Origin: Kordiimonadales bacterium
GTDB taxonomy: Bacteria > Pseudomonadota > Alphaproteobacteria > Sphingomonadales > Kordiimonadaceae
Length of the DNA: 55,272 bases
Assembly: GCA_002401685.1 (NCBI GenBank)
Contig: NVTU01000004.1
Location: forward strand, 52,027 to 107,298
Direction of reading: 5' to 3'
Position numbers and translations under genes: made by a program. Positions 1-55,272 of the stretch are shown here, one piece after another. A model generated the notes under the pieces. That model did not search any database. It saw nothing but the letters and a program-made list of their open reading frames with translations, and was not told where the DNA came from. Within the stretch, counting starts at the first letter, position 1, and each line of letters starts with the position of its first letter.

Positions 1-66
1 AAGCTAATTGTTGGTTGTTTCACGCAAAACCTGTTCTACGATGGTTTTGTCAGGAGGACAGATTTT

Positions 67-825
67 ATGAGCACCCAGTCTGTTTTTACAGCCGCGCACG
101 GTACCAAGATTGCCTATCATCAAAGCAAAGGCAAAGGGCCGGGCGTTGTATTTCTGCCCGGTTTTAAAAGCGATATGGAAGGCGGAAAAGCGCTAGCGCT
201 TGAGGCGTTTTGTAGGCGTGAAGGCCGCGCGTTTGTGCGATTTGATTATCAAGGGCACGGCCTGTCGTCGGGCGCATTTACGGATGGCACTATTGGCCTG
301 TGGGCTCGGGATACACTTGCCGTGCTTGATACACTTACCGTTGGGCCACAAATCATTGTTGGGTCTTCAATGGGCGGATGGATTGGGCTGCTTGCAGCCA
401 AGGCCCGCCCGGGCCGGGTGAAGGGCTTTGTTGGCATCGCCGCTGCGCCTGATTTTACGGTGCGTATGTGGCATGATGATTTTGACGAGGCGACGCGGAA
501 AGAAGTGCGTGAGAACGGCTATATGCAGCGGCCCTGCGACTACGGCGATGACCCTTACACGATCACTCAGGCGCTGATTGAAGACGGCTGGAAAAACCGG
601 GTTTTGGCCTCGCCGATCCCGCTTAATATTCCCGTGCGATTGATTCAAGGGACGGAAGACGCAGATGTGCCGTGGCAAACCGCGCAAAAAATTGCCAAAC
701 AAATCACCGGCGACAATGTCGAAGTGATTTTGGTGCCCGGCGGAGACCACCGCTTGTCCCGGGATGTTGATCTGCAGCGCCTGTGTCGAACGGTGTCTGG
801 TATGGCTGCAGATATGGGGGCGTAA
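67..825 (+). CDS. alpha/beta hydrolase (ABHD10-like)
   Basis: This is a 252-residue cytoplasmic protein with no signal peptide. It has the alpha/beta-hydrolase fold: an oxyanion-hole stretch FLPGF near residue 30, a nucleophile elbow GSSMGG at 99-104 (Ser101), a probable acid Asp198 in GTEDADVP, and His228 in GGDHRL. The layout resembles ABHD10/palmitoyl-thioesterase-like hydrolases, so ester or thioester hydrolysis is likely, but the substrate cannot be read. The ATG is preceded by a strong AGGAGG ribosome binding site. A glycosyltransferase gene begins 4 nt after its stop, so the two are probably co-transcribed. Confidence 0.85.
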   Translation: MSTQSVFTAAHGTKIAYHQSKGKGPGVVFLPGFKSDMEGGKALALEAFCRREGRAFVRFDYQGHGLSSGAFTDGTIGLWARDTLAVLDTLTVGPQIIVGSSMGGWIGLLAAKARPGRVKGFVGIAAAPDFTVRMWHDDFDEATRKEVRENGYMQRPCDYGDDPYTITQALIEDGWKNRVLASPIPLNIPVRLIQGTEDADVPWQTAQKIAKQITGDNVEVILVPGGDHRLSRDVDLQRLCRTVSGMAADMGA

Positions 826-829
826 CGGG

Positions 830-1660
830 GTGAAGGCAAAGGCAGATAATAAAACTATCTGGATCTTGTGGTTGCAGGGACTTGAGAATGCGCCTGATCT
901 GGTGCGCCGCTGTGTTCAAAGCTGGCGGGTGCATAACCCGGGCTGGTCGGTCCAGGTTTTGTGCCAGCAAGATGTAGATGTCTTGTGGGATACCGATATT
1001 GAACGGCGTGTCGCAAAAAAAATGCCGCACTCTGCTTTGGCGAACCTGGTGCGTATGAAGCTTTTATTGGATAAAGGTGGCGTTTGGGCAGATTCGACGT
1101 TGGCCTGCCAAATGCCGTTGGATAAATGGTTGCCCCCACATTTTACAACTGGTTTTCTTGCCTTTCGTAATCCGAAGATGCGTACACCTGCGGCCAATTG
1201 GTTTTTGGCGTGCCGCCCAGGAAATTTCATGATGCAGTGTTGGTATACGGCAAGCCTAAACCTATGGGATCAGCACTCTGTAAAAAATAGAGATCCAATT
1301 GGTCAGTGCGGCAAATTGCTGCGCCGTATTGAACAAGACGGCAAAGTATGGAGACAGCCGGCCTTTTGGCAGGACATAGAGACACTTCCTTATTATTGGC
1401 ACTTTTATCTTTTTGATATTCTGGTGCAAACAAACGAAGATTTCGCGGCCGCCTGGGAGCAGGTCCCAAAAATTGCAGCCAGCGTGCCAATGACAGGTGA
1501 GCTCGATAAAACGCAGAATGATGAAGAATTCTGGGCCGAGTTTAAAAACAGAGTGGTACCTTTTTATAAATTAAACTGGCGGCGGATGGACCCTGCAAAA
1601 TCAAGCCGGGTCAATATGTTGCTGGAGTATTCTTGTAACCCCGGCATGAACTTGGGCTGA
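830..1660 (+). CDS. capsular polysaccharide synthesis-type glycosyltransferase
   Basis: I place the start at GTG 830, just after the hydrolase stop. An upstream start at 764 would add 22 residues overlapping the hydrolase and lacks homology-like character. The 276-residue protein opens with a Rossmann-like IWILWLQG strand. It carries the motif RMKLLLDKGGVWADST near residues 75-90, where the single Asp88 sits at the DXD position used for metal and nucleotide-sugar binding. This pattern is typical of the Caps_synth (PF05704) family, which transfers sugars during surface polysaccharide synthesis. No other polysaccharide genes are nearby, so its acceptor is unknown. Confidence 0.8.
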   Translation: MKAKADNKTIWILWLQGLENAPDLVRRCVQSWRVHNPGWSVQVLCQQDVDVLWDTDIERRVAKKMPHSALANLVRMKLLLDKGGVWADSTLACQMPLDKWLPPHFTTGFLAFRNPKMRTPAANWFLACRPGNFMMQCWYTASLNLWDQHSVKNRDPIGQCGKLLRRIEQDGKVWRQPAFWQDIETLPYYWHFYLFDILVQTNEDFAAAWEQVPKIAASVPMTGELDKTQNDEEFWAEFKNRVVPFYKLNWRRMDPAKSSRVNMLLEYSCNPGMNLG

Positions 1661-1687
1661 CGGCCTGACTAAGAAAGTTAAACTAAA

Positions 1688-2341
1688 ATGGCAGGCAAAT
1701 ATTCCAAACTGAACCGCACCCAAATTTTCGATTTTTTTGAGCGGCTTTCGTCAGATAATCCAGACCCTGAGGGGGAGCTGGATTATGTCAATGATTTCAC
1801 GCTTCTGGTGGCTGTGGTGTTGTCGGCGCAGGCAACGGATGTGGGCGTGAATAAAGCCACCAAAGCCCTGTGGCCCGTCGCTGAGACGCCTGAGAAGATG
1901 CTGGCGCTGGGCGTGGACGGCCTAAAAACCTATATCAAAACCATCGGGCTTTATAATTCGAAGGCCGTGAATGTGATCAAGCTGTGCGAACGGTTGATCG
2001 AAAAGCACGGCAGCCAAGTGCCTGAAACACTTGAGGAACTTCAGGCGCTGGCTGGCGTGGGCAGGAAGACCGCGAATGTTGTGCTAAACATCGCCTTCGG
2101 CCAGCCGACCTGCGCTGTGGATACTCATATATTCCGGGTCTCGAACCGTACCGGCCTCGCGCCCGGCAAGAATGTGGACAAAGTTGAAGACGCCTTGATG
2201 AAAGTGATCCCCGAACCTTTCATGCTGCACGCGCATCACTGGCTGATCCTGTTTGGCCGCTATATCTGCAAAGCCCGCAAGCCCGACTGCGCCAAATGCA
2301 AAGTAATCGACATCTGTAAATTTAAAGAGAAAACGGTTTAA
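1688..2341 (+). CDS. nth: endonuclease III (DNA glycosylase/AP lyase)
   Basis: This base-excision repair enzyme removes oxidised pyrimidines and cleaves the abasic site. The 217-residue length matches the family. The helix-hairpin-helix LAGVGRKTAN lies at 121-130 with catalytic Lys127. The motif AVDTH supplies catalytic Asp145. The C-terminus carries the four cysteines of the [4Fe-4S] cluster in canonical C-X6-C-X2-C-X5-C spacing (Cys194, 201, 204, 210). The gene stands alone and is convergent with the next gene. Confidence 0.97.
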   Translation: MAGKYSKLNRTQIFDFFERLSSDNPDPEGELDYVNDFTLLVAVVLSAQATDVGVNKATKALWPVAETPEKMLALGVDGLKTYIKTIGLYNSKAVNVIKLCERLIEKHGSQVPETLEELQALAGVGRKTANVVLNIAFGQPTCAVDTHIFRVSNRTGLAPGKNVDKVEDALMKVIPEPFMLHAHHWLILFGRYICKARKPDCAKCKVIDICKFKEKTV

Positions 2342-2355
2342 TTTTTGCTAGGGGT

Positions 2356-2961
2356 TTAGTACCCAGCGTGGTTATAGGAACCCAAGTAAATCAAACGCCC
2401 ATTTTCCTTACAGTCACCAAAACTGATGCCCGCATCGTGCCACTGTTGGGGGCGGAAAATCATTAGGCGGTTAAAGCGCATGGGGATGGTCATAATCTCC
2501 TCCCATTTGCTGGCGTCATTGGTTTGAGGAAATAGGAATTTTTCTTCGAAATCTGCCTGCCCGTCGATGCCGAGCGCAGCCATGTTGCCGGGGTCAACGG
2601 CATCGGTTCCGGTTTCTTTGTGCCGGTACAGGTGGGTGCCACCCTGGCAGTGTTCGGGCAAGGTTAAAAACAGGATCATCGTCCAGTGACAATTGTCGAT
2701 ATGAACCCCGTGAATGCCCTTGTCGCCTTCCAGAGCTAGCCTGAATTTTCCGTGTGCGGTGCCTGCCACAGGTACCAAAGGTTCCCCAACCACATCAGCC
2801 ATTTTTTGGTCGAGACCATTTATCAGCTGTTGGTATTTGGAATTCCGGCCCGGGTAAGGCGGCTTTTTGTCATACTCGGGGTATTCCTGCGCCAATCCTG
2901 CTGCGCGCAGGGGCATCGGATTATCGAGAAAATCGTCAATGACAATCAGGGATCGTTTCAA
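2356..2961 (-). CDS. DUF6445-like putative 2OG-Fe(II) oxygenase-type protein
   Basis: This is a 201-residue soluble protein. It contains HID at 87-89, a distal His175 in FRPQQWHDAG, and Arg189 in ENGRLIY. That arrangement looks like the HxD...H iron triad plus the 2-oxoglutarate-binding arginine of the double-stranded beta-helix dioxygenases. I associate the overall sequence with DUF6445, whose members often lie near tryptophan-halogenase-type genes; none is seen here. The start codon appears to be TTG at 2961, preceded by AAGGC, because no ATG occurs nearby. Substrate and activity are unknown. Confidence 0.7.
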   Translation of the reverse strand: MKRSLIVIDDFLDNPMPLRAAGLAQEYPEYDKKPPYPGRNSKYQQLINGLDQKMADVVGEPLVPVAGTAHGKFRLALEGDKGIHGVHIDNCHWTMILFLTLPEHCQGGTHLYRHKETGTDAVDPGNMAALGIDGQADFEEKFLFPQTNDASKWEEIMTIPMRFNRLMIFRPQQWHDAGISFGDCKENGRLIYLGSYNHAGY

Positions 2962-3210
2962 TTTGGCTGCCTTTTTGGTCGCTGTATCTATCAGAAATTC
3001 TTAGCTGATATTTGATACTGCACCTTTACCTGAATTCTAAAGAAAAAAATGCTGCCCAGCGCCAACTTCTGGCTCAACCGCGCCCTGCGGGTAAGGTAAA
3101 GCATAAAGATCGGCCTCAAAAAATGCCTTAAAGGTGCCACATTGGCGATACTATATGCACGCATAAGATTTTTACGTGGTGGATTACGATTTGGGGAAGA
3201 TACATCAAAT

Positions 3211-5409
3211 ATGGCAAACTCATTGATTAATAGCGGTAGCGCAATGCGGTCGTCAGCCCCTGATCCTGGCTCGTTCCCTGAAGACGGCACCGTCGTAATT
3301 ACCGATATCAGCTACGGTACAGTTATTCCAGACGGCGGAAATGGTAACGCATCTGGCGTCAATATAGCGCTCAGCTTTGATCCTGCTATTGTTGGGCTTA
3401 TCGATTCTGTAAGTGTCACGCTGCGCGGCCCAGATGGAGGCACATTTTCTGATAGCGTGGATACCGAAGACGGCCTCAATAATTTGTTCATCGAGCTATC
3501 CGCTAATTCCATCAGCGGCGTGTATGAAATTATAGGCGTAACGGTCTTTTTTAACGATACCGCCGAGATGGCAGGCCTGCCCGCCACCGTTTTCCAGATT
3601 GGGGCTGACGAAATTTCCAGCCTCATCCCATCACGCTTCATTGATCTAGTGAACCCTGATGAGGATAGAACACCGCCGGAGCTTTTGTCTCTTGATCTCC
3701 CGACGCGCTCGATCATCATTGAAAATGACTTGCCAACCATATTAGGTGGTGGTGCATCAGTTGAGATTTCCTTTGGCGCTAATTTTCAGGACGACAATTC
3801 AGGTCTGAACATCATCGAATTTGAATTTGATATTGGGGTTGGGTCCTCCGCCGTGCTTGGTTTTGAAATAGGGCTGTTTGGTGACCTGAGCCCGGGTGAG
3901 CGGATCCTGTCCACGTTTAATACCGTGGCGCCTGCGGGCACCTATATTTTAGAGCTTCTGCGGGTTTCCGATGACCGCGGCAATTCCCTCCTTCTGACGG
4001 CTGATGACTTGGCAGGTCTTGGGTATCAAAATTCAGTCCATGTGGTCACGCTGTCGGATTTGCAGGATGCAACTAGCCCCACGGTGAATAGCTTCAGCCT
4101 TGCTGCGCAGTCGGTCACGATTGACGGCGCTGGCGGCAGCCTTGCTCTGGATCTAAACGCAGTTGATACAGGGTTCGGCGCAACCGGTGTGCAAACCGTA
4201 ACGCTTGTTCTTATCAGTAGTCTTGGCAGCCGGTACCAATTGGAAGCTGACGTTGTTTTTGGCGCGGGCAATGATGCGACGGCGACTTTCCAGTTCCCTG
4301 TAGATTTCCCTGCGGGAATTTTCACGATCGACCGGCTCAGCGTAAATGACGCCGCCTTCAACCGTCAGGACCTTACGCTGCCGGAAACGGCCTTTTTTGT
4401 CATCAATCCTTTTGGCGGCGATATCGCGGCTAACCGGCTTGTGGGTGACGCTGGTGATAATACGCTTGTTGCGCGTGACGGGAACGACACTGTCATCGGT
4501 GGGCAAGGAAACGATAATATTTCGTTAGGTCGTGGGGACGATACATCTTTCGCGGGCCCGGGAGATATAGGAAATGATACCATTGTTGGTGGCAGTGGTA
4601 ATGATCTTATTGGTGCTGGGGGCGGCAATGATTTTATCGTTGGTGGCCAGCTTATTACCACAGATCCTCAGACATCCACTTTTCGTTCGCTAGAGGAAAG
4701 ATTAGACGGTTCTGACACGCTGTTTGGAGGCGCTGGCGACGATACTATTTATGGCGGAAGTCCTCGGTTTGACGTGGACGGTGATGGTGTAGAAACGGTG
4801 CAGGATTTTGGATCTGTCGCACCGGATGTGATCTATGCCGGGCTCGGCAACGATTTTGTGCAAGGGTCATTCGGCGGGGATGAACTGGGCGGTGGTACAG
4901 GCTCAGATACAATAAACGGCGGCGCTGGCAATGATACGCTATACGGCGGCAGGAATGACGACGATGCAGTCGGCGTTAACGACGTAATTTCTGGTGAAAA
5001 CGGGAACGATTTAATTTTCGCGTCAGGCGGAGACGACAGTGTTTCTGGCGGCGCAGATAATGACACGCTGTTCGGCGGGAGCGGCGATGATACGCTAAAC
5101 GGCAATGGTGGCCATGACCAAATTTTTGGCGGCACCGGCGACGACATACTGTCAGGCGGTGGCGGCGCAGATATCTTCTTTTTCCGGCCCGGAAGCGGCG
5201 CAGATACGATACTCGATTTTGATGCTGGAAATGACAGCTTGGTATTGACGCAATATAGCGAACGCTTTTCGTCTGCTGCAGAAATATTGCTAGACGCAAT
5301 TGTTACCAATATTGGCGGCACAACGGGCCTACTGCTCAACTTTGGGCAGGGTGATCAGCTATTCTTGGCGGATGTAACAACAATATCCGGGCTGGATATC
5401 GTTTTTTAA
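3211..5409 (+). CDS. RTX-type secreted calcium-binding protein
   Basis: The preferred start is ATG 3211, preceded by GGGGAAGA, giving 732 residues. Upstream in-frame codons are not protein-like. The N-terminal half contains at least two related beta-rich modules of about 135 residues, beginning with TPPELLSLDLPT (about residue 151) and SPTVNSFSLAAQ (about 288). These are probably Ig-like. From about residue 407 to 660 there are roughly a dozen glycine-aspartate nonapeptides of GGxGxDxLx type, such as GGAGNDTLY and GGSGDDTLN, which form a calcium-bound parallel beta-roll. The last 70 residues resemble a type I secretion signal region. There is no N-terminal signal peptide and no type I secretion gene in the window. 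Function after export (adhesin, S-layer-like or enzyme) is unresolved. Confidence 0.88.
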   Translation: MANSLINSGSAMRSSAPDPGSFPEDGTVVITDISYGTVIPDGGNGNASGVNIALSFDPAIVGLIDSVSVTLRGPDGGTFSDSVDTEDGLNNLFIELSANSISGVYEIIGVTVFFNDTAEMAGLPATVFQIGADEISSLIPSRFIDLVNPDEDRTPPELLSLDLPTRSIIIENDLPTILGGGASVEISFGANFQDDNSGLNIIEFEFDIGVGSSAVLGFEIGLFGDLSPGERILSTFNTVAPAGTYILELLRVSDDRGNSLLLTADDLAGLGYQNSVHVVTLSDLQDATSPTVNSFSLAAQSVTIDGAGGSLALDLNAVDTGFGATGVQTVTLVLISSLGSRYQLEADVVFGAGNDATATFQFPVDFPAGIFTIDRLSVNDAAFNRQDLTLPETAFFVINPFGGDIAANRLVGDAGDNTLVARDGNDTVIGGQGNDNISLGRGDDTSFAGPGDIGNDTIVGGSGNDLIGAGGGNDFIVGGQLITTDPQTSTFRSLEERLDGSDTLFGGAGDDTIYGGSPRFDVDGDGVETVQDFGSVAPDVIYAGLGNDFVQGSFGGDELGGGTGSDTINGGAGNDTLYGGRNDDDAVGVNDVISGENGNDLIFASGGDDSVSGGADNDTLFGGSGDDTLNGNGGHDQIFGGTGDDILSGGGGADIFFFRPGSGADTILDFDAGNDSLVLTQYSERFSSAAEILLDAIVTNIGGTTGLLLNFGQGDQLFLADVTTISGLDIVF

Positions 5410-5420
5410 TGGTCCTGATA

Positions 5421-5440
5421 TTAGGCAGCAGAATGCCTAA
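5421..5440. terminator. hairpin between convergent genes
   Basis: TTAGGCA at 5421-5427 and TGCCTAA at 5434-5440 form a perfect 7-bp inverted repeat with a 6-nt loop. It follows the RTX gene stop and overlaps the stop codon of the convergent acetyltransferase. There is no downstream T-run, so it may be a weak terminator or an mRNA 3'-end stabiliser. Confidence 0.4.
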
Positions 5441-5919
5441 AGTAGCGAGTGTTCCAGTATGATGAGCGTGCCTGACGCTTTGTCGGCCAAGGCGGTTTCT
5501 GCAGTGCTGCGCCCGGTCTCTCTAAAACCGAACGTTTTATAGAGCCGGATGGCGCCTTCATTACCTTCGAAAACATCTAGCCATACGCGTTTGGCGCGCC
5601 CCGCTTCAGTCAAATGCTGCAGCACCATTTTCATAAACAAACGCCCCGTACCACCACCTGGCTTGTTGGTAATAATACGCCGCCATTCTACGGTAGGGTT
5701 ACCATCGGTGGCCGTAGCGTACAACAGCATGGCATAGGCCAGCCGATTACCGGCTGTATCCTCGCCTATCAGATACAGAAAATTTCGGTTTGCCATATTG
5801 GCTTGGTGCTCGTCCGCCTCGGAGGTGTAAACAAACCTATTGGCTGGCCGCGTTTCCAGCTCTTTAATGAAGGCAATATCGGCTTCTGTAGCCTTGCGAA
5901 TGTTCTTTAATATTGTCAT
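5437..5919 (-). CDS. GNAT family N-acetyltransferase
   Basis: This is a 160-residue acetyltransferase of the GCN5-related family. The acetyl-CoA pyrophosphate loop appears as IITNKPGGGTGR at about 82-93. The C-terminal part has the typical GNEGAIRLYKTFGFRETGR arrangement. The ATG follows an AGGAGCC ribosome binding site. It is divergent from the HIT-protein gene. The substrate, whether a protein N-terminus or a small amine, cannot be told from sequence. Confidence 0.88.
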   Translation of the reverse strand: MTILKNIRKATEADIAFIKELETRPANRFVYTSEADEHQANMANRNFLYLIGEDTAGNRLAYAMLLYATATDGNPTVEWRRIITNKPGGGTGRLFMKMVLQHLTEAGRAKRVWLDVFEGNEGAIRLYKTFGFRETGRSTAETALADKASGTLIILEHSLL

Positions 5920-5948
5920 AAACGGCTCCTACTGAAAGGGACCCTAGC

Positions 5949-6356
5949 ATGGAAAAATTTGAGCTGCACCCCCAACTTCGCGCCGACACCGTGGAAGTAT
6001 GTCAGCTACACTTATGCACTGTTCTGCTTGCCAAAGACGCTACTTATCCGTGGGTGGTTTTGGTGCCCATGCGCTTTGGCATTCGGGAAGTCCACGAATT
6101 ATCCGCGGCAGATCAGCTACTGCTGATGCGGGAAACGGCGTTGGTTTCAGCGAAGATGCAATCTTTGTTCTCAGCCGACAAAATGAACATTGCCGCGCTC
6201 GGCAACATGGTGCCGCAGTTCCACATGCATGTGGTCGCCCGCTTTAAGACAGATGCGGCATGGCCAGCGCCAATTTGGGGAGCTGTGCCAGCGAAGGCCT
6301 ACGCTGTTGACGCATGGGCAGCCCGGATAGAACAGCTAACACAGGTTCTGGCTTAG
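5949..6356 (+). CDS. HIT domain protein, QxHxH variant
   Basis: This is a 135-residue histidine-triad fold nucleotide-binding protein. The catalytic motif reads [12 protein letters not shown] at 88-99, so the first histidine of H-x-H-x-H is Gln90, followed by His92 and His94. A Gln at this site is seen in a bacterial HIT subfamily that otherwise has the same NMVPQLHVH context. Nucleotide hydrolase or transferase activity is likely, but the substrate is unknown. It is divergent from the GNAT gene with a 29-nt gap. Confidence 0.85.
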
Positions 6357-6378
6357 CTGTGCTGGTGGGAAGCCGCGC

Positions 6379-6768
6379 TTAAGAAGCCGCGCGCGCTTTA
6401 TCATATTCGTATTCAGAAAGCGCAAGTCGAATGGCACGAGCGACTTCAGATCCGAGCTCGCGGTCCTTACGGGCTACTGAAAAAGTAAATTTGCCGCCGA
6501 TAGATCCGCTTAAAGAATTGATTAAATCCAGCTGGTTGAGCCGCAACGTAATTTTGCCGCCCCACATGCTTTTCTTAAATTCAACATCGTCGATTGCATC
6601 CATGGGGATTGCCACATTTTTGATATCAGATTTAACAACGCCCAAAATGGCATCTTTGGTTTGAAACTGGATGTTGAGGTTTTCGCCGTCTAGCCGTAAC
6701 AGGCCTGTGGTTTCGGCAAAACCCTCGTAGCTATCGGCACTCTTGAACGGTAAGGATTGGGTTTGCAT
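6379..6768 (-). CDS. conserved hypothetical protein, PH-like beta domain
   Basis: I do not recognise a named family. The 129-residue product is soluble, with alternating short beta strands (TGLLRLDGENLNIQFQTKD, VAIPMDAIDDVEFKK, KITLRLNQLDLINSL, GKFTFSVARKD) and a C-terminal helix. This order is reminiscent of small PH-like or bPH domains; that is inference from pattern only. The ATG is preceded by AGGGGAAAAAC, a good ribosome binding site, and coding quality is even throughout. Confidence 0.7.
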   Translation of the reverse strand: MQTQSLPFKSADSYEGFAETTGLLRLDGENLNIQFQTKDAILGVVKSDIKNVAIPMDAIDDVEFKKSMWGGKITLRLNQLDLINSLSGSIGGKFTFSVARKDRELGSEVARAIRLALSEYEYDKARAAS

Positions 6769-6915
6769 TGTTTTTCCCCTTCACTGCTGTCGTATTCCCC
6801 GCCTTAATATGGGGACTGGAGGGCGCTGTTTCAATAGTGAAAAAGGCGGCGTTATGCCTGAGGAGAAGAGAGGCCGCCGGGCAGGAAAGTGCTCACGCCC
6901 GGCTGTCTCTGATGT

Positions 6916-8496
6916 CTAGTGCCTGAAGTGGCGCATGCCGGTGAAGACCATGGCAAGCCCTGCTTTGTTGGCAGCATCGATCACTTCCTGATCGCGCATA
7001 GAACCACCCGGCTGTATTACAGCAGTTGCGCCCGCTTCAGCGGCGGCCAGCAAACCGTCAGCAAACGGGAAGAAGGCGTCAGACGCGACAACAGACCCAA
7101 TAGCCAGGCTTTCTGTGTCGCCCGCCATTTCAGCGGCTTCGCCTGCTCGCATCGCGGCGACCCTGCTGCTGTCTCGGCGGTTCATTTGACCGGCGCCAAT
7201 GCCCACTGTCATGCCGTCTCGTACATAAACGATGGCGTTTGATTTAACGTGCTTACCAACCTGAAACGCAAACAACATATCAGCAAGCTCAGCCTCTGAC
7301 GGATTACGGTCGGTGACGACTTTAAGGTCAGCCGCGGTGATGCGCCCGGTGTCGCGGTTTTGCACCAGGAATCCGCCCGAGACAGACTTGACCATTTTCA
7401 CAGATACCGTTGGGTCAGCCATGCCGCCAGTTGTAAGCAGGCGCAGGTTTTTTTTCGCGGCGATAATCGCTTTCGCCTCGTCGGTCACATCTGGCGCGAT
7501 GATAACCTCGGTGAAGACTTTCACAATTTCAGCCGCCGTCTCAGCGTCGAGCGTAGCGTTCAACGCAACGATCCCGCCAAAGGCGGAAACTGGGTCACAC
7601 TTAAGCGCTTTAGCATATGCTTCGCCTAGTGTTGTACCCGTTGCTACGCCGCAAGGATTGGCGTGTTTGATGATGGCAACTGTGGGTGTGGAGGCGTCAA
7701 ATTCGCTAACGAGCTCGAACGCGGCGTCTGTATCGTTGAGATTATTATAGGATAGTTCTTTGCCCTGGTGCTGGGTTGCGGTGGCGATCCCGGCGCGCTC
7801 TTCTGAATTTCGGTAAAAAGCTGCTACCTGATGCGGGTTTTCGCCGTAGCGGCATTCCTGAATTTTCTCGCCGGCAAAGGGCATTCTGTCAGGGAAGGTT
7901 TCGCCGTTTTGCTCAGCGAACCACTGGGCAATGGCGGCATCATAAGAACCGGTACGGCTGTAGGCCTTGGCTGCCAGCGTGCGACGTGTTTCCAAAAGTG
8001 TGCCGCCGTGTTCTGATATTTCAGCAATAATGCCAGCGTAGTCAGCAGGGTCGGTAAGGATGGTTACAAACCCGTGGTTTTTTGCTGCTGACCGCACCAT
8101 GGCAGGGCCACCGATGTCGATGTTTTCAATACAGGTCTCAAAAGCAGCACCAGATTTCACTGTGGCTTCGAACGGGTATAAATTGATGGCGACAAGATCG
8201 ATCGCGCCAATACCGTGCGCTGCCATCGACGCGACGTGATCATTATTATCACGTAGCGCAAGTAACCCGCCGTGAATGGTTGGGTGCAGGGTTTTGACGC
8301 GGCCATCCATCATCTCCGGGAAACCAGTATGGTCGGCAACTTCTTTCACAGGGATGCCGGCATCGCGCAGTACTTTGGCAGATCCGCCAGTTGAAAGAAT
8401 TTCAGCGCCTGTAGCCGCCAGAGCTTGGGCGAGCTCAAGGAGGCCAGATTTATCTGAAACAGATAACAGAGCACGTTTGATCGTAACTTTGTTCAT
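6916..8496 (-). CDS. purH: bifunctional AICAR transformylase/IMP cyclohydrolase
   Basis: PurH carries out the last two steps of de novo IMP synthesis in the cytosol. The 526-residue length is normal for the fusion. The N-terminal MGS-like cyclohydrolase domain includes [15 protein letters not shown]-type sequence and [14 protein letters not shown]. The transformylase domain carries the catalytic KHANPCG motif around residue 275, and the C-terminus reads [10 protein letters not shown] as in other PurH proteins. It is the last gene of a minus-strand series rsmB, rpe, heparinase-like, purH, an arrangement familiar in Alphaproteobacteria. Confidence 0.98.
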
Positions 8497-8571
8497 TGGG
8501 CGATTACCTTACTCATTTTGAACAGTTGAACAAAAAAAGGCAGCACCTAACAGCGGCCTTCCTTTGTGATA

Positions 8572-10311
8572 TCAGGGGTTTGTTTCACTAAAGGCCCAGT
8601 CGCAGATGGGCGTATTTTGGTTGGTCAGCTTAAGCGTAACGACGATCTGCTGCGTGCCTACCGGCCTATCAGGCTGGGCGAGATAGAGGCTTTCTTCCAG
8701 GCCAGCCGTTCCGCCTTCAACGCTGAATATCCAGATCTTGCCGCTGCGCGTGGCCAATGATATGCGGCCGTCTGGGGCAAGTCTTGCCTCAATAAGCGGA
8801 TGAAGGTGGAATCGTAGCTGCACGCTTTGGCCCGCTAATTTTTTTATCTTGGGGCCATAGAGCTTATCGGTTCCTGTCAGCTTTTTACCGTCCATTGAAA
8901 GGGTCAGTACCCGCTCGTGTTTGACGCCAAAACGGGCGAGGTAGCCATCGTGCATTAGTTTTACGCGCGTGCCGTTTTCTAGTTTTTCGCGGATGGTCAG
9001 TGTTTCAGCAACGCCTGCGCCGATGAGCCCGTTTTCCAAAATGCGGCTGCTGTTGGTGTCGGAAATCACCAGCGCCGAATGCGCAGCTGTTGCGCGCGAT
9101 AGGCCTGCGAGCTGCGCGAGCGCTCCCGAGCGCGCTGCAGGGCCCATATTTACGACCAGTCGCTCTTGCCCCGCCGAAAACTCGAACGAGCCTGTACTTG
9201 CATGTGCGGAACGGGAAAGCCGCGGCTGCGGCGCCGGCCCGCAATCCATAATCACGCAGCTGGTGCGAACCTGCAGGCGCTGAATGCCAACGTGCGAGGC
9301 ATTTTCTATGGCTTTGCCTTTGGCTTTGCTGGCAGCCAAAATGGCATCCGCGCTAAAATTACATTCGGCAGATACACCGCCAATATGGGCAAAGCTGCCG
9401 TCAATGTGCCGCATGGTGCGAACAAAAGGCGCGAGCCGGTCAAGGCTGATCTGAACCCACGGTGGCAGGTCACTATCCGTCTCGATATAGGCGTCTCGCA
9501 ACAAGATTAATAACTGCATCGCACGCAAGGCATCGGCAGTGTTACGTGTCGCGGGACCGCCGTCTGGCAGGATGAATTCAGCCACGGCTTGGCGCATCAG
9601 TCTGGCGCCTTTGGTTTCCCATGCGTTGCCGCCCGGTAGCAGTAAGCCAGAAAGCATCAGCGCTGCAGCAGCCTCAAGCACGGCGATACCAGGAGTAGCA
9701 TCTCCGCAGGTGCGCATCAGGTGCCGAGTTTGTCGTGCCATTGAATGCAAGACTTTTGAGCGGTATACCAGATCCATTGAGGACAGGATCAGCGGGGCAT
9801 GCGATAGCCAGTTGATTAACCGTTTAGAGAGAATATCTGCCTGCCAAATAGTTTTGTCCCATTCGGCACCAACGGTTATCCAGCTTGTGATCAAAGCCTC
9901 AGCAGTGTCTCGCGCAACGCTCCCTTTGCTTGTCTGTGCTAGGTCCTGCAACCAGTTATAGCTGTGGGCATGGTTTATCAGGCTAGGCCGCGCGCTTGCT
10001 AAGCGGCTCCAGAAATGGATGCCAAGCTTTAGCTGTTCTGTGCCGTGCAGCATATCGCCGCCAATTATTGCAGATCCAAGTGTGGCGTTACCGTGCGCCG
10101 GGTCCTTTAGGCTGCCGAGCAACTGAACCGGATGTCGGCCTTTAAGGCGATGCGTATAAAGGCGGGTGCCGTACCCCCATTCGCGGATGCCGCGGCCTAA
10201 AGGCGCAAACAGATTGCCTACAAAACCAGGGTTTTTCCCGCGTCTGAGCGTCGTCCGCGAAAGCGGCGCGCTGGAGGAAAATCCTGCAATGTGATCGAGG
10301 GCGGCATTCAT
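8572..10311 (-). CDS. heparinase II/III family protein
   Basis: This is a 579-residue protein with the alpha-helical N-terminal toroid (LINWLSHAPLILSSMD, MARQTRHLMRTCGDATPGI, ILPDGGPATRNTADALRAM) and the C-terminal beta-sandwich (ISLATRSGKIWIF) of the heparinase II/III family. The central IGGVSAECNFSADAILAASKAK matches the alphaproteobacterial relatives found between rsmB and purH. There is no signal peptide, so a role in breaking down an exogenous polysaccharide is not supported. An intracellular or envelope-linked role is possible but unproven. It lies 75 nt upstream of purH. Confidence 0.88.
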   Translation of the reverse strand: MNAALDHIAGFSSSAPLSRTTLRRGKNPGFVGNLFAPLGRGIREWGYGTRLYTHRLKGRHPVQLLGSLKDPAHGNATLGSAIIGGDMLHGTEQLKLGIHFWSRLASARPSLINHAHSYNWLQDLAQTSKGSVARDTAEALITSWITVGAEWDKTIWQADILSKRLINWLSHAPLILSSMDLVYRSKVLHSMARQTRHLMRTCGDATPGIAVLEAAAALMLSGLLLPGGNAWETKGARLMRQAVAEFILPDGGPATRNTADALRAMQLLILLRDAYIETDSDLPPWVQISLDRLAPFVRTMRHIDGSFAHIGGVSAECNFSADAILAASKAKGKAIENASHVGIQRLQVRTSCVIMDCGPAPQPRLSRSAHASTGSFEFSAGQERLVVNMGPAARSGALAQLAGLSRATAAHSALVISDTNSSRILENGLIGAGVAETLTIREKLENGTRVKLMHDGYLARFGVKHERVLTLSMDGKKLTGTDKLYGPKIKKLAGQSVQLRFHLHPLIEARLAPDGRISLATRSGKIWIFSVEGGTAGLEESLYLAQPDRPVGTQQIVVTLKLTNQNTPICDWAFSETNP

Positions 10312-10416
10312 AGCGCCAATGTCCCTTTGCCCCTAAAACCCAATGCCGTGCGCTTAAAGTACCGCGTTCAGCATATCTTTTCAGTATTTTATTACGCTGC
10401 CGTAACCGTAAATTAT

Positions 10417-11076
10417 CTAGCCGCGTAACGCTTTAATATTTTCAGCGTAAGCGGATGGCCCACCTTTAAAAGTGGCACTGCCAGCTACCAGCAGATCAGC
10501 GCCTGCTGCAATGCACTGCGGTGCGATATCCCGGTTCACGCCACCGTCGACCTGCAGGTCAATATCAAGGCCGAGCGCATCAATGCGGGCCCGAATGGCT
10601 TCGATCTTTTTTAACTGGCTATAGATGAAAGATTGCCCACCAAACCCAGGGTTCACTGACATCACCAAAATCAAATCGAGCGTATCATACAAATACTCGA
10701 TGCTGCTTTCAGGTGTTGAGGGATTAAGTGATATCCCTGCCTTCACACCTTCTGCACGGATCGCCTGCAACGTGCGGTGCGGATGAGGGCCTGCCTCAAT
10801 CTGTGCGGTAATTATATCTGCGCCTGCGTCGGCAAAAGCTTTGATGAAAGGATCAACCGGCGTGATCATCAGATGCACATCCATCACCTTTTTTGTGTGC
10901 GGCCTAAGCGCCTTCACCACGTCTGGGCCAATGGTGATGTTGGGGACAAAATGGCCATCCATTACATCAACATGGATATAATCGGCGCCTGCCGTATCAA
11001 TGGCACGCACTTCTTCACCCAATTTCGCAAAATCTGCGGACAGGATGGACGGGGCAATTCGGGTTGGCTTCTGCAT
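10417..11076 (-). CDS. rpe: ribulose-phosphate 3-epimerase
   Basis: This enzyme interconverts ribulose-5-phosphate and xylulose-5-phosphate in the pentose phosphate pathway. It is a 219-residue TIM barrel of normal length. Typical signatures are IAPSILSADFAKLGEE, the metal-site HVDVMDGHFVPN, MDVHLMI, MSVNPGFGGQSF and the phosphate-binding DGGVN and VAGSATF segments. It lies between rsmB and the heparinase-like gene on the same strand. Confidence 0.97.
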   Translation of the reverse strand: MQKPTRIAPSILSADFAKLGEEVRAIDTAGADYIHVDVMDGHFVPNITIGPDVVKALRPHTKKVMDVHLMITPVDPFIKAFADAGADIITAQIEAGPHPHRTLQAIRAEGVKAGISLNPSTPESSIEYLYDTLDLILVMSVNPGFGGQSFIYSQLKKIEAIRARIDALGLDIDLQVDGGVNRDIAPQCIAAGADLLVAGSATFKGGPSAYAENIKALRG

Positions 11077-11103
11077 AGCGCACCCATAACAGGTAAGCCC
11101 CGG

Positions 11104-11122
11104 TGCTGCAAGGATTGCAGCA
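11104..11122. repeat. inverted repeat upstream of rpe
   Basis: TGCTGCAA (11104-11111) and TTGCAGCA (11115-11122) form a perfect 8-bp inverted repeat with a 3-nt loop, 28 nt upstream of the rpe start in the rsmB-rpe gap. It lacks a clear T-run, so it could be an rsmB 3'-end hairpin, an rpe leader element or an operator. Confidence 0.4.
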
Positions 11123-11182
11123 GTGTTTTAGGGATAAAATAAGGGGCAGTTTAGCTGGGCATATAGTGGCAGCAATTAACGC

Positions 11183-12511
11183 CTAGTTCTTGACTATACG
11201 GGCAGCAAAAAAGCCATCCATGCCGCCTTCAAGCGCAGGGTCGGACGGCAGGCATAACAGGTCACCGTCGTCTGTGATGAGCGTAGCCAAGCCACCAACC
11301 TCATCGGGTGTTATAGGCAGGCGCGCTGCGTTGGTAACATGGTCGAGGAAGGACCTGATTTGCTCAATGCCTTCTTGTGTTTCCAGAGAGCAGACACAGT
11401 ACACCAGTGTGCCACCAACCGGCAGCAGGTCAAATGCGTGATCAAGTAAGCGGGCTTGCAGGTTGGCAAGCTTGTCGACATCAGCCTGTGTTTTGGTCCA
11501 GATAACATCCGGGTTGCGGCGCAAGGTGCCTGTTGCGCTGCACGGTGCGTCGAGTAAGATATGATCTACCTTTTTTACAGTTCGGAATTTGGCAGCGTCG
11601 CTAACGACAACGTCTGCAGTTAGATTGGTGCGGGCCAAATTTTCACTGAGCCTTTTAAGACGTGGTGCCGACCGGTCAATGCTGATGACATTTGCGCCCT
11701 GAGACGCCAGCTGCATGGTCTTGCCGCCGGGGGCTGAGCACAGATCGAGTACAGTCTTGCCTTTGATGTCGCCGAACAGCGTTGCCGGGATTGCGGCGGC
11801 ACAGTCCTGGACCCACCACAAGCCGTCATCGTAGCCTTCAAAGGCCGTTACGTCGCCAACTTCGCGCCTAAGCGACCCTGTCGGCAAGATGGTTGCGTCG
11901 AGCTTCTTTGCCCATTCTTTCGGGTCAGCGTCCGCGCGAAGTGAGATGTCCAGCGACGGTGTATGTTGCAAGGTGGACGCTATCGCAATGGCAGTGCGCT
12001 CGCCGTAGGCTTCTGTCCAATTGTCAAAAACCCAGGTTGGCAGATCTTTGCCAGGGGTTGCGTTCAGTTTAACCAACAGCTCGTCTTGCTCACGGCTAGC
12101 ACGGCGCAAGATGGCATTCACAAGGCCAGCAAAACCATTTTCCTTACCGGGCAGGTTTTTGATCAGTGTGACGGTTTCATTCACGGCGGCATAGTCTGCA
12201 GTGCGCATCAACAGGATTTGCGCAAGGCCGGTGATAAGGGCGGCTTCTGTCCAAGTAGCGTTCCGCGGCAGGCCGCGCTCTAGCAAACTGGCGAGCAGGG
12301 CCTTGAGGCTGCCGTACCGCCTTAAGCAAAGCATCAAAAGGTTGAGCACAAAGGCGCGGTCTCGGGCGTTCAGGTTAGCCGTATCGGTGATGGTATCCAG
12401 AGCAGCATCAAAGGGGCGCTTCTTGAGGGTAATGGCCATCAAAGCGCGCACGGCTGCTTCGCGTACTTTCAAGCCGCCAGCAGCAGCTTTATTGGTGTTC
12501 TGATCGCTCAT
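11183..12511 (-). CDS. rsmB: 16S rRNA m5C methyltransferase, RsmB/NOP family
   Basis: The product is 442 residues. It has an N-terminal NusB-like RNA-binding helical domain (residues 15-150) and a C-terminal SAM-dependent methyltransferase domain. The SAM motif is VLDLCSAPGGKTMQLA. The two catalytic-site cysteines sit in DAPCSATGTLRRNPD (about residue 325) and LVYCVCSLETQEG (about 370), as in RNA cytosine-5 methyltransferases. RsmB modifies C967 of 16S rRNA in E. coli; the same target is inferred here. It begins the minus-strand series leading to purH. Confidence 0.93.
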   Translation of the reverse strand: MSDQNTNKAAAGGLKVREAAVRALMAITLKKRPFDAALDTITDTANLNARDRAFVLNLLMLCLRRYGSLKALLASLLERGLPRNATWTEAALITGLAQILLMRTADYAAVNETVTLIKNLPGKENGFAGLVNAILRRASREQDELLVKLNATPGKDLPTWVFDNWTEAYGERTAIAIASTLQHTPSLDISLRADADPKEWAKKLDATILPTGSLRREVGDVTAFEGYDDGLWWVQDCAAAIPATLFGDIKGKTVLDLCSAPGGKTMQLASQGANVISIDRSAPRLKRLSENLARTNLTADVVVSDAAKFRTVKKVDHILLDAPCSATGTLRRNPDVIWTKTQADVDKLANLQARLLDHAFDLLPVGGTLVYCVCSLETQEGIEQIRSFLDHVTNAARLPITPDEVGGLATLITDDGDLLCLPSDPALEGGMDGFFAARIVKN

Positions 12512-12688
12512 TCCGATGTCCTGCCATTCTCATGATTGTCGCAGTCTAGGTGCCCATGCGCGCTTCATACTCTCATGTAGGCACGGAAGGAAGTGCTAAT
12601 CTTAGGTGTACAGCCGCGCACACTATTAAAGGATCAGCTTGCACACTATACCCAATAGGTCTTAGTGTTGGCCGCTCGGAGGACGCAC

Positions 12689-13408
12689 GTGACAATTAGA
12701 ATTCAAATTGATGCTCGTTATAATGGGCCGCCTAAAAGCGGTAACGGCGGTTATTGCTGTGGTTTGATGGCCAATCTTATTGGCGGTTCGGCTACAGTAA
12801 GCCTGAAGGCCCCGCCTCCGCTCGAAACTCAAATCGAACTGCGCCGCGTTGACGGCAAAGTTGAAATGCACGAAGGCGGCCGCCTAATCGGCGTAGCTGA
12901 AGCTGCAACGCTTGATCTGGAAGTGCCTAAATTACCGAATCCGCTGATTTTGACAGGCTCGCCTGTCTCGGCGTCAGGTAAACCTGCAGCGTTCGCCCCT
13001 TTTAGTGGTTGTTTCGTGTGCGGTACAAACCGTAAGCACCGTGACGGCTTGTGCATCTATTCTAAAATGGTTGACGGCCACGATGACATGGTTGCGGGTG
13101 TTTGGCATTTGCATGATGGTTTAGCGGACACTGAAGGCAATGTGATGCCTGAATTTTTGTGGTCAGCGCTCGATTGCCCTGGTTATTTTGCCTGTGCGCC
13201 CGGCGAGGCGGCATTGCTCGGCAAATTGACGACGGAAATTATAGCCCCGCTTCCGGCTTCTGGCGACGCGACTGTGCTTGGGTGGGATTTGGGCGGCAGT
13301 GGCCGCAAGCGTCGGTCCGGCACTGCGGTTTTTGATAGAGACCGCAAGCTTATCGCCAAGGCCGAAGGCCTCTGGATCTTGGTTGATCCAGCGATGATGA
13401 CTTCATGA
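12689..13408 (+). CDS. hotdog-fold thioesterase-like protein
   Basis: The start is placed at GTG 12689 because GGAGGA lies 7-8 nt upstream; the longer reading frame from 12665 would contain this ribosome binding site. The 239-residue product has the N-terminal YNGPPKSGNGGYCCGLMA motif and a central CFVCGTNRKHRDGLCI segment, both characteristic of tandem-hotdog thioesterase-superfamily proteins. The second half repeats the fold, with MPEFLWSALDCPGYFA. Acyl-CoA or acyl-ACP thioester hydrolysis is inferred. It lies 37 nt upstream of the AmpG-like permease. Confidence 0.72.
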   Translation: MTIRIQIDARYNGPPKSGNGGYCCGLMANLIGGSATVSLKAPPPLETQIELRRVDGKVEMHEGGRLIGVAEAATLDLEVPKLPNPLILTGSPVSASGKPAAFAPFSGCFVCGTNRKHRDGLCIYSKMVDGHDDMVAGVWHLHDGLADTEGNVMPEFLWSALDCPGYFACAPGEAALLGKLTTEIIAPLPASGDATVLGWDLGGSGRKRRSGTAVFDRDRKLIAKAEGLWILVDPAMMTS

Positions 13409-13445
13409 GCGAGCAACTTTTTCCCCTACATGAGCCACTGATTGA

Positions 13446-14786
13446 ATGAATAATCCTTCGCAAGTTGCCGAGTCTAAAGTAAGCAAAACCATCCGCTTTA
13501 TTGGGACTTTTTTCAAAAAACCGTTGCTGGCTGCCTTTATGCTCGGCATGACCAGCGGTTTTCCGCTGACTTTGATCCTTGGCGTGATGACGGTTTGGCT
13601 GTCAAAGTACGGTATTAGCAAAACTACTATCGGTCTTTTTACGCTGGCAACTTTGCCTTATTCGTTGAAAGTGCTTTGGGCACCGATATTGGATAAACTG
13701 AGTTTTGGACGGTGGGCGCGAGCTTTTGGCCCTAGGCGTCTGTGGCTTTTAATTATCGTGACCGCTATGGCGGCCAGCATTTTGTATCTTAGCACTTTGA
13801 ACCCAGCCGATAACTTGATCGCGATGGGACAGATGGCGGTTGCTATTGGCTTTCTCTCTGCCAGCCTTGATATTATAATTGATGCTTACCGTATTGAAAT
13901 TACTGAGGAACGTGATCTTGCCCACAGTGCTGGTATGTATACGTGGGGCTACAGGCTTTCCAATCTGATAGCTGGTGCTGGCGTGTTCACTATTGCTGCC
14001 TATTCAACGTGGGGGCTTGCTATCGCTTTATTGCCTCTGCTTGCGCTTCCTGGCGTTATTACAGTGTTCTGGGTTGGCGAACCCTCCATCAAAGAAGGCG
14101 TGTTTCTGTCGGAGGAACGTAAATCTTACGGCAATAACTTCTGGTTCAAAATTTATGAAGCCGTAATATTACCGTTCAAGGAATTTATCCTCAGACGCAA
14201 TTGGCACTGGATCCTGCTGTTTATTGTTTTGGTGAAGTTTGGCGACGTTATGGCCGCTATTATGACCGGGCCATTCCTTGTTGAATTAGAATACACATTG
14301 CTTGAAATGGCTTTTGCTAACAAGGCTGTCGGCGCTATTGCAGCGGCGGCAGGCGGTGCTGCGGGTATCGGTGTTTACTGGTGGCTCGGGACCTACAAGG
14401 CGTTGTTGGTTAGCGTTATTTTCATGATGGTCACTAACCTGGGTTTTGTTTGGCTCAGTATTATTGGGCATGACACCACGGCGCTGGCGATCACCATTGG
14501 GCTTGAGAATTTTGCCACGGGAATTGGCGGTACTGTGATGGTGGCTTATTTTGCTAGTCTTTGTAACCTATCCTTCACCGCCACGCAGTATGCGCTTTTG
14601 TCCACTTTATCGAGTTTAGCGCGCGGTTTTTTTGGCGGGTTTTCAGGGAAAATTGCCGATAGCATGGATTGGACACAATTTTTTCTGGTCTCAACGGCTT
14701 TGGCTCTGCCGGGCCTCGTGGTATTGATGATTCTCTGGAAAAAGAACATTGGGCATGAGCCGGCACTCCAAAAAAATCACGGCTGA
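13446..14786 (+). CDS. AmpG-like MFS permease
   Basis: This is a 446-residue inner-membrane protein with about 12 hydrophobic helices. The N-terminal GMTSGFPLTLILGVMTVWLS and LPYSLKVLWAPILDK and the segment ASLDIIIDAYRIE are typical of the AmpG family. AmpG imports anhydromuropeptides for cell-wall recycling and links to beta-lactamase control. No muropeptide-recycling genes or ampC/ampR are seen in the window. Several alphaproteobacteria have more than one AmpG paralogue, so the substrate is not certain. Confidence 0.85.
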   Translation: MNNPSQVAESKVSKTIRFIGTFFKKPLLAAFMLGMTSGFPLTLILGVMTVWLSKYGISKTTIGLFTLATLPYSLKVLWAPILDKLSFGRWARAFGPRRLWLLIIVTAMAASILYLSTLNPADNLIAMGQMAVAIGFLSASLDIIIDAYRIEITEERDLAHSAGMYTWGYRLSNLIAGAGVFTIAAYSTWGLAIALLPLLALPGVITVFWVGEPSIKEGVFLSEERKSYGNNFWFKIYEAVILPFKEFILRRNWHWILLFIVLVKFGDVMAAIMTGPFLVELEYTLLEMAFANKAVGAIAAAAGGAAGIGVYWWLGTYKALLVSVIFMMVTNLGFVWLSIIGHDTTALAITIGLENFATGIGGTVMVAYFASLCNLSFTATQYALLSTLSSLARGFFGGFSGKIADSMDWTQFFLVSTALALPGLVVLMILWKKNIGHEPALQKNHG

Positions 14787-14912
14787 TCTTGAAAAAGTGA
14801 ATGCACGGGCGAACATGTGATGTCATTGTGGTAACAGAAGGCTGTAATGTTACTGCAATTAGTTGGCTGTATGACTGCGGTATAAAAATAATAAAGCTAG
14901 TGGGTTAAACAT

Positions 14913-15806
14913 ATGAAAAAATATGCACCGTTGCGACCAAGTGTTGCTGCTGCGCAAGCGATGGCTGGGGCGCCTTCGTATGTTCGAAAAGGCAGTATTG
15001 AGGTACGTCTTGCACGGTCCTTTCAGGAAATAAAAATTGCGCAGAAATTGCGCTACAACATTTTCTATGAAGAAATGCAAGCTAAACCCACGTGGAAAAT
15101 GAAAATTACCAAGCGGGATATGGACCCGTATGATGTTTTTTGTGACCACCTTCTGGTGATCGATCACGACAAACCAAAAACCAAACGCATCGTTGGTACT
15201 TACCGGCTCCTCCGGCAGGAAATAGCTGAAGCGCATGAAGGCTTTTACTCGGCTGGCGAATTTGATCTGGGCCCCTTGATGACGGATCATTTTCGCAAGG
15301 AAATGGGCGAAGGCAAGCAGTTACTCGAACTTGGCCGCAGCTGTGTGCATAAAGAATACCGCTCGAACGCCACCATTAACTTGCTTTGGCAGGGCATTGC
15401 GGAATATCTCAAAGAATTCAATATCGCCTATATGTTTGGCTGCGCCAGTTTTGATGGCACCGACCCGGCTGAGCTGAAAGAGCCACTTGCGTATCTGTAT
15501 CATAACCATTTGGTAGCGGAAGACTTCAAGGTTACGGCGCTTAGCGGAATGCATGAAGAAATGAACTTGATTGCGCAAGATGATATTGATGTTCGAAAGG
15601 CACGCCGCGCGCTTCCTCCGCTGATTAAGGGCTACCTCCGCCTTGGATGCCTGATCGGCAACGGCGCGGTTGTTGATAAGCAGTTTGGGACAACAGACGT
15701 GTTTATCCTGTTGCCGGTAGAACGCATCGCCAAGCGATACTCCAAGCATTATGATTTGAAAACCGAAGCAAACGATACAGCTGAAAGCACAAAAGCAGTT
15801 CAGTAA
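14913..15806 (+). CDS. OlsB-type acyl-ACP N-acyltransferase (GNAT-like)
   Basis: The 297-residue protein resembles the L-ornithine N-alpha-acyltransferase (OlsB)/putative hemolysin family. Visible landmarks are IAQKLRYNIFYEEM, the acidic YDVFCDHLLVID segment, the TYRLLRQ strand, and LLELGRSCVHKEYRS followed by YMFGCASFDGTDP. OlsB transfers a 3-hydroxyacyl chain from ACP to ornithine, making lyso-ornithine lipid. The second enzyme, OlsA, is not adjacent, so another amine may be the acceptor. It is followed by a strong terminator. Confidence 0.82.
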   Translation: MKKYAPLRPSVAAAQAMAGAPSYVRKGSIEVRLARSFQEIKIAQKLRYNIFYEEMQAKPTWKMKITKRDMDPYDVFCDHLLVIDHDKPKTKRIVGTYRLLRQEIAEAHEGFYSAGEFDLGPLMTDHFRKEMGEGKQLLELGRSCVHKEYRSNATINLLWQGIAEYLKEFNIAYMFGCASFDGTDPAELKEPLAYLYHNHLVAEDFKVTALSGMHEEMNLIAQDDIDVRKARRALPPLIKGYLRLGCLIGNGAVVDKQFGTTDVFILLPVERIAKRYSKHYDLKTEANDTAESTKAVQ

Positions 15807-15830
15807 GTCTTGGTTTGCGGAGAGGTAGAA

Positions 15831-15857
15831 AAGCGCTCATTTCGGGCGCTTTTTTTG
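15831..15857. terminator. bidirectional Rho-independent terminator
   Basis: AAGCGC and GGGCGCTT flank a short loop and are followed by seven T residues on the plus strand. The reverse strand also ends in a GCGCTTTTC stretch. It separates the acyltransferase gene from the convergent DUF938 operon and can serve both. Confidence 0.85.
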
Positions 15858-15922
15858 TGCCCAATTGATAGGGCGCAGCTTTGGTTGACTTCGCCTGGCG
15901 TGGCTGCACCTTTGCGTAAGCT

Positions 15923-16561
15923 TTAGAGCTTGCGGAAGATCAGTGAGAAGTTATTTGCAGGCATTGGAATTACGTCCGGTTCTGTAAACCCTGCTTTTGT
16001 ACCGAGCGCTGTCACGGCTTTCATGTCCCGAACGCCGTTTGCCGGATCACGCGCTTTCAGCCAGCCTTCAAACTGCTCATTGGAGGCGGATGTATGAACA
16101 CCGTCCCGCTTGTAGGGACCGTACAGATACAAGATGCCGCCTTTGGTAAGACCTGCGCCAACTTTCTCGAACAACGCCTCGGCCACCGTCCACGGCGCAA
16201 TATGAATAAGGTTGATGGCAAGCGCAGCCGCAAGAGGCGCCTCCAAATTCAGCACCTTTAAGTCGTCCGATAACACATTGAAGGATTGGGCTGGCAGGAG
16301 GGTCGCGGAGCTTGCGTCTGCGCGCCACGCATCAATGCTACGCAGGTGGGAGGGGTCAATATCCGTTGGCTGCCACATCAGGTTTAGGAATTTGGGCGCA
16401 AAATATGCCGAATGCTCGCCCGTTCCAGCAGCAATTTCCAGCAGCGTACCATTGGATGGTAATACATCCTTCAAAATATCGTAGATGACATCCCGGTTGT
16501 GCTCTGTTGCAGGCGCTACGAGCCGGTCGTCATTACCAGCAGGATCATAAAGCTGCGCCAT
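15923..16561 (-). CDS. DUF938 class I SAM-dependent methyltransferase
   Basis: The 212-residue protein has the SAM-binding motif LLEIAAGTGEHSAYFAP near residues 40-56, an acidic QPTDIDP strand, and the DUF938-typical NLIHIAPW and LYLYGPYKRDG segments. The substrate is unknown; biochemical data for DUF938 are sparse. It is the last gene of a four-gene minus-strand operon and starts 4 nt after the DUF6460 gene. Confidence 0.85.
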   Translation of the reverse strand: MAQLYDPAGNDDRLVAPATEHNRDVIYDILKDVLPSNGTLLEIAAGTGEHSAYFAPKFLNLMWQPTDIDPSHLRSIDAWRADASSATLLPAQSFNVLSDDLKVLNLEAPLAAALAINLIHIAPWTVAEALFEKVGAGLTKGGILYLYGPYKRDGVHTSASNEQFEGWLKARDPANGVRDMKAVTALGTKAGFTEPDVIPMPANNFSLIFRKL

Positions 16562-16565
16562 GGCC

Positions 16566-16799
16566 TTAGCGTTTCCGTAGCCGGGAAATTAGGAAAATGG
16601 GCACGACAATTGTTGCGCCCAGAAGCATATATTTGAAACCAGTCCCCGCGATCCATGCCCACGCGTGGGCGACTTTGTTTGCGGCCCAGCCAAACACTTC
16701 GCCGGTACTCCATTCTAACCAGTAGAGTGCAGCGCCGACTATGGTGCTCCAGACAATCAGTTTCACGACTGTGGCAAAGTCTATATCAAAACGCTGCAT
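16566..16799 (-). CDS. small two-helix membrane protein (DUF6460-like)
   Basis: This is a 77-residue protein with two predicted transmembrane segments, VVKLIVWSTIVGAALYWLEW (about 11-30) and YMLLGATIVVPIFLISRL (about 57-74), and a basic C-terminus RKR. I associate it with the alphaproteobacterial DUF6460 family; the function is unknown. It sits between the lipoprotein and DUF938 genes with 15- and 4-nt gaps, which supports it being real. Confidence 0.75.
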   Translation of the reverse strand: MQRFDIDFATVVKLIVWSTIVGAALYWLEWSTGEVFGWAANKVAHAWAWIAGTGFKYMLLGATIVVPIFLISRLRKR

Positions 16800-16814
16800 A
16801 CGGGCTTTCCTTGA

Positions 16815-17270
16815 TCAGTTCGCTGCGGCAACAATGGTCTGAGTGCCGTCAAGCCATGCGCCGCCTGGGATAATATGGCCGAGGCACTGCTGCACATCAG
16901 TTTGAACGCCTTTGCGCGTGCGGGCATTGATTTTCGCGGCTGTAAAATGTTCGCCGGGCGTCGGTTCAAAAAAGATAACCTCGAACACGCAAGTTTTGGT
17001 TTCAAACAGCATCACCTGCACATTTGCGTCGCGCCGTACGAAGCTCGGTTCTCCAAGTTTGGCCTGTACCTGTTTAGGGTTAAGGCCCTCTAGTGCGGTC
17101 ACCTGCGGAACTAGTTGAACCCGCTCTTCTACCACTGGCGGCGTTTCAATAATAAGCGCTTGAGGCGTTTCGTTTACAGTCGGCGCGGGCGGTGCTTCCG
17201 GAGCCAATGTGCCACCAGTCGCGCAGCCACCCAGGGCTAGAAATACTATACTTATTAGGAAGGCCCGCAT
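16815..17270 (-). CDS. putative outer-membrane lipoprotein, SmpA/OmlA-like region
   Basis: The 151-residue product starts with a lipoprotein signal ending LALGGC, with Cys16 the likely lipidated residue. After a Pro-rich linker, ALEGLNPKQVQAKLGEPSFVRRD is typical of the BamE/SmpA/OmlA-like fold, in which this helix-turn precedes beta strands. It is not BamE itself by context. The ATG overlaps the stop of the EI24 gene in a TAATG junction, which indicates translational coupling. Confidence 0.75.
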   Translation of the reverse strand: MRAFLISIVFLALGGCATGGTLAPEAPPAPTVNETPQALIIETPPVVEERVQLVPQVTALEGLNPKQVQAKLGEPSFVRRDANVQVMLFETKTCVFEVIFFEPTPGEHFTAAKINARTRKGVQTDVQQCLGHIIPGGAWLDGTQTIVAAAN

Positions 17271-17995
17271 TAACGGCGTGCTCCTTCACCGCTGCGTTCA
17301 GGCAGATTATGAAAAATATGGGTCATCACTGCAGCTCCAACGATCGGGGCGAGTATATTGAGGAATGGCACCAGGAACATGCCAGCGACCATTGCACCGA
17401 CCACAAAAATACGCCCGCCGTGCTGGACGCGGAAGTGCGCCACTGCGCGCCTATCCATATGGCGGAGCGCAACCATTTCAAAATATTCACGGCCCAATAA
17501 AAACCCATTGATGGCGACGAAAAGAATAATGAAGCCAAAGCCGCCCATGAAAAAGAGAATGATATAAGGGATGAGCGCGATCAGGTTCACTGTGATCATC
17601 AAAAGCGCAAGTTTCAAAGCGCTGACAATAATATCGCCGTATGGCACATCGCGTGTGCCCAAGCGGTTTGGGTAATGCTCTTCTTCAACGGCCGTGGCGA
17701 TCTTGTCAATCAGCAGGCCCATCACCAGTGTCACAACGGGCGGAAAGAGTAGATAGGATGCCATGCTGGTAAGAAACCAAAAGCCGGCTGCTGAAATGGT
17801 GCCACTGAAGCCGTTGAACCACTCCCAGTCAAACCAACCGGGTTCAACGGTGAAACTTGTTGGCCAATATAAATCCAGTACGAAAACCAAAAGACCCAAC
17901 GTTGCTGCGGCGGCTAAAATAGCCGTTAGAAAAACGCTGCGAAATTTGGGATGCAGCATTTGCTGCCAGGTACGATTAAGGGCTGTGCCAATCAT
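17270..17995 (-). CDS. EI24 domain (CysZ-like) membrane protein
   Basis: The 241-residue protein has about five hydrophobic segments and the family-typical NGFLLGREYFEMVALRHMDRRA stretch before a last helix. EI24/CysZ relatives include sulfate transporters, but CysZ function requires sequence checks that cannot be made here. It is the first gene of the operon with the lipoprotein, DUF6460 and DUF938 genes. Confidence 0.8.
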   Translation of the reverse strand: MIGTALNRTWQQMLHPKFRSVFLTAILAAAATLGLLVFVLDLYWPTSFTVEPGWFDWEWFNGFSGTISAAGFWFLTSMASYLLFPPVVTLVMGLLIDKIATAVEEEHYPNRLGTRDVPYGDIIVSALKLALLMITVNLIALIPYIILFFMGGFGFIILFVAINGFLLGREYFEMVALRHMDRRAVAHFRVQHGGRIFVVGAMVAGMFLVPFLNILAPIVGAAVMTHIFHNLPERSGEGARR

Positions 17996-18127
17996 TGTTG
18001 GTCCTCGCTGAGTTTATTATTTTTCTTGGCCGGTTTGTATAGATAGGCGCTTCAGGAAGCGCTTGCAATCCCGCTGTCATTTCTTATGGTGCGCTCTAAC
18101 GCTACAATTCATTGGGAAGACAGTAAA

Positions 18128-19111
18128 ATGGCAGCTACACAGGTACTTTGCATGGGTAATGCGATCGTCGATATCATCGCGCGCGTTGAGGATAGTTTTC
18201 TCGAAAAGCATGACCGGGTCAAAGGCTCAATGATGTTGGTGGACGCTGAAACGTCGGCCACCATTTATGCTGATATGCCGCCTGCTATTGAGCGTTCCGG
18301 CGGGTCTGCCGGTAACACAGCTGCTGCAATTGCTTCTTTTGGTGGTAGCGCAGGTTATATAGGCAAAGTGCACGATGATCAGCTCGGTGGTGTTTTTTGC
18401 CATGATATCCGCGCGGCAGGCGTCTCTTTTGAAACTGCCCTTGCAAAAACGGGCGCGCCTACGGCGACCAGTATGATTTTGGTGTCGCCAGATGCGCAGC
18501 GCACCATGAACACCTTCCTCGGCGCCTGTACAGAACTGACACCAGAGGATGTGGACCAAACCACCATTTCTGCCGCTGAAATACTGTATGTCGAAGGATA
18601 TCTTTGGGATACGCCGACAATGAAAGCTTCGGTGCTGAAAGCGTACGATCTTGCCCACAAAGCAGGCCGCAAGGTATCACTTTCCCTCTCTGACAGCTTC
18701 TGCGTTGGCCGGTTCCGCGCCGAGTTTATGGATTTAGTTGAAAATCAGGTCGATATCCTTTTCGCTAATGAAGCCGAAATCTTGTCTCTTTTTGAAGTGG
18801 ATAACCTAGATGCTGCGTTTGAAAGACTGCAGGCCATCGGCAAGCTTGCTGCCATTACGCTTGGTGAGAACGGCTCTGCGGTGATTTCCGGCGGTGAGAT
18901 CATTCGCATCGCTGCAATGCCCGCAACTGTTGAGGATACAACAGGCGCGGGAGATCTGTACGCTGCAGGTTTTCTCTATGGTTTGACGAACGGAAAACCC
19001 CTTGAGGATTGCGCTAAACTTGGCGGCATGGCCGCTGCAGAAGTTATCTCGCACCTCGGCGCACGGCCAGATGTAAATTTGGGTGATTTGGCCAAGAAGA
19101 CTTTTGGCTGA
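18128..19111 (+). CDS. PfkB-family carbohydrate (adenosine-type) kinase
   Basis: The start is at ATG 18128, with GGGAAGACAG upstream; an in-frame extension to 18086 has no ribosome binding site. The 327-residue product begins VLCMGNAIVDIIARV and carries the ribokinase-family signature GGSAGNTAAAIASFGG. The ATP/anion-hole motif DTTGAGDLYAAGFLYG contains the catalytic Asp. The order of motifs is like adenosine kinase and related sugar kinases; the exact substrate is not certain. It is convergent with htpX. Confidence 0.87.
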   Translation: MAATQVLCMGNAIVDIIARVEDSFLEKHDRVKGSMMLVDAETSATIYADMPPAIERSGGSAGNTAAAIASFGGSAGYIGKVHDDQLGGVFCHDIRAAGVSFETALAKTGAPTATSMILVSPDAQRTMNTFLGACTELTPEDVDQTTISAAEILYVEGYLWDTPTMKASVLKAYDLAHKAGRKVSLSLSDSFCVGRFRAEFMDLVENQVDILFANEAEILSLFEVDNLDAAFERLQAIGKLAAITLGENGSAVISGGEIIRIAAMPATVEDTTGAGDLYAAGFLYGLTNGKPLEDCAKLGGMAAAEVISHLGARPDVNLGDLAKKTFG

Positions 19112-19142
19112 TCCTGAAACCGGCGACTAACTTATCTGAATA

Positions 19143-20192
19143 TTAGCCCCAAGGCCCTTTTAGTTTTGGGGCTTTTTGTTGGCCGGCCTCGGGTACAGAG
19201 CCGCTGCTTGCTGGTTTGTGCAGGCTAGTTTTTTGTTTAGACCTACCCCAGGGGTGGTCAGCGGTTACGTTTATATTGTGAGGCTGAGAAATTTTGCTGA
19301 CCTGCCTATGCGCTTTAGGCGCATAGCGCTCCGTATTGCGTATTCCCGAAGGGCCCATGTTTACGGCTAATGCTTCGAGCTTTGCAATGCGGATATCCAT
19401 CCGTGGGTGCGTTGAAAATAAGCTGTCGAAGGACTTCCCTTTAAGCGGGTTCACAATGAACAGATGAGCTGTCGCCGGATTTTTCTCTGCCCGTGGGTTA
19501 TGAGTTTGAGCGACCCCGTTATGGAGTTTATTCAGGGCACTGGCCAGCGCCATTGGGTTGCCGGATATTTCAGCCCCCATTTTGTCGGCTGCAAATTCGC
19601 GTGTGCGGGAAATGGCCATTTGCACCAGCATCGCGGCGACGGGGGCAAGGATCATCATTAATATAGTTCCGAGCAGGCCCATTGGGTTATTGCGGTCCCC
19701 GCCAAAGAACCAGGCGAAAGTAGCCAGCATAGAAATGGCGCCTGCCAGTGTAGCCGTTATCGTCATCGTCAGCGTATCGCGGTTTTTAATGTGCGCCAGC
19801 TCGTGTGCCATCACGCCTTCAATTTCCTGCCGGTTTAATCTTTTCAGCAGTCCTGTGGTGGCGGCGACGGCGGCGTTTTCTGGGTTCCTCCCTGTCGCAA
19901 AAGCATTGGGTTGCTCACTATCAATAATATAAACTGCCGGTTTTGGCAGACCTGCTTTTAGGGCAAGCATATCGACTATGCTCACAAGCTCAGGCGCACT
20001 TCTGCTGTCAGCGAGCTGGGCGCCGTGCATGTGCAGGACCATTTTATCGGATTTCCAATAGGCGAAAACATTCATGCCTGCCGCGAAGACAAAGGCCAAC
20101 ACCATACCCACCTCGCCGCCGAGCATTAAGCCGAAGGTAAGGAATAGGGCAGTCATCGCGGCCATCAATAAGCCCGTGCGGGCAATACTCAT
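19143..20192 (-). CDS. htpX: HtpX zinc metalloprotease (membrane heat-shock protease)
   Basis: HtpX is an inner-membrane M48 protease that degrades misfolded membrane proteins. The N-terminus has two transmembrane segments (about 7-24 and 28-45). The zinc site is HELAH at 130-134 in [16 protein letters not shown], with [14 protein letters not shown] supplying the third ligand. Two more hydrophobic segments lie around 145-190. The 349 residues exceed the typical 290-300 because of a C-terminal hydrophilic tail of about 50 residues (after NTERYAPK), as in many alphaproteobacterial HtpX proteins. Confidence 0.96.
19145..19177 (+). terminator. Rho-independent terminator overlapping htpX 3' end
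   Basis: AGCCCCAA (19145-19152) and TTGGGGCT (19166-19173) form an 8-bp stem followed by five Ts on the plus strand. It terminates the PfkB kinase transcript, while the same bases encode the last codons of htpX on the other strand. Confidence 0.8.
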
Positions 20193-20247
20193 GTTTTAGT
20201 CCTTTGGTTTGCCAGCAAGCCCAACAGTGTCACTGACGTTAATATAT

Positions 20248-20276
20248 TATATATGAACACGTATACTTTGGTTCAA
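20248..20276 (-). promoter_or_regulatory. candidate htpX promoter
   Basis: On the minus strand TTGAAC (20276-20271) and TATATA (20253-20248) are separated by 17 nt and lie about 56 nt upstream of htpX. The -35 is preceded by C, giving CTTGAAC, which also resembles a heat-shock sigma -35. The -10 looks like sigma-70 rather than CCCCAT. Confidence 0.5.
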
Positions 20277-20282
20277 GACTGT

Positions 20283-20303
20283 ACAGTTTTGCTTACAAAC
20301 TGT
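20283..20303. promoter_or_regulatory. inverted repeat in htpX/CPBP divergent region
   Basis: ACAGTTT (20283-20289) and AAACTGT (20297-20303) form a perfect 7-bp dyad with a 7-nt spacer, followed by TTTT. It lies just upstream of the htpX -35 and 58 nt before the CPBP gene, so it may be an operator for either gene. Confidence 0.45.
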
Positions 20304-20360
20304 TTTTAAGTCGGTTAATAATAGTATCAGAGTGGTAGTAACGAAGGCCAAAGGACGATT

Positions 20361-21308
20361 ATGTCAGCAACTGATCCATCATCAGATGCGCAATCCGACG
20401 CACTAGACGGTAGCAGCGCTTCGGCCGAGAGGCCTCTGGTTGGGCGCATTCCCAAGAAATATTGTATTCTGGTATTTTTGGTGTTGCTCGCGGCATTCTC
20501 CAGCGTTGGTTATTTTCTGACGATTGAATTAGCGCTTCGGCGGTATTATATCGCGGCGCTAATGTGGAGCCCGGGTTTAGCGGCGCTGGCAACCTGCAAA
20601 CTATGCGGAATGCGCATCAGTGTACTCGGTTGGAAATGGGGCCAGGCGCGCTGGCAGTGGTATTCCTACTTTATCCCTATTTTTTATGGCCTTGTAGCAT
20701 ACGGCTTTATCTGGCTTGCAGGTATTGGCGGTGTGATTGATCCACGCTTTCTACATGATATTCGCGATACGCTAGGCCTCTCGGGTTGGTCTGATGTAAG
20801 CGTTGTGTTGTTCGCTTTCGCCATCCTCGGCATTGTCGACATGATCTGGCACACGGGCACTGCGCTCGGGGAAGAGATCGGTTGGCGTGGGTTTTTAACG
20901 CCTCAGCTGATGCGCCATTTCTCGTTTCCGGTAACATCACTGATCGTGGGGCTTATCTGGGCCGCATGGCATGCCCCGCTCGTGTATTACACTAAGTATA
21001 ATGCGGGGCCGTATGGCTTAAACCTGCAGATGCTGAATTTTACTATTTTGTGCATTGGTATGTCGTTCATCATGACCTATCTGCGTTTGAAGTCCGGCAG
21101 TGTCTGGACTGCGGCCATCTTGCACGCGGCTCATAATGCTTTTGCGCTCATCCTGTTCGACCGGATGACGATCAAATATGAAGAAACCCGGCTTTATAGC
21201 GGCGAGTTTGGCATGGTGTTGCCGGCGGTTGTGGTTTTATTTGGGGCTTATTTCTGGTACAGGGCTGGGAAAGAAGGGCTTACAGCGCCCAGAGACCCTG
21301 AGGAATAG
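20361..21308 (+). CDS. CPBP family intramembrane metalloprotease
   Basis: This is a 315-residue polytopic membrane protein. The CPBP/Abi motifs are present: EEIGWRGFLTPQL with Glu171, Glu172 and Arg176; AAWHAPL with His204; and ILHAAHNAF near residue 250. These residues line the active site of CAAX-type intramembrane proteases such as Rce1. The first 30 residues are hydrophilic and acidic. Substrates are unknown. A DUF1674 gene starts 4 nt after its stop. Confidence 0.88.
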   Translation: MSATDPSSDAQSDALDGSSASAERPLVGRIPKKYCILVFLVLLAAFSSVGYFLTIELALRRYYIAALMWSPGLAALATCKLCGMRISVLGWKWGQARWQWYSYFIPIFYGLVAYGFIWLAGIGGVIDPRFLHDIRDTLGLSGWSDVSVVLFAFAILGIVDMIWHTGTALGEEIGWRGFLTPQLMRHFSFPVTSLIVGLIWAAWHAPLVYYTKYNAGPYGLNLQMLNFTILCIGMSFIMTYLRLKSGSVWTAAILHAAHNAFALILFDRMTIKYEETRLYSGEFGMVLPAVVVLFGAYFWYRAGKEGLTAPRDPEE

Positions 21309-21311
21309 CCG

Positions 21312-21476
21312 ATGACCGACGAAAAATCACCTGCAGATGAAAAGCCAGAAGCTGCACCAGAAGCTGCACCAAAAGAAAAGTTGAAGCCAAACGCTAAAGA
21401 ATATGGTGGCCGTGAAGGGCCAGAGCCTACGCGCTATGGTGACTGGGAAAATAAAGGTATTATCTCGGACTTTTGA
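21312..21476 (+). CDS. DUF1674 protein, SDHAF4-like succinate dehydrogenase assembly factor
   Basis: This short gene encodes 54 residues. The N-terminal half is Ala/Pro/Glu/Lys rich. The C-terminal KEYGGREGPEPTRYGDWE followed by NKGIISDF is the DUF1674 signature shared with mitochondrial SDHAF4 (Sdh8). SDHAF4 binds flavinylated SdhA and helps assemble complex II, and the bacterial role is inferred from this. It starts 4 nt downstream of the CPBP gene. In other alphaproteobacteria I recall DUF1674 genes lying near htpX and rsmB. Confidence 0.88.
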   Translation: MTDEKSPADEKPEAAPEAAPKEKLKPNAKEYGGREGPEPTRYGDWENKGIISDF

Positions 21477-21481
21477 TCGGC

Positions 21482-23293
21482 TTATACTTTCGGGGCGCTT
21501 AGTTCCGCGCCGTAATCGCCGACTACTGATGGGTCCTTAAGAGCTGCTATTCCTTCGGACTCTTCCTGAACGGGTTCAGGGGCTTCTTTTTCAGGGTCAG
21601 CCTGTTCATCTTGTGCGGAAAACCCGGAGTCGTCCAAAAGCGTCTTGAATTCCAGCAAGGCCTGCTCTGCGGCAGCACGTCCCATACCTGCGATAAGGCC
21701 TTCAGTGAAACCTGGTTGTTTCATATAGGCGCGTGCCTGTAATTCAGCACGGTCAAAGCAATCGCCAGCCGTGAAATAGCCATCGGCCATCATCGATAAC
21801 AACTGTTCGGTCTTCTTTTGTAAACTTACATCACGCTGATGTAATTTTTTGAGAATTTGCGTATTGTTGAGAATGGTACGGCAGAATGTATCCAGCTTTT
21901 CTGCAATTTGCCGCCGGTGCATCTCTGAAAAGCTGGCAGCCATTACTTTTTTTTGTAACCCTACAAGCTCATTCATGCGAGCAAGAGGTTGCTGGCCTAG
22001 CCCCATAAATGTGCCTTCATGCATAGGGTTCGCCAAAATTGGTAAAATGAAGTTTGCTACTGTGCGCTTGTTACTGTTGCCGATTGTCACGGTTTCCAAA
22101 TCCAAAAGGGCGTGAATTTGCGCAATTGGTTGCTTGATACCCATGATCAAGTCACTGATAGATTGACTGTTGATCAGGCGACCGGCGCGGCTTACGATTT
22201 CTTGGTTGATCGCATCAATTGAATGAACGTCTTGCTTCAGGTTTAGAATTGTTTCCTGCAGCTCGTTCAGCGTTTCAAGTTGGGCGATTAACCCGTCATC
22301 ATTAATCTGCTTGGAGGATGATAATTCGGCTTTGAGCCGGTTGAAGAGAACGCGCGAGCACATTGGCAACATACTGTCGGCAAGAAACCCGTTGATGCGT
22401 AGGCACTCGGTGCTGAAAGTGAAAGACCAATTACCTTCTTCAAGGACGCTTAAACTTCCAGCTTGCAAATGTGCGAGTTCTGTCATGAACATGCCGCGGT
22501 CATCTTTTTCCCCGAGCATGGCATCAAGCACACTATTGTGCATGAGGAATTCCGACAGTAGCTGATCAAGGCTTTCGGTTACCCATTCAGCCCTGCCCTT
22601 TGCCAGGAACACTGCAATTCGGCCAAATTTGTCACCCATCGTCATGGCGGGTCGCACATAATCGACCATGGCTGATATCAATAAAAACTGTTTATTGGGT
22701 TTCTTTTCCAAGGAAACAATTATCGGCTTTAGCCTGCCCATTTCAAGTGAGGGAACGCTCTCTTTGTTCGCCTTCATTATGTCGACCGAAGCGTCGATAA
22801 CTCTATATAATTTTTTCATGCGGTCCTGTATGGACCCTTCAGTATCTTCGAACGATACAGCGGTTCGCTGGACGGCATTTTGTAGTTTGTCACCGAAATT
22901 ATAAAGCTTGTAATAATGCTCAAGGTTATGAAGCAGTTCAGTAGGCGTTATGCGCCAATCTTTCAACGTGTTGCCAAGCAGTTGCCAGATCGACCGCAGG
23001 CCGTCCGGGCTATAAAGATCATCAGGCGATAGGCACGGCGAGATGGTACCGGTTTCGTCATATTTTGATGTTTTTCCGACACTGCCACGCGACAGAATTT
23101 CCACTGAGGTAAATTCGTGATTTTGCTTGTTATAGGTTTCTTTTAAAACCCGGATACCTTTATAGCCTCTGGTATTCCAAAGTTGCTCGGCTTTTTCGGT
23201 TGCACTACTTCTATCGTCGATAACTTCGAGGATGGTCCAGCTGGTGCTTCGGCGGCCTAGTATTTCATAGTGTACCTTTACGCCAAAACTCAC
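21482..23293 (-). CDS. uncharacterised 603-residue partner of HerA-like ATPase
   Basis: I do not recognise a catalytic domain. Residues 1-75 form a small alpha/beta module (VHYEILGRRSTSWTILEVI, then an EKAEQLWNTRGYKGIRVLKETYN helix-strand) of a kind I have seen at the N-terminus of alphaproteobacterial hypothetical proteins. The rest is mainly helical, with a coiled-coil-like stretch around IAQLETLNELQETILNLKQ. The C-terminal 50 residues are acidic and low complexity. There is no signal peptide or transmembrane segment. The start is GTG, with AGGAG overlapping the stop of the upstream HerA gene (9-nt gap), so translation is probably coupled. A physical complex with HerA is inferred. Confidence 0.8.
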   Translation of the reverse strand: MSFGVKVHYEILGRRSTSWTILEVIDDRSSATEKAEQLWNTRGYKGIRVLKETYNKQNHEFTSVEILSRGSVGKTSKYDETGTISPCLSPDDLYSPDGLRSIWQLLGNTLKDWRITPTELLHNLEHYYKLYNFGDKLQNAVQRTAVSFEDTEGSIQDRMKKLYRVIDASVDIMKANKESVPSLEMGRLKPIIVSLEKKPNKQFLLISAMVDYVRPAMTMGDKFGRIAVFLAKGRAEWVTESLDQLLSEFLMHNSVLDAMLGEKDDRGMFMTELAHLQAGSLSVLEEGNWSFTFSTECLRINGFLADSMLPMCSRVLFNRLKAELSSSKQINDDGLIAQLETLNELQETILNLKQDVHSIDAINQEIVSRAGRLINSQSISDLIMGIKQPIAQIHALLDLETVTIGNSNKRTVANFILPILANPMHEGTFMGLGQQPLARMNELVGLQKKVMAASFSEMHRRQIAEKLDTFCRTILNNTQILKKLHQRDVSLQKKTEQLLSMMADGYFTAGDCFDRAELQARAYMKQPGFTEGLIAGMGRAAAEQALLEFKTLLDDSGFSAQDEQADPEKEAPEPVQEESEGIAALKDPSVVGDYGAELSAPKV

Positions 23294-23302
23294 CGCTTTC
23301 TC

Positions 23303-24931
23303 CTATCTAACTCCCCGTCTCCAGTTATCGATGGTATCACTTACTAAGTTGTTAAGACAATCGATATCTTGTTTCCAAGCTAGGCTGAAATGAGGGTCAT
23401 CGCTTGCTGGTCTTCTGTGTTCATCGAGAAAATCCAACTGTACCCGCATGGGGCACGCGACGCCTTCCCCGGCGATAATACATTCTCTGTTTTGCAAAGT
23501 AGGCAAGGCCGCGAGAAAACTCCCTGCACCGTCAGGCATGGTATTGGCAACAAACTGCCTATCTTTGCCATTGTTGAGGCGCATAGAAATGATAGTGCCG
23601 CACTGGCTGAGCACAGCTTCAGATAAATCTGATGGCCGTTGGGATACAAGGCCCAATGAAACCCCATACTTACGGCCTTCTTTTGCAATGCGTTCCAATG
23701 ATTTCCTTGCAGACTGTATATTGGTGTCTAGCGCCATATGAGGCACATAGCGGTGAGCTTCCTCGCACACCAAAAGGATAGGTGTCGCACCACTGTGGCG
23801 CTTGCTCCACATCGCAAAATCAAAAACAAGCCGGCTCAGCAATGATACGACGACATCAACAATATCGGCAGGAACACCAGAAAGGTCGAGCGTTGAGATC
23901 GGCCTGCCTTCGACAGGGAAGCGCATCAGTTTTGAGACAAGATCGGCCAGCGTGTCTTGTACCATCATGCCGGAGAACATGAAGGCAAAGCGCCGATCGC
24001 CCCGTAATTCTTCAATTTTGTTACGAAGTTTCAGATAGGGCCGGGGTTCATCAGCCTTTTCCAAGCTGCCTAGGCTTGCATCAATTGCCTGCAAAAGGTC
24101 GGTTAATTTGTAGGGAACTGGCGTATCCACGGTTAGACGGGACAACTTATAGATAGGGGCGGCTTTCTTGCGGGCGGAAAGCAGGCAATTTTTCAAGATG
24201 TCGATCTCAGCTTCGCGGCCCGCTGTGTTGCGGCCAACAAAAAGCTCGACATGTTCTTCAAAATTCATCAGCCAATAGGGTAGCGCCAAATCATCCGTAG
24301 AAATATGCACACCGTTTGAGGAAAAAGCACTAGCATATTCGCCGTGTGGATCCAGGATCACGATGTGGGCGTTTGGGTGCTTTTCGACCATGCGGTGGAT
24401 CAACAGCGCAACCATGGTCGACTTCCCTGTGCCGGTACTGCCAAGAATAGCAAAATGCTTGGATAGCAGTGCCTCGCTCTGCAAGGCCGCGGGGACATCT
24501 CCATTGGGAAATACCGTACCTATTCGGATGCTGTCATCGGATTGGGGCGCAAAAATAATGGCTAGATCAGCGTTGGTTGCTTTTAGGACGGCGCTGCCAG
24601 GAAGGGGAAACGTTTTTACCCCCCGCGAGAAACCGGACGGGCCAAGTTCGCCGAGCAGATCAATTTGAACTGACAAAGAGTGTGTGCTGCCCTCTTTTTG
24701 ATCAACAGAGCATACGGCCCCAAAGATGAAGCTATCTGCCACAGCTACCTTAAAGATGGTCCCTAACCGAAATAATACGGCGGCGCCTACCGTTTCCTGC
24801 GCCAGGGACTGGTCAACATCGAGCCGCAGCGACGCGGGGGTTACGTCGGTAATATGGCCGATTAATGGGCCGTGACTGGGCGCATTTCTAGAGCCGCCGC
24901 CGCCAGAAGGAAAGCGAGAAGAGTGAGGCAT
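23303..24931 (-). CDS. HerA-type hexameric ATPase/translocase (DUF87)
   Basis: The 542-residue protein has an N-terminal HAS-barrel-like beta domain (about 22-130). A RecA/FtsK-type ATPase follows: Walker A GSTGTGKS at 164-171, DPHGEY at 194-199, Walker B ILLVCEEAH at 385-393, and the sensor/arginine segment SQRPSDLSEAVLSQCGT near 430-446. Archaeal HerA translocates DNA with NurA; bacterial HerA proteins pair with diverse effectors, including defence nucleases. No nuclease is adjacent here; instead it pairs with the 603-residue protein. The ribosome binding site AAAGGAGGT is near-perfect, suggesting high translation. Confidence 0.9.
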   Translation of the reverse strand: MPHSSRFPSGGGGSRNAPSHGPLIGHITDVTPASLRLDVDQSLAQETVGAAVLFRLGTIFKVAVADSFIFGAVCSVDQKEGSTHSLSVQIDLLGELGPSGFSRGVKTFPLPGSAVLKATNADLAIIFAPQSDDSIRIGTVFPNGDVPAALQSEALLSKHFAILGSTGTGKSTMVALLIHRMVEKHPNAHIVILDPHGEYASAFSSNGVHISTDDLALPYWLMNFEEHVELFVGRNTAGREAEIDILKNCLLSARKKAAPIYKLSRLTVDTPVPYKLTDLLQAIDASLGSLEKADEPRPYLKLRNKIEELRGDRRFAFMFSGMMVQDTLADLVSKLMRFPVEGRPISTLDLSGVPADIVDVVVSLLSRLVFDFAMWSKRHSGATPILLVCEEAHRYVPHMALDTNIQSARKSLERIAKEGRKYGVSLGLVSQRPSDLSEAVLSQCGTIISMRLNNGKDRQFVANTMPDGAGSFLAALPTLQNRECIIAGEGVACPMRVQLDFLDEHRRPASDDPHFSLAWKQDIDCLNNLVSDTIDNWRRGVR

Positions 24932-24995
24932 AAATACCTCCTTTGCCTGATAAAGTTTTGTCTGCTCCTCAAGCGTGGGGGAAGGGTGTTAACAA

Positions 24996-25009
24996 GCTTT
25001 TAAAAAAGC
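24996..25009. promoter_or_regulatory. short dyad upstream of HerA gene
   Basis: GCTTTT (24996-25001) and AAAAGC (25004-25009) form a 6-bp dyad around AA, 65 nt upstream of the HerA start within the 137-nt gap after the epimerase gene. It may be an operator or part of a promoter; the AT-richness makes chance occurrence possible. Confidence 0.3.
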
Positions 25010-25068
25010 AATTTGACTAAAATTAGGCGTTTGAAAGCTATCCATTATCGTTGCTTCTTTGCGTACCT

Positions 25069-26046
25069 TTATAGTGCGCCTTGCTCGCGGCAATAGGCAA
25101 TACATTCATCAATTGAACGCTCTAGCGGTACCATTTCATAGCCAAGTTCACGCACCGCTTTTTCGCAATTAGCTTCCATCTTTTCACAAGAAAAATGTGC
25201 CTCCTCGGGTGTCATCATTGGTCTTTTGCCGCTGAAGGCTGCAAAAACCGTCATAAAGCTAGCGGCGATCCTAAGAAGAAAAGCTGGGGTCGGTTTTTTG
25301 GGCGGGGCTATGTTCAATTTGGTAGCAGCAATACTCAGAAATTCAAAGAAAGACGCTGAGGGCCCGCCGAGTATGTAATTTTCGCCTGACTTGCCGTTGT
25401 GATACGCTGCAAGGATTGCCTCAGCTACCGCACGGCCATTCGCAAAGTTGCCGTTGCCCGGAGGTGTGCCAGGTAATTTACCCGCCGCTAGCATTGTAAT
25501 AAGGCGTGCCCAGTTGTGGGCATCATAGCGGCCTACGATATGAGTGGGATTAACGATGGTGGCGTCAAGTCCTCGATCAACAGCCTCTTTTACTTTACGT
25601 TCCGCGTAGGCTTTGGTGCGAGAATAGCTGATCCAGCTAGAGGCTCCACTCCGAGATGTTTCTTCGGTAATGACCTCTGTATGGTCACCGAAAACGGCAA
25701 TAGAAGAAACATGGACCATGCGTTTGACTTCTTTATCGAGGATCACCTGAAGCAATGTCGCCGTGCCCTCAATATTGATATGGGCTTGCCGCTCAGCTTC
25801 TTTATTCCAGGTGCTGGTGTCTGCGGCTGCATGAAAGACGCAGTCTAGCCCCGTAGGCATGGCCCCCCGAATGGTTTCTGGTTGCGAGAGGTCACCTTTG
25901 ATCAATGTAACTTTACTGCTTAGTATTTTTGCGGCGGCGGCGGTGTCGCGCACCATTGCTGTTACATCCCAGCCAGCTTCCAACAATACATCAATGATGT
26001 GGCGGCCCAAAAAGCCGGTGGCACCTGTTACAAAAGCTGTTGGCAT
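25069..26046 (-). CDS. NAD(P)-dependent epimerase/dehydratase (extended SDR)
   Basis: The 325-residue protein opens with the Rossmann motif TGATGFLGRHI at about 7-17. It has the extended-SDR catalytic YSRTK (Tyr-X3-Lys), preceded by an HVSSIAVFG serine strand and followed by VNPTHIVGRYD. It is similar in style to dihydroflavonol reductase-like and HpnA-like proteins. The substrate is unknown; there are no hopanoid genes nearby. Confidence 0.87.
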   Translation of the reverse strand: MPTAFVTGATGFLGRHIIDVLLEAGWDVTAMVRDTAAAAKILSSKVTLIKGDLSQPETIRGAMPTGLDCVFHAAADTSTWNKEAERQAHINIEGTATLLQVILDKEVKRMVHVSSIAVFGDHTEVITEETSRSGASSWISYSRTKAYAERKVKEAVDRGLDATIVNPTHIVGRYDAHNWARLITMLAAGKLPGTPPGNGNFANGRAVAEAILAAYHNGKSGENYILGGPSASFFEFLSIAATKLNIAPPKKPTPAFLLRIAASFMTVFAAFSGKRPMMTPEEAHFSCEKMEANCEKAVRELGYEMVPLERSIDECIAYCREQGAL

Positions 26047-26172
26047 GCGGGAACCCCATTTTTCTCATTACATTGAGCTTCATGGTAAGTCATTGGCGTG
26101 TCTTTGGAAATCAAAAATATTGGTAGGTGGGCGTAAGGTAGATGGATTGAAGTGTCGGCCGCTCTAACTAAG

Positions 26173-26592
26173 CTATTCGCCAAATAAATGGAGCGCAGTT
26201 TGCCTGCCATGCGGTGCCGTACGGTGTTCGAAAACATATATGCCCTGCCATGTGCCAAGCCGTGGTTCGCCGGCTTGCACCGGAATTGAAAGCGAAACGC
26301 CGGTTAAAGCTGATTTTATATGGGCCGGCATGTCGTCAGGGCCTTCCGCTACATGCCGGTAAAGGCGCTGATCATCGGGTACGAGACGGCTCATGGCGTC
26401 TGTTAGGTCTGGTAGCACGTCCGGATCAGCATTTTCCTGGATCGTCAGCGAGGCACTGGTGTGTTGGATCATCAGTGTTAGCAACCCGTTCTCTATGCCG
26501 CTTTCCTGAACCCATCGCCTTACGTCATGCGTGATCTCGTGTAAACCCTGACCACGTGTTTTGGTGAATAAGGTGGTTTGTAGCTGGCGCAT
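26173..26592 (-). CDS. yjbQ: YjbQ/UPF0047 family protein
   Basis: The start is ATG 26592, one base after the Hsp20 stop, giving 139 residues; the longer frame upstream only overlaps hsp20. The family signatures are seen: TRGQGLHEITHDVRRWV, IQHTSASLTIQENADPDV, YRHVAEGPDDMPAHIKSAL and GTWQGIYVFEHR, with conserved His/Asp/Glu of the central pocket. YjbQ proteins have weak thiamine-phosphate synthase activity in E. coli, and their true role is debated. The tight junction puts it under the same heat-shock-like promoter as hsp20. Confidence 0.92.
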   Translation of the reverse strand: MRQLQTTLFTKTRGQGLHEITHDVRRWVQESGIENGLLTLMIQHTSASLTIQENADPDVLPDLTDAMSRLVPDDQRLYRHVAEGPDDMPAHIKSALTGVSLSIPVQAGEPRLGTWQGIYVFEHRTAPHGRQTALHLFGE

Positions 26593-26593
26593 C

Positions 26594-26992
26594 TTAACGG
26601 ATGGCGATTTCGCGGCTGATATCGGATGGTTCTGGCCGCTCCAAATCAACATGCAGAAGGCCGTTTTCCATGTGGGCGTCTTGCACCTCCATGCCGTCAG
26701 CGAGTACAAATTTTCGAACAAATTGGCGCGCGGCGATGCCGCGGTACAGGTATGTTTTCTGATCGCCATTATCCTGCTGCTTGCCGCGTACAATAAGCTG
26801 GTTGCCTTCTAGCGAGATATTCAGGTCTGACCGAAAAAAACCGGCTACCGCAATGGATATGCGGATGGTGGTCTCGTTGAGATGTTCGATATTATAGGGG
26901 GGATAACCTTCGCCAGAATTCTTGGAAACACTGTCGAGCAGGCGGTCCAATTGATCAAAACCAAGAAGAAATGGACTGTTAAAAGATGACAT
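26594..26992 (-). CDS. Hsp20/IbpA-type small heat-shock protein
   Basis: The start is ATG 26992, with GGGAAGG about 10 nt upstream, giving 132 residues starting MSSFNSPFLLGFDQLDRLLD. The alpha-crystallin domain runs from about residue 30 (YPPYNIEHLNETTIRISIAVAGF) to 125, including LIVRGKQQ, YRGIAARQFVRKFVLADG and the ENGLLHVDLERP strand. It is a chaperone that holds unfolded proteins during heat stress. It is the first gene of an operon with yjbQ. Confidence 0.94.
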   Translation of the reverse strand: MSSFNSPFLLGFDQLDRLLDSVSKNSGEGYPPYNIEHLNETTIRISIAVAGFFRSDLNISLEGNQLIVRGKQQDNGDQKTYLYRGIAARQFVRKFVLADGMEVQDAHMENGLLHVDLERPEPSDISREIAIR

Positions 26993-27094
26993 GCGTGTAG
27001 CTACCTTCCCCATATGGGCGACCCGGCTCAAGCTCACTTTAGTGCTGCAAAAACCGGAAATAGAACATAGGCCCTTCATAGGCACCTTCCTATA

Positions 27095-27123
27095 GTGTGG
27101 GGCCGATCGCTCTGAGCTTCAAG
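27095..27123 (-). promoter_or_regulatory. sigma-32-like heat-shock promoter of hsp20-yjbQ
   Basis: On the minus strand CTTGAA (27123-27118) is followed after 15 nt by CCCCACAC (27102-27095). This closely fits the heat-shock sigma consensus CTTGAA-N11-16-CCCCATnT. Transcription would start near 27089 and leave an approximately 97-nt leader before the hsp20 ATG. The leader contains a self-complementary CCCATATGGG just before the ribosome binding site. Confidence 0.72.
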
Positions 27124-27294
27124 TAATTGTTGGCAGGCCAGCGCTTTATTTACAGGCCTTGCGTGGGAGTAGGTTTGAAGCGCCCGCGTCGGGGGACATT
27201 CTACAGAACAAATGAAGTGGTTAATGGCGCGCTGTGGTGGAGGCTTTAGCCCTAAACCGAGTGCCGCCGTACCCACCCGTTTCTAATAAGGCTA

Positions 27295-28725
27295 TTAGGG
27301 CAAGAAGGCCGCTGCGGTAATCGTTGGCGACGGCTGACCTTTGTCAATGTTCTCTAATGACGGTAGAGTGCCCTCAGTTTTTTCGGGAGGACGAATCCAG
27401 CAGCTAGTGCCTCGGGCTTGTAACGCTGTACATAGATCTTTGGCTTGGCCAAAGGTCTTCAGGGGGCCAGCATTCAAACGGTAATAAAAGCCGTCGGGTC
27501 CACCAGCTTTGTTTTCGAGAACCACTTCTGAGCGCCTTGGTGGAATGTCTTTTAAAAGATCGCTGCTCTGACTGTAGAGGATCGACCAGCCGCGCATCAG
27601 GTTTCTGATGGTGCGGTAAGCGCCAATTTGTAGGGCCCAGCCTTCGGGTTCTAGGAGTGGCGGTATTTCGGTAAGGATAACCTCGGCTTTTGGGACAGGT
27701 TTTGGTTCTTGTTTTTTAGGGGGTACAGCCACTGGTTTTGGTGTGACCACAGGAGCCTTCTTAGGAAATTCTGCTTGGGCCAATAGAACGGCCTGCTCCT
27801 TTTTGGCAGCAAACAGCGGTTCGTTCACAATGCGCTTTGCGGCAACTTGTTTATCTTGCGACTCTGACAGTTGCAAATTCGCAAAATCAGTACGTGTCCA
27901 TTCAGGGTTAACTGTGCCAGTTACCAGAGCCTGCATGCGCCGCTTCGGCGCTAAGCTTAGGAGCGAACGGTAGAAAGTGAAGGTTTCGTCAATAGACGCC
28001 GCGTCCAGATCAATGCGGGCGATCCGCGTAGCTTCGTTTTCGCGGCCTCCAAGTAAGTAGGCCATTGCTAGATTTTGCCGGTCACGACTGGTGGCTTGGC
28101 CGGTGCGCATAAGGGCCTCAAGTATGCTAATAGCGGCTCCGGCGCGGCCGGTTGCTGCAAACACTAGCGCTTTATTGGATAGGGTTAATGTATCCGACCC
28201 CGAACGGAAGGCGGCCAACGCTTCGTCGGTGCGGCCAAGAGCGGCGAGCGAAATGGCACGCCCAGACGCTGTTGGCGCATCACCGGGCAACATTGTGGAG
28301 GCTGTATCAAAGGCAGAAAGCGCGTCTGAGAAACGGCCCTGTACCAGCATTGTTTTACCGTATGCGTAAAAGATTGGGCCGGAGCCTTGCCCACGTTCAA
28401 TTAAGCCTGTCAGGATGATGTTAGCTTCTGTTGCCGCGCCTTGCGCCAAAAGGCTGTTCGCAAGCGCGCTAAGCACCGCAGGATCATAGGATTTTTCGCT
28501 CAGGTGCCGCAGCATCGGAATTGCCGCACTGTGGTTGCCATCGGCAGCAAGCTTGGTGGCGATGTCTCTAAGATCACCGCTCGATCTATTGAAGTTTGCC
28601 TGCGCATTTACCGGTTGGCCGGTAGCGGCGTTGTTGCTTGCCGCATAATTCGTGCCGCTGCACGCAGCGAGTGAAAGCGCACTAAAGCATAGAAGCGCTG
28701 ATTTAAGATGCCTGACGTTGATCAT
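27295..28725 (-). CDS. TPR lipoprotein with C-terminal SPOR domain
   Basis: The 476-residue protein has a lipoprotein signal with lipobox SLAAC (Cys22). Residues about 50-260 hold tetratricopeptide-like helix pairs (AIPMLRHLSEKSYDPAVLSALANSL, ANIILTGLIERGQGSGPIFYAYGKTML). After a Pro/Lys/Val-rich linker, a SPOR domain from about 365 (GWALQIGAYRTIRNLMRGW) to 450 ends with YRLNAGPLKTFGQAKDLCTAL. SPOR domains bind denuded septal peptidoglycan, so a periplasmic division-site or envelope role is inferred. The TPR part resembles TadD, but no tad genes are present. It is divergent from another SPOR protein. Confidence 0.85.
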   Translation of the reverse strand: MINVRHLKSALLCFSALSLAACSGTNYAASNNAATGQPVNAQANFNRSSGDLRDIATKLAADGNHSAAIPMLRHLSEKSYDPAVLSALANSLLAQGAATEANIILTGLIERGQGSGPIFYAYGKTMLVQGRFSDALSAFDTASTMLPGDAPTASGRAISLAALGRTDEALAAFRSGSDTLTLSNKALVFAATGRAGAAISILEALMRTGQATSRDRQNLAMAYLLGGRENEATRIARIDLDAASIDETFTFYRSLLSLAPKRRMQALVTGTVNPEWTRTDFANLQLSESQDKQVAAKRIVNEPLFAAKKEQAVLLAQAEFPKKAPVVTPKPVAVPPKKQEPKPVPKAEVILTEIPPLLEPEGWALQIGAYRTIRNLMRGWSILYSQSSDLLKDIPPRRSEVVLENKAGGPDGFYYRLNAGPLKTFGQAKDLCTALQARGTSCWIRPPEKTEGTLPSLENIDKGQPSPTITAAAFLP

Positions 28726-28938
28726 ATCCCGCTCACTTGGGTTTTATTCGTGCGCCTAAAGTAAGGTGCACCATTGCCTGTTATGCTTAAGACTAGCGCG
28801 GATAGGTGAAAGAAACTTTAAGCAGTTGCTGGGCTTTTAGCCGTGTTTGAGTTAAATTTTACCAAACCTCGTGACTGAACGCCGGGCAATTGTCAGCTTT
28901 TGCCGGCGCGAAGACCAGCGAAGGAAAGGAGAAACATC

Positions 28939-29985
28939 ATGAAAGCAGTGTTAGGTGCCGGTTATGCGTTGGTGTTAGCTGTCCTTTTCTCGATCAGGTT
29001 AGTTGCCCAAGAAACGGAACTAGAGGCTCCTCAGCCTGCAAAGGCTGATGTTGCCTCTTCAAGTCTTTCGGAAGATGAACAGAAGATTGAGAATGCCCTC
29101 ACTGCCTTGAGGAACGGTAATATCACCCGGGGAACTGCGATATTGCATGTTGAAGCACGAGAAGGCAATGCGGAGGCGATGTTCCATTTGGCGGAATTAT
29201 ACCGTTTGGGCGTTGGCCGCGACGTTTCGGTACCTGTCGCCTTGATGTTCTACCGTCTTGCGTCAGTATCGGGGCACAAGCGCGCGTCATTATCACTGGC
29301 AAATCTTCTCTTTTTTGAGGGGGACGGAACGGAAAAAGGTTACAGTGAGGCCCTTTCTGTGTGGCAAACCTTGTCACTTGAAGGGGATTTGGAAAGCACC
29401 TATTTGCTGGGCATGGTTTATTGGAACGGCGATGCTGCCGTTGAGCGTGACCCGATTAGGGGATACGGCCTTGTGTGGCGAGCTGTAGAAGAGGGCTATA
29501 AAGACGCGGTCCAGCACGAACTGGTGATGCGGTCTATTTTGAGCCAGGAAGCGCGGGACGCTGCAATTGAATATGGTACCTCGCTGGAGATTGAAGGTTT
29601 TAGCGATGAACGCATTGCGTCTAATTTACTTGTAGACCACCAAGGCGCATCGTTGCTTGCGCAAGATGCTTCAAAAGCAGCTGATGCCAAGACAGACGCT
29701 GCGCGAGCTTTTGTCTATGAAAAACCCGATGATTGGACAACAGTTTGGCGGCTTGAGGTTGGCAGTACGATGAGGCAGGACAAGTTACAGCGCTATAGGG
29801 CCTTTATAGGTACGGAACAAAAGAATCTGATAGGGGAGCTCATTAGCGATAGTGTTCCTTCTGCGGTCCAGCCGGGATTTTATCGTTTGGTAATGGGACC
29901 AATGCCGTCTATGTCGAAAGCGGTAAATATATGCGTAGCCCTTTCTAAGGCTGGCTTTCCTTGTAAGGTTCAAGCTCCTGAATAG
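28939..29985 (+). CDS. Sel1-repeat protein with C-terminal SPOR-like domain
   Basis: The start is ATG 28939, with AAAGGAG upstream. The 348-residue product has a signal peptide ending near LVAQ (about residue 24). Sel1-like repeats occupy about 50-190, including GNAEAMFHLAELYRLGVGRD and DLESTYLLGMVYWNGDA. The C-terminus (about 270-348) ends in FYRLVMGPMPSMSKAVNICVALSKAGFPC, matching the end of a SPOR domain and resembling the C-terminus of the divergent neighbour. A periplasmic, peptidoglycan-associated role is inferred. Confidence 0.82.
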   Translation: MKAVLGAGYALVLAVLFSIRLVAQETELEAPQPAKADVASSSLSEDEQKIENALTALRNGNITRGTAILHVEAREGNAEAMFHLAELYRLGVGRDVSVPVALMFYRLASVSGHKRASLSLANLLFFEGDGTEKGYSEALSVWQTLSLEGDLESTYLLGMVYWNGDAAVERDPIRGYGLVWRAVEEGYKDAVQHELVMRSILSQEARDAAIEYGTSLEIEGFSDERIASNLLVDHQGASLLAQDASKAADAKTDAARAFVYEKPDDWTTVWRLEVGSTMRQDKLQRYRAFIGTEQKNLIGELISDSVPSAVQPGFYRLVMGPMPSMSKAVNICVALSKAGFPCKVQAPE

Positions 29986-30166
29986 TTAGTTTATGGGTCA
30001 TCACGGCTTGGTTGCAGGCGTATGTTTTCCATTGGAAAACTACGTAAAATCTCAAAAAATTCTTGAAAACAGATATGAATATGCACGCGGCAAACGATTC
30101 TGTGCTGGTGAAGTAGGGAAAAATTCTATTGACTTGCCTAATAGAAAAATGGTTTAGCCAATATTG

Positions 30167-30625
30167 ATGAATCATTTAGAAAAGATTTCCGAATATACCG
30201 GCTTTCGACTTGGAGAGGCAAATCGCCTTCTGCGCGAGCTGTATAGCCAACGACTGGCGGCACTGGGTGTTAAGCCATCGCAGATATATGCGTTGGGTGT
30301 TTTAAGTGATCAAAAACTCTCTATGCCTAGTGAATTGGCGACCGCGCTTGGCGTTAGTCGCCCGTCCATGACAACGCTTCTTGACCGCATGGTTAGGGAC
30401 GAGCTTATTCAGCGTGTGACAGACCAAGGAAATCGCCGTCGTATATGGATTGTGCCGCTACCAAAAGGACTTGAGCTCCTCGCGGAAGCTCATAATATTT
30501 TGCAAGAAATCGAAAATGTGCTCGAGAAAAAGCTCGGTTTTGACATGGCCGAATTTCGTGAGCAGTTAAAAATCCTTTCGGTCGACACGTCCGCGAGGCT
30601 GAAGACTTCAAATAGAGCAGAGTAA
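30167..30625 (+). CDS. MarR family transcriptional regulator
   Basis: The 152-residue protein has the MarR winged helix: LSMPSELATALGVSRPSMTTLLDRMVRDELIQRVTDQGNRRR contains the recognition helix and the wing with the conserved Asp-x-Arg-like DQGNRRR. I choose ATG 30167 over a TTG one codon earlier. The target genes are unknown and no divergent partner exists. GCTGC/GCAGC at 30626-30641 forms a small hairpin right after the stop. The coding sequence is more AT-rich than the upstream core genes. Confidence 0.88.
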   Translation: MNHLEKISEYTGFRLGEANRLLRELYSQRLAALGVKPSQIYALGVLSDQKLSMPSELATALGVSRPSMTTLLDRMVRDELIQRVTDQGNRRRIWIVPLPKGLELLAEAHNILQEIENVLEKKLGFDMAEFREQLKILSVDTSARLKTSNRAE

Positions 30626-31010
30626 GCTGCTTAACGGCAGCGAGGTCTTAGATGTAAACGATTCTATTATCTTGTCGGGATAAGGCTTAGTTGCGTGTTG
30701 TTCGCGAGGGAAGCAGGCATCACCCCCAGAATTTGACTAAATCCACTGAGACGGGCGTTCTGCTGCGCCCAATAAACGTGGTTCGTTGTGCACGGGACCT
30801 TGATAGGCCTGAGCATCGGAATTTGTACCCCGCTGCATACCGAGCGGGGGATGGTCCAAATTGATAAGAGCGCAGTCACGGAAATTGTGTTCAGTATGGT
30901 CTGCTTAATTCTTTTGGCGGTAGTTGGGCAAACCTAAATAATCATAATCTATGAAAGGCGCATGAGGCCTAAATATAATAGACGTGTCTGTTTTATGAAA
31001 TTTGAAAAGT
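30626..31010. other. 385-nt gap without a convincing gene
   Basis: Apart from a small hairpin after the MarR stop, I see no gene with a ribosome binding site or recognisable protein. A 70-codon frame on the minus strand (30667-30879) has no family signature. The segment could hold a decayed gene or the tRNA-Ala 3' processing region. Confidence 0.5.
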
Positions 31011-31086
31011 TGGTGGAGCCGAGGGGGCTCGAACCCCTGACCTCCTCGCTGCCAGCGAGGCGCTCTCCCAGCTGAGCTACGGCCCC
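31011..31086 (-). tRNA. tRNA-Ala (anticodon GGC)
   Basis: Read on the minus strand, the acceptor stem GGGGCCG pairs with CGGCTCC, followed by discriminator A and an encoded CCA (31013-31011). The D arm (AGCTCAGCTGGGAGAGC), the anticodon loop CTGGCAG with GGC anticodon, and the T arm with GTTCGAGC all fit. The length is 76 nt including CCA. Confidence 0.97.
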
Positions 31087-31374
31087 AATCTCAACATGAT
31101 CCCGGCCTGGGAGGCCGAGTGCTGGCGGACTATAGAAGTGGGTAATTTAGCTTGCAAGGGAAAAGTTCACCTCCGTGCAGTAAATACAAAATATACCGCT
31201 TTACCGCCGAATTTTTGAGGGTGGCAAGCTGTCATCCGCTGTTTTTGCAAGAGTGTGGTTTCGTGCGGTACTTAAGTACGTTATTTTTTCAACTACCTGA
31301 TCGGGTATCCATTGCTTCCACAATTACTTTGCTGTTGGCCAATGAATAAGTCGGGCGGAAGGGCCTGTCCTCAA

Positions 31375-31809
31375 TTAATTCGTGGCTTTGGGATTCGCAG
31401 CTATTTTCTTGATAACGTCATCAAGCATGGAGACAAAAGCATCTTCATTAAACTCTTGCATCGTGCCGTCCGCAGTTTCAACCGTTTTTAACGGAAGTTT
31501 GGCTACTGTTTGGAAGAGTGCAAGAGAAAGTCCTGCATCATGCGCATATGTCAGCGCCTTTGCTTCAGCGCCGTCTTCAATGAAATTAGTGAAAGCACTG
31601 GCACGGGCGAAACAACTGTAAATATAGTCCGCAGATGCGGCTGGGAATCGCAGCTTCAGAGCGTGGAGAATTGGCTCAATGTCAAAGGGTCCGGCCTCAT
31701 TTGTAATGGCTGTATCTATATAAATCCGAACAGCAAGTTTGGCATCTGAGGGTTCGATGGATGTCGTTGCCGCGGGCGTGTACTGTGCAAATGAAAGACG
31801 TTCTGTCAT
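31375..31809 (-). CDS. hypothetical protein, 144 residues
   Basis: I do not recognise this protein. I choose ATG 31809 because AAGGGGGGA lies just upstream; an in-frame ATG at 31836 has a weaker site. The product is soluble and mostly helical (FDIEPILHALKLRFPAASADYIYSCFARA, FNEDAFVSMLDDVIKKIA) with no signal peptide. A CGTGT/ACACG dyad at 31874-31888 lies 65 nt upstream and could be regulatory. Its neighbours give no functional clue. Confidence 0.65.
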   Translation of the reverse strand: MTERLSFAQYTPAATTSIEPSDAKLAVRIYIDTAITNEAGPFDIEPILHALKLRFPAASADYIYSCFARASAFTNFIEDGAEAKALTYAHDAGLSLALFQTVAKLPLKTVETADGTMQEFNEDAFVSMLDDVIKKIAANPKATN

Positions 31810-32253
31810 GTTCCCCCCTTCGCTTGATGCAGTCATTTTAGTGTCGCCCTGGATCACTTGGTACCATACAGAGCGTGTATAAAACACGGTGGAGCGTTCT
31901 TTTTGGATCAAATTTTTGTTATCATAAGTTGTACTGACGTACCCTTATAGGAGTTTTTTTGAAAAAAACATCCAACTTTCATACAAATATCCTTAAACCC
32001 AGCTGAATTTTTGATTTGCCAGGGCTTTCACCTTACGCCTTGTCTTATAAAATACCGGTTTTCGTAAAAAACGGAAACACCTCAACTTGCGGATAGAACT
32101 GTTTTCGGTCCATTTTTGGACGAAGTACAACTCATTAATGCATAGGCAGAACAACCATTTGAAGCCAAATTGGCTAAACCTATACACTTTGCGGTATAGT
32201 AGACAGGGCGGACGGGTATTAATTGCAACTTCAATTAGAATAGGGAGCATGAC
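31810..32253. other. AT-rich intergenic region upstream of FeeM-like gene
   Basis: This 444-nt divergent region lacks a supported gene. It contains a CGTGT-ATAAA-ACACG dyad (31874-31888), a hairpin GTCCA/TGGAC (32108-32121), and TTGGCT/TATAGT boxes (32170 and 32195) 19 nt apart that may be a weak promoter for the FeeM-like gene. Confidence 0.45.
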
Positions 32254-32844
32254 GTGCATTACTCACAAATCTCAAAGTCAGAGGAACAAGATATCTACGA
32301 GTTGCGATATCGAGCGTATATAGATAATGGGTCTATAGATGCAAATCTAAGTGAAACTGTTGTCGACAATTATGATGGCGCTGAAAATTGTAAATCATTT
32401 ATAGAATATATTGATGACCAGCCAGCCGGATCAATTAGAGCTTGTGTTTACCAACCATCAAAGCCGCATCTTAGAATTCCAGCAATGGACAATTATGAGA
32501 AAGAGATTAGGCACAAATTCGGTTCAAATACGATTTTGATTGAAGCAAATAAATTTACTATTGGCCCACAATACCAAAAATGTATGAGAGCGCTTAAATA
32601 TAAGCTGCTTAGGCGCGTTTTTGATGAAGCGCTGAAAGTTAATGCTGAATTTTTACTTGGTGCCCCTAGGCCCACGCAAGCAAGGTTTTACAAGCATCTG
32701 TTTTTTGAGCCAATCTCAGGTGTCAAACAATCCAAAATAAACAAATTTAAGACCATGTTACTGGCATGCCCATTGGCAAATGCAAGGAAGGAAATTCGGG
32801 AAAATCCAAAGTATCACAATTTAAGGGCCATTGGGTTTGTATAA
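32254..32844 (+). CDS. FeeM-like N-acyl amino acid synthase (GNAT/autoinducer-synthase fold)
   Basis: The 196-residue protein starts with GTG behind AGGGAG. Its N-terminus (YSQISKSEEQDIYELRYRAYIDNGSI, then DNYDGAENCKSFIEYIDDQPAGSIRACVY) matches the pattern of FeeM-like N-acyl amino acid synthases, which share the LuxI/GNAT fold and acylate an amino acid from acyl-ACP. The later LIEANKFTIGPQYQ and LLGAPRPTQARFYKHLFFEPISG segments fit the same family. The coding sequence is visibly AT-rich (many AAT, ATT, AAA, AGA codons) compared with the core genes, suggesting transfer. It precedes a sensor kinase gene by 215 nt. Confidence 0.72.
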   Translation: MHYSQISKSEEQDIYELRYRAYIDNGSIDANLSETVVDNYDGAENCKSFIEYIDDQPAGSIRACVYQPSKPHLRIPAMDNYEKEIRHKFGSNTILIEANKFTIGPQYQKCMRALKYKLLRRVFDEALKVNAEFLLGAPRPTQARFYKHLFFEPISGVKQSKINKFKTMLLACPLANARKEIRENPKYHNLRAIGFV

Positions 32845-33059
32845 AAAACGAATTCTAACAGTCCTTGGTGGGACTAAAATTTCCGTATTGGTTGTGCTAT
32901 ATGTCACTATAGGGTGTACTTCTTGCCTAATTGTCCCAAATAGTTTAGAGCATATTTATAAAGGATAATTATTAGCTCGTTAGTATGCGGCTTAAAGGGT
33001 ATCAAAATAACCAATACAGTTAAGAGGAAACGAAACTTGAATAAAAAGGAAATTATGCT

Positions 33060-35174
33060 GTGATTGCGTATGTAATTGCAGCGATATTTGACTTTTTGTT
33101 GGCTGGGTTCGTCTTACTTCACGGGAAATCTCGCACCGCTGTTGCATTTTCGATTTTGTCCGCTAGTGCAGGCGTATGGACCATAGAGTTGTTTTTCCTA
33201 ACGCGGATTAGTGACCTAAGTTTGCTAGAGCCTCTTTTCCACATTTTTAGGCTAGGGCTATTTTTGTTGGCTCCTTTCCTCATAATTTTTCACACGTTGA
33301 TCACTAGAACATTTGTTGGAACTGGCCTTAAGGTTTTGATCGGCTGTTCGTTGGCCACAAGTTTACTTATTTATGGGCTGAATGTTTCTATTTTTCCGAC
33401 CCAGCTATATCAGGTTCCGGTTGGTTATTCCGCTCGGTTTGATCCCATAGCAGCGGTCTATCTTGTGAATTTCATCGTGGCCTGCGGGATTTCGGCTTTG
33501 TTGACGTACAATGCTTATCGAAAAGCCATCTTCAAGGAAAAGTTGCGTCTCAAGTGGTTGGTAATTGGTGTCGTAATCGGCGGCATTCTGGGGTTGATTA
33601 GTTTTAAATTCCCTAAGCTTTTCATAGGAACAATGGGCAGTGTCATCAGCTTGTGTTTCATCGCTTACTCCGTGATAATGCATAGGCCTATCGGCGTGAG
33701 AGCTGGCATAAGTAATGGTGCGGTAAAGGCAATTTCGGCATTCAGTCTCATCGCGCTTTACCTTGTGGTAGATTCAATCAGCATCCATTTTGAGATGAAG
33801 AACGATGGTTTTGTTTTGGTGCAAATATTTGTTTTTCTGATAATGTTGGAAGGGTATCCGCGACTGGTAAAGTATTTTACTAGGCTACGGGGCAGGTTGT
33901 TTGACCGCGAATATTATAATTATGATTTCGTGGTGCAGATGACCGCAAGGGCGCTCAGTAGTACACTGACACCTGTCGCAATGAAAAAGCTCGCAGACCA
34001 GCTGTTTTTGCGTACAACAAAGGTTGAAAATTACAGTTTGCACCTTTCCCCTCACTTTTTCCCCGATAGCAAAGGCCCAGACGGCATGGAAGGCTCAGAG
34101 CCTTGCGCCGACGATTGGCGCGCTTATGAGTATGGGGATCTTCAGTTCACGGACCACGCCAAAGGTGAGTTTGATGTTCCGCTGCGCGGGAAGTCCTCAA
34201 GTCTGAACGGTTCGGGATTTCTTGGTTTCCTTCAGCATCAAACGGAGACCACTTTCTATGATGAAGTTGTACCAAGGTATAAACGTGATTTTCAGAACCG
34301 GGGTATTAGCGCTGCGGTGCCAATTATGGTGGCTGGGCGCGCGGTTGGTTACGTTATGCTCGGCAGGCCGCTGAAAGAAGAGCAATTTAGCCATGATGAT
34401 ATTCGGCTGTTGAATTGGTTTGGCGGCGAGGTGGGCGGCGTGCTGGAGAAACTGATTGTGCATCTGCGTATGGAAAATACCCTGCACGAAGCTGAGAAAA
34501 CACTATCTGTCGTATCCCAGTTCAATGAGTATAACCACGATGTTAAAACGCCATTTTCTAATATTGAAGCGTTAATTTCCGCCGGCGACGTATTCACAGA
34601 CGAAGAACGCGAGGCAAAAATTCTGGAGCAAGTGCATCGGGGCAGCATGCTTGTGTCAACAATGGTTAATGTACTTAAAGGCCAACACTATAAAACGAAA
34701 AGCCTGTGCGACCTTAATCAGCTGGCCGAAGAAGCTATCGCAAGCTTCCCTACGCAGGCTAAGAATGTGCAGAGGAGCTTTAGCCCGCTCCCTGCTTCTT
34801 ATGCCTATGAAGAAGAATTGAAAATTGTACTGCTCAATTTGCTGACTAACGCCTTTCACGCCAAGGATAAGGACAGCCTGCAGGTGCAGGTTAGCACGCA
34901 TTATGATCGCACGCATCGGCAGGTTATCTGCAAAGTGGCTGACAACGGGTGTGGTATTGCACCAGAAAGGCTAGAGGCTCTGTGGTCACGGCCGGGGAGT
35001 AGCCGCAAGCATCTTGGCGGCAGTGGTGTTGGCCTCGCTGTGATCAAACGTATCATCGAGGAGCACGACGGTACTATTGCTGTGGTTAGTACGCTTGGGG
35101 AGGGCACCGAATTCACCTTAACGCTGCCGATCGCCGATATTCAGCCTGCGTCTGCCTCACAGGCTGCTCGCTGA
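33060..35174 (+). CDS. polytopic membrane sensor histidine kinase with GAF-like domain
   Basis: The start is GTG 33060, behind AAAAAGGA; an in-frame stop at 33042 excludes a longer protein. The 704-residue product has seven to nine transmembrane helices in residues 1-265 (7TM-type sensory region). A cytoplasmic linker and GAF-like domain (about 285-470) with VPIMVAGRAVGYVMLGRP follow. The kinase core then has the H-box FNEYNHDVKTPFSNIE with His493, N-box LLNLLTNAFHAK, G1 DNGCGIAPE and G2 GGSGVGLAV. The layout resembles PrsK- and ComP-like kinases. A small hydrophobic ligand or membrane signal is plausible, and the FeeM-like product from the adjacent gene is a candidate (inference). Confidence 0.87.
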   Translation: MIAYVIAAIFDFLLAGFVLLHGKSRTAVAFSILSASAGVWTIELFFLTRISDLSLLEPLFHIFRLGLFLLAPFLIIFHTLITRTFVGTGLKVLIGCSLATSLLIYGLNVSIFPTQLYQVPVGYSARFDPIAAVYLVNFIVACGISALLTYNAYRKAIFKEKLRLKWLVIGVVIGGILGLISFKFPKLFIGTMGSVISLCFIAYSVIMHRPIGVRAGISNGAVKAISAFSLIALYLVVDSISIHFEMKNDGFVLVQIFVFLIMLEGYPRLVKYFTRLRGRLFDREYYNYDFVVQMTARALSSTLTPVAMKKLADQLFLRTTKVENYSLHLSPHFFPDSKGPDGMEGSEPCADDWRAYEYGDLQFTDHAKGEFDVPLRGKSSSLNGSGFLGFLQHQTETTFYDEVVPRYKRDFQNRGISAAVPIMVAGRAVGYVMLGRPLKEEQFSHDDIRLLNWFGGEVGGVLEKLIVHLRMENTLHEAEKTLSVVSQFNEYNHDVKTPFSNIEALISAGDVFTDEEREAKILEQVHRGSMLVSTMVNVLKGQHYKTKSLCDLNQLAEEAIASFPTQAKNVQRSFSPLPASYAYEEELKIVLLNLLTNAFHAKDKDSLQVQVSTHYDRTHRQVICKVADNGCGIAPERLEALWSRPGSSRKHLGGSGVGLAVIKRIIEEHDGTIAVVSTLGEGTEFTLTLPIADIQPASASQAAR

Positions 35175-35265
35175 GGTGGCTTCTTAGATGTGAGCTTACG
35201 CCCCGGAAGGCTACTGGCTGGCTCTTTTAAACCGAGTGTTGCCCGGCCTTAGGTTCGGTCCGAGC

Positions 35266-35982
35266 TTAAAGTTGGGAAAGTACCTCAGTACATTTCTCAA
35301 GGGTGAGCGGTTTCTCCAAATAGGTGTCCATACCGGCGCGCAGGCATTTTTCCCGTGCTTCTTCGACCCGTGGATCATTGGACATACCAATCAGGAAAGG
35401 TGGCGTGCCGCCCATCGACAGGGCGGGAATGGCCGTGGCCATATCAAGGCCCGATAAGCCAGGCATATTCATATCCAGAAAAACCGCATCAAAGTGAACT
35501 GCCGTGCACCGTGCCAACGCCTCTTTGCCGCTTGAGTAACTGTCGACATAGTGCCCATGTTTGCGGAGAATACGCTCTGCAATGTCGCGGATCAGCATGT
35601 CGTCATCAACCACTAGAATGTGGAGAGGCTTGTTCGGCACAGCCAGAATATTATCGGTGCCGGCCTGATCGTCCGCAACCACTTTCATGGTGGGTAGATT
35701 GGATTTGAGCACGGGCTCTTCAAGGCGCAGGTAGGCCGGCTGGTTAGGGTCGTGCAATGCATCCATTTCATGCCAAAAGCTGTCCAAGCGTTTGTTGATG
35801 GCGTCAATCTGCTTGTTAATAGCCATTTTTGCCAGAGCGACCTCCGGTTCTTTTTCCGGTAGTTGGCGCGCAAAATTCTTCGCCGTGAACAAAGGCGTTC
35901 TTAGGTCATGGACCAGTCTGGCCGCGGCGGTTCGCGCTTTTGCTGATGTAGGCTCAGTAATTTTATCGTGCTTCGACGGCAT
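35266..35982 (-). CDS. HisKA-like dimerisation helix fused to receiver domain
   Basis: The 238-residue protein is unusual. Residues 20-75 look like a histidine kinase dimerisation helix, with the H-box ARLVHDLRTPLF (His25), but no HATPase domain follows. A receiver domain occupies about 120-238: acidic DDD at 126-128, phosphoacceptor Asp170 in AVFLDMNMPG, and Lys224 in LEKPL. It could work as a phosphotransfer protein or a kinase-docking response regulator. It is convergent with the sensor kinase gene. Confidence 0.8.
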   Translation of the reverse strand: MPSKHDKITEPTSAKARTAAARLVHDLRTPLFTAKNFARQLPEKEPEVALAKMAINKQIDAINKRLDSFWHEMDALHDPNQPAYLRLEEPVLKSNLPTMKVVADDQAGTDNILAVPNKPLHILVVDDDMLIRDIAERILRKHGHYVDSYSSGKEALARCTAVHFDAVFLDMNMPGLSGLDMATAIPALSMGGTPPFLIGMSNDPRVEEAREKCLRAGMDTYLEKPLTLEKCTEVLSQL

Positions 35983-36132
35983 GCCAGCCCTTCTGATAAA
36001 GTTTATACAACTATTACAAATATAAGTAGCATTTACCTCCCTAATTTATAACTCTATATTTCAAAAATAAAAGGGAGCAGGTAGTAGGGCTGATATCTGC
36101 TGCTGTTTCACAGAATGCTTAAGAGAGAATCC

Positions 36133-37194
36133 ATGACAAATCCTTTCCGTGCTGAGTTTCCATTCTATCTGCCCTGCTGTGTTTTGATGCTGGATGATAA
36201 CGAAGAATTTTTACAGTCAGTACGAACTGCGATAAGTGGCGAGCACGCAGTGCTTTGTTATACTTCACCAACTCGGGCTCTCACGCGATTGCGGGCTGCG
36301 GAGAAACAAGCCGCACAGGGATTTTATCCTTTTTCCAGCGTAAGCGATGAAGCTTTTACTGATGACGGTGATCAGCTCGTGGTTTTTCAGGCGTCGGGTC
36401 TTCAAGAAATCATTGGAAGTCCTGATCGGTACGGCATGATCTCAGTGGCAATTGTTGATGAAGTGATGCCGGAGATGCGCGGCCTGGAATTCTGCCGAAA
36501 GTTGCAGAAAAGCGGCATCAAGACCATATTATTAACAGGGGAAATGACCGATCCCGCGCAAACAATTGCAGCATTTAATGATGGGATTATCGACCGATTT
36601 ATTTCTAAAGGTGATGCGCAGGCGCTTGATAAAATAATCTTGGCAATCGCAGAATTGCAACAAAGGTTTTTTACTGATAAGTCGCCAGCTCTTTACTTGG
36701 CGACCACGGCAGCGAGAAAGTGTGGGCTGACAGATGACCAGCTTAATGCGGTAATGGCCGAAGCCCATGCAATATTCCCCTATACGGAATATTATTTTCA
36801 TAGCAAAAGCGGAGGCTATCTGCTGCGTGATCTCTCAGGTGCGACAAAATTATGTCTTTTCTCCGACCAGGAAACGCAAGGTGAAGTGGCTGATTTCCTT
36901 GCTGATCAAGAGGGCGGGCTTGCCGAGGCAGAGAAATTGCGGTGTGGCAGCCATTTGTTACCGTGGGGGTTTCTTAATGATGAATTCGTTGATGAGAATC
37001 CCCCAGGCAAAGGGACGCAAACCACGAGGACCTCATTTGCAGCACGCGCTGTCGCTGGGGCTTTCTGGTGTTTGATTGAAGAATCAGATATGCCGCCTTC
37101 CTTGTACCAAGGGCCTCGCCAAAACGAAACGTCCTGGGATGCTTTTAAGTTGGGCTTGCTGGCTGTGCCTCTAAACGAAGATACGGCGATATAA
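36133..37194 (+). CDS. atypical response regulator with inserted receiver domain and novel C-terminus
   Basis: The start is ATG 36133, with AGAGAG upstream; ATG 36115 has no ribosome binding site. The 353-residue product has receiver landmarks: DD at 21-22, phosphoacceptor Asp109 in AIVDEVMPEMRG, Thr135 in LLTGE and Lys159 in ISKG. A segment of about 45 residues (58-100) is inserted before the beta-3 strand. Residues 185-353 form an unrecognised output domain (AEAHAIFPYTEYYFHSKSGGYLLRD, GAFWCLIEESDMPPSLYQGP). It overlaps operonically with a small HTH-like gene starting 2 nt later. Confidence 0.8.
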   Translation: MTNPFRAEFPFYLPCCVLMLDDNEEFLQSVRTAISGEHAVLCYTSPTRALTRLRAAEKQAAQGFYPFSSVSDEAFTDDGDQLVVFQASGLQEIIGSPDRYGMISVAIVDEVMPEMRGLEFCRKLQKSGIKTILLTGEMTDPAQTIAAFNDGIIDRFISKGDAQALDKIILAIAELQQRFFTDKSPALYLATTAARKCGLTDDQLNAVMAEAHAIFPYTEYYFHSKSGGYLLRDLSGATKLCLFSDQETQGEVADFLADQEGGLAEAEKLRCGSHLLPWGFLNDEFVDENPPGKGTQTTRTSFAARAVAGAFWCLIEESDMPPSLYQGPRQNETSWDAFKLGLLAVPLNEDTAI

Positions 37195-37195
37195 G

Positions 37196-37465
37196 ATGCA
37201 GGTACCAAGGAAAAAAAGACCGGCACCGACCATGTCAAAAGAAAGGGCGAAAGAGATCTTGGTTGAAATTGGGTACGACATTCCCAGTCTTCAGAAAGAG
37301 CTTAACCGATTGCTTGGGACTAATTATCAGAATAGAGATGTTTGGAAATGGTTTAATACGACCTCAGCACCTCTTACGGCGCAGTTGTTCTTGTTAATGA
37401 AACAAGAGGAGTTGGCCAGAGCCGATGCTCTCAAGAAAAAACTATTTAAAACCATCGACGCATAA
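37196..37465 (+). CDS. small HTH-like protein
   Basis: This 89-residue basic protein begins 2 nt after the response regulator stop. The pattern SLQKELNRLLG followed by NRDVWKWFNTTSAPLTAQLFLLMKQEE resembles a Cro/XRE-type helix-turn-helix in which the second helix ends in a Trp-containing recognition helix. This is inference from pattern only. It may be the DNA-binding output of the signalling cluster. A shorter start at ATG 37232 is possible, but no ribosome binding site favours it. Confidence 0.65.
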   Translation: MQVPRKKRPAPTMSKERAKEILVEIGYDIPSLQKELNRLLGTNYQNRDVWKWFNTTSAPLTAQLFLLMKQEELARADALKKKLFKTIDA

Positions 37466-37682
37466 CACATAGCTATTCATTAGCCTGCTGGCCTCCCCCG
37501 CTTTTACGTACCCTTAACGGCAATACGATGTACGACCACCTCGTCTGAAGGATAATGGTCAGTATTTAGGGAATAGTTCGGTATTTTTGGATACATACAA
37601 CCTGCAGACGCGATAGTTTCTAGAGTAATTAAAAATTTATTTGTTAATTATCAACGAGTTGAACGACAGCTGCGCAGGCTAA

Positions 37683-37744
37683 TCACGAAACCGTGAGAAA
37701 AATTTAAACCGCCTGTTGTATATATACGTTGTTTACCGTATATT
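37683..37744 (+). promoter_or_regulatory. sigma-70-like promoter and dyad for XRE gene
   Basis: TTGTAT (37716-37721) and TATATT (37739-37744) are separated by 17 nt, a good housekeeping promoter. TCACG-AAAC-CGTGA (37683-37696) is a 5-bp dyad just upstream and may be an operator. Transcription would start near 37751, which excludes ATG 37745 as the start codon and supports ATG 37787. The rest of the 273-nt gap (37466-37738) holds no gene. Confidence 0.6.
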
Positions 37745-37786
37745 ATGAATATATCAAATAAAGCAATTCATGGGAGCAGGTTAAAA

Positions 37787-38215
37787 ATGGAAAAAAAGGC
37801 AGAGCCGCAGGATTCAGTGAAAGGGCCAGACCCAATTGATGTGCATGTTGGTCATCGGGTTAGGGTGCGCCGGAAAATGCTTGGATTTAGCCAGACACGG
37901 CTCGGCAATGATCTCGGAATTACTTTTCAGCAAGTACAAAAGTACGAGCGTGGGGCTAACCGTATTGGATCAAGCCGCCTGTTTCATATCTCGAATAGCT
38001 TGAATGTGCCTGTGGAATATTTCTTTGAAGGCGCAGAGACAAAGCTGCCAGGATATGAAGAGCAATTCGAAGAAATGATTAATGAAGCATCTGATAGCGC
38101 TGAAAGTCAGGATCTTCTGAAAATGTATTATAAAATCAAGAACCCGCGTATCCGCGAGCAAGTGTTAAGCTTAGCGACGATTTTGGCGCAAGGCGTTCCC
38201 GAATATAATATATAA
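37787..38215 (+). CDS. XRE family transcriptional regulator
   Basis: The start is ATG 37787, behind GGGAGCAGG. The 142-residue protein has a HTH_3 domain at about 20-80: VGHRVRVRRKMLGFSQTRLG, then GITFQQVQKYERGANRIGSSRLFHISNSLNVPVEYFFEG. The acidic C-terminal region contains LLKMYYKIKNPRIREQVLSLA, like many alphaproteobacterial XRE regulators of this length. Targets are unknown. A terminator follows immediately. Confidence 0.92.
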   Translation: MEKKAEPQDSVKGPDPIDVHVGHRVRVRRKMLGFSQTRLGNDLGITFQQVQKYERGANRIGSSRLFHISNSLNVPVEYFFEGAETKLPGYEEQFEEMINEASDSAESQDLLKMYYKIKNPRIREQVLSLATILAQGVPEYNI

Positions 38216-38239
38216 ATTAGTTGGTAGCGGATAAAGATT

Positions 38240-38264
38240 ATGGGCCTTCTGGCCCATTTTTTTT
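38240..38264 (+). terminator. Rho-independent terminator of XRE gene
   Basis: ATGGGCC (38240-38246) and GGCCCAT (38251-38257) form a 7-bp stem with a TTCT loop, followed by eight Ts. Confidence 0.9.
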
Positions 38265-38345
38265 GCCCTAAACCCACTTTACCAATACCTGTAAGTATAT
38301 AATTACACTAAGGTTTCTGTGTGATGATCTGCGCGAATGGGCAAT

Positions 38346-38376
38346 AAAAAAGCGAGTGCCAAAACACTCGCTTTTT
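38346..38376. terminator. bidirectional terminator of TIGR02300 gene
   Basis: AAAAAGCGAGTG (38346-38357) and CACTCGCTTTTT (38365-38376) form a 12-bp symmetric stem with a T-run on both strands. It lies 30 nt downstream of the minus-strand TIGR02300 gene. Confidence 0.9.
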
Positions 38377-38407
38377 CGTAATTCACGTCGAGGGACGGCT
38401 GCCTTTG

Positions 38408-38725
38408 TTAGGCGTCGTCTGAAGACAGTTTAGTGTCAGCCATGCCAGCAACTTCAGTTTTTTCTTCGCTATCAAGACTGACGTTATCTGGGTTATCCGA
38501 ATCGAGATCGATTTCGTCTTCATCGTCCTCATCTTCGCTTTTTTCTTCTTCTTTTTTCTCAGGCTTAACTTCGCGAACGATTGTTTGCTTGGACTTGAGA
38601 ACGGGATCTGGACGGAAATCCACGCCGCATGCAATGCATACAACCGGGTCGTCATTCCCTAGGTCGTAAAAGCGCTCGCCACATTTTGGGCAAGTCTGCT
38701 TTTTGCCCCATTCGGGTTTTACCAC
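38408..38725 (-). CDS. TIGR02300 family zinc-ribbon protein
   Basis: The 105-residue protein starts with GTG behind AAGGAGAGA. The N-terminus has two CxxC pairs, CPKC (Cys12, Cys15) and CIAC (Cys30, Cys33), with FYDLGNDDPVVC between them, which is the TIGR02300 signature. Residues 55-80 are highly acidic (EEKSEDEDDEDEIDL). The function is unknown; it probably binds zinc. The family is alphaproteobacterial and commonly lies divergent from aroA, as here. Confidence 0.9.
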   Translation of the reverse strand: MVKPEWGKKQTCPKCGERFYDLGNDDPVVCIACGVDFRPDPVLKSKQTIVREVKPEKKEEEKSEDEDDEDEIDLDSDNPDNVSLDSEEKTEVAGMADTKLSSDDA

Positions 38726-38867
38726 GTGTCTCTCCTTGATATTTAAGGCAGTTTACGCCTATGAATTGGCGCATCCTTTGCCATGATAGGACGCGTCTGT
38801 CAAAGCATAACTGTTCTGTCAGCTTCTAATACGAAAAACAACCTAGTTTTAATACGGAAAACACATA

Positions 38868-40193
38868 GTGCCAAGCCTTGTATCCCAATCTCACAAAGCC
38901 CTCAAGGGATCTGCAACGATTCCCGGGGACAAATCTATTTCACACCGCGCCCTAATGTTGTCGGCGCTGGCCGTTGGCGAAAGCCGAATCACAGGCTTGC
39001 TCGAAGGGGAAGATGTTATTGCCACCGCGAATGCTATGCGTGCGATGGGAGCAACGATTGAGAGAGTAGGTGACGGCGAATGGCGCGTGCACGGCGTCGG
39101 CGTCGGCGGTTTGATGACACCAGCTGACATCATTGATATGGGGAACTCTGGTACCTCTACACGGCTGTTGATGGGGTTGATGGCAAGCCACGACATTACT
39201 GTGACAATGACAGGCGATGACAGTTTGCGCGGTAGGCCGATGGCGCGGGTTATTGACCCACTCACGGAAGTGGGCGCGACATTTGCAGCGCGAGACGAAC
39301 AATATCTACCGCTGACACTTACGGGAACCGACTTCCCGGTGCCGCTAGACTATACGCCGCCAATGGCCAGCGCGCAGGTCAAATCAGCTGTCTTGCTGGC
39401 GGGTCTAAATACACCGGGGGTCACAACAGTACGCGAAAAAGTGGCCACGCGTGACCACACTGAGCGGATGCTGGCTGCCATGGGCGCTGATATTAGCGTG
39501 GAGCAGGAAGGTGATATACGTGTGGTGAAGCTTGTTGGTCAGCCAGAACTGAAGCCGATCACGCTTGAAGTGCCGGGCGATATATCCTCCAGCGCTTTTG
39601 TTTTGGTCGCAGCGAGCATTGTTGAGGGGTCCGATGTGACCCTTGAGGGGGTCGGCCTTAATCCGCTGCGTACAGGCATTGTCGCGGCGCTTCAGCAAAT
39701 GGGCGCTGATATTTCTGTCATTAATGAACGTTTTCTGGGCGGTGAGCCTGTGGCCGACTTGCATATCAAAGCAGCCAAACTGCACGGAGTGACCGACCTG
39801 AAGGTGGACCCGTCGACCATGATTGATGAATTCCCTGTTTTGTTTTGCGCTGCCGCCACCGCGAACGGCACCAGCCGATTCACGGGCCTCGAAGAACTGC
39901 GCGTCAAGGAAAGTGATCGCCTCGCTTTGATGGCGGCAGGCTTGAAAGCAAACGGCGTTGAGGTAATAGAATTTAAGGATGGCATTGAAATTAAAGGCGC
40001 CGCCGGCAAAGTGCCGGGCGGGGGAACGGTGGCTACCGCCCTAGATCACCGCATTGCCATGAGCTTTGCTGTGCTAGGCCAGATGGCGGAAAACTCAATC
40101 ACCATTGATGATGCGACGCCGATTGCCACCAGTTTCCCAACTTTCACAGGCTTGATGCAAAAATTGGGGGCCGGCCTTATTTTGGGGGACTAA
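38868..40193 (+). CDS. aroA: EPSP synthase (3-phosphoshikimate 1-carboxyvinyltransferase), class II-like
   Basis: AroA catalyses the sixth step of the shikimate pathway. The 441-residue protein starts with GTG. It has GDKSISHRALMLSALA, MGNSGTSTRLLMGL, RGRPMARVIDPLTEVGA, MASAQVKSAVLLAGLNTPG, RDHTERML and LRVKESDRL. The motifs GDKS, SAQVK and RDHTE match class II EPSP synthases such as CP4. The position of CP4 Ala100 is Gly here (GNSGT). It heads the conserved block with cmk and rpsA, although a minus-strand gene lies between. Confidence 0.96.
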   Translation: MPSLVSQSHKALKGSATIPGDKSISHRALMLSALAVGESRITGLLEGEDVIATANAMRAMGATIERVGDGEWRVHGVGVGGLMTPADIIDMGNSGTSTRLLMGLMASHDITVTMTGDDSLRGRPMARVIDPLTEVGATFAARDEQYLPLTLTGTDFPVPLDYTPPMASAQVKSAVLLAGLNTPGVTTVREKVATRDHTERMLAAMGADISVEQEGDIRVVKLVGQPELKPITLEVPGDISSSAFVLVAASIVEGSDVTLEGVGLNPLRTGIVAALQQMGADISVINERFLGGEPVADLHIKAAKLHGVTDLKVDPSTMIDEFPVLFCAAATANGTSRFTGLEELRVKESDRLALMAAGLKANGVEVIEFKDGIEIKGAAGKVPGGGTVATALDHRIAMSFAVLGQMAENSITIDDATPIATSFPTFTGLMQKLGAGLILGD

Positions 40194-40199
40194 AAACCC

Positions 40200-40592
40200 T
40201 TACTCGGTTTCTTGTTCGGCAAATTCCGCAAAGGTGACAAAGTGGCCACCAGGCTCGCTGTAGGTTACCTCTTTGGCACCGTAGAAAGTTTCCCGTTCCT
40301 TGAGAATGATTGTTTGCCCCTCTAATTTGGCGACAATGTCGGCAAGACTGGGCACCGTGATAAATAACATAACGGGTCCAGTGGCGGCGGCGGCGGCAAA
40401 AGCAGCGTCATCTGCTATAAGGCATGTCCGCGTTTGTAGCATCACCTGATTACTACCGTGAACCAATATGGCAAAACCAATGTGGTCATCCTCCGGTACC
40501 TGGACACTGACCTCAAAACCAACTTTTTCGAAAAAAGCTATGGAGGGCTCGATCCTGTCAACGGCAAGGTTGGCTGTTACTTGGTATATCAT
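40200..40592 (-). CDS. VOC superfamily (glyoxalase/dioxygenase-fold) protein
   Basis: The 130-residue protein has the paired beta-alpha-beta-beta-beta modules of the vicinal-oxygen-chelate fold: NLAVDRIEPSIAFFEKVGFEVSVQVPEDDHIGFAIL at the start and FYGAKEVTYSEPGGHFVTFAEF at the end. Metal ligands cannot be assigned with confidence; some VOC proteins of this length bind ligands without metal. It lies between aroA and cmk on the opposite strand, interrupting the usual aroA-cmk order. Confidence 0.82.
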   Translation of the reverse strand: MIYQVTANLAVDRIEPSIAFFEKVGFEVSVQVPEDDHIGFAILVHGSNQVMLQTRTCLIADDAAFAAAAATGPVMLFITVPSLADIVAKLEGQTIILKERETFYGAKEVTYSEPGGHFVTFAEFAEQETE

Positions 40593-40784
40593 GTCTTTTA
40601 ACCCTCAGCTGTTCCCTATTTGTTCTAATCTACCACGAAGGAAATTCAGAGTCTAGGTACGCTTTTGTCTGGTGCTACGGTTCAATGATTTCTATAAGCG
40701 GAGAAAGCGGTAAGTTTAGCGCGTCAGTATAGTTTGAGGCCTGAAGCATCGTTTTTGTTTGATAGATCAACTAAGTGATTCGTT

Positions 40785-41426
40785 ATGATTATTGCCATTG
40801 ATGGACCCGCAGCTTCTGGAAAAGGTACGCTTGCACGGCGTTTAGCCAAGCACTTTCAGTATGCGTATCTGGACACTGGCTCGCTGTATCGGGGCGTGGC
40901 GCTCGTACTGCTGAACAAAGGGATTGACCCGCACGATATGGGCGCTGCGGCGCAAGCATCAATGCATGTAGATCTTTCCATTGTTGACGATCCGGCACTG
41001 CGCAGCGAGGGAACAGGGAACGCTGCCTCAATAGTCGCTGCTATGCCAATTGTGCGTAGTAACCTACTGGAATTTCAAAGAAAATTCTCGATATCCCCCC
41101 CCGGTGGTGAGCAAGGCGCTATTCTTGATGGCCGCGATATAGGTACTGTCGTCTGCCCAGATGCGCCGATAAAACTGTTTGTAACGGCCTCAGTAGAAGA
41201 ACGTGCTAAGCGCCGATTTTCGGAAATGAAAGGGCGTGATGAGACCGTTATTTTTGAGCAAATATTGGCCGATGTACGAGCCCGCGATGAGCGTGATACC
41301 AACCGGGCACTTGCACCTTTGCTGCCAGCCGAAGATGCGCACTTGCTTGATACGACTTTATTAGATATAGACGCCGTGTTTTTACGGGCCGTCAAAATCG
41401 TTGAAGATACTCTCCTCACGGATTGA
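40785..41426 (+). CDS. cmk: cytidylate kinase
   Basis: Cmk phosphorylates CMP and dCMP. The 213-residue protein begins with the P-loop IAIDGPAASGKGTLARRL. It has YLDTGSLYRGVAL for nucleotide binding, DGRDIGTVV and the Arg-rich lid RRFSEMKGRDE, then RDERDTNR. This is normal length. It sits directly upstream of rpsA, as is usual in proteobacteria. Confidence 0.97.
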   Translation: MIIAIDGPAASGKGTLARRLAKHFQYAYLDTGSLYRGVALVLLNKGIDPHDMGAAAQASMHVDLSIVDDPALRSEGTGNAASIVAAMPIVRSNLLEFQRKFSISPPGGEQGAILDGRDIGTVVCPDAPIKLFVTASVEERAKRRFSEMKGRDETVIFEQILADVRARDERDTNRALAPLLPAEDAHLLDTTLLDIDAVFLRAVKIVEDTLLTD

Positions 41427-41524
41427 GATTTGCCCCAATAGCCAAAGATGCTGCCAAAGCAGTCCCCGGGTTTTACACTGTAATAAGTGTGGAAACTGAG
41501 GGGTTATTTTTGTTGGTATTGAGG

Positions 41525-41599
41525 CTTCCAGGCTCAAGAAAGCGAAGGGATGGTCCCTCCGTTCAAGCGTCTGGAAGAAGACCGCCGGAACCAACCGGC
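41525..41599 (+). promoter_or_regulatory. structured rpsA mRNA leader
   Basis: Between cmk and rpsA, CTTCCAG (41525-41531) pairs with CTGGAAG (41571-41577). Within it AGGGA (41546-41550) pairs with TCCCT (41554-41558). A third hairpin, GCCGG (41584-41588) with CCGGC (41595-41599), follows. The structure ends 38 nt before the rpsA ATG. This is consistent with a cis-acting element, possibly for autogenous control by ribosomal protein S1. Confidence 0.65.
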
Positions 41600-41637
41600 T
41601 GGCACAAAAAAATATATGTTCTGAAAGGACTATCTGA

Positions 41638-43335
41638 ATGTCTGAAATGGCAACTATGCCTAGCCTCGATGATTTTGAGGCAATGCTCAACGAAACTATC
41701 CCAGCAGACGGCGGCTTTGAAGGCCGTGTTGTTAAGGGACAAGTTGTAGCAATTGAAAATGAATTCGCGATCGTGGATATCGGCCTTAAAGCCGAAGGCC
41801 GCGTTCCACTTAAAGAATTCGCGATGCCGGGCCAAGCAGCTGAAATTGCTGTTGGTGACGAAGTAGAAGTATTTGTTGATCGCATCGAAAACGCGCTCGG
41901 CGAAGCTATCCTCTCTCGTGACAAAGCCCGCCGCGAAGAAGCCTGGACTGAGCTTGAAAAAGCCTTCGAAGGTGATGCTCGTGTTGAAGGTGTTATCTTC
42001 GGCCGCGTTAAAGGTGGTTTCACTGTTGACCTGAACGGCGCTGTTGCGTTCCTTCCTGGTTCACAAGTTGATATCCGTCCAATCCGCGACGTAACACCAC
42101 TGATGAATATTCCTCAGCCTTTCCAGATCCTCAAAATGGATCGCCGCCGCGGCAACATTGTTGTTTCGCGCCGTGCAATTCTTGAAGAAGATCGTCAAGA
42201 GCAGCGTGCTGAGCTTCTTAGCAAGCTTAAAGAAGGTGATGCAGTTGACGGTATTGTTAAGAACATCACTGACTACGGTGCCTTTGTTGATCTCGGTGGT
42301 ATCGATGGTCTCTTGCACGTTACTGACATGTCTTGGCGCCGCGTTAACCATCCAAGTGAAGTGCTGAACATTGGCGAAACTGTTAAGGTTCAGGTTGTTC
42401 GTATCAACCCTGAAACTCAACGTATCAGCCTCGGTATGAAGCAGCTTGCTGAAGACCCTTGGTCCGGCATTGAAGTGAAATATGTTGTTGGTGCTAAATT
42501 CAAAGGCCTCGTTACAAACATCACCGATTATGGTGCTTTTGTTGAGCTTGAGCCTGGTGTTGAAGGCCTCGTACACGTTAGTGAAATGAGCTGGGTTAAG
42601 AAGAATATCCACCCAGGCAAGATCGTTTCTACTAGCCAAGAAGTTGACGTAATGGTTCTGGAAGTTGACCAGGCTAAGCGTCGTATTTCTCTTGGTCTTA
42701 AGCAGTGTGGCGATAATCCTTGGGAAGCGTTTGCTGAGAAATTCCCAACCGGCACTGAGATCGAAGGCGAAGTTAAGAACATCACTGAGTTTGGCCTGTT
42801 TGTAGGCCTCGACGGCGATGTAGACGGCATGGTTCACCTGTCTGACCTTACTTGGGACCGCAGCGGCGAAGACGCCATTGCAGACTTCAAGAAGGGCGAC
42901 ACTGTGAAAGCTGTTGTTCTTGATGTTGATATGAAGAAAGAGCGTATCTCTCTTGGTATCAAGCAGCTTGACGGCGACCCATTTGCTGACGTTGCGTCTA
43001 AGAAGCGCGGCGAGACAGTATCCGTGGTTGTTAAAGAAGTAACTGAGAACGGCCTTGAAGTTGAAGTTGGTGATACTGGCATGACGTCCTTTATCCGCCG
43101 CTCTGATCTTTCTCGTGATCGTAATGATCAGCGCCCTGAGCGTTTCTCTGTTGGTGATAAGTTGGACGCAATGGTTACTGGTATCGATAAATCCAGTCGC
43201 CGTGTGAACCTCTCTATCAAAGCGCTTGAAGTTGCTGAAGAAAAAGCAGCCGTACAGCAGTATGGTTCCAGCGATTCGGGTGCTAGCCTTGGTGATATCC
43301 TTGGTGCAGCGCTCAATAAAGGTAAAGAAGACTAA
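41638..43335 (+). CDS. rpsA: 30S ribosomal protein S1
   Basis: S1 binds mRNA on the 30S subunit and helps start translation on structured or weakly ribosome-bound messages. The 565-residue protein has six S1 (OB-fold) repeats. The central ones show [51 protein letters not shown] and [26 protein letters not shown] at about 70-90 residue intervals. Codon use is strongly biased, as expected for a highly expressed gene. A terminator follows. Confidence 0.98.
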
Positions 43336-43363
43336 TATTTCTCACAACGAGAAACTTGGTTTG

Positions 43364-43396
43364 AAAGGCCGTCCCTATTTGGGGCGGCCTTTTTAT
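43364..43396 (+). terminator. Rho-independent terminator of rpsA
   Basis: AAAGGCCGTCCC and GGGGCGGCCTTT form a long GC-rich stem with a TATTT loop and a trailing T-run. Confidence 0.9.
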
Positions 43397-43557
43397 TTGG
43401 GCGCTGAAAGCATGAGAAAGCCCGTATTTGTTAGGTTTTGAGGATACCCTAGGGGAAGCGGGAGGCTGTGTTATAGCGGTTTCAAGATGCAAAAATTAAC
43501 AATTTCCTAATGTAAAAGGTTAAATATCCTTTCGTTTGAAAGACTTAGACTTGACGG

Positions 43558-43577
43558 CGTGCCATTCTAGTGGCACG
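43558..43577. promoter_or_regulatory. inverted repeat upstream of ihfB
   Basis: CGTGCCA (43558-43564) and TGGCACG (43571-43577) form a perfect 7-bp dyad with a 6-nt loop. It begins 1 nt after TTGACG at 43551-43556, which could be a -35 box. It lies 69 nt upstream of ihfB and may be an operator or leader hairpin. Confidence 0.45.
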
Positions 43578-43645
43578 ATTTAGCAATCAGGTACGGGTTC
43601 GCCGGGCTTGAGTGAACAAGTGAACACGCCTAGGGGAGGTTGCTG

Positions 43646-43924
43646 ATGATCAAATCTGAGTTGATTACGAAAATTGCCGAAGATAATCCGCACCTGTTTT
43701 ATCGGGATGTAGAGCGCATTGTTTCCAAAATATTTGACGAAATCACAGGCGCACTTTCTCGTGGAGACCGTGTGGAACTCCGGGGTTTTGGGGCCTTTTC
43801 TGTGAAAACACGTCCAGCTCGAATTGGCCGTAATCCGCGTACCGGTGAAAAGGTTGAAGTTGCTGAAAAGCAAGTTCCTTATTTCAAAACCGGCAAAGAC
43901 CTGCGCGAGCGTCTTAACAAATAA
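43646..43924 (+). CDS. ihfB: integration host factor subunit beta
   Basis: IhfB forms a heterodimer with IhfA that bends DNA. The 92-residue protein starts [23 protein letters not shown], behind AGGGGAGG. It has [33 protein letters not shown], including the intercalating Pro and DNA-arm motif, and [13 protein letters not shown]. Its place after rpsA is characteristic. Confidence 0.97.
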
Positions 43925-43954
43925 CTCTGATTCTTGTCTGCGGGAATTTTCCAT

Positions 43955-44341
43955 ATGGCCAAGTCGCTTAGCCTGCTGATTCGCCGTTTAGTGTGGGTCG
44001 TACTCGGCATTGTCTTGGTATTTTTCGCCGTCAATAACCGTGCGGATGTCGCTGTTTCGTTTGATCCGCTGTTTGGCTCTTATGCTATCCCCATTTATAT
44101 CATTTTGTTCGCCGGTATTTTCATCGGCTTAATGGTAGCTGCCGTTGTTACCAGCTGGCTGCGCCTTGAGGGGTTCACTAAACGCCGCAAGGCTGAACGC
44201 CGCGCTGATTATCTGGATGATCAAATGTCGGCAATGGCCGAAGATGCGCACCAAGTGCGCTCTACACGGGCCCATAATGCAGCCAGTGAGGATGTGGGCG
44301 AAAATTCGTCGTCAACAGGTCAGCTTGCCAAACTTGATTAA
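43955..44341 (+). CDS. lapA: LapA family (DUF1049) inner-membrane protein
   Basis: The start is ATG 43955; the frame extends upstream only to a TTG. The 128-residue protein has two transmembrane segments (about 12-33 and 43-66), VLGIVLVFFAVNNRADVAVSF and PIYIILFAGIFIGLMVAAVVTSW, and a cytoplasmic coiled tail. LapA/YciS works with LapB in lipopolysaccharide control in E. coli; the role here is inferred. It lies between ihfB and pyrF, which is conserved in proteobacteria. Confidence 0.85.
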   Translation: MAKSLSLLIRRLVWVVLGIVLVFFAVNNRADVAVSFDPLFGSYAIPIYIILFAGIFIGLMVAAVVTSWLRLEGFTKRRKAERRADYLDDQMSAMAEDAHQVRSTRAHNAASEDVGENSSSTGQLAKLD

Positions 44342-44395
44342 AACAGGTTAAACCCACCGCAGCCCTGTGAACGCCCCTTCTGAAGGACCCTGCAT

Positions 44396-45154
44396 ATGAC
44401 AGCCAGCCCAATTCAGCCCAGTATCCTGAAATTCAGTATCTTGAAACCAAGTGACAGAATTTTCTGCGCGCTGGATACCACTGATACTGACAAGGCCGTT
44501 GCTCTAGCTAAGCAGCTGCAGGGTGTTGTTGGCGGTGTGAAGTTGGGCCTTGAGTTTTTCTGTGCCAACGGTGCGGACGGCTTTAAAGCTGTCGCGGCCA
44601 CAGGAATGCCTATTTTTCTCGATCTAAAATTTCACGATATCCCCAATACAGTTGCTGGCGCGATCCGGGCAGTGGCTCCGCTTGCGCCCAAAATTCTGAC
44701 AGTCCACACACAAGGTGGTCCGGAGATGATGCGCCGAGCTGCGGAAACTGCAGCAGAAGAGGCCGAGAAGCACGGCGTAGCCAGGCCATGGGTTACGGGT
44801 GTTACTATTCTTACAAGCATGGACGATGCTGATTTGGCAGCGATTGGTGTGAAAGATACTGTAGCAGATCAGGTCGCGCGCCTTGCGGCACTTGCATCCG
44901 AAAATGGCCTCGACGGCATGGTATGTAGCCCAAAGGAAATTGCCCTCGCCCGCACGGCGACACACACAGGCTTTAAACTGGTGGTGCCGGGTATCCGGCC
45001 TGTAGGCAGTGCGACGGGTGACCAGAAGCGCGTAATGACACCGTCAGACGCCGTAACGGCTGGCGCGGACGTTCTGGTCATTGGACGCCCCATCACGCAA
45101 GCAGACGACCCCAGAGCCTCAGCTGTAGCCATTGCAGCAAGTATCAACGGTTAA
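44396..45154 (+). CDS. pyrF: orotidine-5'-phosphate decarboxylase
   Basis: PyrF makes UMP from OMP. The 252-residue protein includes FCALDTTD, the phosphate-site GVKLGLEF and catalytic DLKFHDIPNTV (Asp76, Lys78, Asp81), then GIRPVGSATGDQKRVMTP and VIGRPITQADDP. The first 20 residues precede the usual start point, so a later start is conceivable. However, ATG 44396 has GAAGGACCC upstream. It is the distal gene of ihfB-lapA-pyrF. Confidence 0.96.
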   Translation: MTASPIQPSILKFSILKPSDRIFCALDTTDTDKAVALAKQLQGVVGGVKLGLEFFCANGADGFKAVAATGMPIFLDLKFHDIPNTVAGAIRAVAPLAPKILTVHTQGGPEMMRRAAETAAEEAEKHGVARPWVTGVTILTSMDDADLAAIGVKDTVADQVARLAALASENGLDGMVCSPKEIALARTATHTGFKLVVPGIRPVGSATGDQKRVMTPSDAVTAGADVLVIGRPITQADDPRASAVAIAASING

Positions 45155-45452
45155 TCATATGGCCGTATTGGCTGTTGATGGCTGCCTGATACTTGATACG
45201 GCAACAGCGACACTTCAAGCCCATACCTAGGCTCGGCCTATTTAGTACGAGCCGGGCTAAAACAGGATCATTACCGCGCAAAACTCAATCTAATAGGTGT
45301 TTGTTTAGCAATAGATACTACCTATGGTAAATTTGACAGTATGGTCAGTTCCCGCGTATCGTTTGCCTGAATAAGGCTGTCTCTGGGGTTGGACCATTGG
45401 CCATATCAGCCAACTTTCACTACTACATAATTAACATAAAGGGATTTCTGTC
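45155..45452. other. 298-nt intergenic region with inverted repeat
   Basis: No gene is seen. GGCTCG (about 45231-45236) and CGAGCC (about 45249-45254) form a dyad about 75 nt after pyrF that could end the pyrF transcript, although there is no T-run. The rest is AT-rich and leads to the 5'-nucleotidase gene, whose ribosome binding site is the weak AAAGGGA. Confidence 0.4.
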
Positions 45453-47018
45453 ATGCTGTTGGTAAGTAGAGTTATTGCGACCATTTTCATTGGAGTGTTT
45501 GCAACTGGCTTCTCGTCACAGCGTGCGGTAGCAGAAGATAAAACCATTACCCTACTTTTCACTAATGACGTGGAAAGTGCTTACGATCCCATTCCTGCCC
45601 ACTGGTTGGATGATATGGAAATGATCGGTGGCATCGCCGAGATGACAACGCTTATTAAAGAAATACGAGCCAGCCAACCGAATGTTTTTTTGTTTGATTC
45701 CGGTGATATTTTCACAGGCGCCCTAGCAAAAGAAACCCGCGGTGCCCTCGCGTTCGAGCTAATGGCAACGATGGGTTATGACGCTATGGCAATCGGCAAC
45801 CATGAATTTGAATACGGTGTAGAAGTTCTTGCTTGGGCTAAGAACCGGGCTGCTTTCCCTGTCCTTGCCGCTAATATGTTTTACAAAGATACCGACCACC
45901 CTTTTGCGCAAGCGCATACAATCATTGAACGAAACGGGGTTCGTATCGGCGTGATTGGCATTATGGGCCGTGATGCTGTTTCTGCGATTATTCCTTCTTA
46001 TATTGCTGCGCTGGATGTGCGCGGCGAGGCCGAAATGGTTCAAAAATCGGTTGATGCAATCCGGGCAGATGTAGACCTTATTGTGCTGCTGACACACCAG
46101 GGCAAAACGGCCCCAATGCAGACGGATGCGGAATCTGACCCGCGTTTGCAGCGTGATATCGATGCGGATATCGCCCTTGCAGGGGCTGTGCGGGGGGTTG
46201 ATGTGTTGTTTGCAGGGCACGCTGATGCGGGTACACCAAAACCTGTTGTCCACCCTGAAACAGGTACGCTGATTATGCAAACCTACGGGCAGGCCACCCA
46301 TCTGGGGTATTTACAGCTGGTGCTTGATAGCAAGTCTGGCACGATCAAACATTATGAAGGTAAACTTGTACCGGTTGATTCCAACCGCTATGCGCCTGAC
46401 CCAGTGGTGGTAGCAAAGCTCGCCAAATACCGAGGTCGTTTCCCTGCTCTTTTTGAAGTGGTTGGCCGGTCTGATAGATTTATGAGCCGTCGGTATATTG
46501 AAGAATCTGATGTTGGTAATCTGTTCGCTGACCGGATTCGCGCTGAAGCCAAAACCGACCTTTCTTTTATCCATGCGGGCAGTCTTAGAAAAGATATCCC
46601 TAGCGGCGAGCTAACCCATGCGGACTTGTTGGATGTTTATCCTTTCATGGATGATGTTATGCGTTTTGAAATCACAGGTGCACAATTGCGCGAAATTTTG
46701 GAGCAATCTCTTACGCTTGAGCGGGGTCTCCTTCAGATATCCGGCCTGCATATTAGCTATGACCCAACCAAGCCCGAGGGCGCGCGGTTGGTGTCGATGC
46801 AGCATAAAGGCAAGGATATTACCCCTACAGACACGTTTACGGCGGCAGCACCTGGGTTCCTTGCTGAAGGTGGAGATTTATACCTGACGTTCGCAGGTAT
46901 TAAACAGCAGGACCGTATTGGTACGGTAGCCGATATTATAATCGGCTATTACGCCAGTAGAGAGAGCGTGGCCGTGCCAGTAAGAGGGCGGCAGATTGAT
47001 GTCTCGCGAGTTAACTAA
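45453..47018 (+). CDS. secreted 5'-nucleotidase/UshA-family metallophosphatase
   Basis: The 521-residue protein has an N-terminal signal peptide ending near QRAVA (about residue 27), so it is periplasmic or secreted. The metallophosphoesterase domain shows LLFTNDVES, LFDSGDIFTG, IGNHEFEYG, VLLTHQGK and LFAGHAD, the two-metal ligand set. The C-terminal 5'-nucleotidase domain (about 330-500) has ESDVGNLFADRIRAEAKTDLSFIHAGSLRKDIPSGELTHADLLDVYPF for nucleotide binding. It likely scavenges extracellular nucleotides or related phosphates. Confidence 0.92.
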   Translation: MLLVSRVIATIFIGVFATGFSSQRAVAEDKTITLLFTNDVESAYDPIPAHWLDDMEMIGGIAEMTTLIKEIRASQPNVFLFDSGDIFTGALAKETRGALAFELMATMGYDAMAIGNHEFEYGVEVLAWAKNRAAFPVLAANMFYKDTDHPFAQAHTIIERNGVRIGVIGIMGRDAVSAIIPSYIAALDVRGEAEMVQKSVDAIRADVDLIVLLTHQGKTAPMQTDAESDPRLQRDIDADIALAGAVRGVDVLFAGHADAGTPKPVVHPETGTLIMQTYGQATHLGYLQLVLDSKSGTIKHYEGKLVPVDSNRYAPDPVVVAKLAKYRGRFPALFEVVGRSDRFMSRRYIEESDVGNLFADRIRAEAKTDLSFIHAGSLRKDIPSGELTHADLLDVYPFMDDVMRFEITGAQLREILEQSLTLERGLLQISGLHISYDPTKPEGARLVSMQHKGKDITPTDTFTAAAPGFLAEGGDLYLTFAGIKQQDRIGTVADIIIGYYASRESVAVPVRGRQIDVSRVN

Positions 47019-47087
47019 GGGTGTAAATGTACCAATTGCCTATTGTCCCTTTAGGGGGATAAAAGGCCGCTCAGAAGGGTTTGCGGC

Positions 47088-47118
47088 AATGGCCGCTTCT
47101 GGCGAGAAAGCGACCATT
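47088..47118. repeat. dispersed imperfect palindrome, copy A
   Basis: AATGGCCGCTT and AAGCGACCATT flank CTGGCGAGA, giving a near-perfect 11-bp inverted repeat with one mismatch. Similar copies occur at 52545-52573 and 55194-55222. It lies in the 275-nt gap after the 5'-nucleotidase gene. Confidence 0.55.
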
Positions 47119-47293
47119 CCCAGACCCTAGGCCAAAGGTTTCTATTTGACCCGTTGCAGACGTTGAGCATCATTACGGCATGCCCAGTGTGCTAAGAACT
47201 CTTCGCCAACCTAACTGAGTTAAGTACGCATTCGCCTGCTGTAATGTTCCATCAGCCTAGAGCCCCCTCCCTAGGCATCAGCCTATTGTATCC

Positions 47294-47926
47294 CTATTTG
47301 CCGGCACGCCTGTTTTGCGTTTTTAAACGCTTTACCTCGGCTTCTAGGTCCTTAATCCTGGCATCTCGGCTATTGAGGGCACCCGTGATATCTTCGGCAG
47401 CGAATTTTTGGGGAATATGTTGTGGGCAATTTGCGTCCCAGGCGCTTATCGTAATCCGAATAACTTGCTCGCCTTTCGCACGGTACTTGGCTGGCATGAG
47501 GCTGCTCAAAAGCTCTTCATCGCCTTCGATTACCTCTGCAGTTCCCCAAATTTTAATGCGCTGCTTGTTCGCATAATCCATTAAGAACAAATAAACCTTA
47601 TCATTCTCATCAAGGTTTCCAGTGGAGATAAACTGGCGATTGCCTTTGAAGTCGGCAAATATCAATGTTTTTTCATCGACAACATTCAAGAAGCCCTTCG
47701 GGCCCCCGCGGTGCTGAATGTAAGGCTGGCCGTCCGCGCTTGCGGTTGCCATATAGAAGCTATCTCGTTCGGCTATGAAATGCGCCAGGTCAACTGAAAT
47801 TGTACTCTCCATGCGCATGTTCGCATATCCTCGGCGCGACCCTTTTCGCACCTGCGCCTGCTTCACCGAAGGCGAAAAAGCCACGTCTGTGGGATTATTC
47901 TGTTTCACCTGCTGGGGCTCCTTCAT
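47294..47926 (-). CDS. pyridoxamine 5'-phosphate oxidase-like flavoprotein
   Basis: The 210-residue protein starts at ATG 47926, which overlaps the DJ-1 stop in a TAATG junction. The FMN-binding split-barrel is seen in DSFYMATASADGQPYIQHRGGPKGFLNVVDEKTLIFADFKGNRQF and VYLFLMDYANKQRIKIWGTAEVIEGD. The C-terminal 35 residues form a coiled-coil-like helix (DARIKDLEAEVKRLK). It belongs to the broad PNPOx-like family; pyridoxamine phosphate oxidation is not implied. It is translationally coupled to the DJ-1/PfpI gene. Confidence 0.85.
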   Translation of the reverse strand: MKEPQQVKQNNPTDVAFSPSVKQAQVRKGSRRGYANMRMESTISVDLAHFIAERDSFYMATASADGQPYIQHRGGPKGFLNVVDEKTLIFADFKGNRQFISTGNLDENDKVYLFLMDYANKQRIKIWGTAEVIEGDEELLSSLMPAKYRAKGEQVIRITISAWDANCPQHIPQKFAAEDITGALNSRDARIKDLEAEVKRLKTQNRRAGK

Positions 47927-48567
47927 TAAGGGTTCACTTGGGGAGTGACATACCAATTTGGTGCTGGTGTTGGTTGCCGCATAAGGCGGCGAACATGATC
48001 AGAATTATCTTTCGACGTCAGTTTTTCCAAAAGGGAAAAAGCCACTTCTACCGCTGTTCCAGGCCCGGTTGAGGTAATGATGTTTGCATCTTGAACAACA
48101 GGTTGGTCTACGAAATGCGCGCCAAATCCCTCAAGCTCAGCCCGGCGCTTGCCGCCAACCTGGTGATAAACTGTTGCGCGCTTGCCCCTCAGTACACCGG
48201 CAGCGCCGAGCGCAAGTGACGCAACACACACGGCTGCCACGGGTTTGCCCGCTGCATTAAAATCTTGAATAACCTGTTGGAATGCGCCGCTATAGGCATC
48301 TTTATAGAACCCGCCATGCATGCCGCCGCGGTCCATACCGCCAGGTATCGCCAAGGCATCAAAGTCTGAAGCATCAATTTGCTTAAGCAATTTTTCAGGT
48401 TGAACACGGTACGCAAACGTCGCGTGGATCGTGTCGTGCAGGGCAGCAGAAACTGTTTTCAAGGGCACTGCTCCGTCCAGATTTGCCCAGCCCAGTACAT
48501 CGGTAAAGCCGGCGGCTTCCATTGGCTCGAAACCGTCAGCCAGCAGTAAAAGTATTTTCTTAGTCAT
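47926..48567 (-). CDS. DJ-1/PfpI family protein
   Basis: The start is ATG 48567, behind TAGGAAAG; 213 residues. It opens MTKKILLLLADGFEPMEA with Glu14/Glu17. The nucleophile elbow is AAVCVASLALGAAGVL with Cys114, and it has the family TVYHQVGGKRRAELEGFG region. DJ-1 proteins act as glyoxalase-like deglycases, chaperones or redox sensors; the exact activity is unknown. It is upstream of and overlapping the PNPOx-like gene. Confidence 0.88.
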   Translation of the reverse strand: MTKKILLLLADGFEPMEAAGFTDVLGWANLDGAVPLKTVSAALHDTIHATFAYRVQPEKLLKQIDASDFDALAIPGGMDRGGMHGGFYKDAYSGAFQQVIQDFNAAGKPVAAVCVASLALGAAGVLRGKRATVYHQVGGKRRAELEGFGAHFVDQPVVQDANIITSTGPGTAVEVAFSLLEKLTSKDNSDHVRRLMRQPTPAPNWYVTPQVNP

Positions 48568-48697
48568 CATCTTTCCTACATTCAAAATGTTGAACTTTAA
48601 TCAAACCACTAGGCGAAGCATGTCGTGGGACCAGCGGGACAATAGTTGGCGCATCCCCTATGGAAACTCACATAACCATAGAGGATGGCAGCTAGGT

Positions 48698-49060
48698 TTA
48701 CTTCTGGCGGTAAAACACCTTGGCAAATACACGCCAAACGCCGTCTTCGCCTTTTAGAAGTGTCATGATGTCAGTAAAAACCATTCCGTTTATTGGTGTC
48801 AGCAATTTCGCCGTGGCGACGCCGTTATCAATAGTGATCGCCTGAATTTCATAATCATAGGCCGCCCCCTTGCTGTCAGGGGAAGGCCGTTTGCGGATGC
48901 TGGCAATCCAATCGTCGCGTTCCTCACGCATGGTCTTGCCAATTATTTGGCAGCCCTCAGCAAAGGCGCGTTCCATTTTGTCGCCGTCGCTATAATGCGT
49001 GCCGTCAAAATAAAGCTTTGCTACGGCACTGATGGCTTTTAGGTCTTCGAAGTTTGACAT
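48698..49060 (-). CDS. NTF2-like (lumazine-binding type) protein
   Basis: The start is ATG 49060, with AAAGGAAAAAGC upstream, giving 120 residues. The cone-like fold is seen in ISAVAKLYFDGTHYSDGDKMERAFAEGCQIIGK, then IQAITIDNGVATAKLLTPINGMVFTDIMTLLKGEDGVWRVFAKVFYRQ. Such SnoaL/NTF2-like proteins may be enzymes or binding proteins. It begins 20 nt after the SDR gene stop, so the two are co-transcribed. CATCC-CTATGG/CCATAG-GGATG arms downstream (48653-48688) form a hairpin. Confidence 0.82.
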   Translation of the reverse strand: MSNFEDLKAISAVAKLYFDGTHYSDGDKMERAFAEGCQIIGKTMREERDDWIASIRKRPSPDSKGAAYDYEIQAITIDNGVATAKLLTPINGMVFTDIMTLLKGEDGVWRVFAKVFYRQK

Positions 49061-49080
49061 GCTTTTTCCTTTTTTGCGGC

Positions 49081-49752
49081 TTACCAAGCGAGTTCAGACC
49101 CATTTTGGTGAAGAAATTTGCCGCTTGTTTCTGCAGAAAGCTCATTGATACGCGCGGTCAAGCCAGCAACGCTTTCGCTGACTTCAATCTGTCCACCAAG
49201 CTTGTTGAGCGACGTTTTGACTGAACCAGGGTGAAGAAGGCCCACGTGAATGCCACGGCTTTTAAGGTCAACCGAGAGGGTTTTGGCCGCCATATTCAAA
49301 GCTGCTTTTGATATACGGTAGCCATACCCTTTGCCGCTGGTGCTGTCGGCGATGGATCCTAATCTGCTTGTTAAAAATACTATTTTGGCACCTTCACCCA
49401 TATTTGGGATGAGTGCAGTGCTTAACGCTAAGGGCGCCAAAGCATTCACTTCAAGTTGGGTGCGGACTTTATCGAAGTTCAGTTCTTCTAAAGTTTCCCA
49501 CTGCATAATGCCTGCAACATTTAGCAAAAGGTCAATGGCTTGCCTTTTAAGTTTGGCAGCAACCGCTGCGATGCCTTGTGCGCCAGTAAGCTCGATACCA
49601 TCAATGATAGTTGTGGCGATGGCCTCAAGCTGTGGTGAGCTGCGGCGCACGATAGCTGTGACGTCATAGCCCGCACCCGCATAATGCTGGGCAAGGGCTA
49701 ACCCGATGCCGCGATTAGCTCCGGTAATGACGACATTTGGTCTTCTAATCAT
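49081..49752 (-). CDS. short-chain dehydrogenase/reductase (SDR)
   Basis: The 223-residue protein has the NAD(P)-binding TGANRGIGLALAQHY and the NVAG motif. The catalytic YGYRISKAALNMAAKTLSVDL has Tyr-X3-Lys, and HVGLLHPGSVKTSL follows. It is a classical SDR whose substrate is unknown. It is followed at 20 nt by the NTF2-like gene. Confidence 0.9.
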   Translation of the reverse strand: MIRRPNVVITGANRGIGLALAQHYAGAGYDVTAIVRRSSPQLEAIATTIIDGIELTGAQGIAAVAAKLKRQAIDLLLNVAGIMQWETLEELNFDKVRTQLEVNALAPLALSTALIPNMGEGAKIVFLTSRLGSIADSTSGKGYGYRISKAALNMAAKTLSVDLKSRGIHVGLLHPGSVKTSLNKLGGQIEVSESVAGLTARINELSAETSGKFLHQNGSELAW

Positions 49753-49859
49753 GGCATTTTTCTCGTTTGGTGGATCGTTTTTAGAAGGTGGTGCCGATTG
49801 TAAGGGTGGGCTCCGCGCACGGCGGTTATTCGGTCACACGGAGCCCCGGAGATAGCTTG

Positions 49860-50480
49860 CTATGCGGCAAGCCCAACCTCAGTTTTCCCCATGGCAATAA
49901 AGCCTTTGAGCTCAGAAATGCGGCTTAGGAGCCCGCGGATATTTGGATAATCCGCCAAAGAGACATTTCCTTCAGGCGCATGCTGCGTGTAACTGTAGAA
50001 GGCCACATCTGCGATGGTTGGCCTGTTGCCGACAAGCCATGTGCGGCCCGCAAGGTGTGCTTCAACTTTCGCGAATGATTTGTGCGCCAAGGCAATGGCA
50101 TTTTCTGCGTTCAGGGGTGCACCAAATACTGTTACCAACCGTGCAGCCGCCGGTCCGAATGCGATCTCGCCTGCCACTACTGAAAGGAAGCGTTGTACTT
50201 CTGCTTCTAGAACAACGTCCGTAGGAATAAAGGCAGGTGCATATTTGCGTGCCAGATACACGAGAATAGCGTTTGAATCTGTAATAACGGCGTCGCCGTC
50301 TTCAAGAACAGGTACCTGCCCAAATGGGTTGAGGGATAGGAAAGGTTCATTCAGGTGCTCACCGTTCGCGAGATCAACGTCGATGGTCTCGTATTTGATG
50401 CCCGCGAGGGATGCGAACAGCTCGACACGGTGGCTGTGGCCTGAAAGTGCGTGGCGGTGAATGCGGATGGTGTTTGACAT
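49860..50480 (-). CDS. glutathione S-transferase family protein
   Basis: The 206-residue protein has a thioredoxin-like N-terminal domain (IRIHRHALSGHSHRVELFASLAGIKYETIDVDL, with the GQVPVLEDGD cis-Pro strand and ITDSNAILVYLARKYA for glutathione contact). A helical C-terminal domain has TWLVGNRPTIADVAFYSYT. It likely conjugates or reduces electrophiles with glutathione. It is divergent from a LysR regulator across an exact dyad, which suggests LysR control. Confidence 0.9.
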   Translation of the reverse strand: MSNTIRIHRHALSGHSHRVELFASLAGIKYETIDVDLANGEHLNEPFLSLNPFGQVPVLEDGDAVITDSNAILVYLARKYAPAFIPTDVVLEAEVQRFLSVVAGEIAFGPAAARLVTVFGAPLNAENAIALAHKSFAKVEAHLAGRTWLVGNRPTIADVAFYSYTQHAPEGNVSLADYPNIRGLLSRISELKGFIAMGKTEVGLAA

Positions 50481-50584
50481 GATACGGTCCTTATTGGTGC
50501 AATGAATTTATGGTCCGTGCGGCTGTGTCCGCTTTGAACACCTTCAAGATAACAATGATCCATGTTGGCGATAATGGACTTTAT

Positions 50585-50625
50585 TATGGAAGTATTATCG
50601 CCTATATGTGGGTAATACTTCCATA
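50585..50625. promoter_or_regulatory. perfect 13-bp inverted repeat, LysR operator candidate
   Basis: TATGGAAGTATTA (50585-50597) and TAATACTTCCATA (50613-50625) form a perfect 13-bp dyad with a 15-nt spacer in the GST/LysR divergent region. Its downstream arm is 14 nt before the LysR ATG. It is a strong candidate binding site for the adjacent regulator. Confidence 0.75.
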
Positions 50626-50639
50626 GATAGGTGCTAAGC

Positions 50640-51521
50640 ATGGATACAATTGAGGGCATGAAAACCTTTGTGACGGTTGCGAAAGAAGCGTCCTTTACGG
50701 CGGCGGCAAAGCGTTTGAATATCTCCAACAAACTTGCGAGCAAATATGTGCAGCAACTGGAGGAGCGGCTGGGCGCTCAGCTTTTACAACGGTCCACGCG
50801 CAGAGTATCTCTCACTGACGTTGGGCAGGCTTACTTGCAGCGCTGTTTGCCCTTGCTGGAGGAATTTGACGAGCTTGAAGCGGTTGTGCAGGAGCGGCAG
50901 GGAGCGCTTGCGGGCGAAATACGCCTTACAGCTTCCACCTCGTTTGGCAGCGGAAATCTGGTTGAGGCAATGCGTCCCTTCCTGCTTGAGCATCCCGACG
51001 TGACGGTCGACCTTTATCTTTCAGATAGGCGGGTATCTATCATTGAGGAAGGGTTTGACCTTGCCATCCGGCTGGGGCAACTAACGGATAGTTCGTTGAT
51101 GGTGCGCAAGCTTAACAGCATGCCCTTGTTGGTTTGTGTCTCGCCTGATTACCTGAGGCGGCACGGGGAACCGCAGCACCCGAAGGCGCTCGAGACCCAC
51201 AATTGTGTGATCAATTACGGCTTGGTTGATCCGACTAATTGGATTTTCAATGTGGAAGGTGTAACCGAGCACGTAAAGGTCAGCGGGCCGTCACGTACAA
51301 ACACGCCGCTCGCGGTCGCGGGCATGGCATCCGCCGGTCTGGGCATTGGCTTGTGCCCAGAATATGTTGTCACCGAGAAACTAAGAACTGGAGAGCTCGT
51401 CGTCCTGTTTGAAGAGTTTACCGTTATGGAAGCAGGCGTGTATGCGGTTTACCCGCCCAATCGGCACTTAACTTCGCGCGTACGCGCTTTAATTGATCAC
51501 CTGGCTAGAGAAATGCGCTAG
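50640..51521 (+). CDS. LysR family transcriptional regulator
   Basis: I choose ATG 50640 (AGGTG upstream) over a GTG three codons earlier; 293 residues. The N-terminal winged HTH reads MKTFVTVAKEASFTAAAKRLNISNKLASKYVQQLEERLGAQLLQRSTRRVSLTDVG. The C-terminal effector domain shows TASTSFGSGNLVEAM and GMASAGLGIGLCPEYV. It is of the CrgA/DsdC-like subtype. It is divergent from the GST gene. Confidence 0.94.
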   Translation: MDTIEGMKTFVTVAKEASFTAAAKRLNISNKLASKYVQQLEERLGAQLLQRSTRRVSLTDVGQAYLQRCLPLLEEFDELEAVVQERQGALAGEIRLTASTSFGSGNLVEAMRPFLLEHPDVTVDLYLSDRRVSIIEEGFDLAIRLGQLTDSSLMVRKLNSMPLLVCVSPDYLRRHGEPQHPKALETHNCVINYGLVDPTNWIFNVEGVTEHVKVSGPSRTNTPLAVAGMASAGLGIGLCPEYVVTEKLRTGELVVLFEEFTVMEAGVYAVYPPNRHLTSRVRALIDHLAREMR

Positions 51522-51590
51522 TTGGCAAGTCATTAGCCCCTGTGTTTAGCGCGACTGGGAAGTGTTCGCTTAGGGGGCATTGGGATTAAT

Positions 51591-52526
51591 TTGACCAAAT
51601 TCAGACTATCTGCAATACCCGTTCGCATGAGAACACAAATAGAAAGAATTGATCAGGTGCCGTACCTACAAGCCAAGAGATCCTACATAACTGCAATAGC
51701 TCTGCTGCTGGCTGTATTCGTTTCGACGGGTCACGCCACGGCGCAAGGTGCGTCTGGGCAAATCGGCGCGGTGGGAGCAAATGAACCCTGTGTCGCTGAC
51801 AACAAGACCCGTGTTGCGGCTGGTAACGAATGCCTGGTAATAAAAACTTACGGCGAGCCTGCCGAGCGGACATCCCTGATCATTTTCATCCACGGTGATG
51901 GCTACCGCCGAGATCCTGCTGACTACGGACCCTCCGACTATATGTACCGGAATGCTCGGAAACACGGCGCGAAGGGTATTGTCGCCGTGGGCTTGATCCG
52001 GCCAGGATACTTTGACGTGAAAGGGAACCGTTCGACAGGCAACAGTTACCGTAAAGGGGATAATTACCGACCTCAGGTGATCGCGACCGTAGCTGCCGCT
52101 GTCAAAACTCTTAAGAAACACTATAAAGCAGATACTGTTGTGTTGGTCGGACATTCGGGTGGATCAGCAATCTCAGGGGTAATACTTGGTCAATATCCGG
52201 GCCTTGTTGATGCGGCTGTTCTTGGTTCCTGCGCTTGTAATATTCCCGAGTGGCGGACTTCAAGAAGAGGCTATAACAATTGGACCCGAAGTCTTTCACC
52301 CCACAGTTATGTCGACAAAATTGACGAAAAAACAAAGGTGATAGCCATTACCGGCGGTGACGATAAAAATACTAAATCCGTTTTTGCGAGAGATTATGTA
52401 GCCAGTCTTAAGGCGAAAGAAATTGATGCTTCCTTTATCGAGGTACCTGGAGTTGGACATAACGGTATCGTAAGAACGATTGAGTTCGAAACCGCGATCA
52501 ACGAAATGCTAGCAGAGCAGCGGTAG
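51591..52526 (+). CDS. secreted alpha/beta hydrolase
   Basis: The 311-residue frame begins at TTG 51591; ATG 51627 is an alternative and neither has a strong ribosome binding site. A signal peptide is centred on TAIALLLAVFVSTGHATAQ (about 34-52). The hydrolase fold shows IIFIHGDGYRRDP (oxyanion side), the nucleophile elbow VLVGHSGGSA with Ser189, IAITGGDDKNT for the acid, and VPGVGHNGI for the His. It is a secreted esterase/peptidase-like enzyme with unknown substrate. A GCCCCT/AGGGG hairpin lies upstream, near 51537-51575. Confidence 0.8.
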   Translation: MTKFRLSAIPVRMRTQIERIDQVPYLQAKRSYITAIALLLAVFVSTGHATAQGASGQIGAVGANEPCVADNKTRVAAGNECLVIKTYGEPAERTSLIIFIHGDGYRRDPADYGPSDYMYRNARKHGAKGIVAVGLIRPGYFDVKGNRSTGNSYRKGDNYRPQVIATVAAAVKTLKKHYKADTVVLVGHSGGSAISGVILGQYPGLVDAAVLGSCACNIPEWRTSRRGYNNWTRSLSPHSYVDKIDEKTKVIAITGGDDKNTKSVFARDYVASLKAKEIDASFIEVPGVGHNGIVRTIEFETAINEMLAEQR

Positions 52527-52544
52527 ATCCCATTAAGTATCGCA

Positions 52545-52573
52545 ATGCCCGCTTTTTGGCGAGAAGCGGCCAT
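52545..52573. repeat. dispersed imperfect palindrome, copy B
   Basis: ATGCCCGCTT and AAGCGGCCAT flank TTTGGCGAG. It is homologous to copies at 47088 and 55194, sharing GCTT-N-GGCGAG-AAGCG with copy A. It lies just after the secreted hydrolase stop. Confidence 0.55.
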
Positions 52574-52708
52574 AGTCGATATGACGGCCTACGGCAGCTA
52601 TGTGATCTGTAAGCATTCACACTGCCTGTCAGGGTGAACGACGCTTCTTGACCCTTTGTGGACGCAGAATTCAGCGTATCAAAACCCTAGGCTATTCGGT
52701 TCACAGTC

Positions 52709-53389
52709 CTACAACCTGGACAAATGCCCCACCTTCACCAAAATCAGAGTGTCTTGCTCAACATGTGGGTCATGTTTGCTCATATGCGGGCTTCTGATCC
52801 AGCTGCCTGCAGGATAGCGACCATATTCATCGATGAATTCGCCGCTGACCACATAAATCTCCTCGCCGCCAGCATGATGGTGCGGCAGGAAATGTTCCCC
52901 GGCTGGCCAAAAAACCAGCGCGGTAGACTCCTGACCAAATTGATGGAGTGGCATCACGCGCAAATTGCCGTTCCCTGAAAACCATTCGGCGCCTCGGGTG
53001 CCGACATTGATATGGTGGTCATCGCCGTTTTGAAATTGGTTCAGTTTAACCAGCAAAGTGCAGCCCTCTTTACTGAAAGGCGCATGGCGATAGCACTTTG
53101 GGTTTCGTAAATAACTTCCCGCGGGGAAATCGCGGCTTTCATTGGAGAAAGTGCCTTCGAGCACAAAAATTTCTTCACCCAGCAGATGGTTATGGGCGGC
53201 AAACTTTGCGCCTGCGTCGTAACGAACGATACTGGTGGCATGACCGCGTTCGGCGTCTTCTCTGGCGAGTGGTTTTCGCCATATGCCTTGCTGGCGAGTA
53301 GGCAGCCAAGATTGCTGCTGCGTGTTGATAACAACGCGTCGGCTGAAATCCATATTGAACATTGGCGCTATTTTTGCGGTTTCTAACAT
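52709..53389 (-). CDS. ChrR-like bicupin protein
   Basis: The 226-residue protein has two cupin repeats: HNHLLGEEIFVLEGTFSNESRDFPAGSYLRNP and HHHAGGEEIYVVSGEFIDEYGRYPAGSWIRSP. Both contain the His/Glu metal ligands. It resembles the cupin half of ChrR anti-sigma factors but has no N-terminal zinc/anti-sigma domain, so a metal-dependent enzyme or sensor role is possible. ATG 53389 has AAGGATC upstream. Confidence 0.85.
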   Translation of the reverse strand: MLETAKIAPMFNMDFSRRVVINTQQQSWLPTRQQGIWRKPLAREDAERGHATSIVRYDAGAKFAAHNHLLGEEIFVLEGTFSNESRDFPAGSYLRNPKCYRHAPFSKEGCTLLVKLNQFQNGDDHHINVGTRGAEWFSGNGNLRVMPLHQFGQESTALVFWPAGEHFLPHHHAGGEEIYVVSGEFIDEYGRYPAGSWIRSPHMSKHDPHVEQDTLILVKVGHLSRL

Positions 53390-53565
53390 TGGTACGATCC
53401 TTGTGGTTTTTGCGGAGTTGGCGGCAAATTCCCCGTCTGATGCGCGCTCTCATTCAGGCTGTTTGGCGCGCTTTTATCCGCGATTATTTTTTGAGGCTGC
53501 CATTGCGCACGCTGAGGAGCCGGGGCTGTAGTAAGACCTCGGCTCCCCAGAGACTTACTAAGCGT

Positions 53566-53850
53566 CTATATTGCCTCGTAGATGCGCACTTCAGGGTCTG
53601 CAGCTAAGAGCGGACCAAGCTCGCTGACGACGTCGTTTGAGAAAATCTCACTATCAAGATACCCTTGCGCCGCGGCTGCGGTTTTGAACCCGTGTAAAAC
53701 TTGGACATCTTCGTCCCGTACCAAAAGAGATTTTGAATGCGCGCCAGGCACAGTTTGCAAAAATGGCTTCAGATATTTGGCATAAACAGCGGCAGCTGCG
53801 TCCCGGTTTTCGTCTGCTACTTTGAGGGTGATTTGTAAATAAGCTGACAT
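53566..53850 (-). CDS. antibiotic-biosynthesis-monooxygenase (ABM) fold protein
   Basis: ATG 53850, with AAGGACGGAG upstream, gives 94 residues: YLQITLKVADENRDAAAAVYAKYLKPFLQTVPGAHSKSLLVRDEDVQVLHGFKTAAAAQGYLDSEIF. This ferredoxin-like single domain is typical of the ABM family, including quinol monooxygenases and stress dimers. The reaction is unknown. It is divergent from the second LysR gene. Confidence 0.8.
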   Translation of the reverse strand: MSAYLQITLKVADENRDAAAAVYAKYLKPFLQTVPGAHSKSLLVRDEDVQVLHGFKTAAAAQGYLDSEIFSNDVVSELGPLLAADPEVRIYEAI

Positions 53851-53882
53851 AATTAACTCCGTCCTTTGCAATGAATGTGACC

Positions 53883-53898
53883 GTTAGAGTGATCTAAC
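53883..53898. promoter_or_regulatory. LysR-type T-N11-A operator candidate
   Basis: GTTAG-AGTGAT-CTAAC is an interrupted 5-bp dyad containing T-N11-A, the LysR binding motif. It lies in the ABM/LysR divergent region and is flanked by TTTGCAA sequences at about 53865 and 53900. Confidence 0.6.
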
Positions 53899-53984
53899 AT
53901 TTGCAAAAATAAGGACGTTTAGTTTAATATAGAAATTGAATAAAAAAATATTATTAATAGTTTTTGTGAATGAAAGGATCTGCT

Positions 53985-54872
53985 GTGAACTTTTCCCAGT
54001 TACAATTTGTTCAGGCGACGGCGGCGTGCAGTTCCTTCAGCCGGGCAGCGAGGCTTTGCCATGTGACCCAGCCGACCCTGTCCAATGGTATCTCGAAACT
54101 GGAGGAAGAATTAGGTGAAAAAATATTTTTTAGAACCACGCGAACGGTGAAGCTGACTGATTTTGGGGAATCGTTATTGCCGCCAATAGCGTCAATGTTG
54201 AGCTTGAAGGATATGATCTATTTGAGTGCCAAAGAGTTTTCCAACCCGGAAACCGTTGTCTTAAAAATTGGCATGTCGCCGCTTGTTAGTACTAAATTCA
54301 TCTCACTTTTAACTTCAAGTTATAAAACGCAATATAGCGGGCATGAAATTTTACTCATCGAGGAGAATTTAGACAGCCTCGAGAAGAAATTGACAAACCA
54401 CGAAGTGGACTTGATTTTGATCCCGGTCCTCAACAGGGTTTCGGTCAAAAATTCCATACCACTTTATGAGGAGGCGCTTTTTTTCATTGATAAAGATGAA
54501 AGCGCCAGCGCGAGGGTGGCCCTAAATGATATCAGAGATAAGACCTTTGTGATGGTGCCAGATTCTTGTGGCCTTTCAGACATCACACGCGCGCTGTTGC
54601 GCACAACAAGAAGCGAGATGAGAGAATACGAAGGCAAAGCACTCAGTTATCAGGTTCTGGCAGATTGGGCTTGCCATGGCTTGGGATCAGCAATCTTGCC
54701 AAAGAGCAAAATACTCCCGACAGTCTTAAAACAGGAAATCTTTAAGTCAGGGAAACCTGCAACGATATCTTTTGAAGCGCGGTGGTCCTCAAAAGACAAT
54801 CCTTCGCTTAAAAAAATGATTGCGCACTTCAAAAAGAACATCAAACACATTGTTGCAGGCATGGCAGACTAA
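53985..54872 (+). CDS. LysR family transcriptional regulator
   Basis: GTG 53985, behind AAGGA, gives 295 residues starting with the standard NFSQLQFVQATAACSSFSRAARLCHVTQPTLSNGISKLEEELG HTH. An ATG five codons upstream is an alternative. The effector domain ends in ADWACHGLGSAILPKSKI. It is divergent from the ABM gene, which is a probable target, and is probably self-regulating. Confidence 0.93.
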   Translation: MNFSQLQFVQATAACSSFSRAARLCHVTQPTLSNGISKLEEELGEKIFFRTTRTVKLTDFGESLLPPIASMLSLKDMIYLSAKEFSNPETVVLKIGMSPLVSTKFISLLTSSYKTQYSGHEILLIEENLDSLEKKLTNHEVDLILIPVLNRVSVKNSIPLYEEALFFIDKDESASARVALNDIRDKTFVMVPDSCGLSDITRALLRTTRSEMREYEGKALSYQVLADWACHGLGSAILPKSKILPTVLKQEIFKSGKPATISFEARWSSKDNPSLKKMIAHFKKNIKHIVAGMAD

Positions 54873-55141
54873 AGGGTCTAGTCAACCTTTCGCGCCAGTT
54901 TTTCTTTTGCAGTGCCGAGCCTTCTAATAGTATCTTTTGGGGGCGCAAAACAATGCGTCAGGGTGAGATTCAGAAAGTATTCCGCCAATCCAAACCAATG
55001 CCTACTCCGCAGAGATCTGGTTCGGCGAGAAACAAGTGGAGTGGCGCAGGCTTTATGCGGATACAGTTCGTAATAGGCTGAGGGCCGCATATTGGAAAGA
55101 GGCCTCTATAGGTGGCTTTGGCCTTACAACCACGCTTCGTC

Positions 55142-55158
55142 ATGCCTGCGGGAGGCAT
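55142..55158. repeat. REP-like short hairpin
   Basis: ATGCCT (55142-55147) and AGGCAT (55153-55158) flank GCGGG, in a context CGTCATGCCTGCGGG that resembles widespread REP-type intergenic palindromes. Confidence 0.4.
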
Positions 55159-55193
55159 AGAGCCCTTCTCGCGATATTAGTTTCTACAAAAAT

Positions 55194-55222
55194 TTGGCCG
55201 CTTCTGGTTAGGAAGCAGCCAA
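55194..55222. repeat. dispersed imperfect palindrome, copy C
   Basis: TTGGCCGCTT and AAGCAGCCAA flank CTGGTTAGG. It shares GGCCGCTTCTGG exactly with copy A at 47088. One arm has a single mismatch. Confidence 0.5.
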
Positions 55223-55272
55223 TCGAGACTGTTTAGTGGCAGGTCTTTTATTGATCCGATGCGGACATGACC

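Follow-up and report, generated by a model that had tools for sequence, protein, structure and literature searches.

Gene content of the locus

The window that we analyzed is a 55,272-nt stretch of DNA from a marine bacterium, a relative of Kordiimonas whose genome is about 77% complete, and all coordinates below are positions in this window. A sequence-only reading of the DNA had claimed six genes, and we find all six at the positions given; the module that we recognize among them spans 32254-37194. The AT-richness that this reading ascribed to these roughly 6 kb is mainly a feature of the first gene (GC content of 0.379), compared with 0.478 for the kinase gene, 0.526 and 0.481 for the two receiver genes, and 0.502 for the window overall.

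The first gene (32254..32844, forward strand) begins with GTG and encodes a 196-aa FeeM-like N-acyl amino acid synthase. It had been read as FeeM-like from the letters alone, and its score of 75.9 bits with the Pfam FeeM model (PF21926; cut-off 27) bears this out; each of the six orthologues is also recognized by this model at E≤0.01. An AlphaFold model of the protein (pLDDT 89.7) has as its six best matches in the PDB chains of 2g0b, FeeM itself (E = 2.6e-11; TM-score 0.70-0.73 by query length at 15-16% identity), followed in the ranking by the AHL synthases BjaI, MesI, LasI, and TofI, interspersed with other GNAT acyltransferases. The sequence profile reaches 2g0b at only E = 0.0025, and the likeness to the FeeM/NasY N-acyl amino acid synthases is one of family model and fold. 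Residues R18, Y22, D38, D41, R62, E97, and K100 are invariant in the six orthologues. Members of this family make surfactant-like N-acyl amino acids and are reportedly known from environmental DNA; to our knowledge, the role of these products in their producers is open. Among plasmid records, FeeM has only distant matches in four records, none with 80% query coverage. A scan of contigs with two narrow FeeM peptide patterns returned five loci in four genomes, which appear to be among those known to carry feeM, and the narrowness of the patterns means that a missing hit does not equal absence elsewhere. The gap between feeM and the next gene (32845..33059) was compared across six orthologous loci: its start, 3' of feeM, holds a strong hairpin in four of the six, which is likely a terminator, and a weak one in the window. 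Upstream of feeM, a 17 bp word is common to genome G001 and the second K. marina copy and is absent from the window regions compared.

The second gene (33060..35174, forward strand) encodes a polytopic sensor histidine kinase of 704 aa, in which a 7TM N-terminus and two more helices are followed by a GAF-like domain, a DHp domain with His493, and an ATPase domain (HATPase_c, 78.4 bits in Pfam). The layout of seven to nine transmembrane helices proposed earlier reappears as seven plus two helices, in a model of low confidence (pLDDT 65.8). We distinguish a sensor region (aa 1-295; 33060..33944) from a GAF-like region (aa 296-462; 33945..34445), within which the two K. marina copies shift to a higher level of nucleotide identity. 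As to the GAF-like domain of the earlier reading, GAF is below cut-off in the window kinase and GAF_2 matches all six orthologues at E up to 1. At the same permissive level HisKA_7TM (PF16927) matches five of the six (best E = 7.2e-7), the window copy being the sole miss. The phospho-acceptor histidine and the H-, N-, G1-, and G2-box residues are all there in the window kinase. The histidine and N box are found in 6/6 orthologues and G1 in all four copies that reach that far, the two K. marina kinase contigs stopping before G1; the G2 box shows small departures in G001 and G010.

Convergent with the kinase gene lies a gene on the reverse strand (35266..35982) for a 238-aa protein with DHp and receiver parts and no ATPase domain. 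A 132 bp intergenic region (35983..36114) separates it from the divergently oriented lqsR-like gene (36115..37194, forward strand; 359 aa), an order also found in G001 and K. marina. These are the two atypical receiver proteins of the earlier reading, and their Response_reg scores are 75.1 and 30.2 bits, the latter exactly at the cut-off; that reading overlooked the family of the second protein. In the DHp-receiver protein of the window HisKA falls below cut-off, yet at E up to 1 all four orthologues match HisKA (best E = 5.4e-8; window 0.003) as well as Response_reg. With His25, Asp127/128/170, Ser201, and Lys224 invariant in 4/4 orthologues, the protein is likely a phosphotransfer or phosphate-sink protein. 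Genome G020 yields no match to it, even at E = 1e-20.

The lqsR-like protein matches PDB entry 6sy9, which we take to be Legionella LqsR (the record itself reads “Response regulator”). The window protein alone reaches it at E = 3.4e-20 and its A4 profile at E = 2.1e-43 over positions 13-284 of 351, an alignment that extends past the receiver. Asp27/28/115, Thr141, and Lys165 are invariant in 6/6 orthologues. Judged by sequence, the product of 36115-37194 belongs to the LqsR-type regulators, which act in the alpha-hydroxyketone quorum sensing of Legionella. A 19-base word upstream of lqsR is common to G001 and K. marina and is absent from the window regions compared.

Two further genes had been counted into the circuit. 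Right after lqsR, an ORF of 89 aa (37196..37465, forward strand) had been read as HTH-like; it has no family match above cut-off and is found in 1/29 family genomes, its own, and we reject it as a part or output of the circuit. The XRE regulator gene (37745..38215, forward strand) is family-wide, present in 29/29 genomes at E = 3.3e-49 or better, and we reject it as an output for this reason. The central proposal of the earlier reading, the pairing of synthase and kinase, is supported, and these two genes drop out of the circuit.

Distribution of feeM, the kinase, and lqsR

We searched 98 related genomes, the bacterium's own included, with a presence threshold of E≤1e-30 for the kinase. feeM is present in 5/98 genomes and the kinase in the same five, and neither gene occurs alone at the thresholds used. 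K. marina appears to carry two tandem feeM-kinase pairs, and in all six pairs feeM lies directly upstream of the kinase on the same strand; the conserved gene neighborhood that had been suggested as a check on the pairing is thus found every time. The side of aroA on which the module lies differs among genomes. Fisher tests assume that genomes are independent, which these are not, and we do not count such tests as proof.

For comparison, we inspected 22 other FeeM-family loci from a 398-genome sample of the phylum, with flanks of up to about 8 kb per side (less on several shorter contigs). Within this reach none adjoins this kinase, LqsR, or lqsA, and 20/22 have no kinase match within about 8 kb, contigs allowing. 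At the other two, both from one genus, a membrane kinase lies one gene away from feeM, beyond a methyltransferase-like ORF; it carries HisKA and HATPase domains, but its N-terminus is different from that of the window kinase. One of these two loci also has receiver ORFs nearby. By eye, GGDEF-type genes neighbor many of the sampled FeeM loci.

The lqsR-like query finds 20/98 genomes at E≤0.001, of which six score at least 164 bits and the others at most 22.5 bits; the six include all five feeM genomes. In the bacterium's own genome, G001, and K. marina, lqsR lies inside the feeM-kinase cluster. In G010, G020, and G027 it lies inside an lqsA-kinase-lqsR cluster with a different kinase. G010 and G020 additionally carry feeM-kinase elsewhere, away from lqsR, and G027 has LqsR and lqsA without feeM. 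Strong lqsA genes are confined to these three among 29 family genomes, and two of the three proteins exceed the NCBIfam cut-off of 428, that of G010 scoring 423.9. In the bacterium's own genome we found no strong LqsA/CqsA-type PLP synthase (best match 146.9 bits at 30% identity, versus 526-992 bits in the lqsA genomes), an absence that is not certain because the genome is about 77% complete. In a 385-genome sample of the class, LqsR occurs in 11 genomes, again with the own genome included. Of the 12 other LqsR loci, seven have a clearly LqsS-like kinase (at least 94 bits) and two more a weak kinase match (30-33 bits); within the same flanks of up to about 8 kb per side, feeM and lqsA are each nearby in 0/12. 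The lqsR of the window clusters with feeM-kinase and not with lqsA/lqsS, the latter arrangement being usual for lqsR and not universal.

Co-variation of FeeM with the sensor region

Pairwise identities of FeeM and of the sensor region are correlated across the six pairs (r = 0.80), a value that only the true labeling of 720 reaches. The correlation is absent from the GAF-like region (r = 0.08; 318 of 720 labelings) and from the kinase core (r = 0.01; 355 of 720 labelings). The same is seen within K. marina, where the two copies are 35% and 22% identical in the sensor, 91% in the DHp domain, 97% at the start of the ATPase domain, and 45% in FeeM, and where the FeeM of copy 2 shares 71% identity with the G010 protein. 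In ComQXP and agr, linked signal and sensor diverge together over a conserved kinase core; there the signals are peptides, whereas here the maker is a predicted lipid-forming enzyme. The co-variation that we find, in a small set of six pairs, is the pattern of matched signal-receptor types. Cassette exchange through linkage alone could also yield it, because feeM lies next to the part of the kinase gene that encodes the sensor.

A proposed signaling circuit and its alternatives

Based on these data, we propose that the locus probably encodes a quorum-sensing-like circuit built on the FeeM product. Going by its family and fold, FeeM would acylate an amino acid or a comparable amine to yield a lipophilic product. 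The strict pairing and co-variation suggest that the 7TM N-terminal region of the adjoining kinase senses this product, and gene order and conserved residues suggest that the kinase signals through the receivers to the LqsR-family regulator, the DHp-receiver protein acting as relay or branch. The FeeM-kinase pair may thereby stand where relatives have LqsA with its kinase, and may have split into several matched synthase-sensor types.

One alternative is autocrine lipid control. FeeM would then make a lipid of the membrane or surface, and the kinase would monitor the state of the membrane, or the lipid itself, in the same cell and adjust production, with no cell-to-cell signaling. The surfactant-like nature of FeeM-family products, as generally known, fits this account, as does a kinase with a membrane sensor strictly paired to feeM. 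Neither the divergence of synthase-sensor types while the kinase core stays nearly identical nor the association with an LqsR-family regulator is expected from it, and we consider this account unlikely. A known extracellular-polymer system is a further candidate: a PEP-CTERM/exosortase-associated acyltransferase with a PrsK-like kinase, and no signal circuit. Among NCBIfam models, PrsK of exosortase systems ranks second for the window kinase, and an exosortase is present in 6/6 genomes tested. However, the match is partial (89.9 bits over aa 393-690) and far below the PrsK cut-off of 300 (TIGR02916), and in each of the five feeM genomes the exosortase and feeM are on different contigs; G027, where feeM is missing, also has an exosortase. 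We reject an exosortase linkage on account of the different contigs, and this reading as a whole is highly improbable.

FeeM and the kinase might also be functionally unlinked, as a chance cluster or as passengers of a mobile island. The AT-richness of feeM, the varying position of the module relative to aroA, and the G020 pair, which lies on an 83.5-kb contig with ORFs that look plasmid-like by eye, would all agree with passengers. Chance would not account for two genes that adjoin in 5/5 genomes and are never found singly in 98 at the thresholds used, or for a FeeM co-variation confined to the sensor, and we give this explanation hardly any credence.

Among the closest known systems is Lqs/Cqs (LqsA-LqsS-LqsR), which likewise groups a synthase with a polytopic histidine kinase and a regulator of the LqsR family, and homologues of the window LqsR adjoin an LqsA-type synthase and kinase in three relatives. 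Where Lqs/Cqs uses a PLP enzyme, the window synthase is of the FeeM/GNAT fold; the kinase differs in its 7TM and GAF layout and in its H-box, and the DHp-receiver protein is extra. We lean, by a slight degree, toward a new class of two-component quorum sensing, with a FeeM-made pheromone, a dedicated 7TM receptor, matched types, and a shared LqsR output. We know of no dedicated bacterial receptor for FeeM products. Among the papers listed by our searches of the open-licence literature, judged mostly by titles and the first lines of abstracts and, for PMC10653808, PMC8776678, PMC11580390, and PMC8762209, by passages of their text, we found nothing that connects FeeM with LqsR or with a sensor kinase.

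A similar case is reported from Ralstonia, where an LqsR-family regulator was separated from lqsA/lqsS and joined the Phc system (PhcBSRQ with PhcX), which includes, in PhcR, a protein that combines kinase-like with receiver parts (PMC10653808). Unlike our locus, Phc has no FeeM, and its PhcB is a methyltransferase that makes methyl 3-hydroxy acyl esters. The locus would be a second case, after Phc, of an LqsR-family regulator beside a new signal system, which suggests that LqsR is a reusable output hub. It also supplies a candidate receptor and output for a FeeM product and, if our proposal is true, FeeM products would gain their first dedicated bacterial receptor.

The feeM-kinase module and its distribution

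All six genes named by the sequence-only reading, which proposed a lipid-signal circuit of FeeM-like synthase, polytopic kinase, receivers and HTH proteins, were found in the window, which is part of an assembly of 2.68 Mb (63 contigs, completeness ~77%). The feeM gene (32254-32844, plus strand) encodes a protein that the Pfam FeeM model matches at 75.9 bits. The best structural match of its AlphaFold model (pLDDT 89.7) is FeeM 2g0b, followed by acyl-homoserine lactone synthases among other GNAT enzymes. Seven residues (R18, Y22, D38, D41, R62, E97 and K100) are identical in all six orthologs, a set that we take to resemble the conserved residues of LuxI. The kinase (33060-35174, plus strand) is polytopic at its N-terminus, followed by a GAF-like part, a DHp domain carrying His493 and a HATPase domain, and it has all four kinase boxes (H, N, G1, G2); the G2 box departs slightly in the relatives G001 and G010 (K. 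gwangyangensis), and the K. marina kinase contigs stop short of the G1 box. HisKA_7TM matches five of the six kinase orthologs, the window copy being the miss, and the predicted structure, a rough guide only at pLDDT 65.8, suggests seven helices and two further ones.

FeeM occurs in five of 98 related genomes, the window's own included, and the kinase (E<=1e-30) in the same five, with two copies in K. marina. In 6/6 pairs the kinase gene is immediately preceded by feeM in the same orientation. A strong hairpin follows feeM in four of six loci (z -3.0 to -6.1) and none was found at the remaining two, in the window and in the uncultured Kordiimonas G020; feeM and the kinase may often be on separate transcripts.

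As a control, we sampled 398 genomes of the phylum, of which 23 (own included) have a FeeM-family match, and inspected the flanks of the 22 other loci, up to about 8 kb on each side. None has LqsR in these flanks and 20 have no kinase hit; therefore, the pairing is no general habit of FeeM genes. The other two loci, from one alphaproteobacterial genus, have a membrane kinase of a different type one gene away, so a second, different FeeM-kinase neighborhood does exist. In both genomes seen (L160:8067-11328; L161:5527-8727), the FeeM-family gene is followed on its strand first by an ORF resembling methyltransferases and then by a membrane histidine kinase of 469 aa, whose N-terminus is of another kind. 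This row is possibly an independent pairing, perhaps for a methyl-ester product. Elsewhere in the class, FeeM-family genes often adjoin GGDEF-type ORFs (by eye; L091-L112), which could hint at another signaling role.

Not every gene of the proposed circuit belongs to the module. Close matches to the XRE gene occur in all 29 family genomes and the 89-aa gene is present in just one, placing both outside. The 89-aa ORF (37196-37465) begins one base past the lqsR stop codon, and no counterpart was found in the other family genomes searched. In three genomes the module adjoins FYDLN-aroA (window 38408-40193; L064:14211-15975; L068:2700-4478), lying 5' of FYDLN in the window and 3' of aroA in G001 and K. 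marina, where the fetched stretches have no match to cmk or rpsA. This neighborhood is a possible insertion hot spot; in the window, a tRNA-Ala lies 1.2 kb upstream of feeM. The G020 pair is on an 83.5-kb contig (L069 / L074) with ORFs resembling ParB, UmuD/UmuC and an integrase (by eye), which may be a plasmid.

LqsR as a candidate shared output

Downstream of the kinase, a minus-strand gene (35266-35982) encodes a protein that combines a His-bearing DHp domain with a receiver whose key residues are present, but that has no ATPase domain. These residues are identical in 4/4 orthologs, and close homologs (>300 bits) occur in four of 29 family genomes, namely the window's own, G001, G010 and K. 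marina. The next gene (36115-37194) encodes an LqsR-family regulator, as judged from matches to PDB 6sy9 (E 3.4e-20 for the protein by itself and E 2.1e-43 for a six-homolog profile), whose record reads merely "Response regulator" and which we take to be Legionella LqsR.

At E<=0.001 this protein matches 20 of 98 genomes, 14 of them at <=22.5 bits; matches of at least 164 bits are found in six, all five feeM genomes and the relative G027. In the window's genome, G001 and K. marina, lqsR is a member of the feeM cluster and points away from the DHp-receiver gene, divergently oriented. In G010, G020 and G027 it lies 3' of a polytopic kinase, with an alpha-hydroxyketone synthase gene nearby on the opposite strand (L066:9012-12632; L070:6724-10394; L071:6719-10391). 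Two of these synthases are above the NCBIfam cut-off and the third is 4 bits below; among 29 family genomes, only these three have a strong LqsA match. G010 and G020 carry both the feeM-kinase pair and the lqsA cluster, and thus two signal systems and one LqsR.

When 18 LqsR proteins are placed in a tree, the six of the family form one group (100/100), within which the three feeM-linked proteins group together (97/99), with many deeper forks unresolved; this fits LqsR having switched partner once. In a sample of the class, seven of 12 other LqsR loci have an LqsS-like kinase and none has feeM or lqsA within reach. Besides the window's own genome, ten Alphaproteobacteria of this sample, 0.8-2.6 Mb in genome size, carry LqsR-family regulators (L078-L089, L136-L147); lqsA is absent from the fetched stretches, and several lack an adjacent LqsS-like kinase. 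In Ralstonia, an LqsR-family regulator departed from lqsA/lqsS and is now beside the phc signal genes, a precedent for relocation to another signal system (PMC10653808).

Co-variation of synthase and sensor

Three K. marina contigs overlap at their ends by 72 bases within the kinase gene. The simplest layout would be aroA, feeM1, kinase1, feeM2, kinase2, DHp-receiver, lqsR, in which the middle unit may occur more than once; the overlaps would also fit a circular middle contig. At the protein level, two stretches of the sensor region are 35% and 22% identical between the two kinases, the GAF region is 73% identical, DHp 91% and the ATPase domain, as far as its start is available, 97%; nucleotide identity is 32-54% in the first 330 columns and at least 83% from column 391. 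The FeeM copies share 45% identity with each other, while copy 2 shares 71% with G010 FeeM, and the kinase 2 sensor (aa 1-215) is closest to that of G010 (54%).

Among the six pairs, FeeM and sensor identities are correlated (r = 0.80), a value reached by the true labeling alone of 720; with aa 1-215 only, two labelings reach the observed correlation. There is no such relationship with the GAF region (r = 0.08; 318/720) or the kinase core (r = 0.01; 355/720). Such co-variation in sequence is the pattern to be expected of matched signal and sensor types. Since feeM sits next to the part of the kinase gene that encodes the sensor, exchange of linked cassettes could also produce this pattern, but linkage accounts less well for two diverged copies retained over a homogenized core. 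An identical 17-bp word lies upstream of feeM in K. marina (L043:447-463) and G001 (L064:13926-13942), whose FeeM proteins are 49% identical, and these genomes also share a 19-base word upstream of lqsR; both words are possible operators.

A candidate lipid-signal circuit

The reported association of such synthases with exosortases was also considered. Exosortase genes are present in all six genomes tested, including G027, which has no feeM, and lie on contigs separate from feeM in the five feeM genomes; therefore, this link does not explain the locus. The arrangement of synthase, polytopic kinase and LqsR regulator follows a known architecture, in which the synthase class and its pairing with the putative receptor appear new: the open-licence literature, judged mostly from titles and abstract starts, yielded no description of a FeeM synthase-kinase-LqsR circuit.

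Starting from the observed gene content, pairing, LqsR family, conserved residues and co-variation, we propose that FeeM would make an acylated amino acid or a lipid of similar kind, that this product would be the ligand of the kinase 7TM region, that the phosphoryl group would reach LqsR either via the DHp-receiver protein or by bypassing it, and that LqsR would then alter gene expression. We consider this reading as a whole likely, and we lean slightly toward a true cell-to-cell signal with matched synthase and sensor types.
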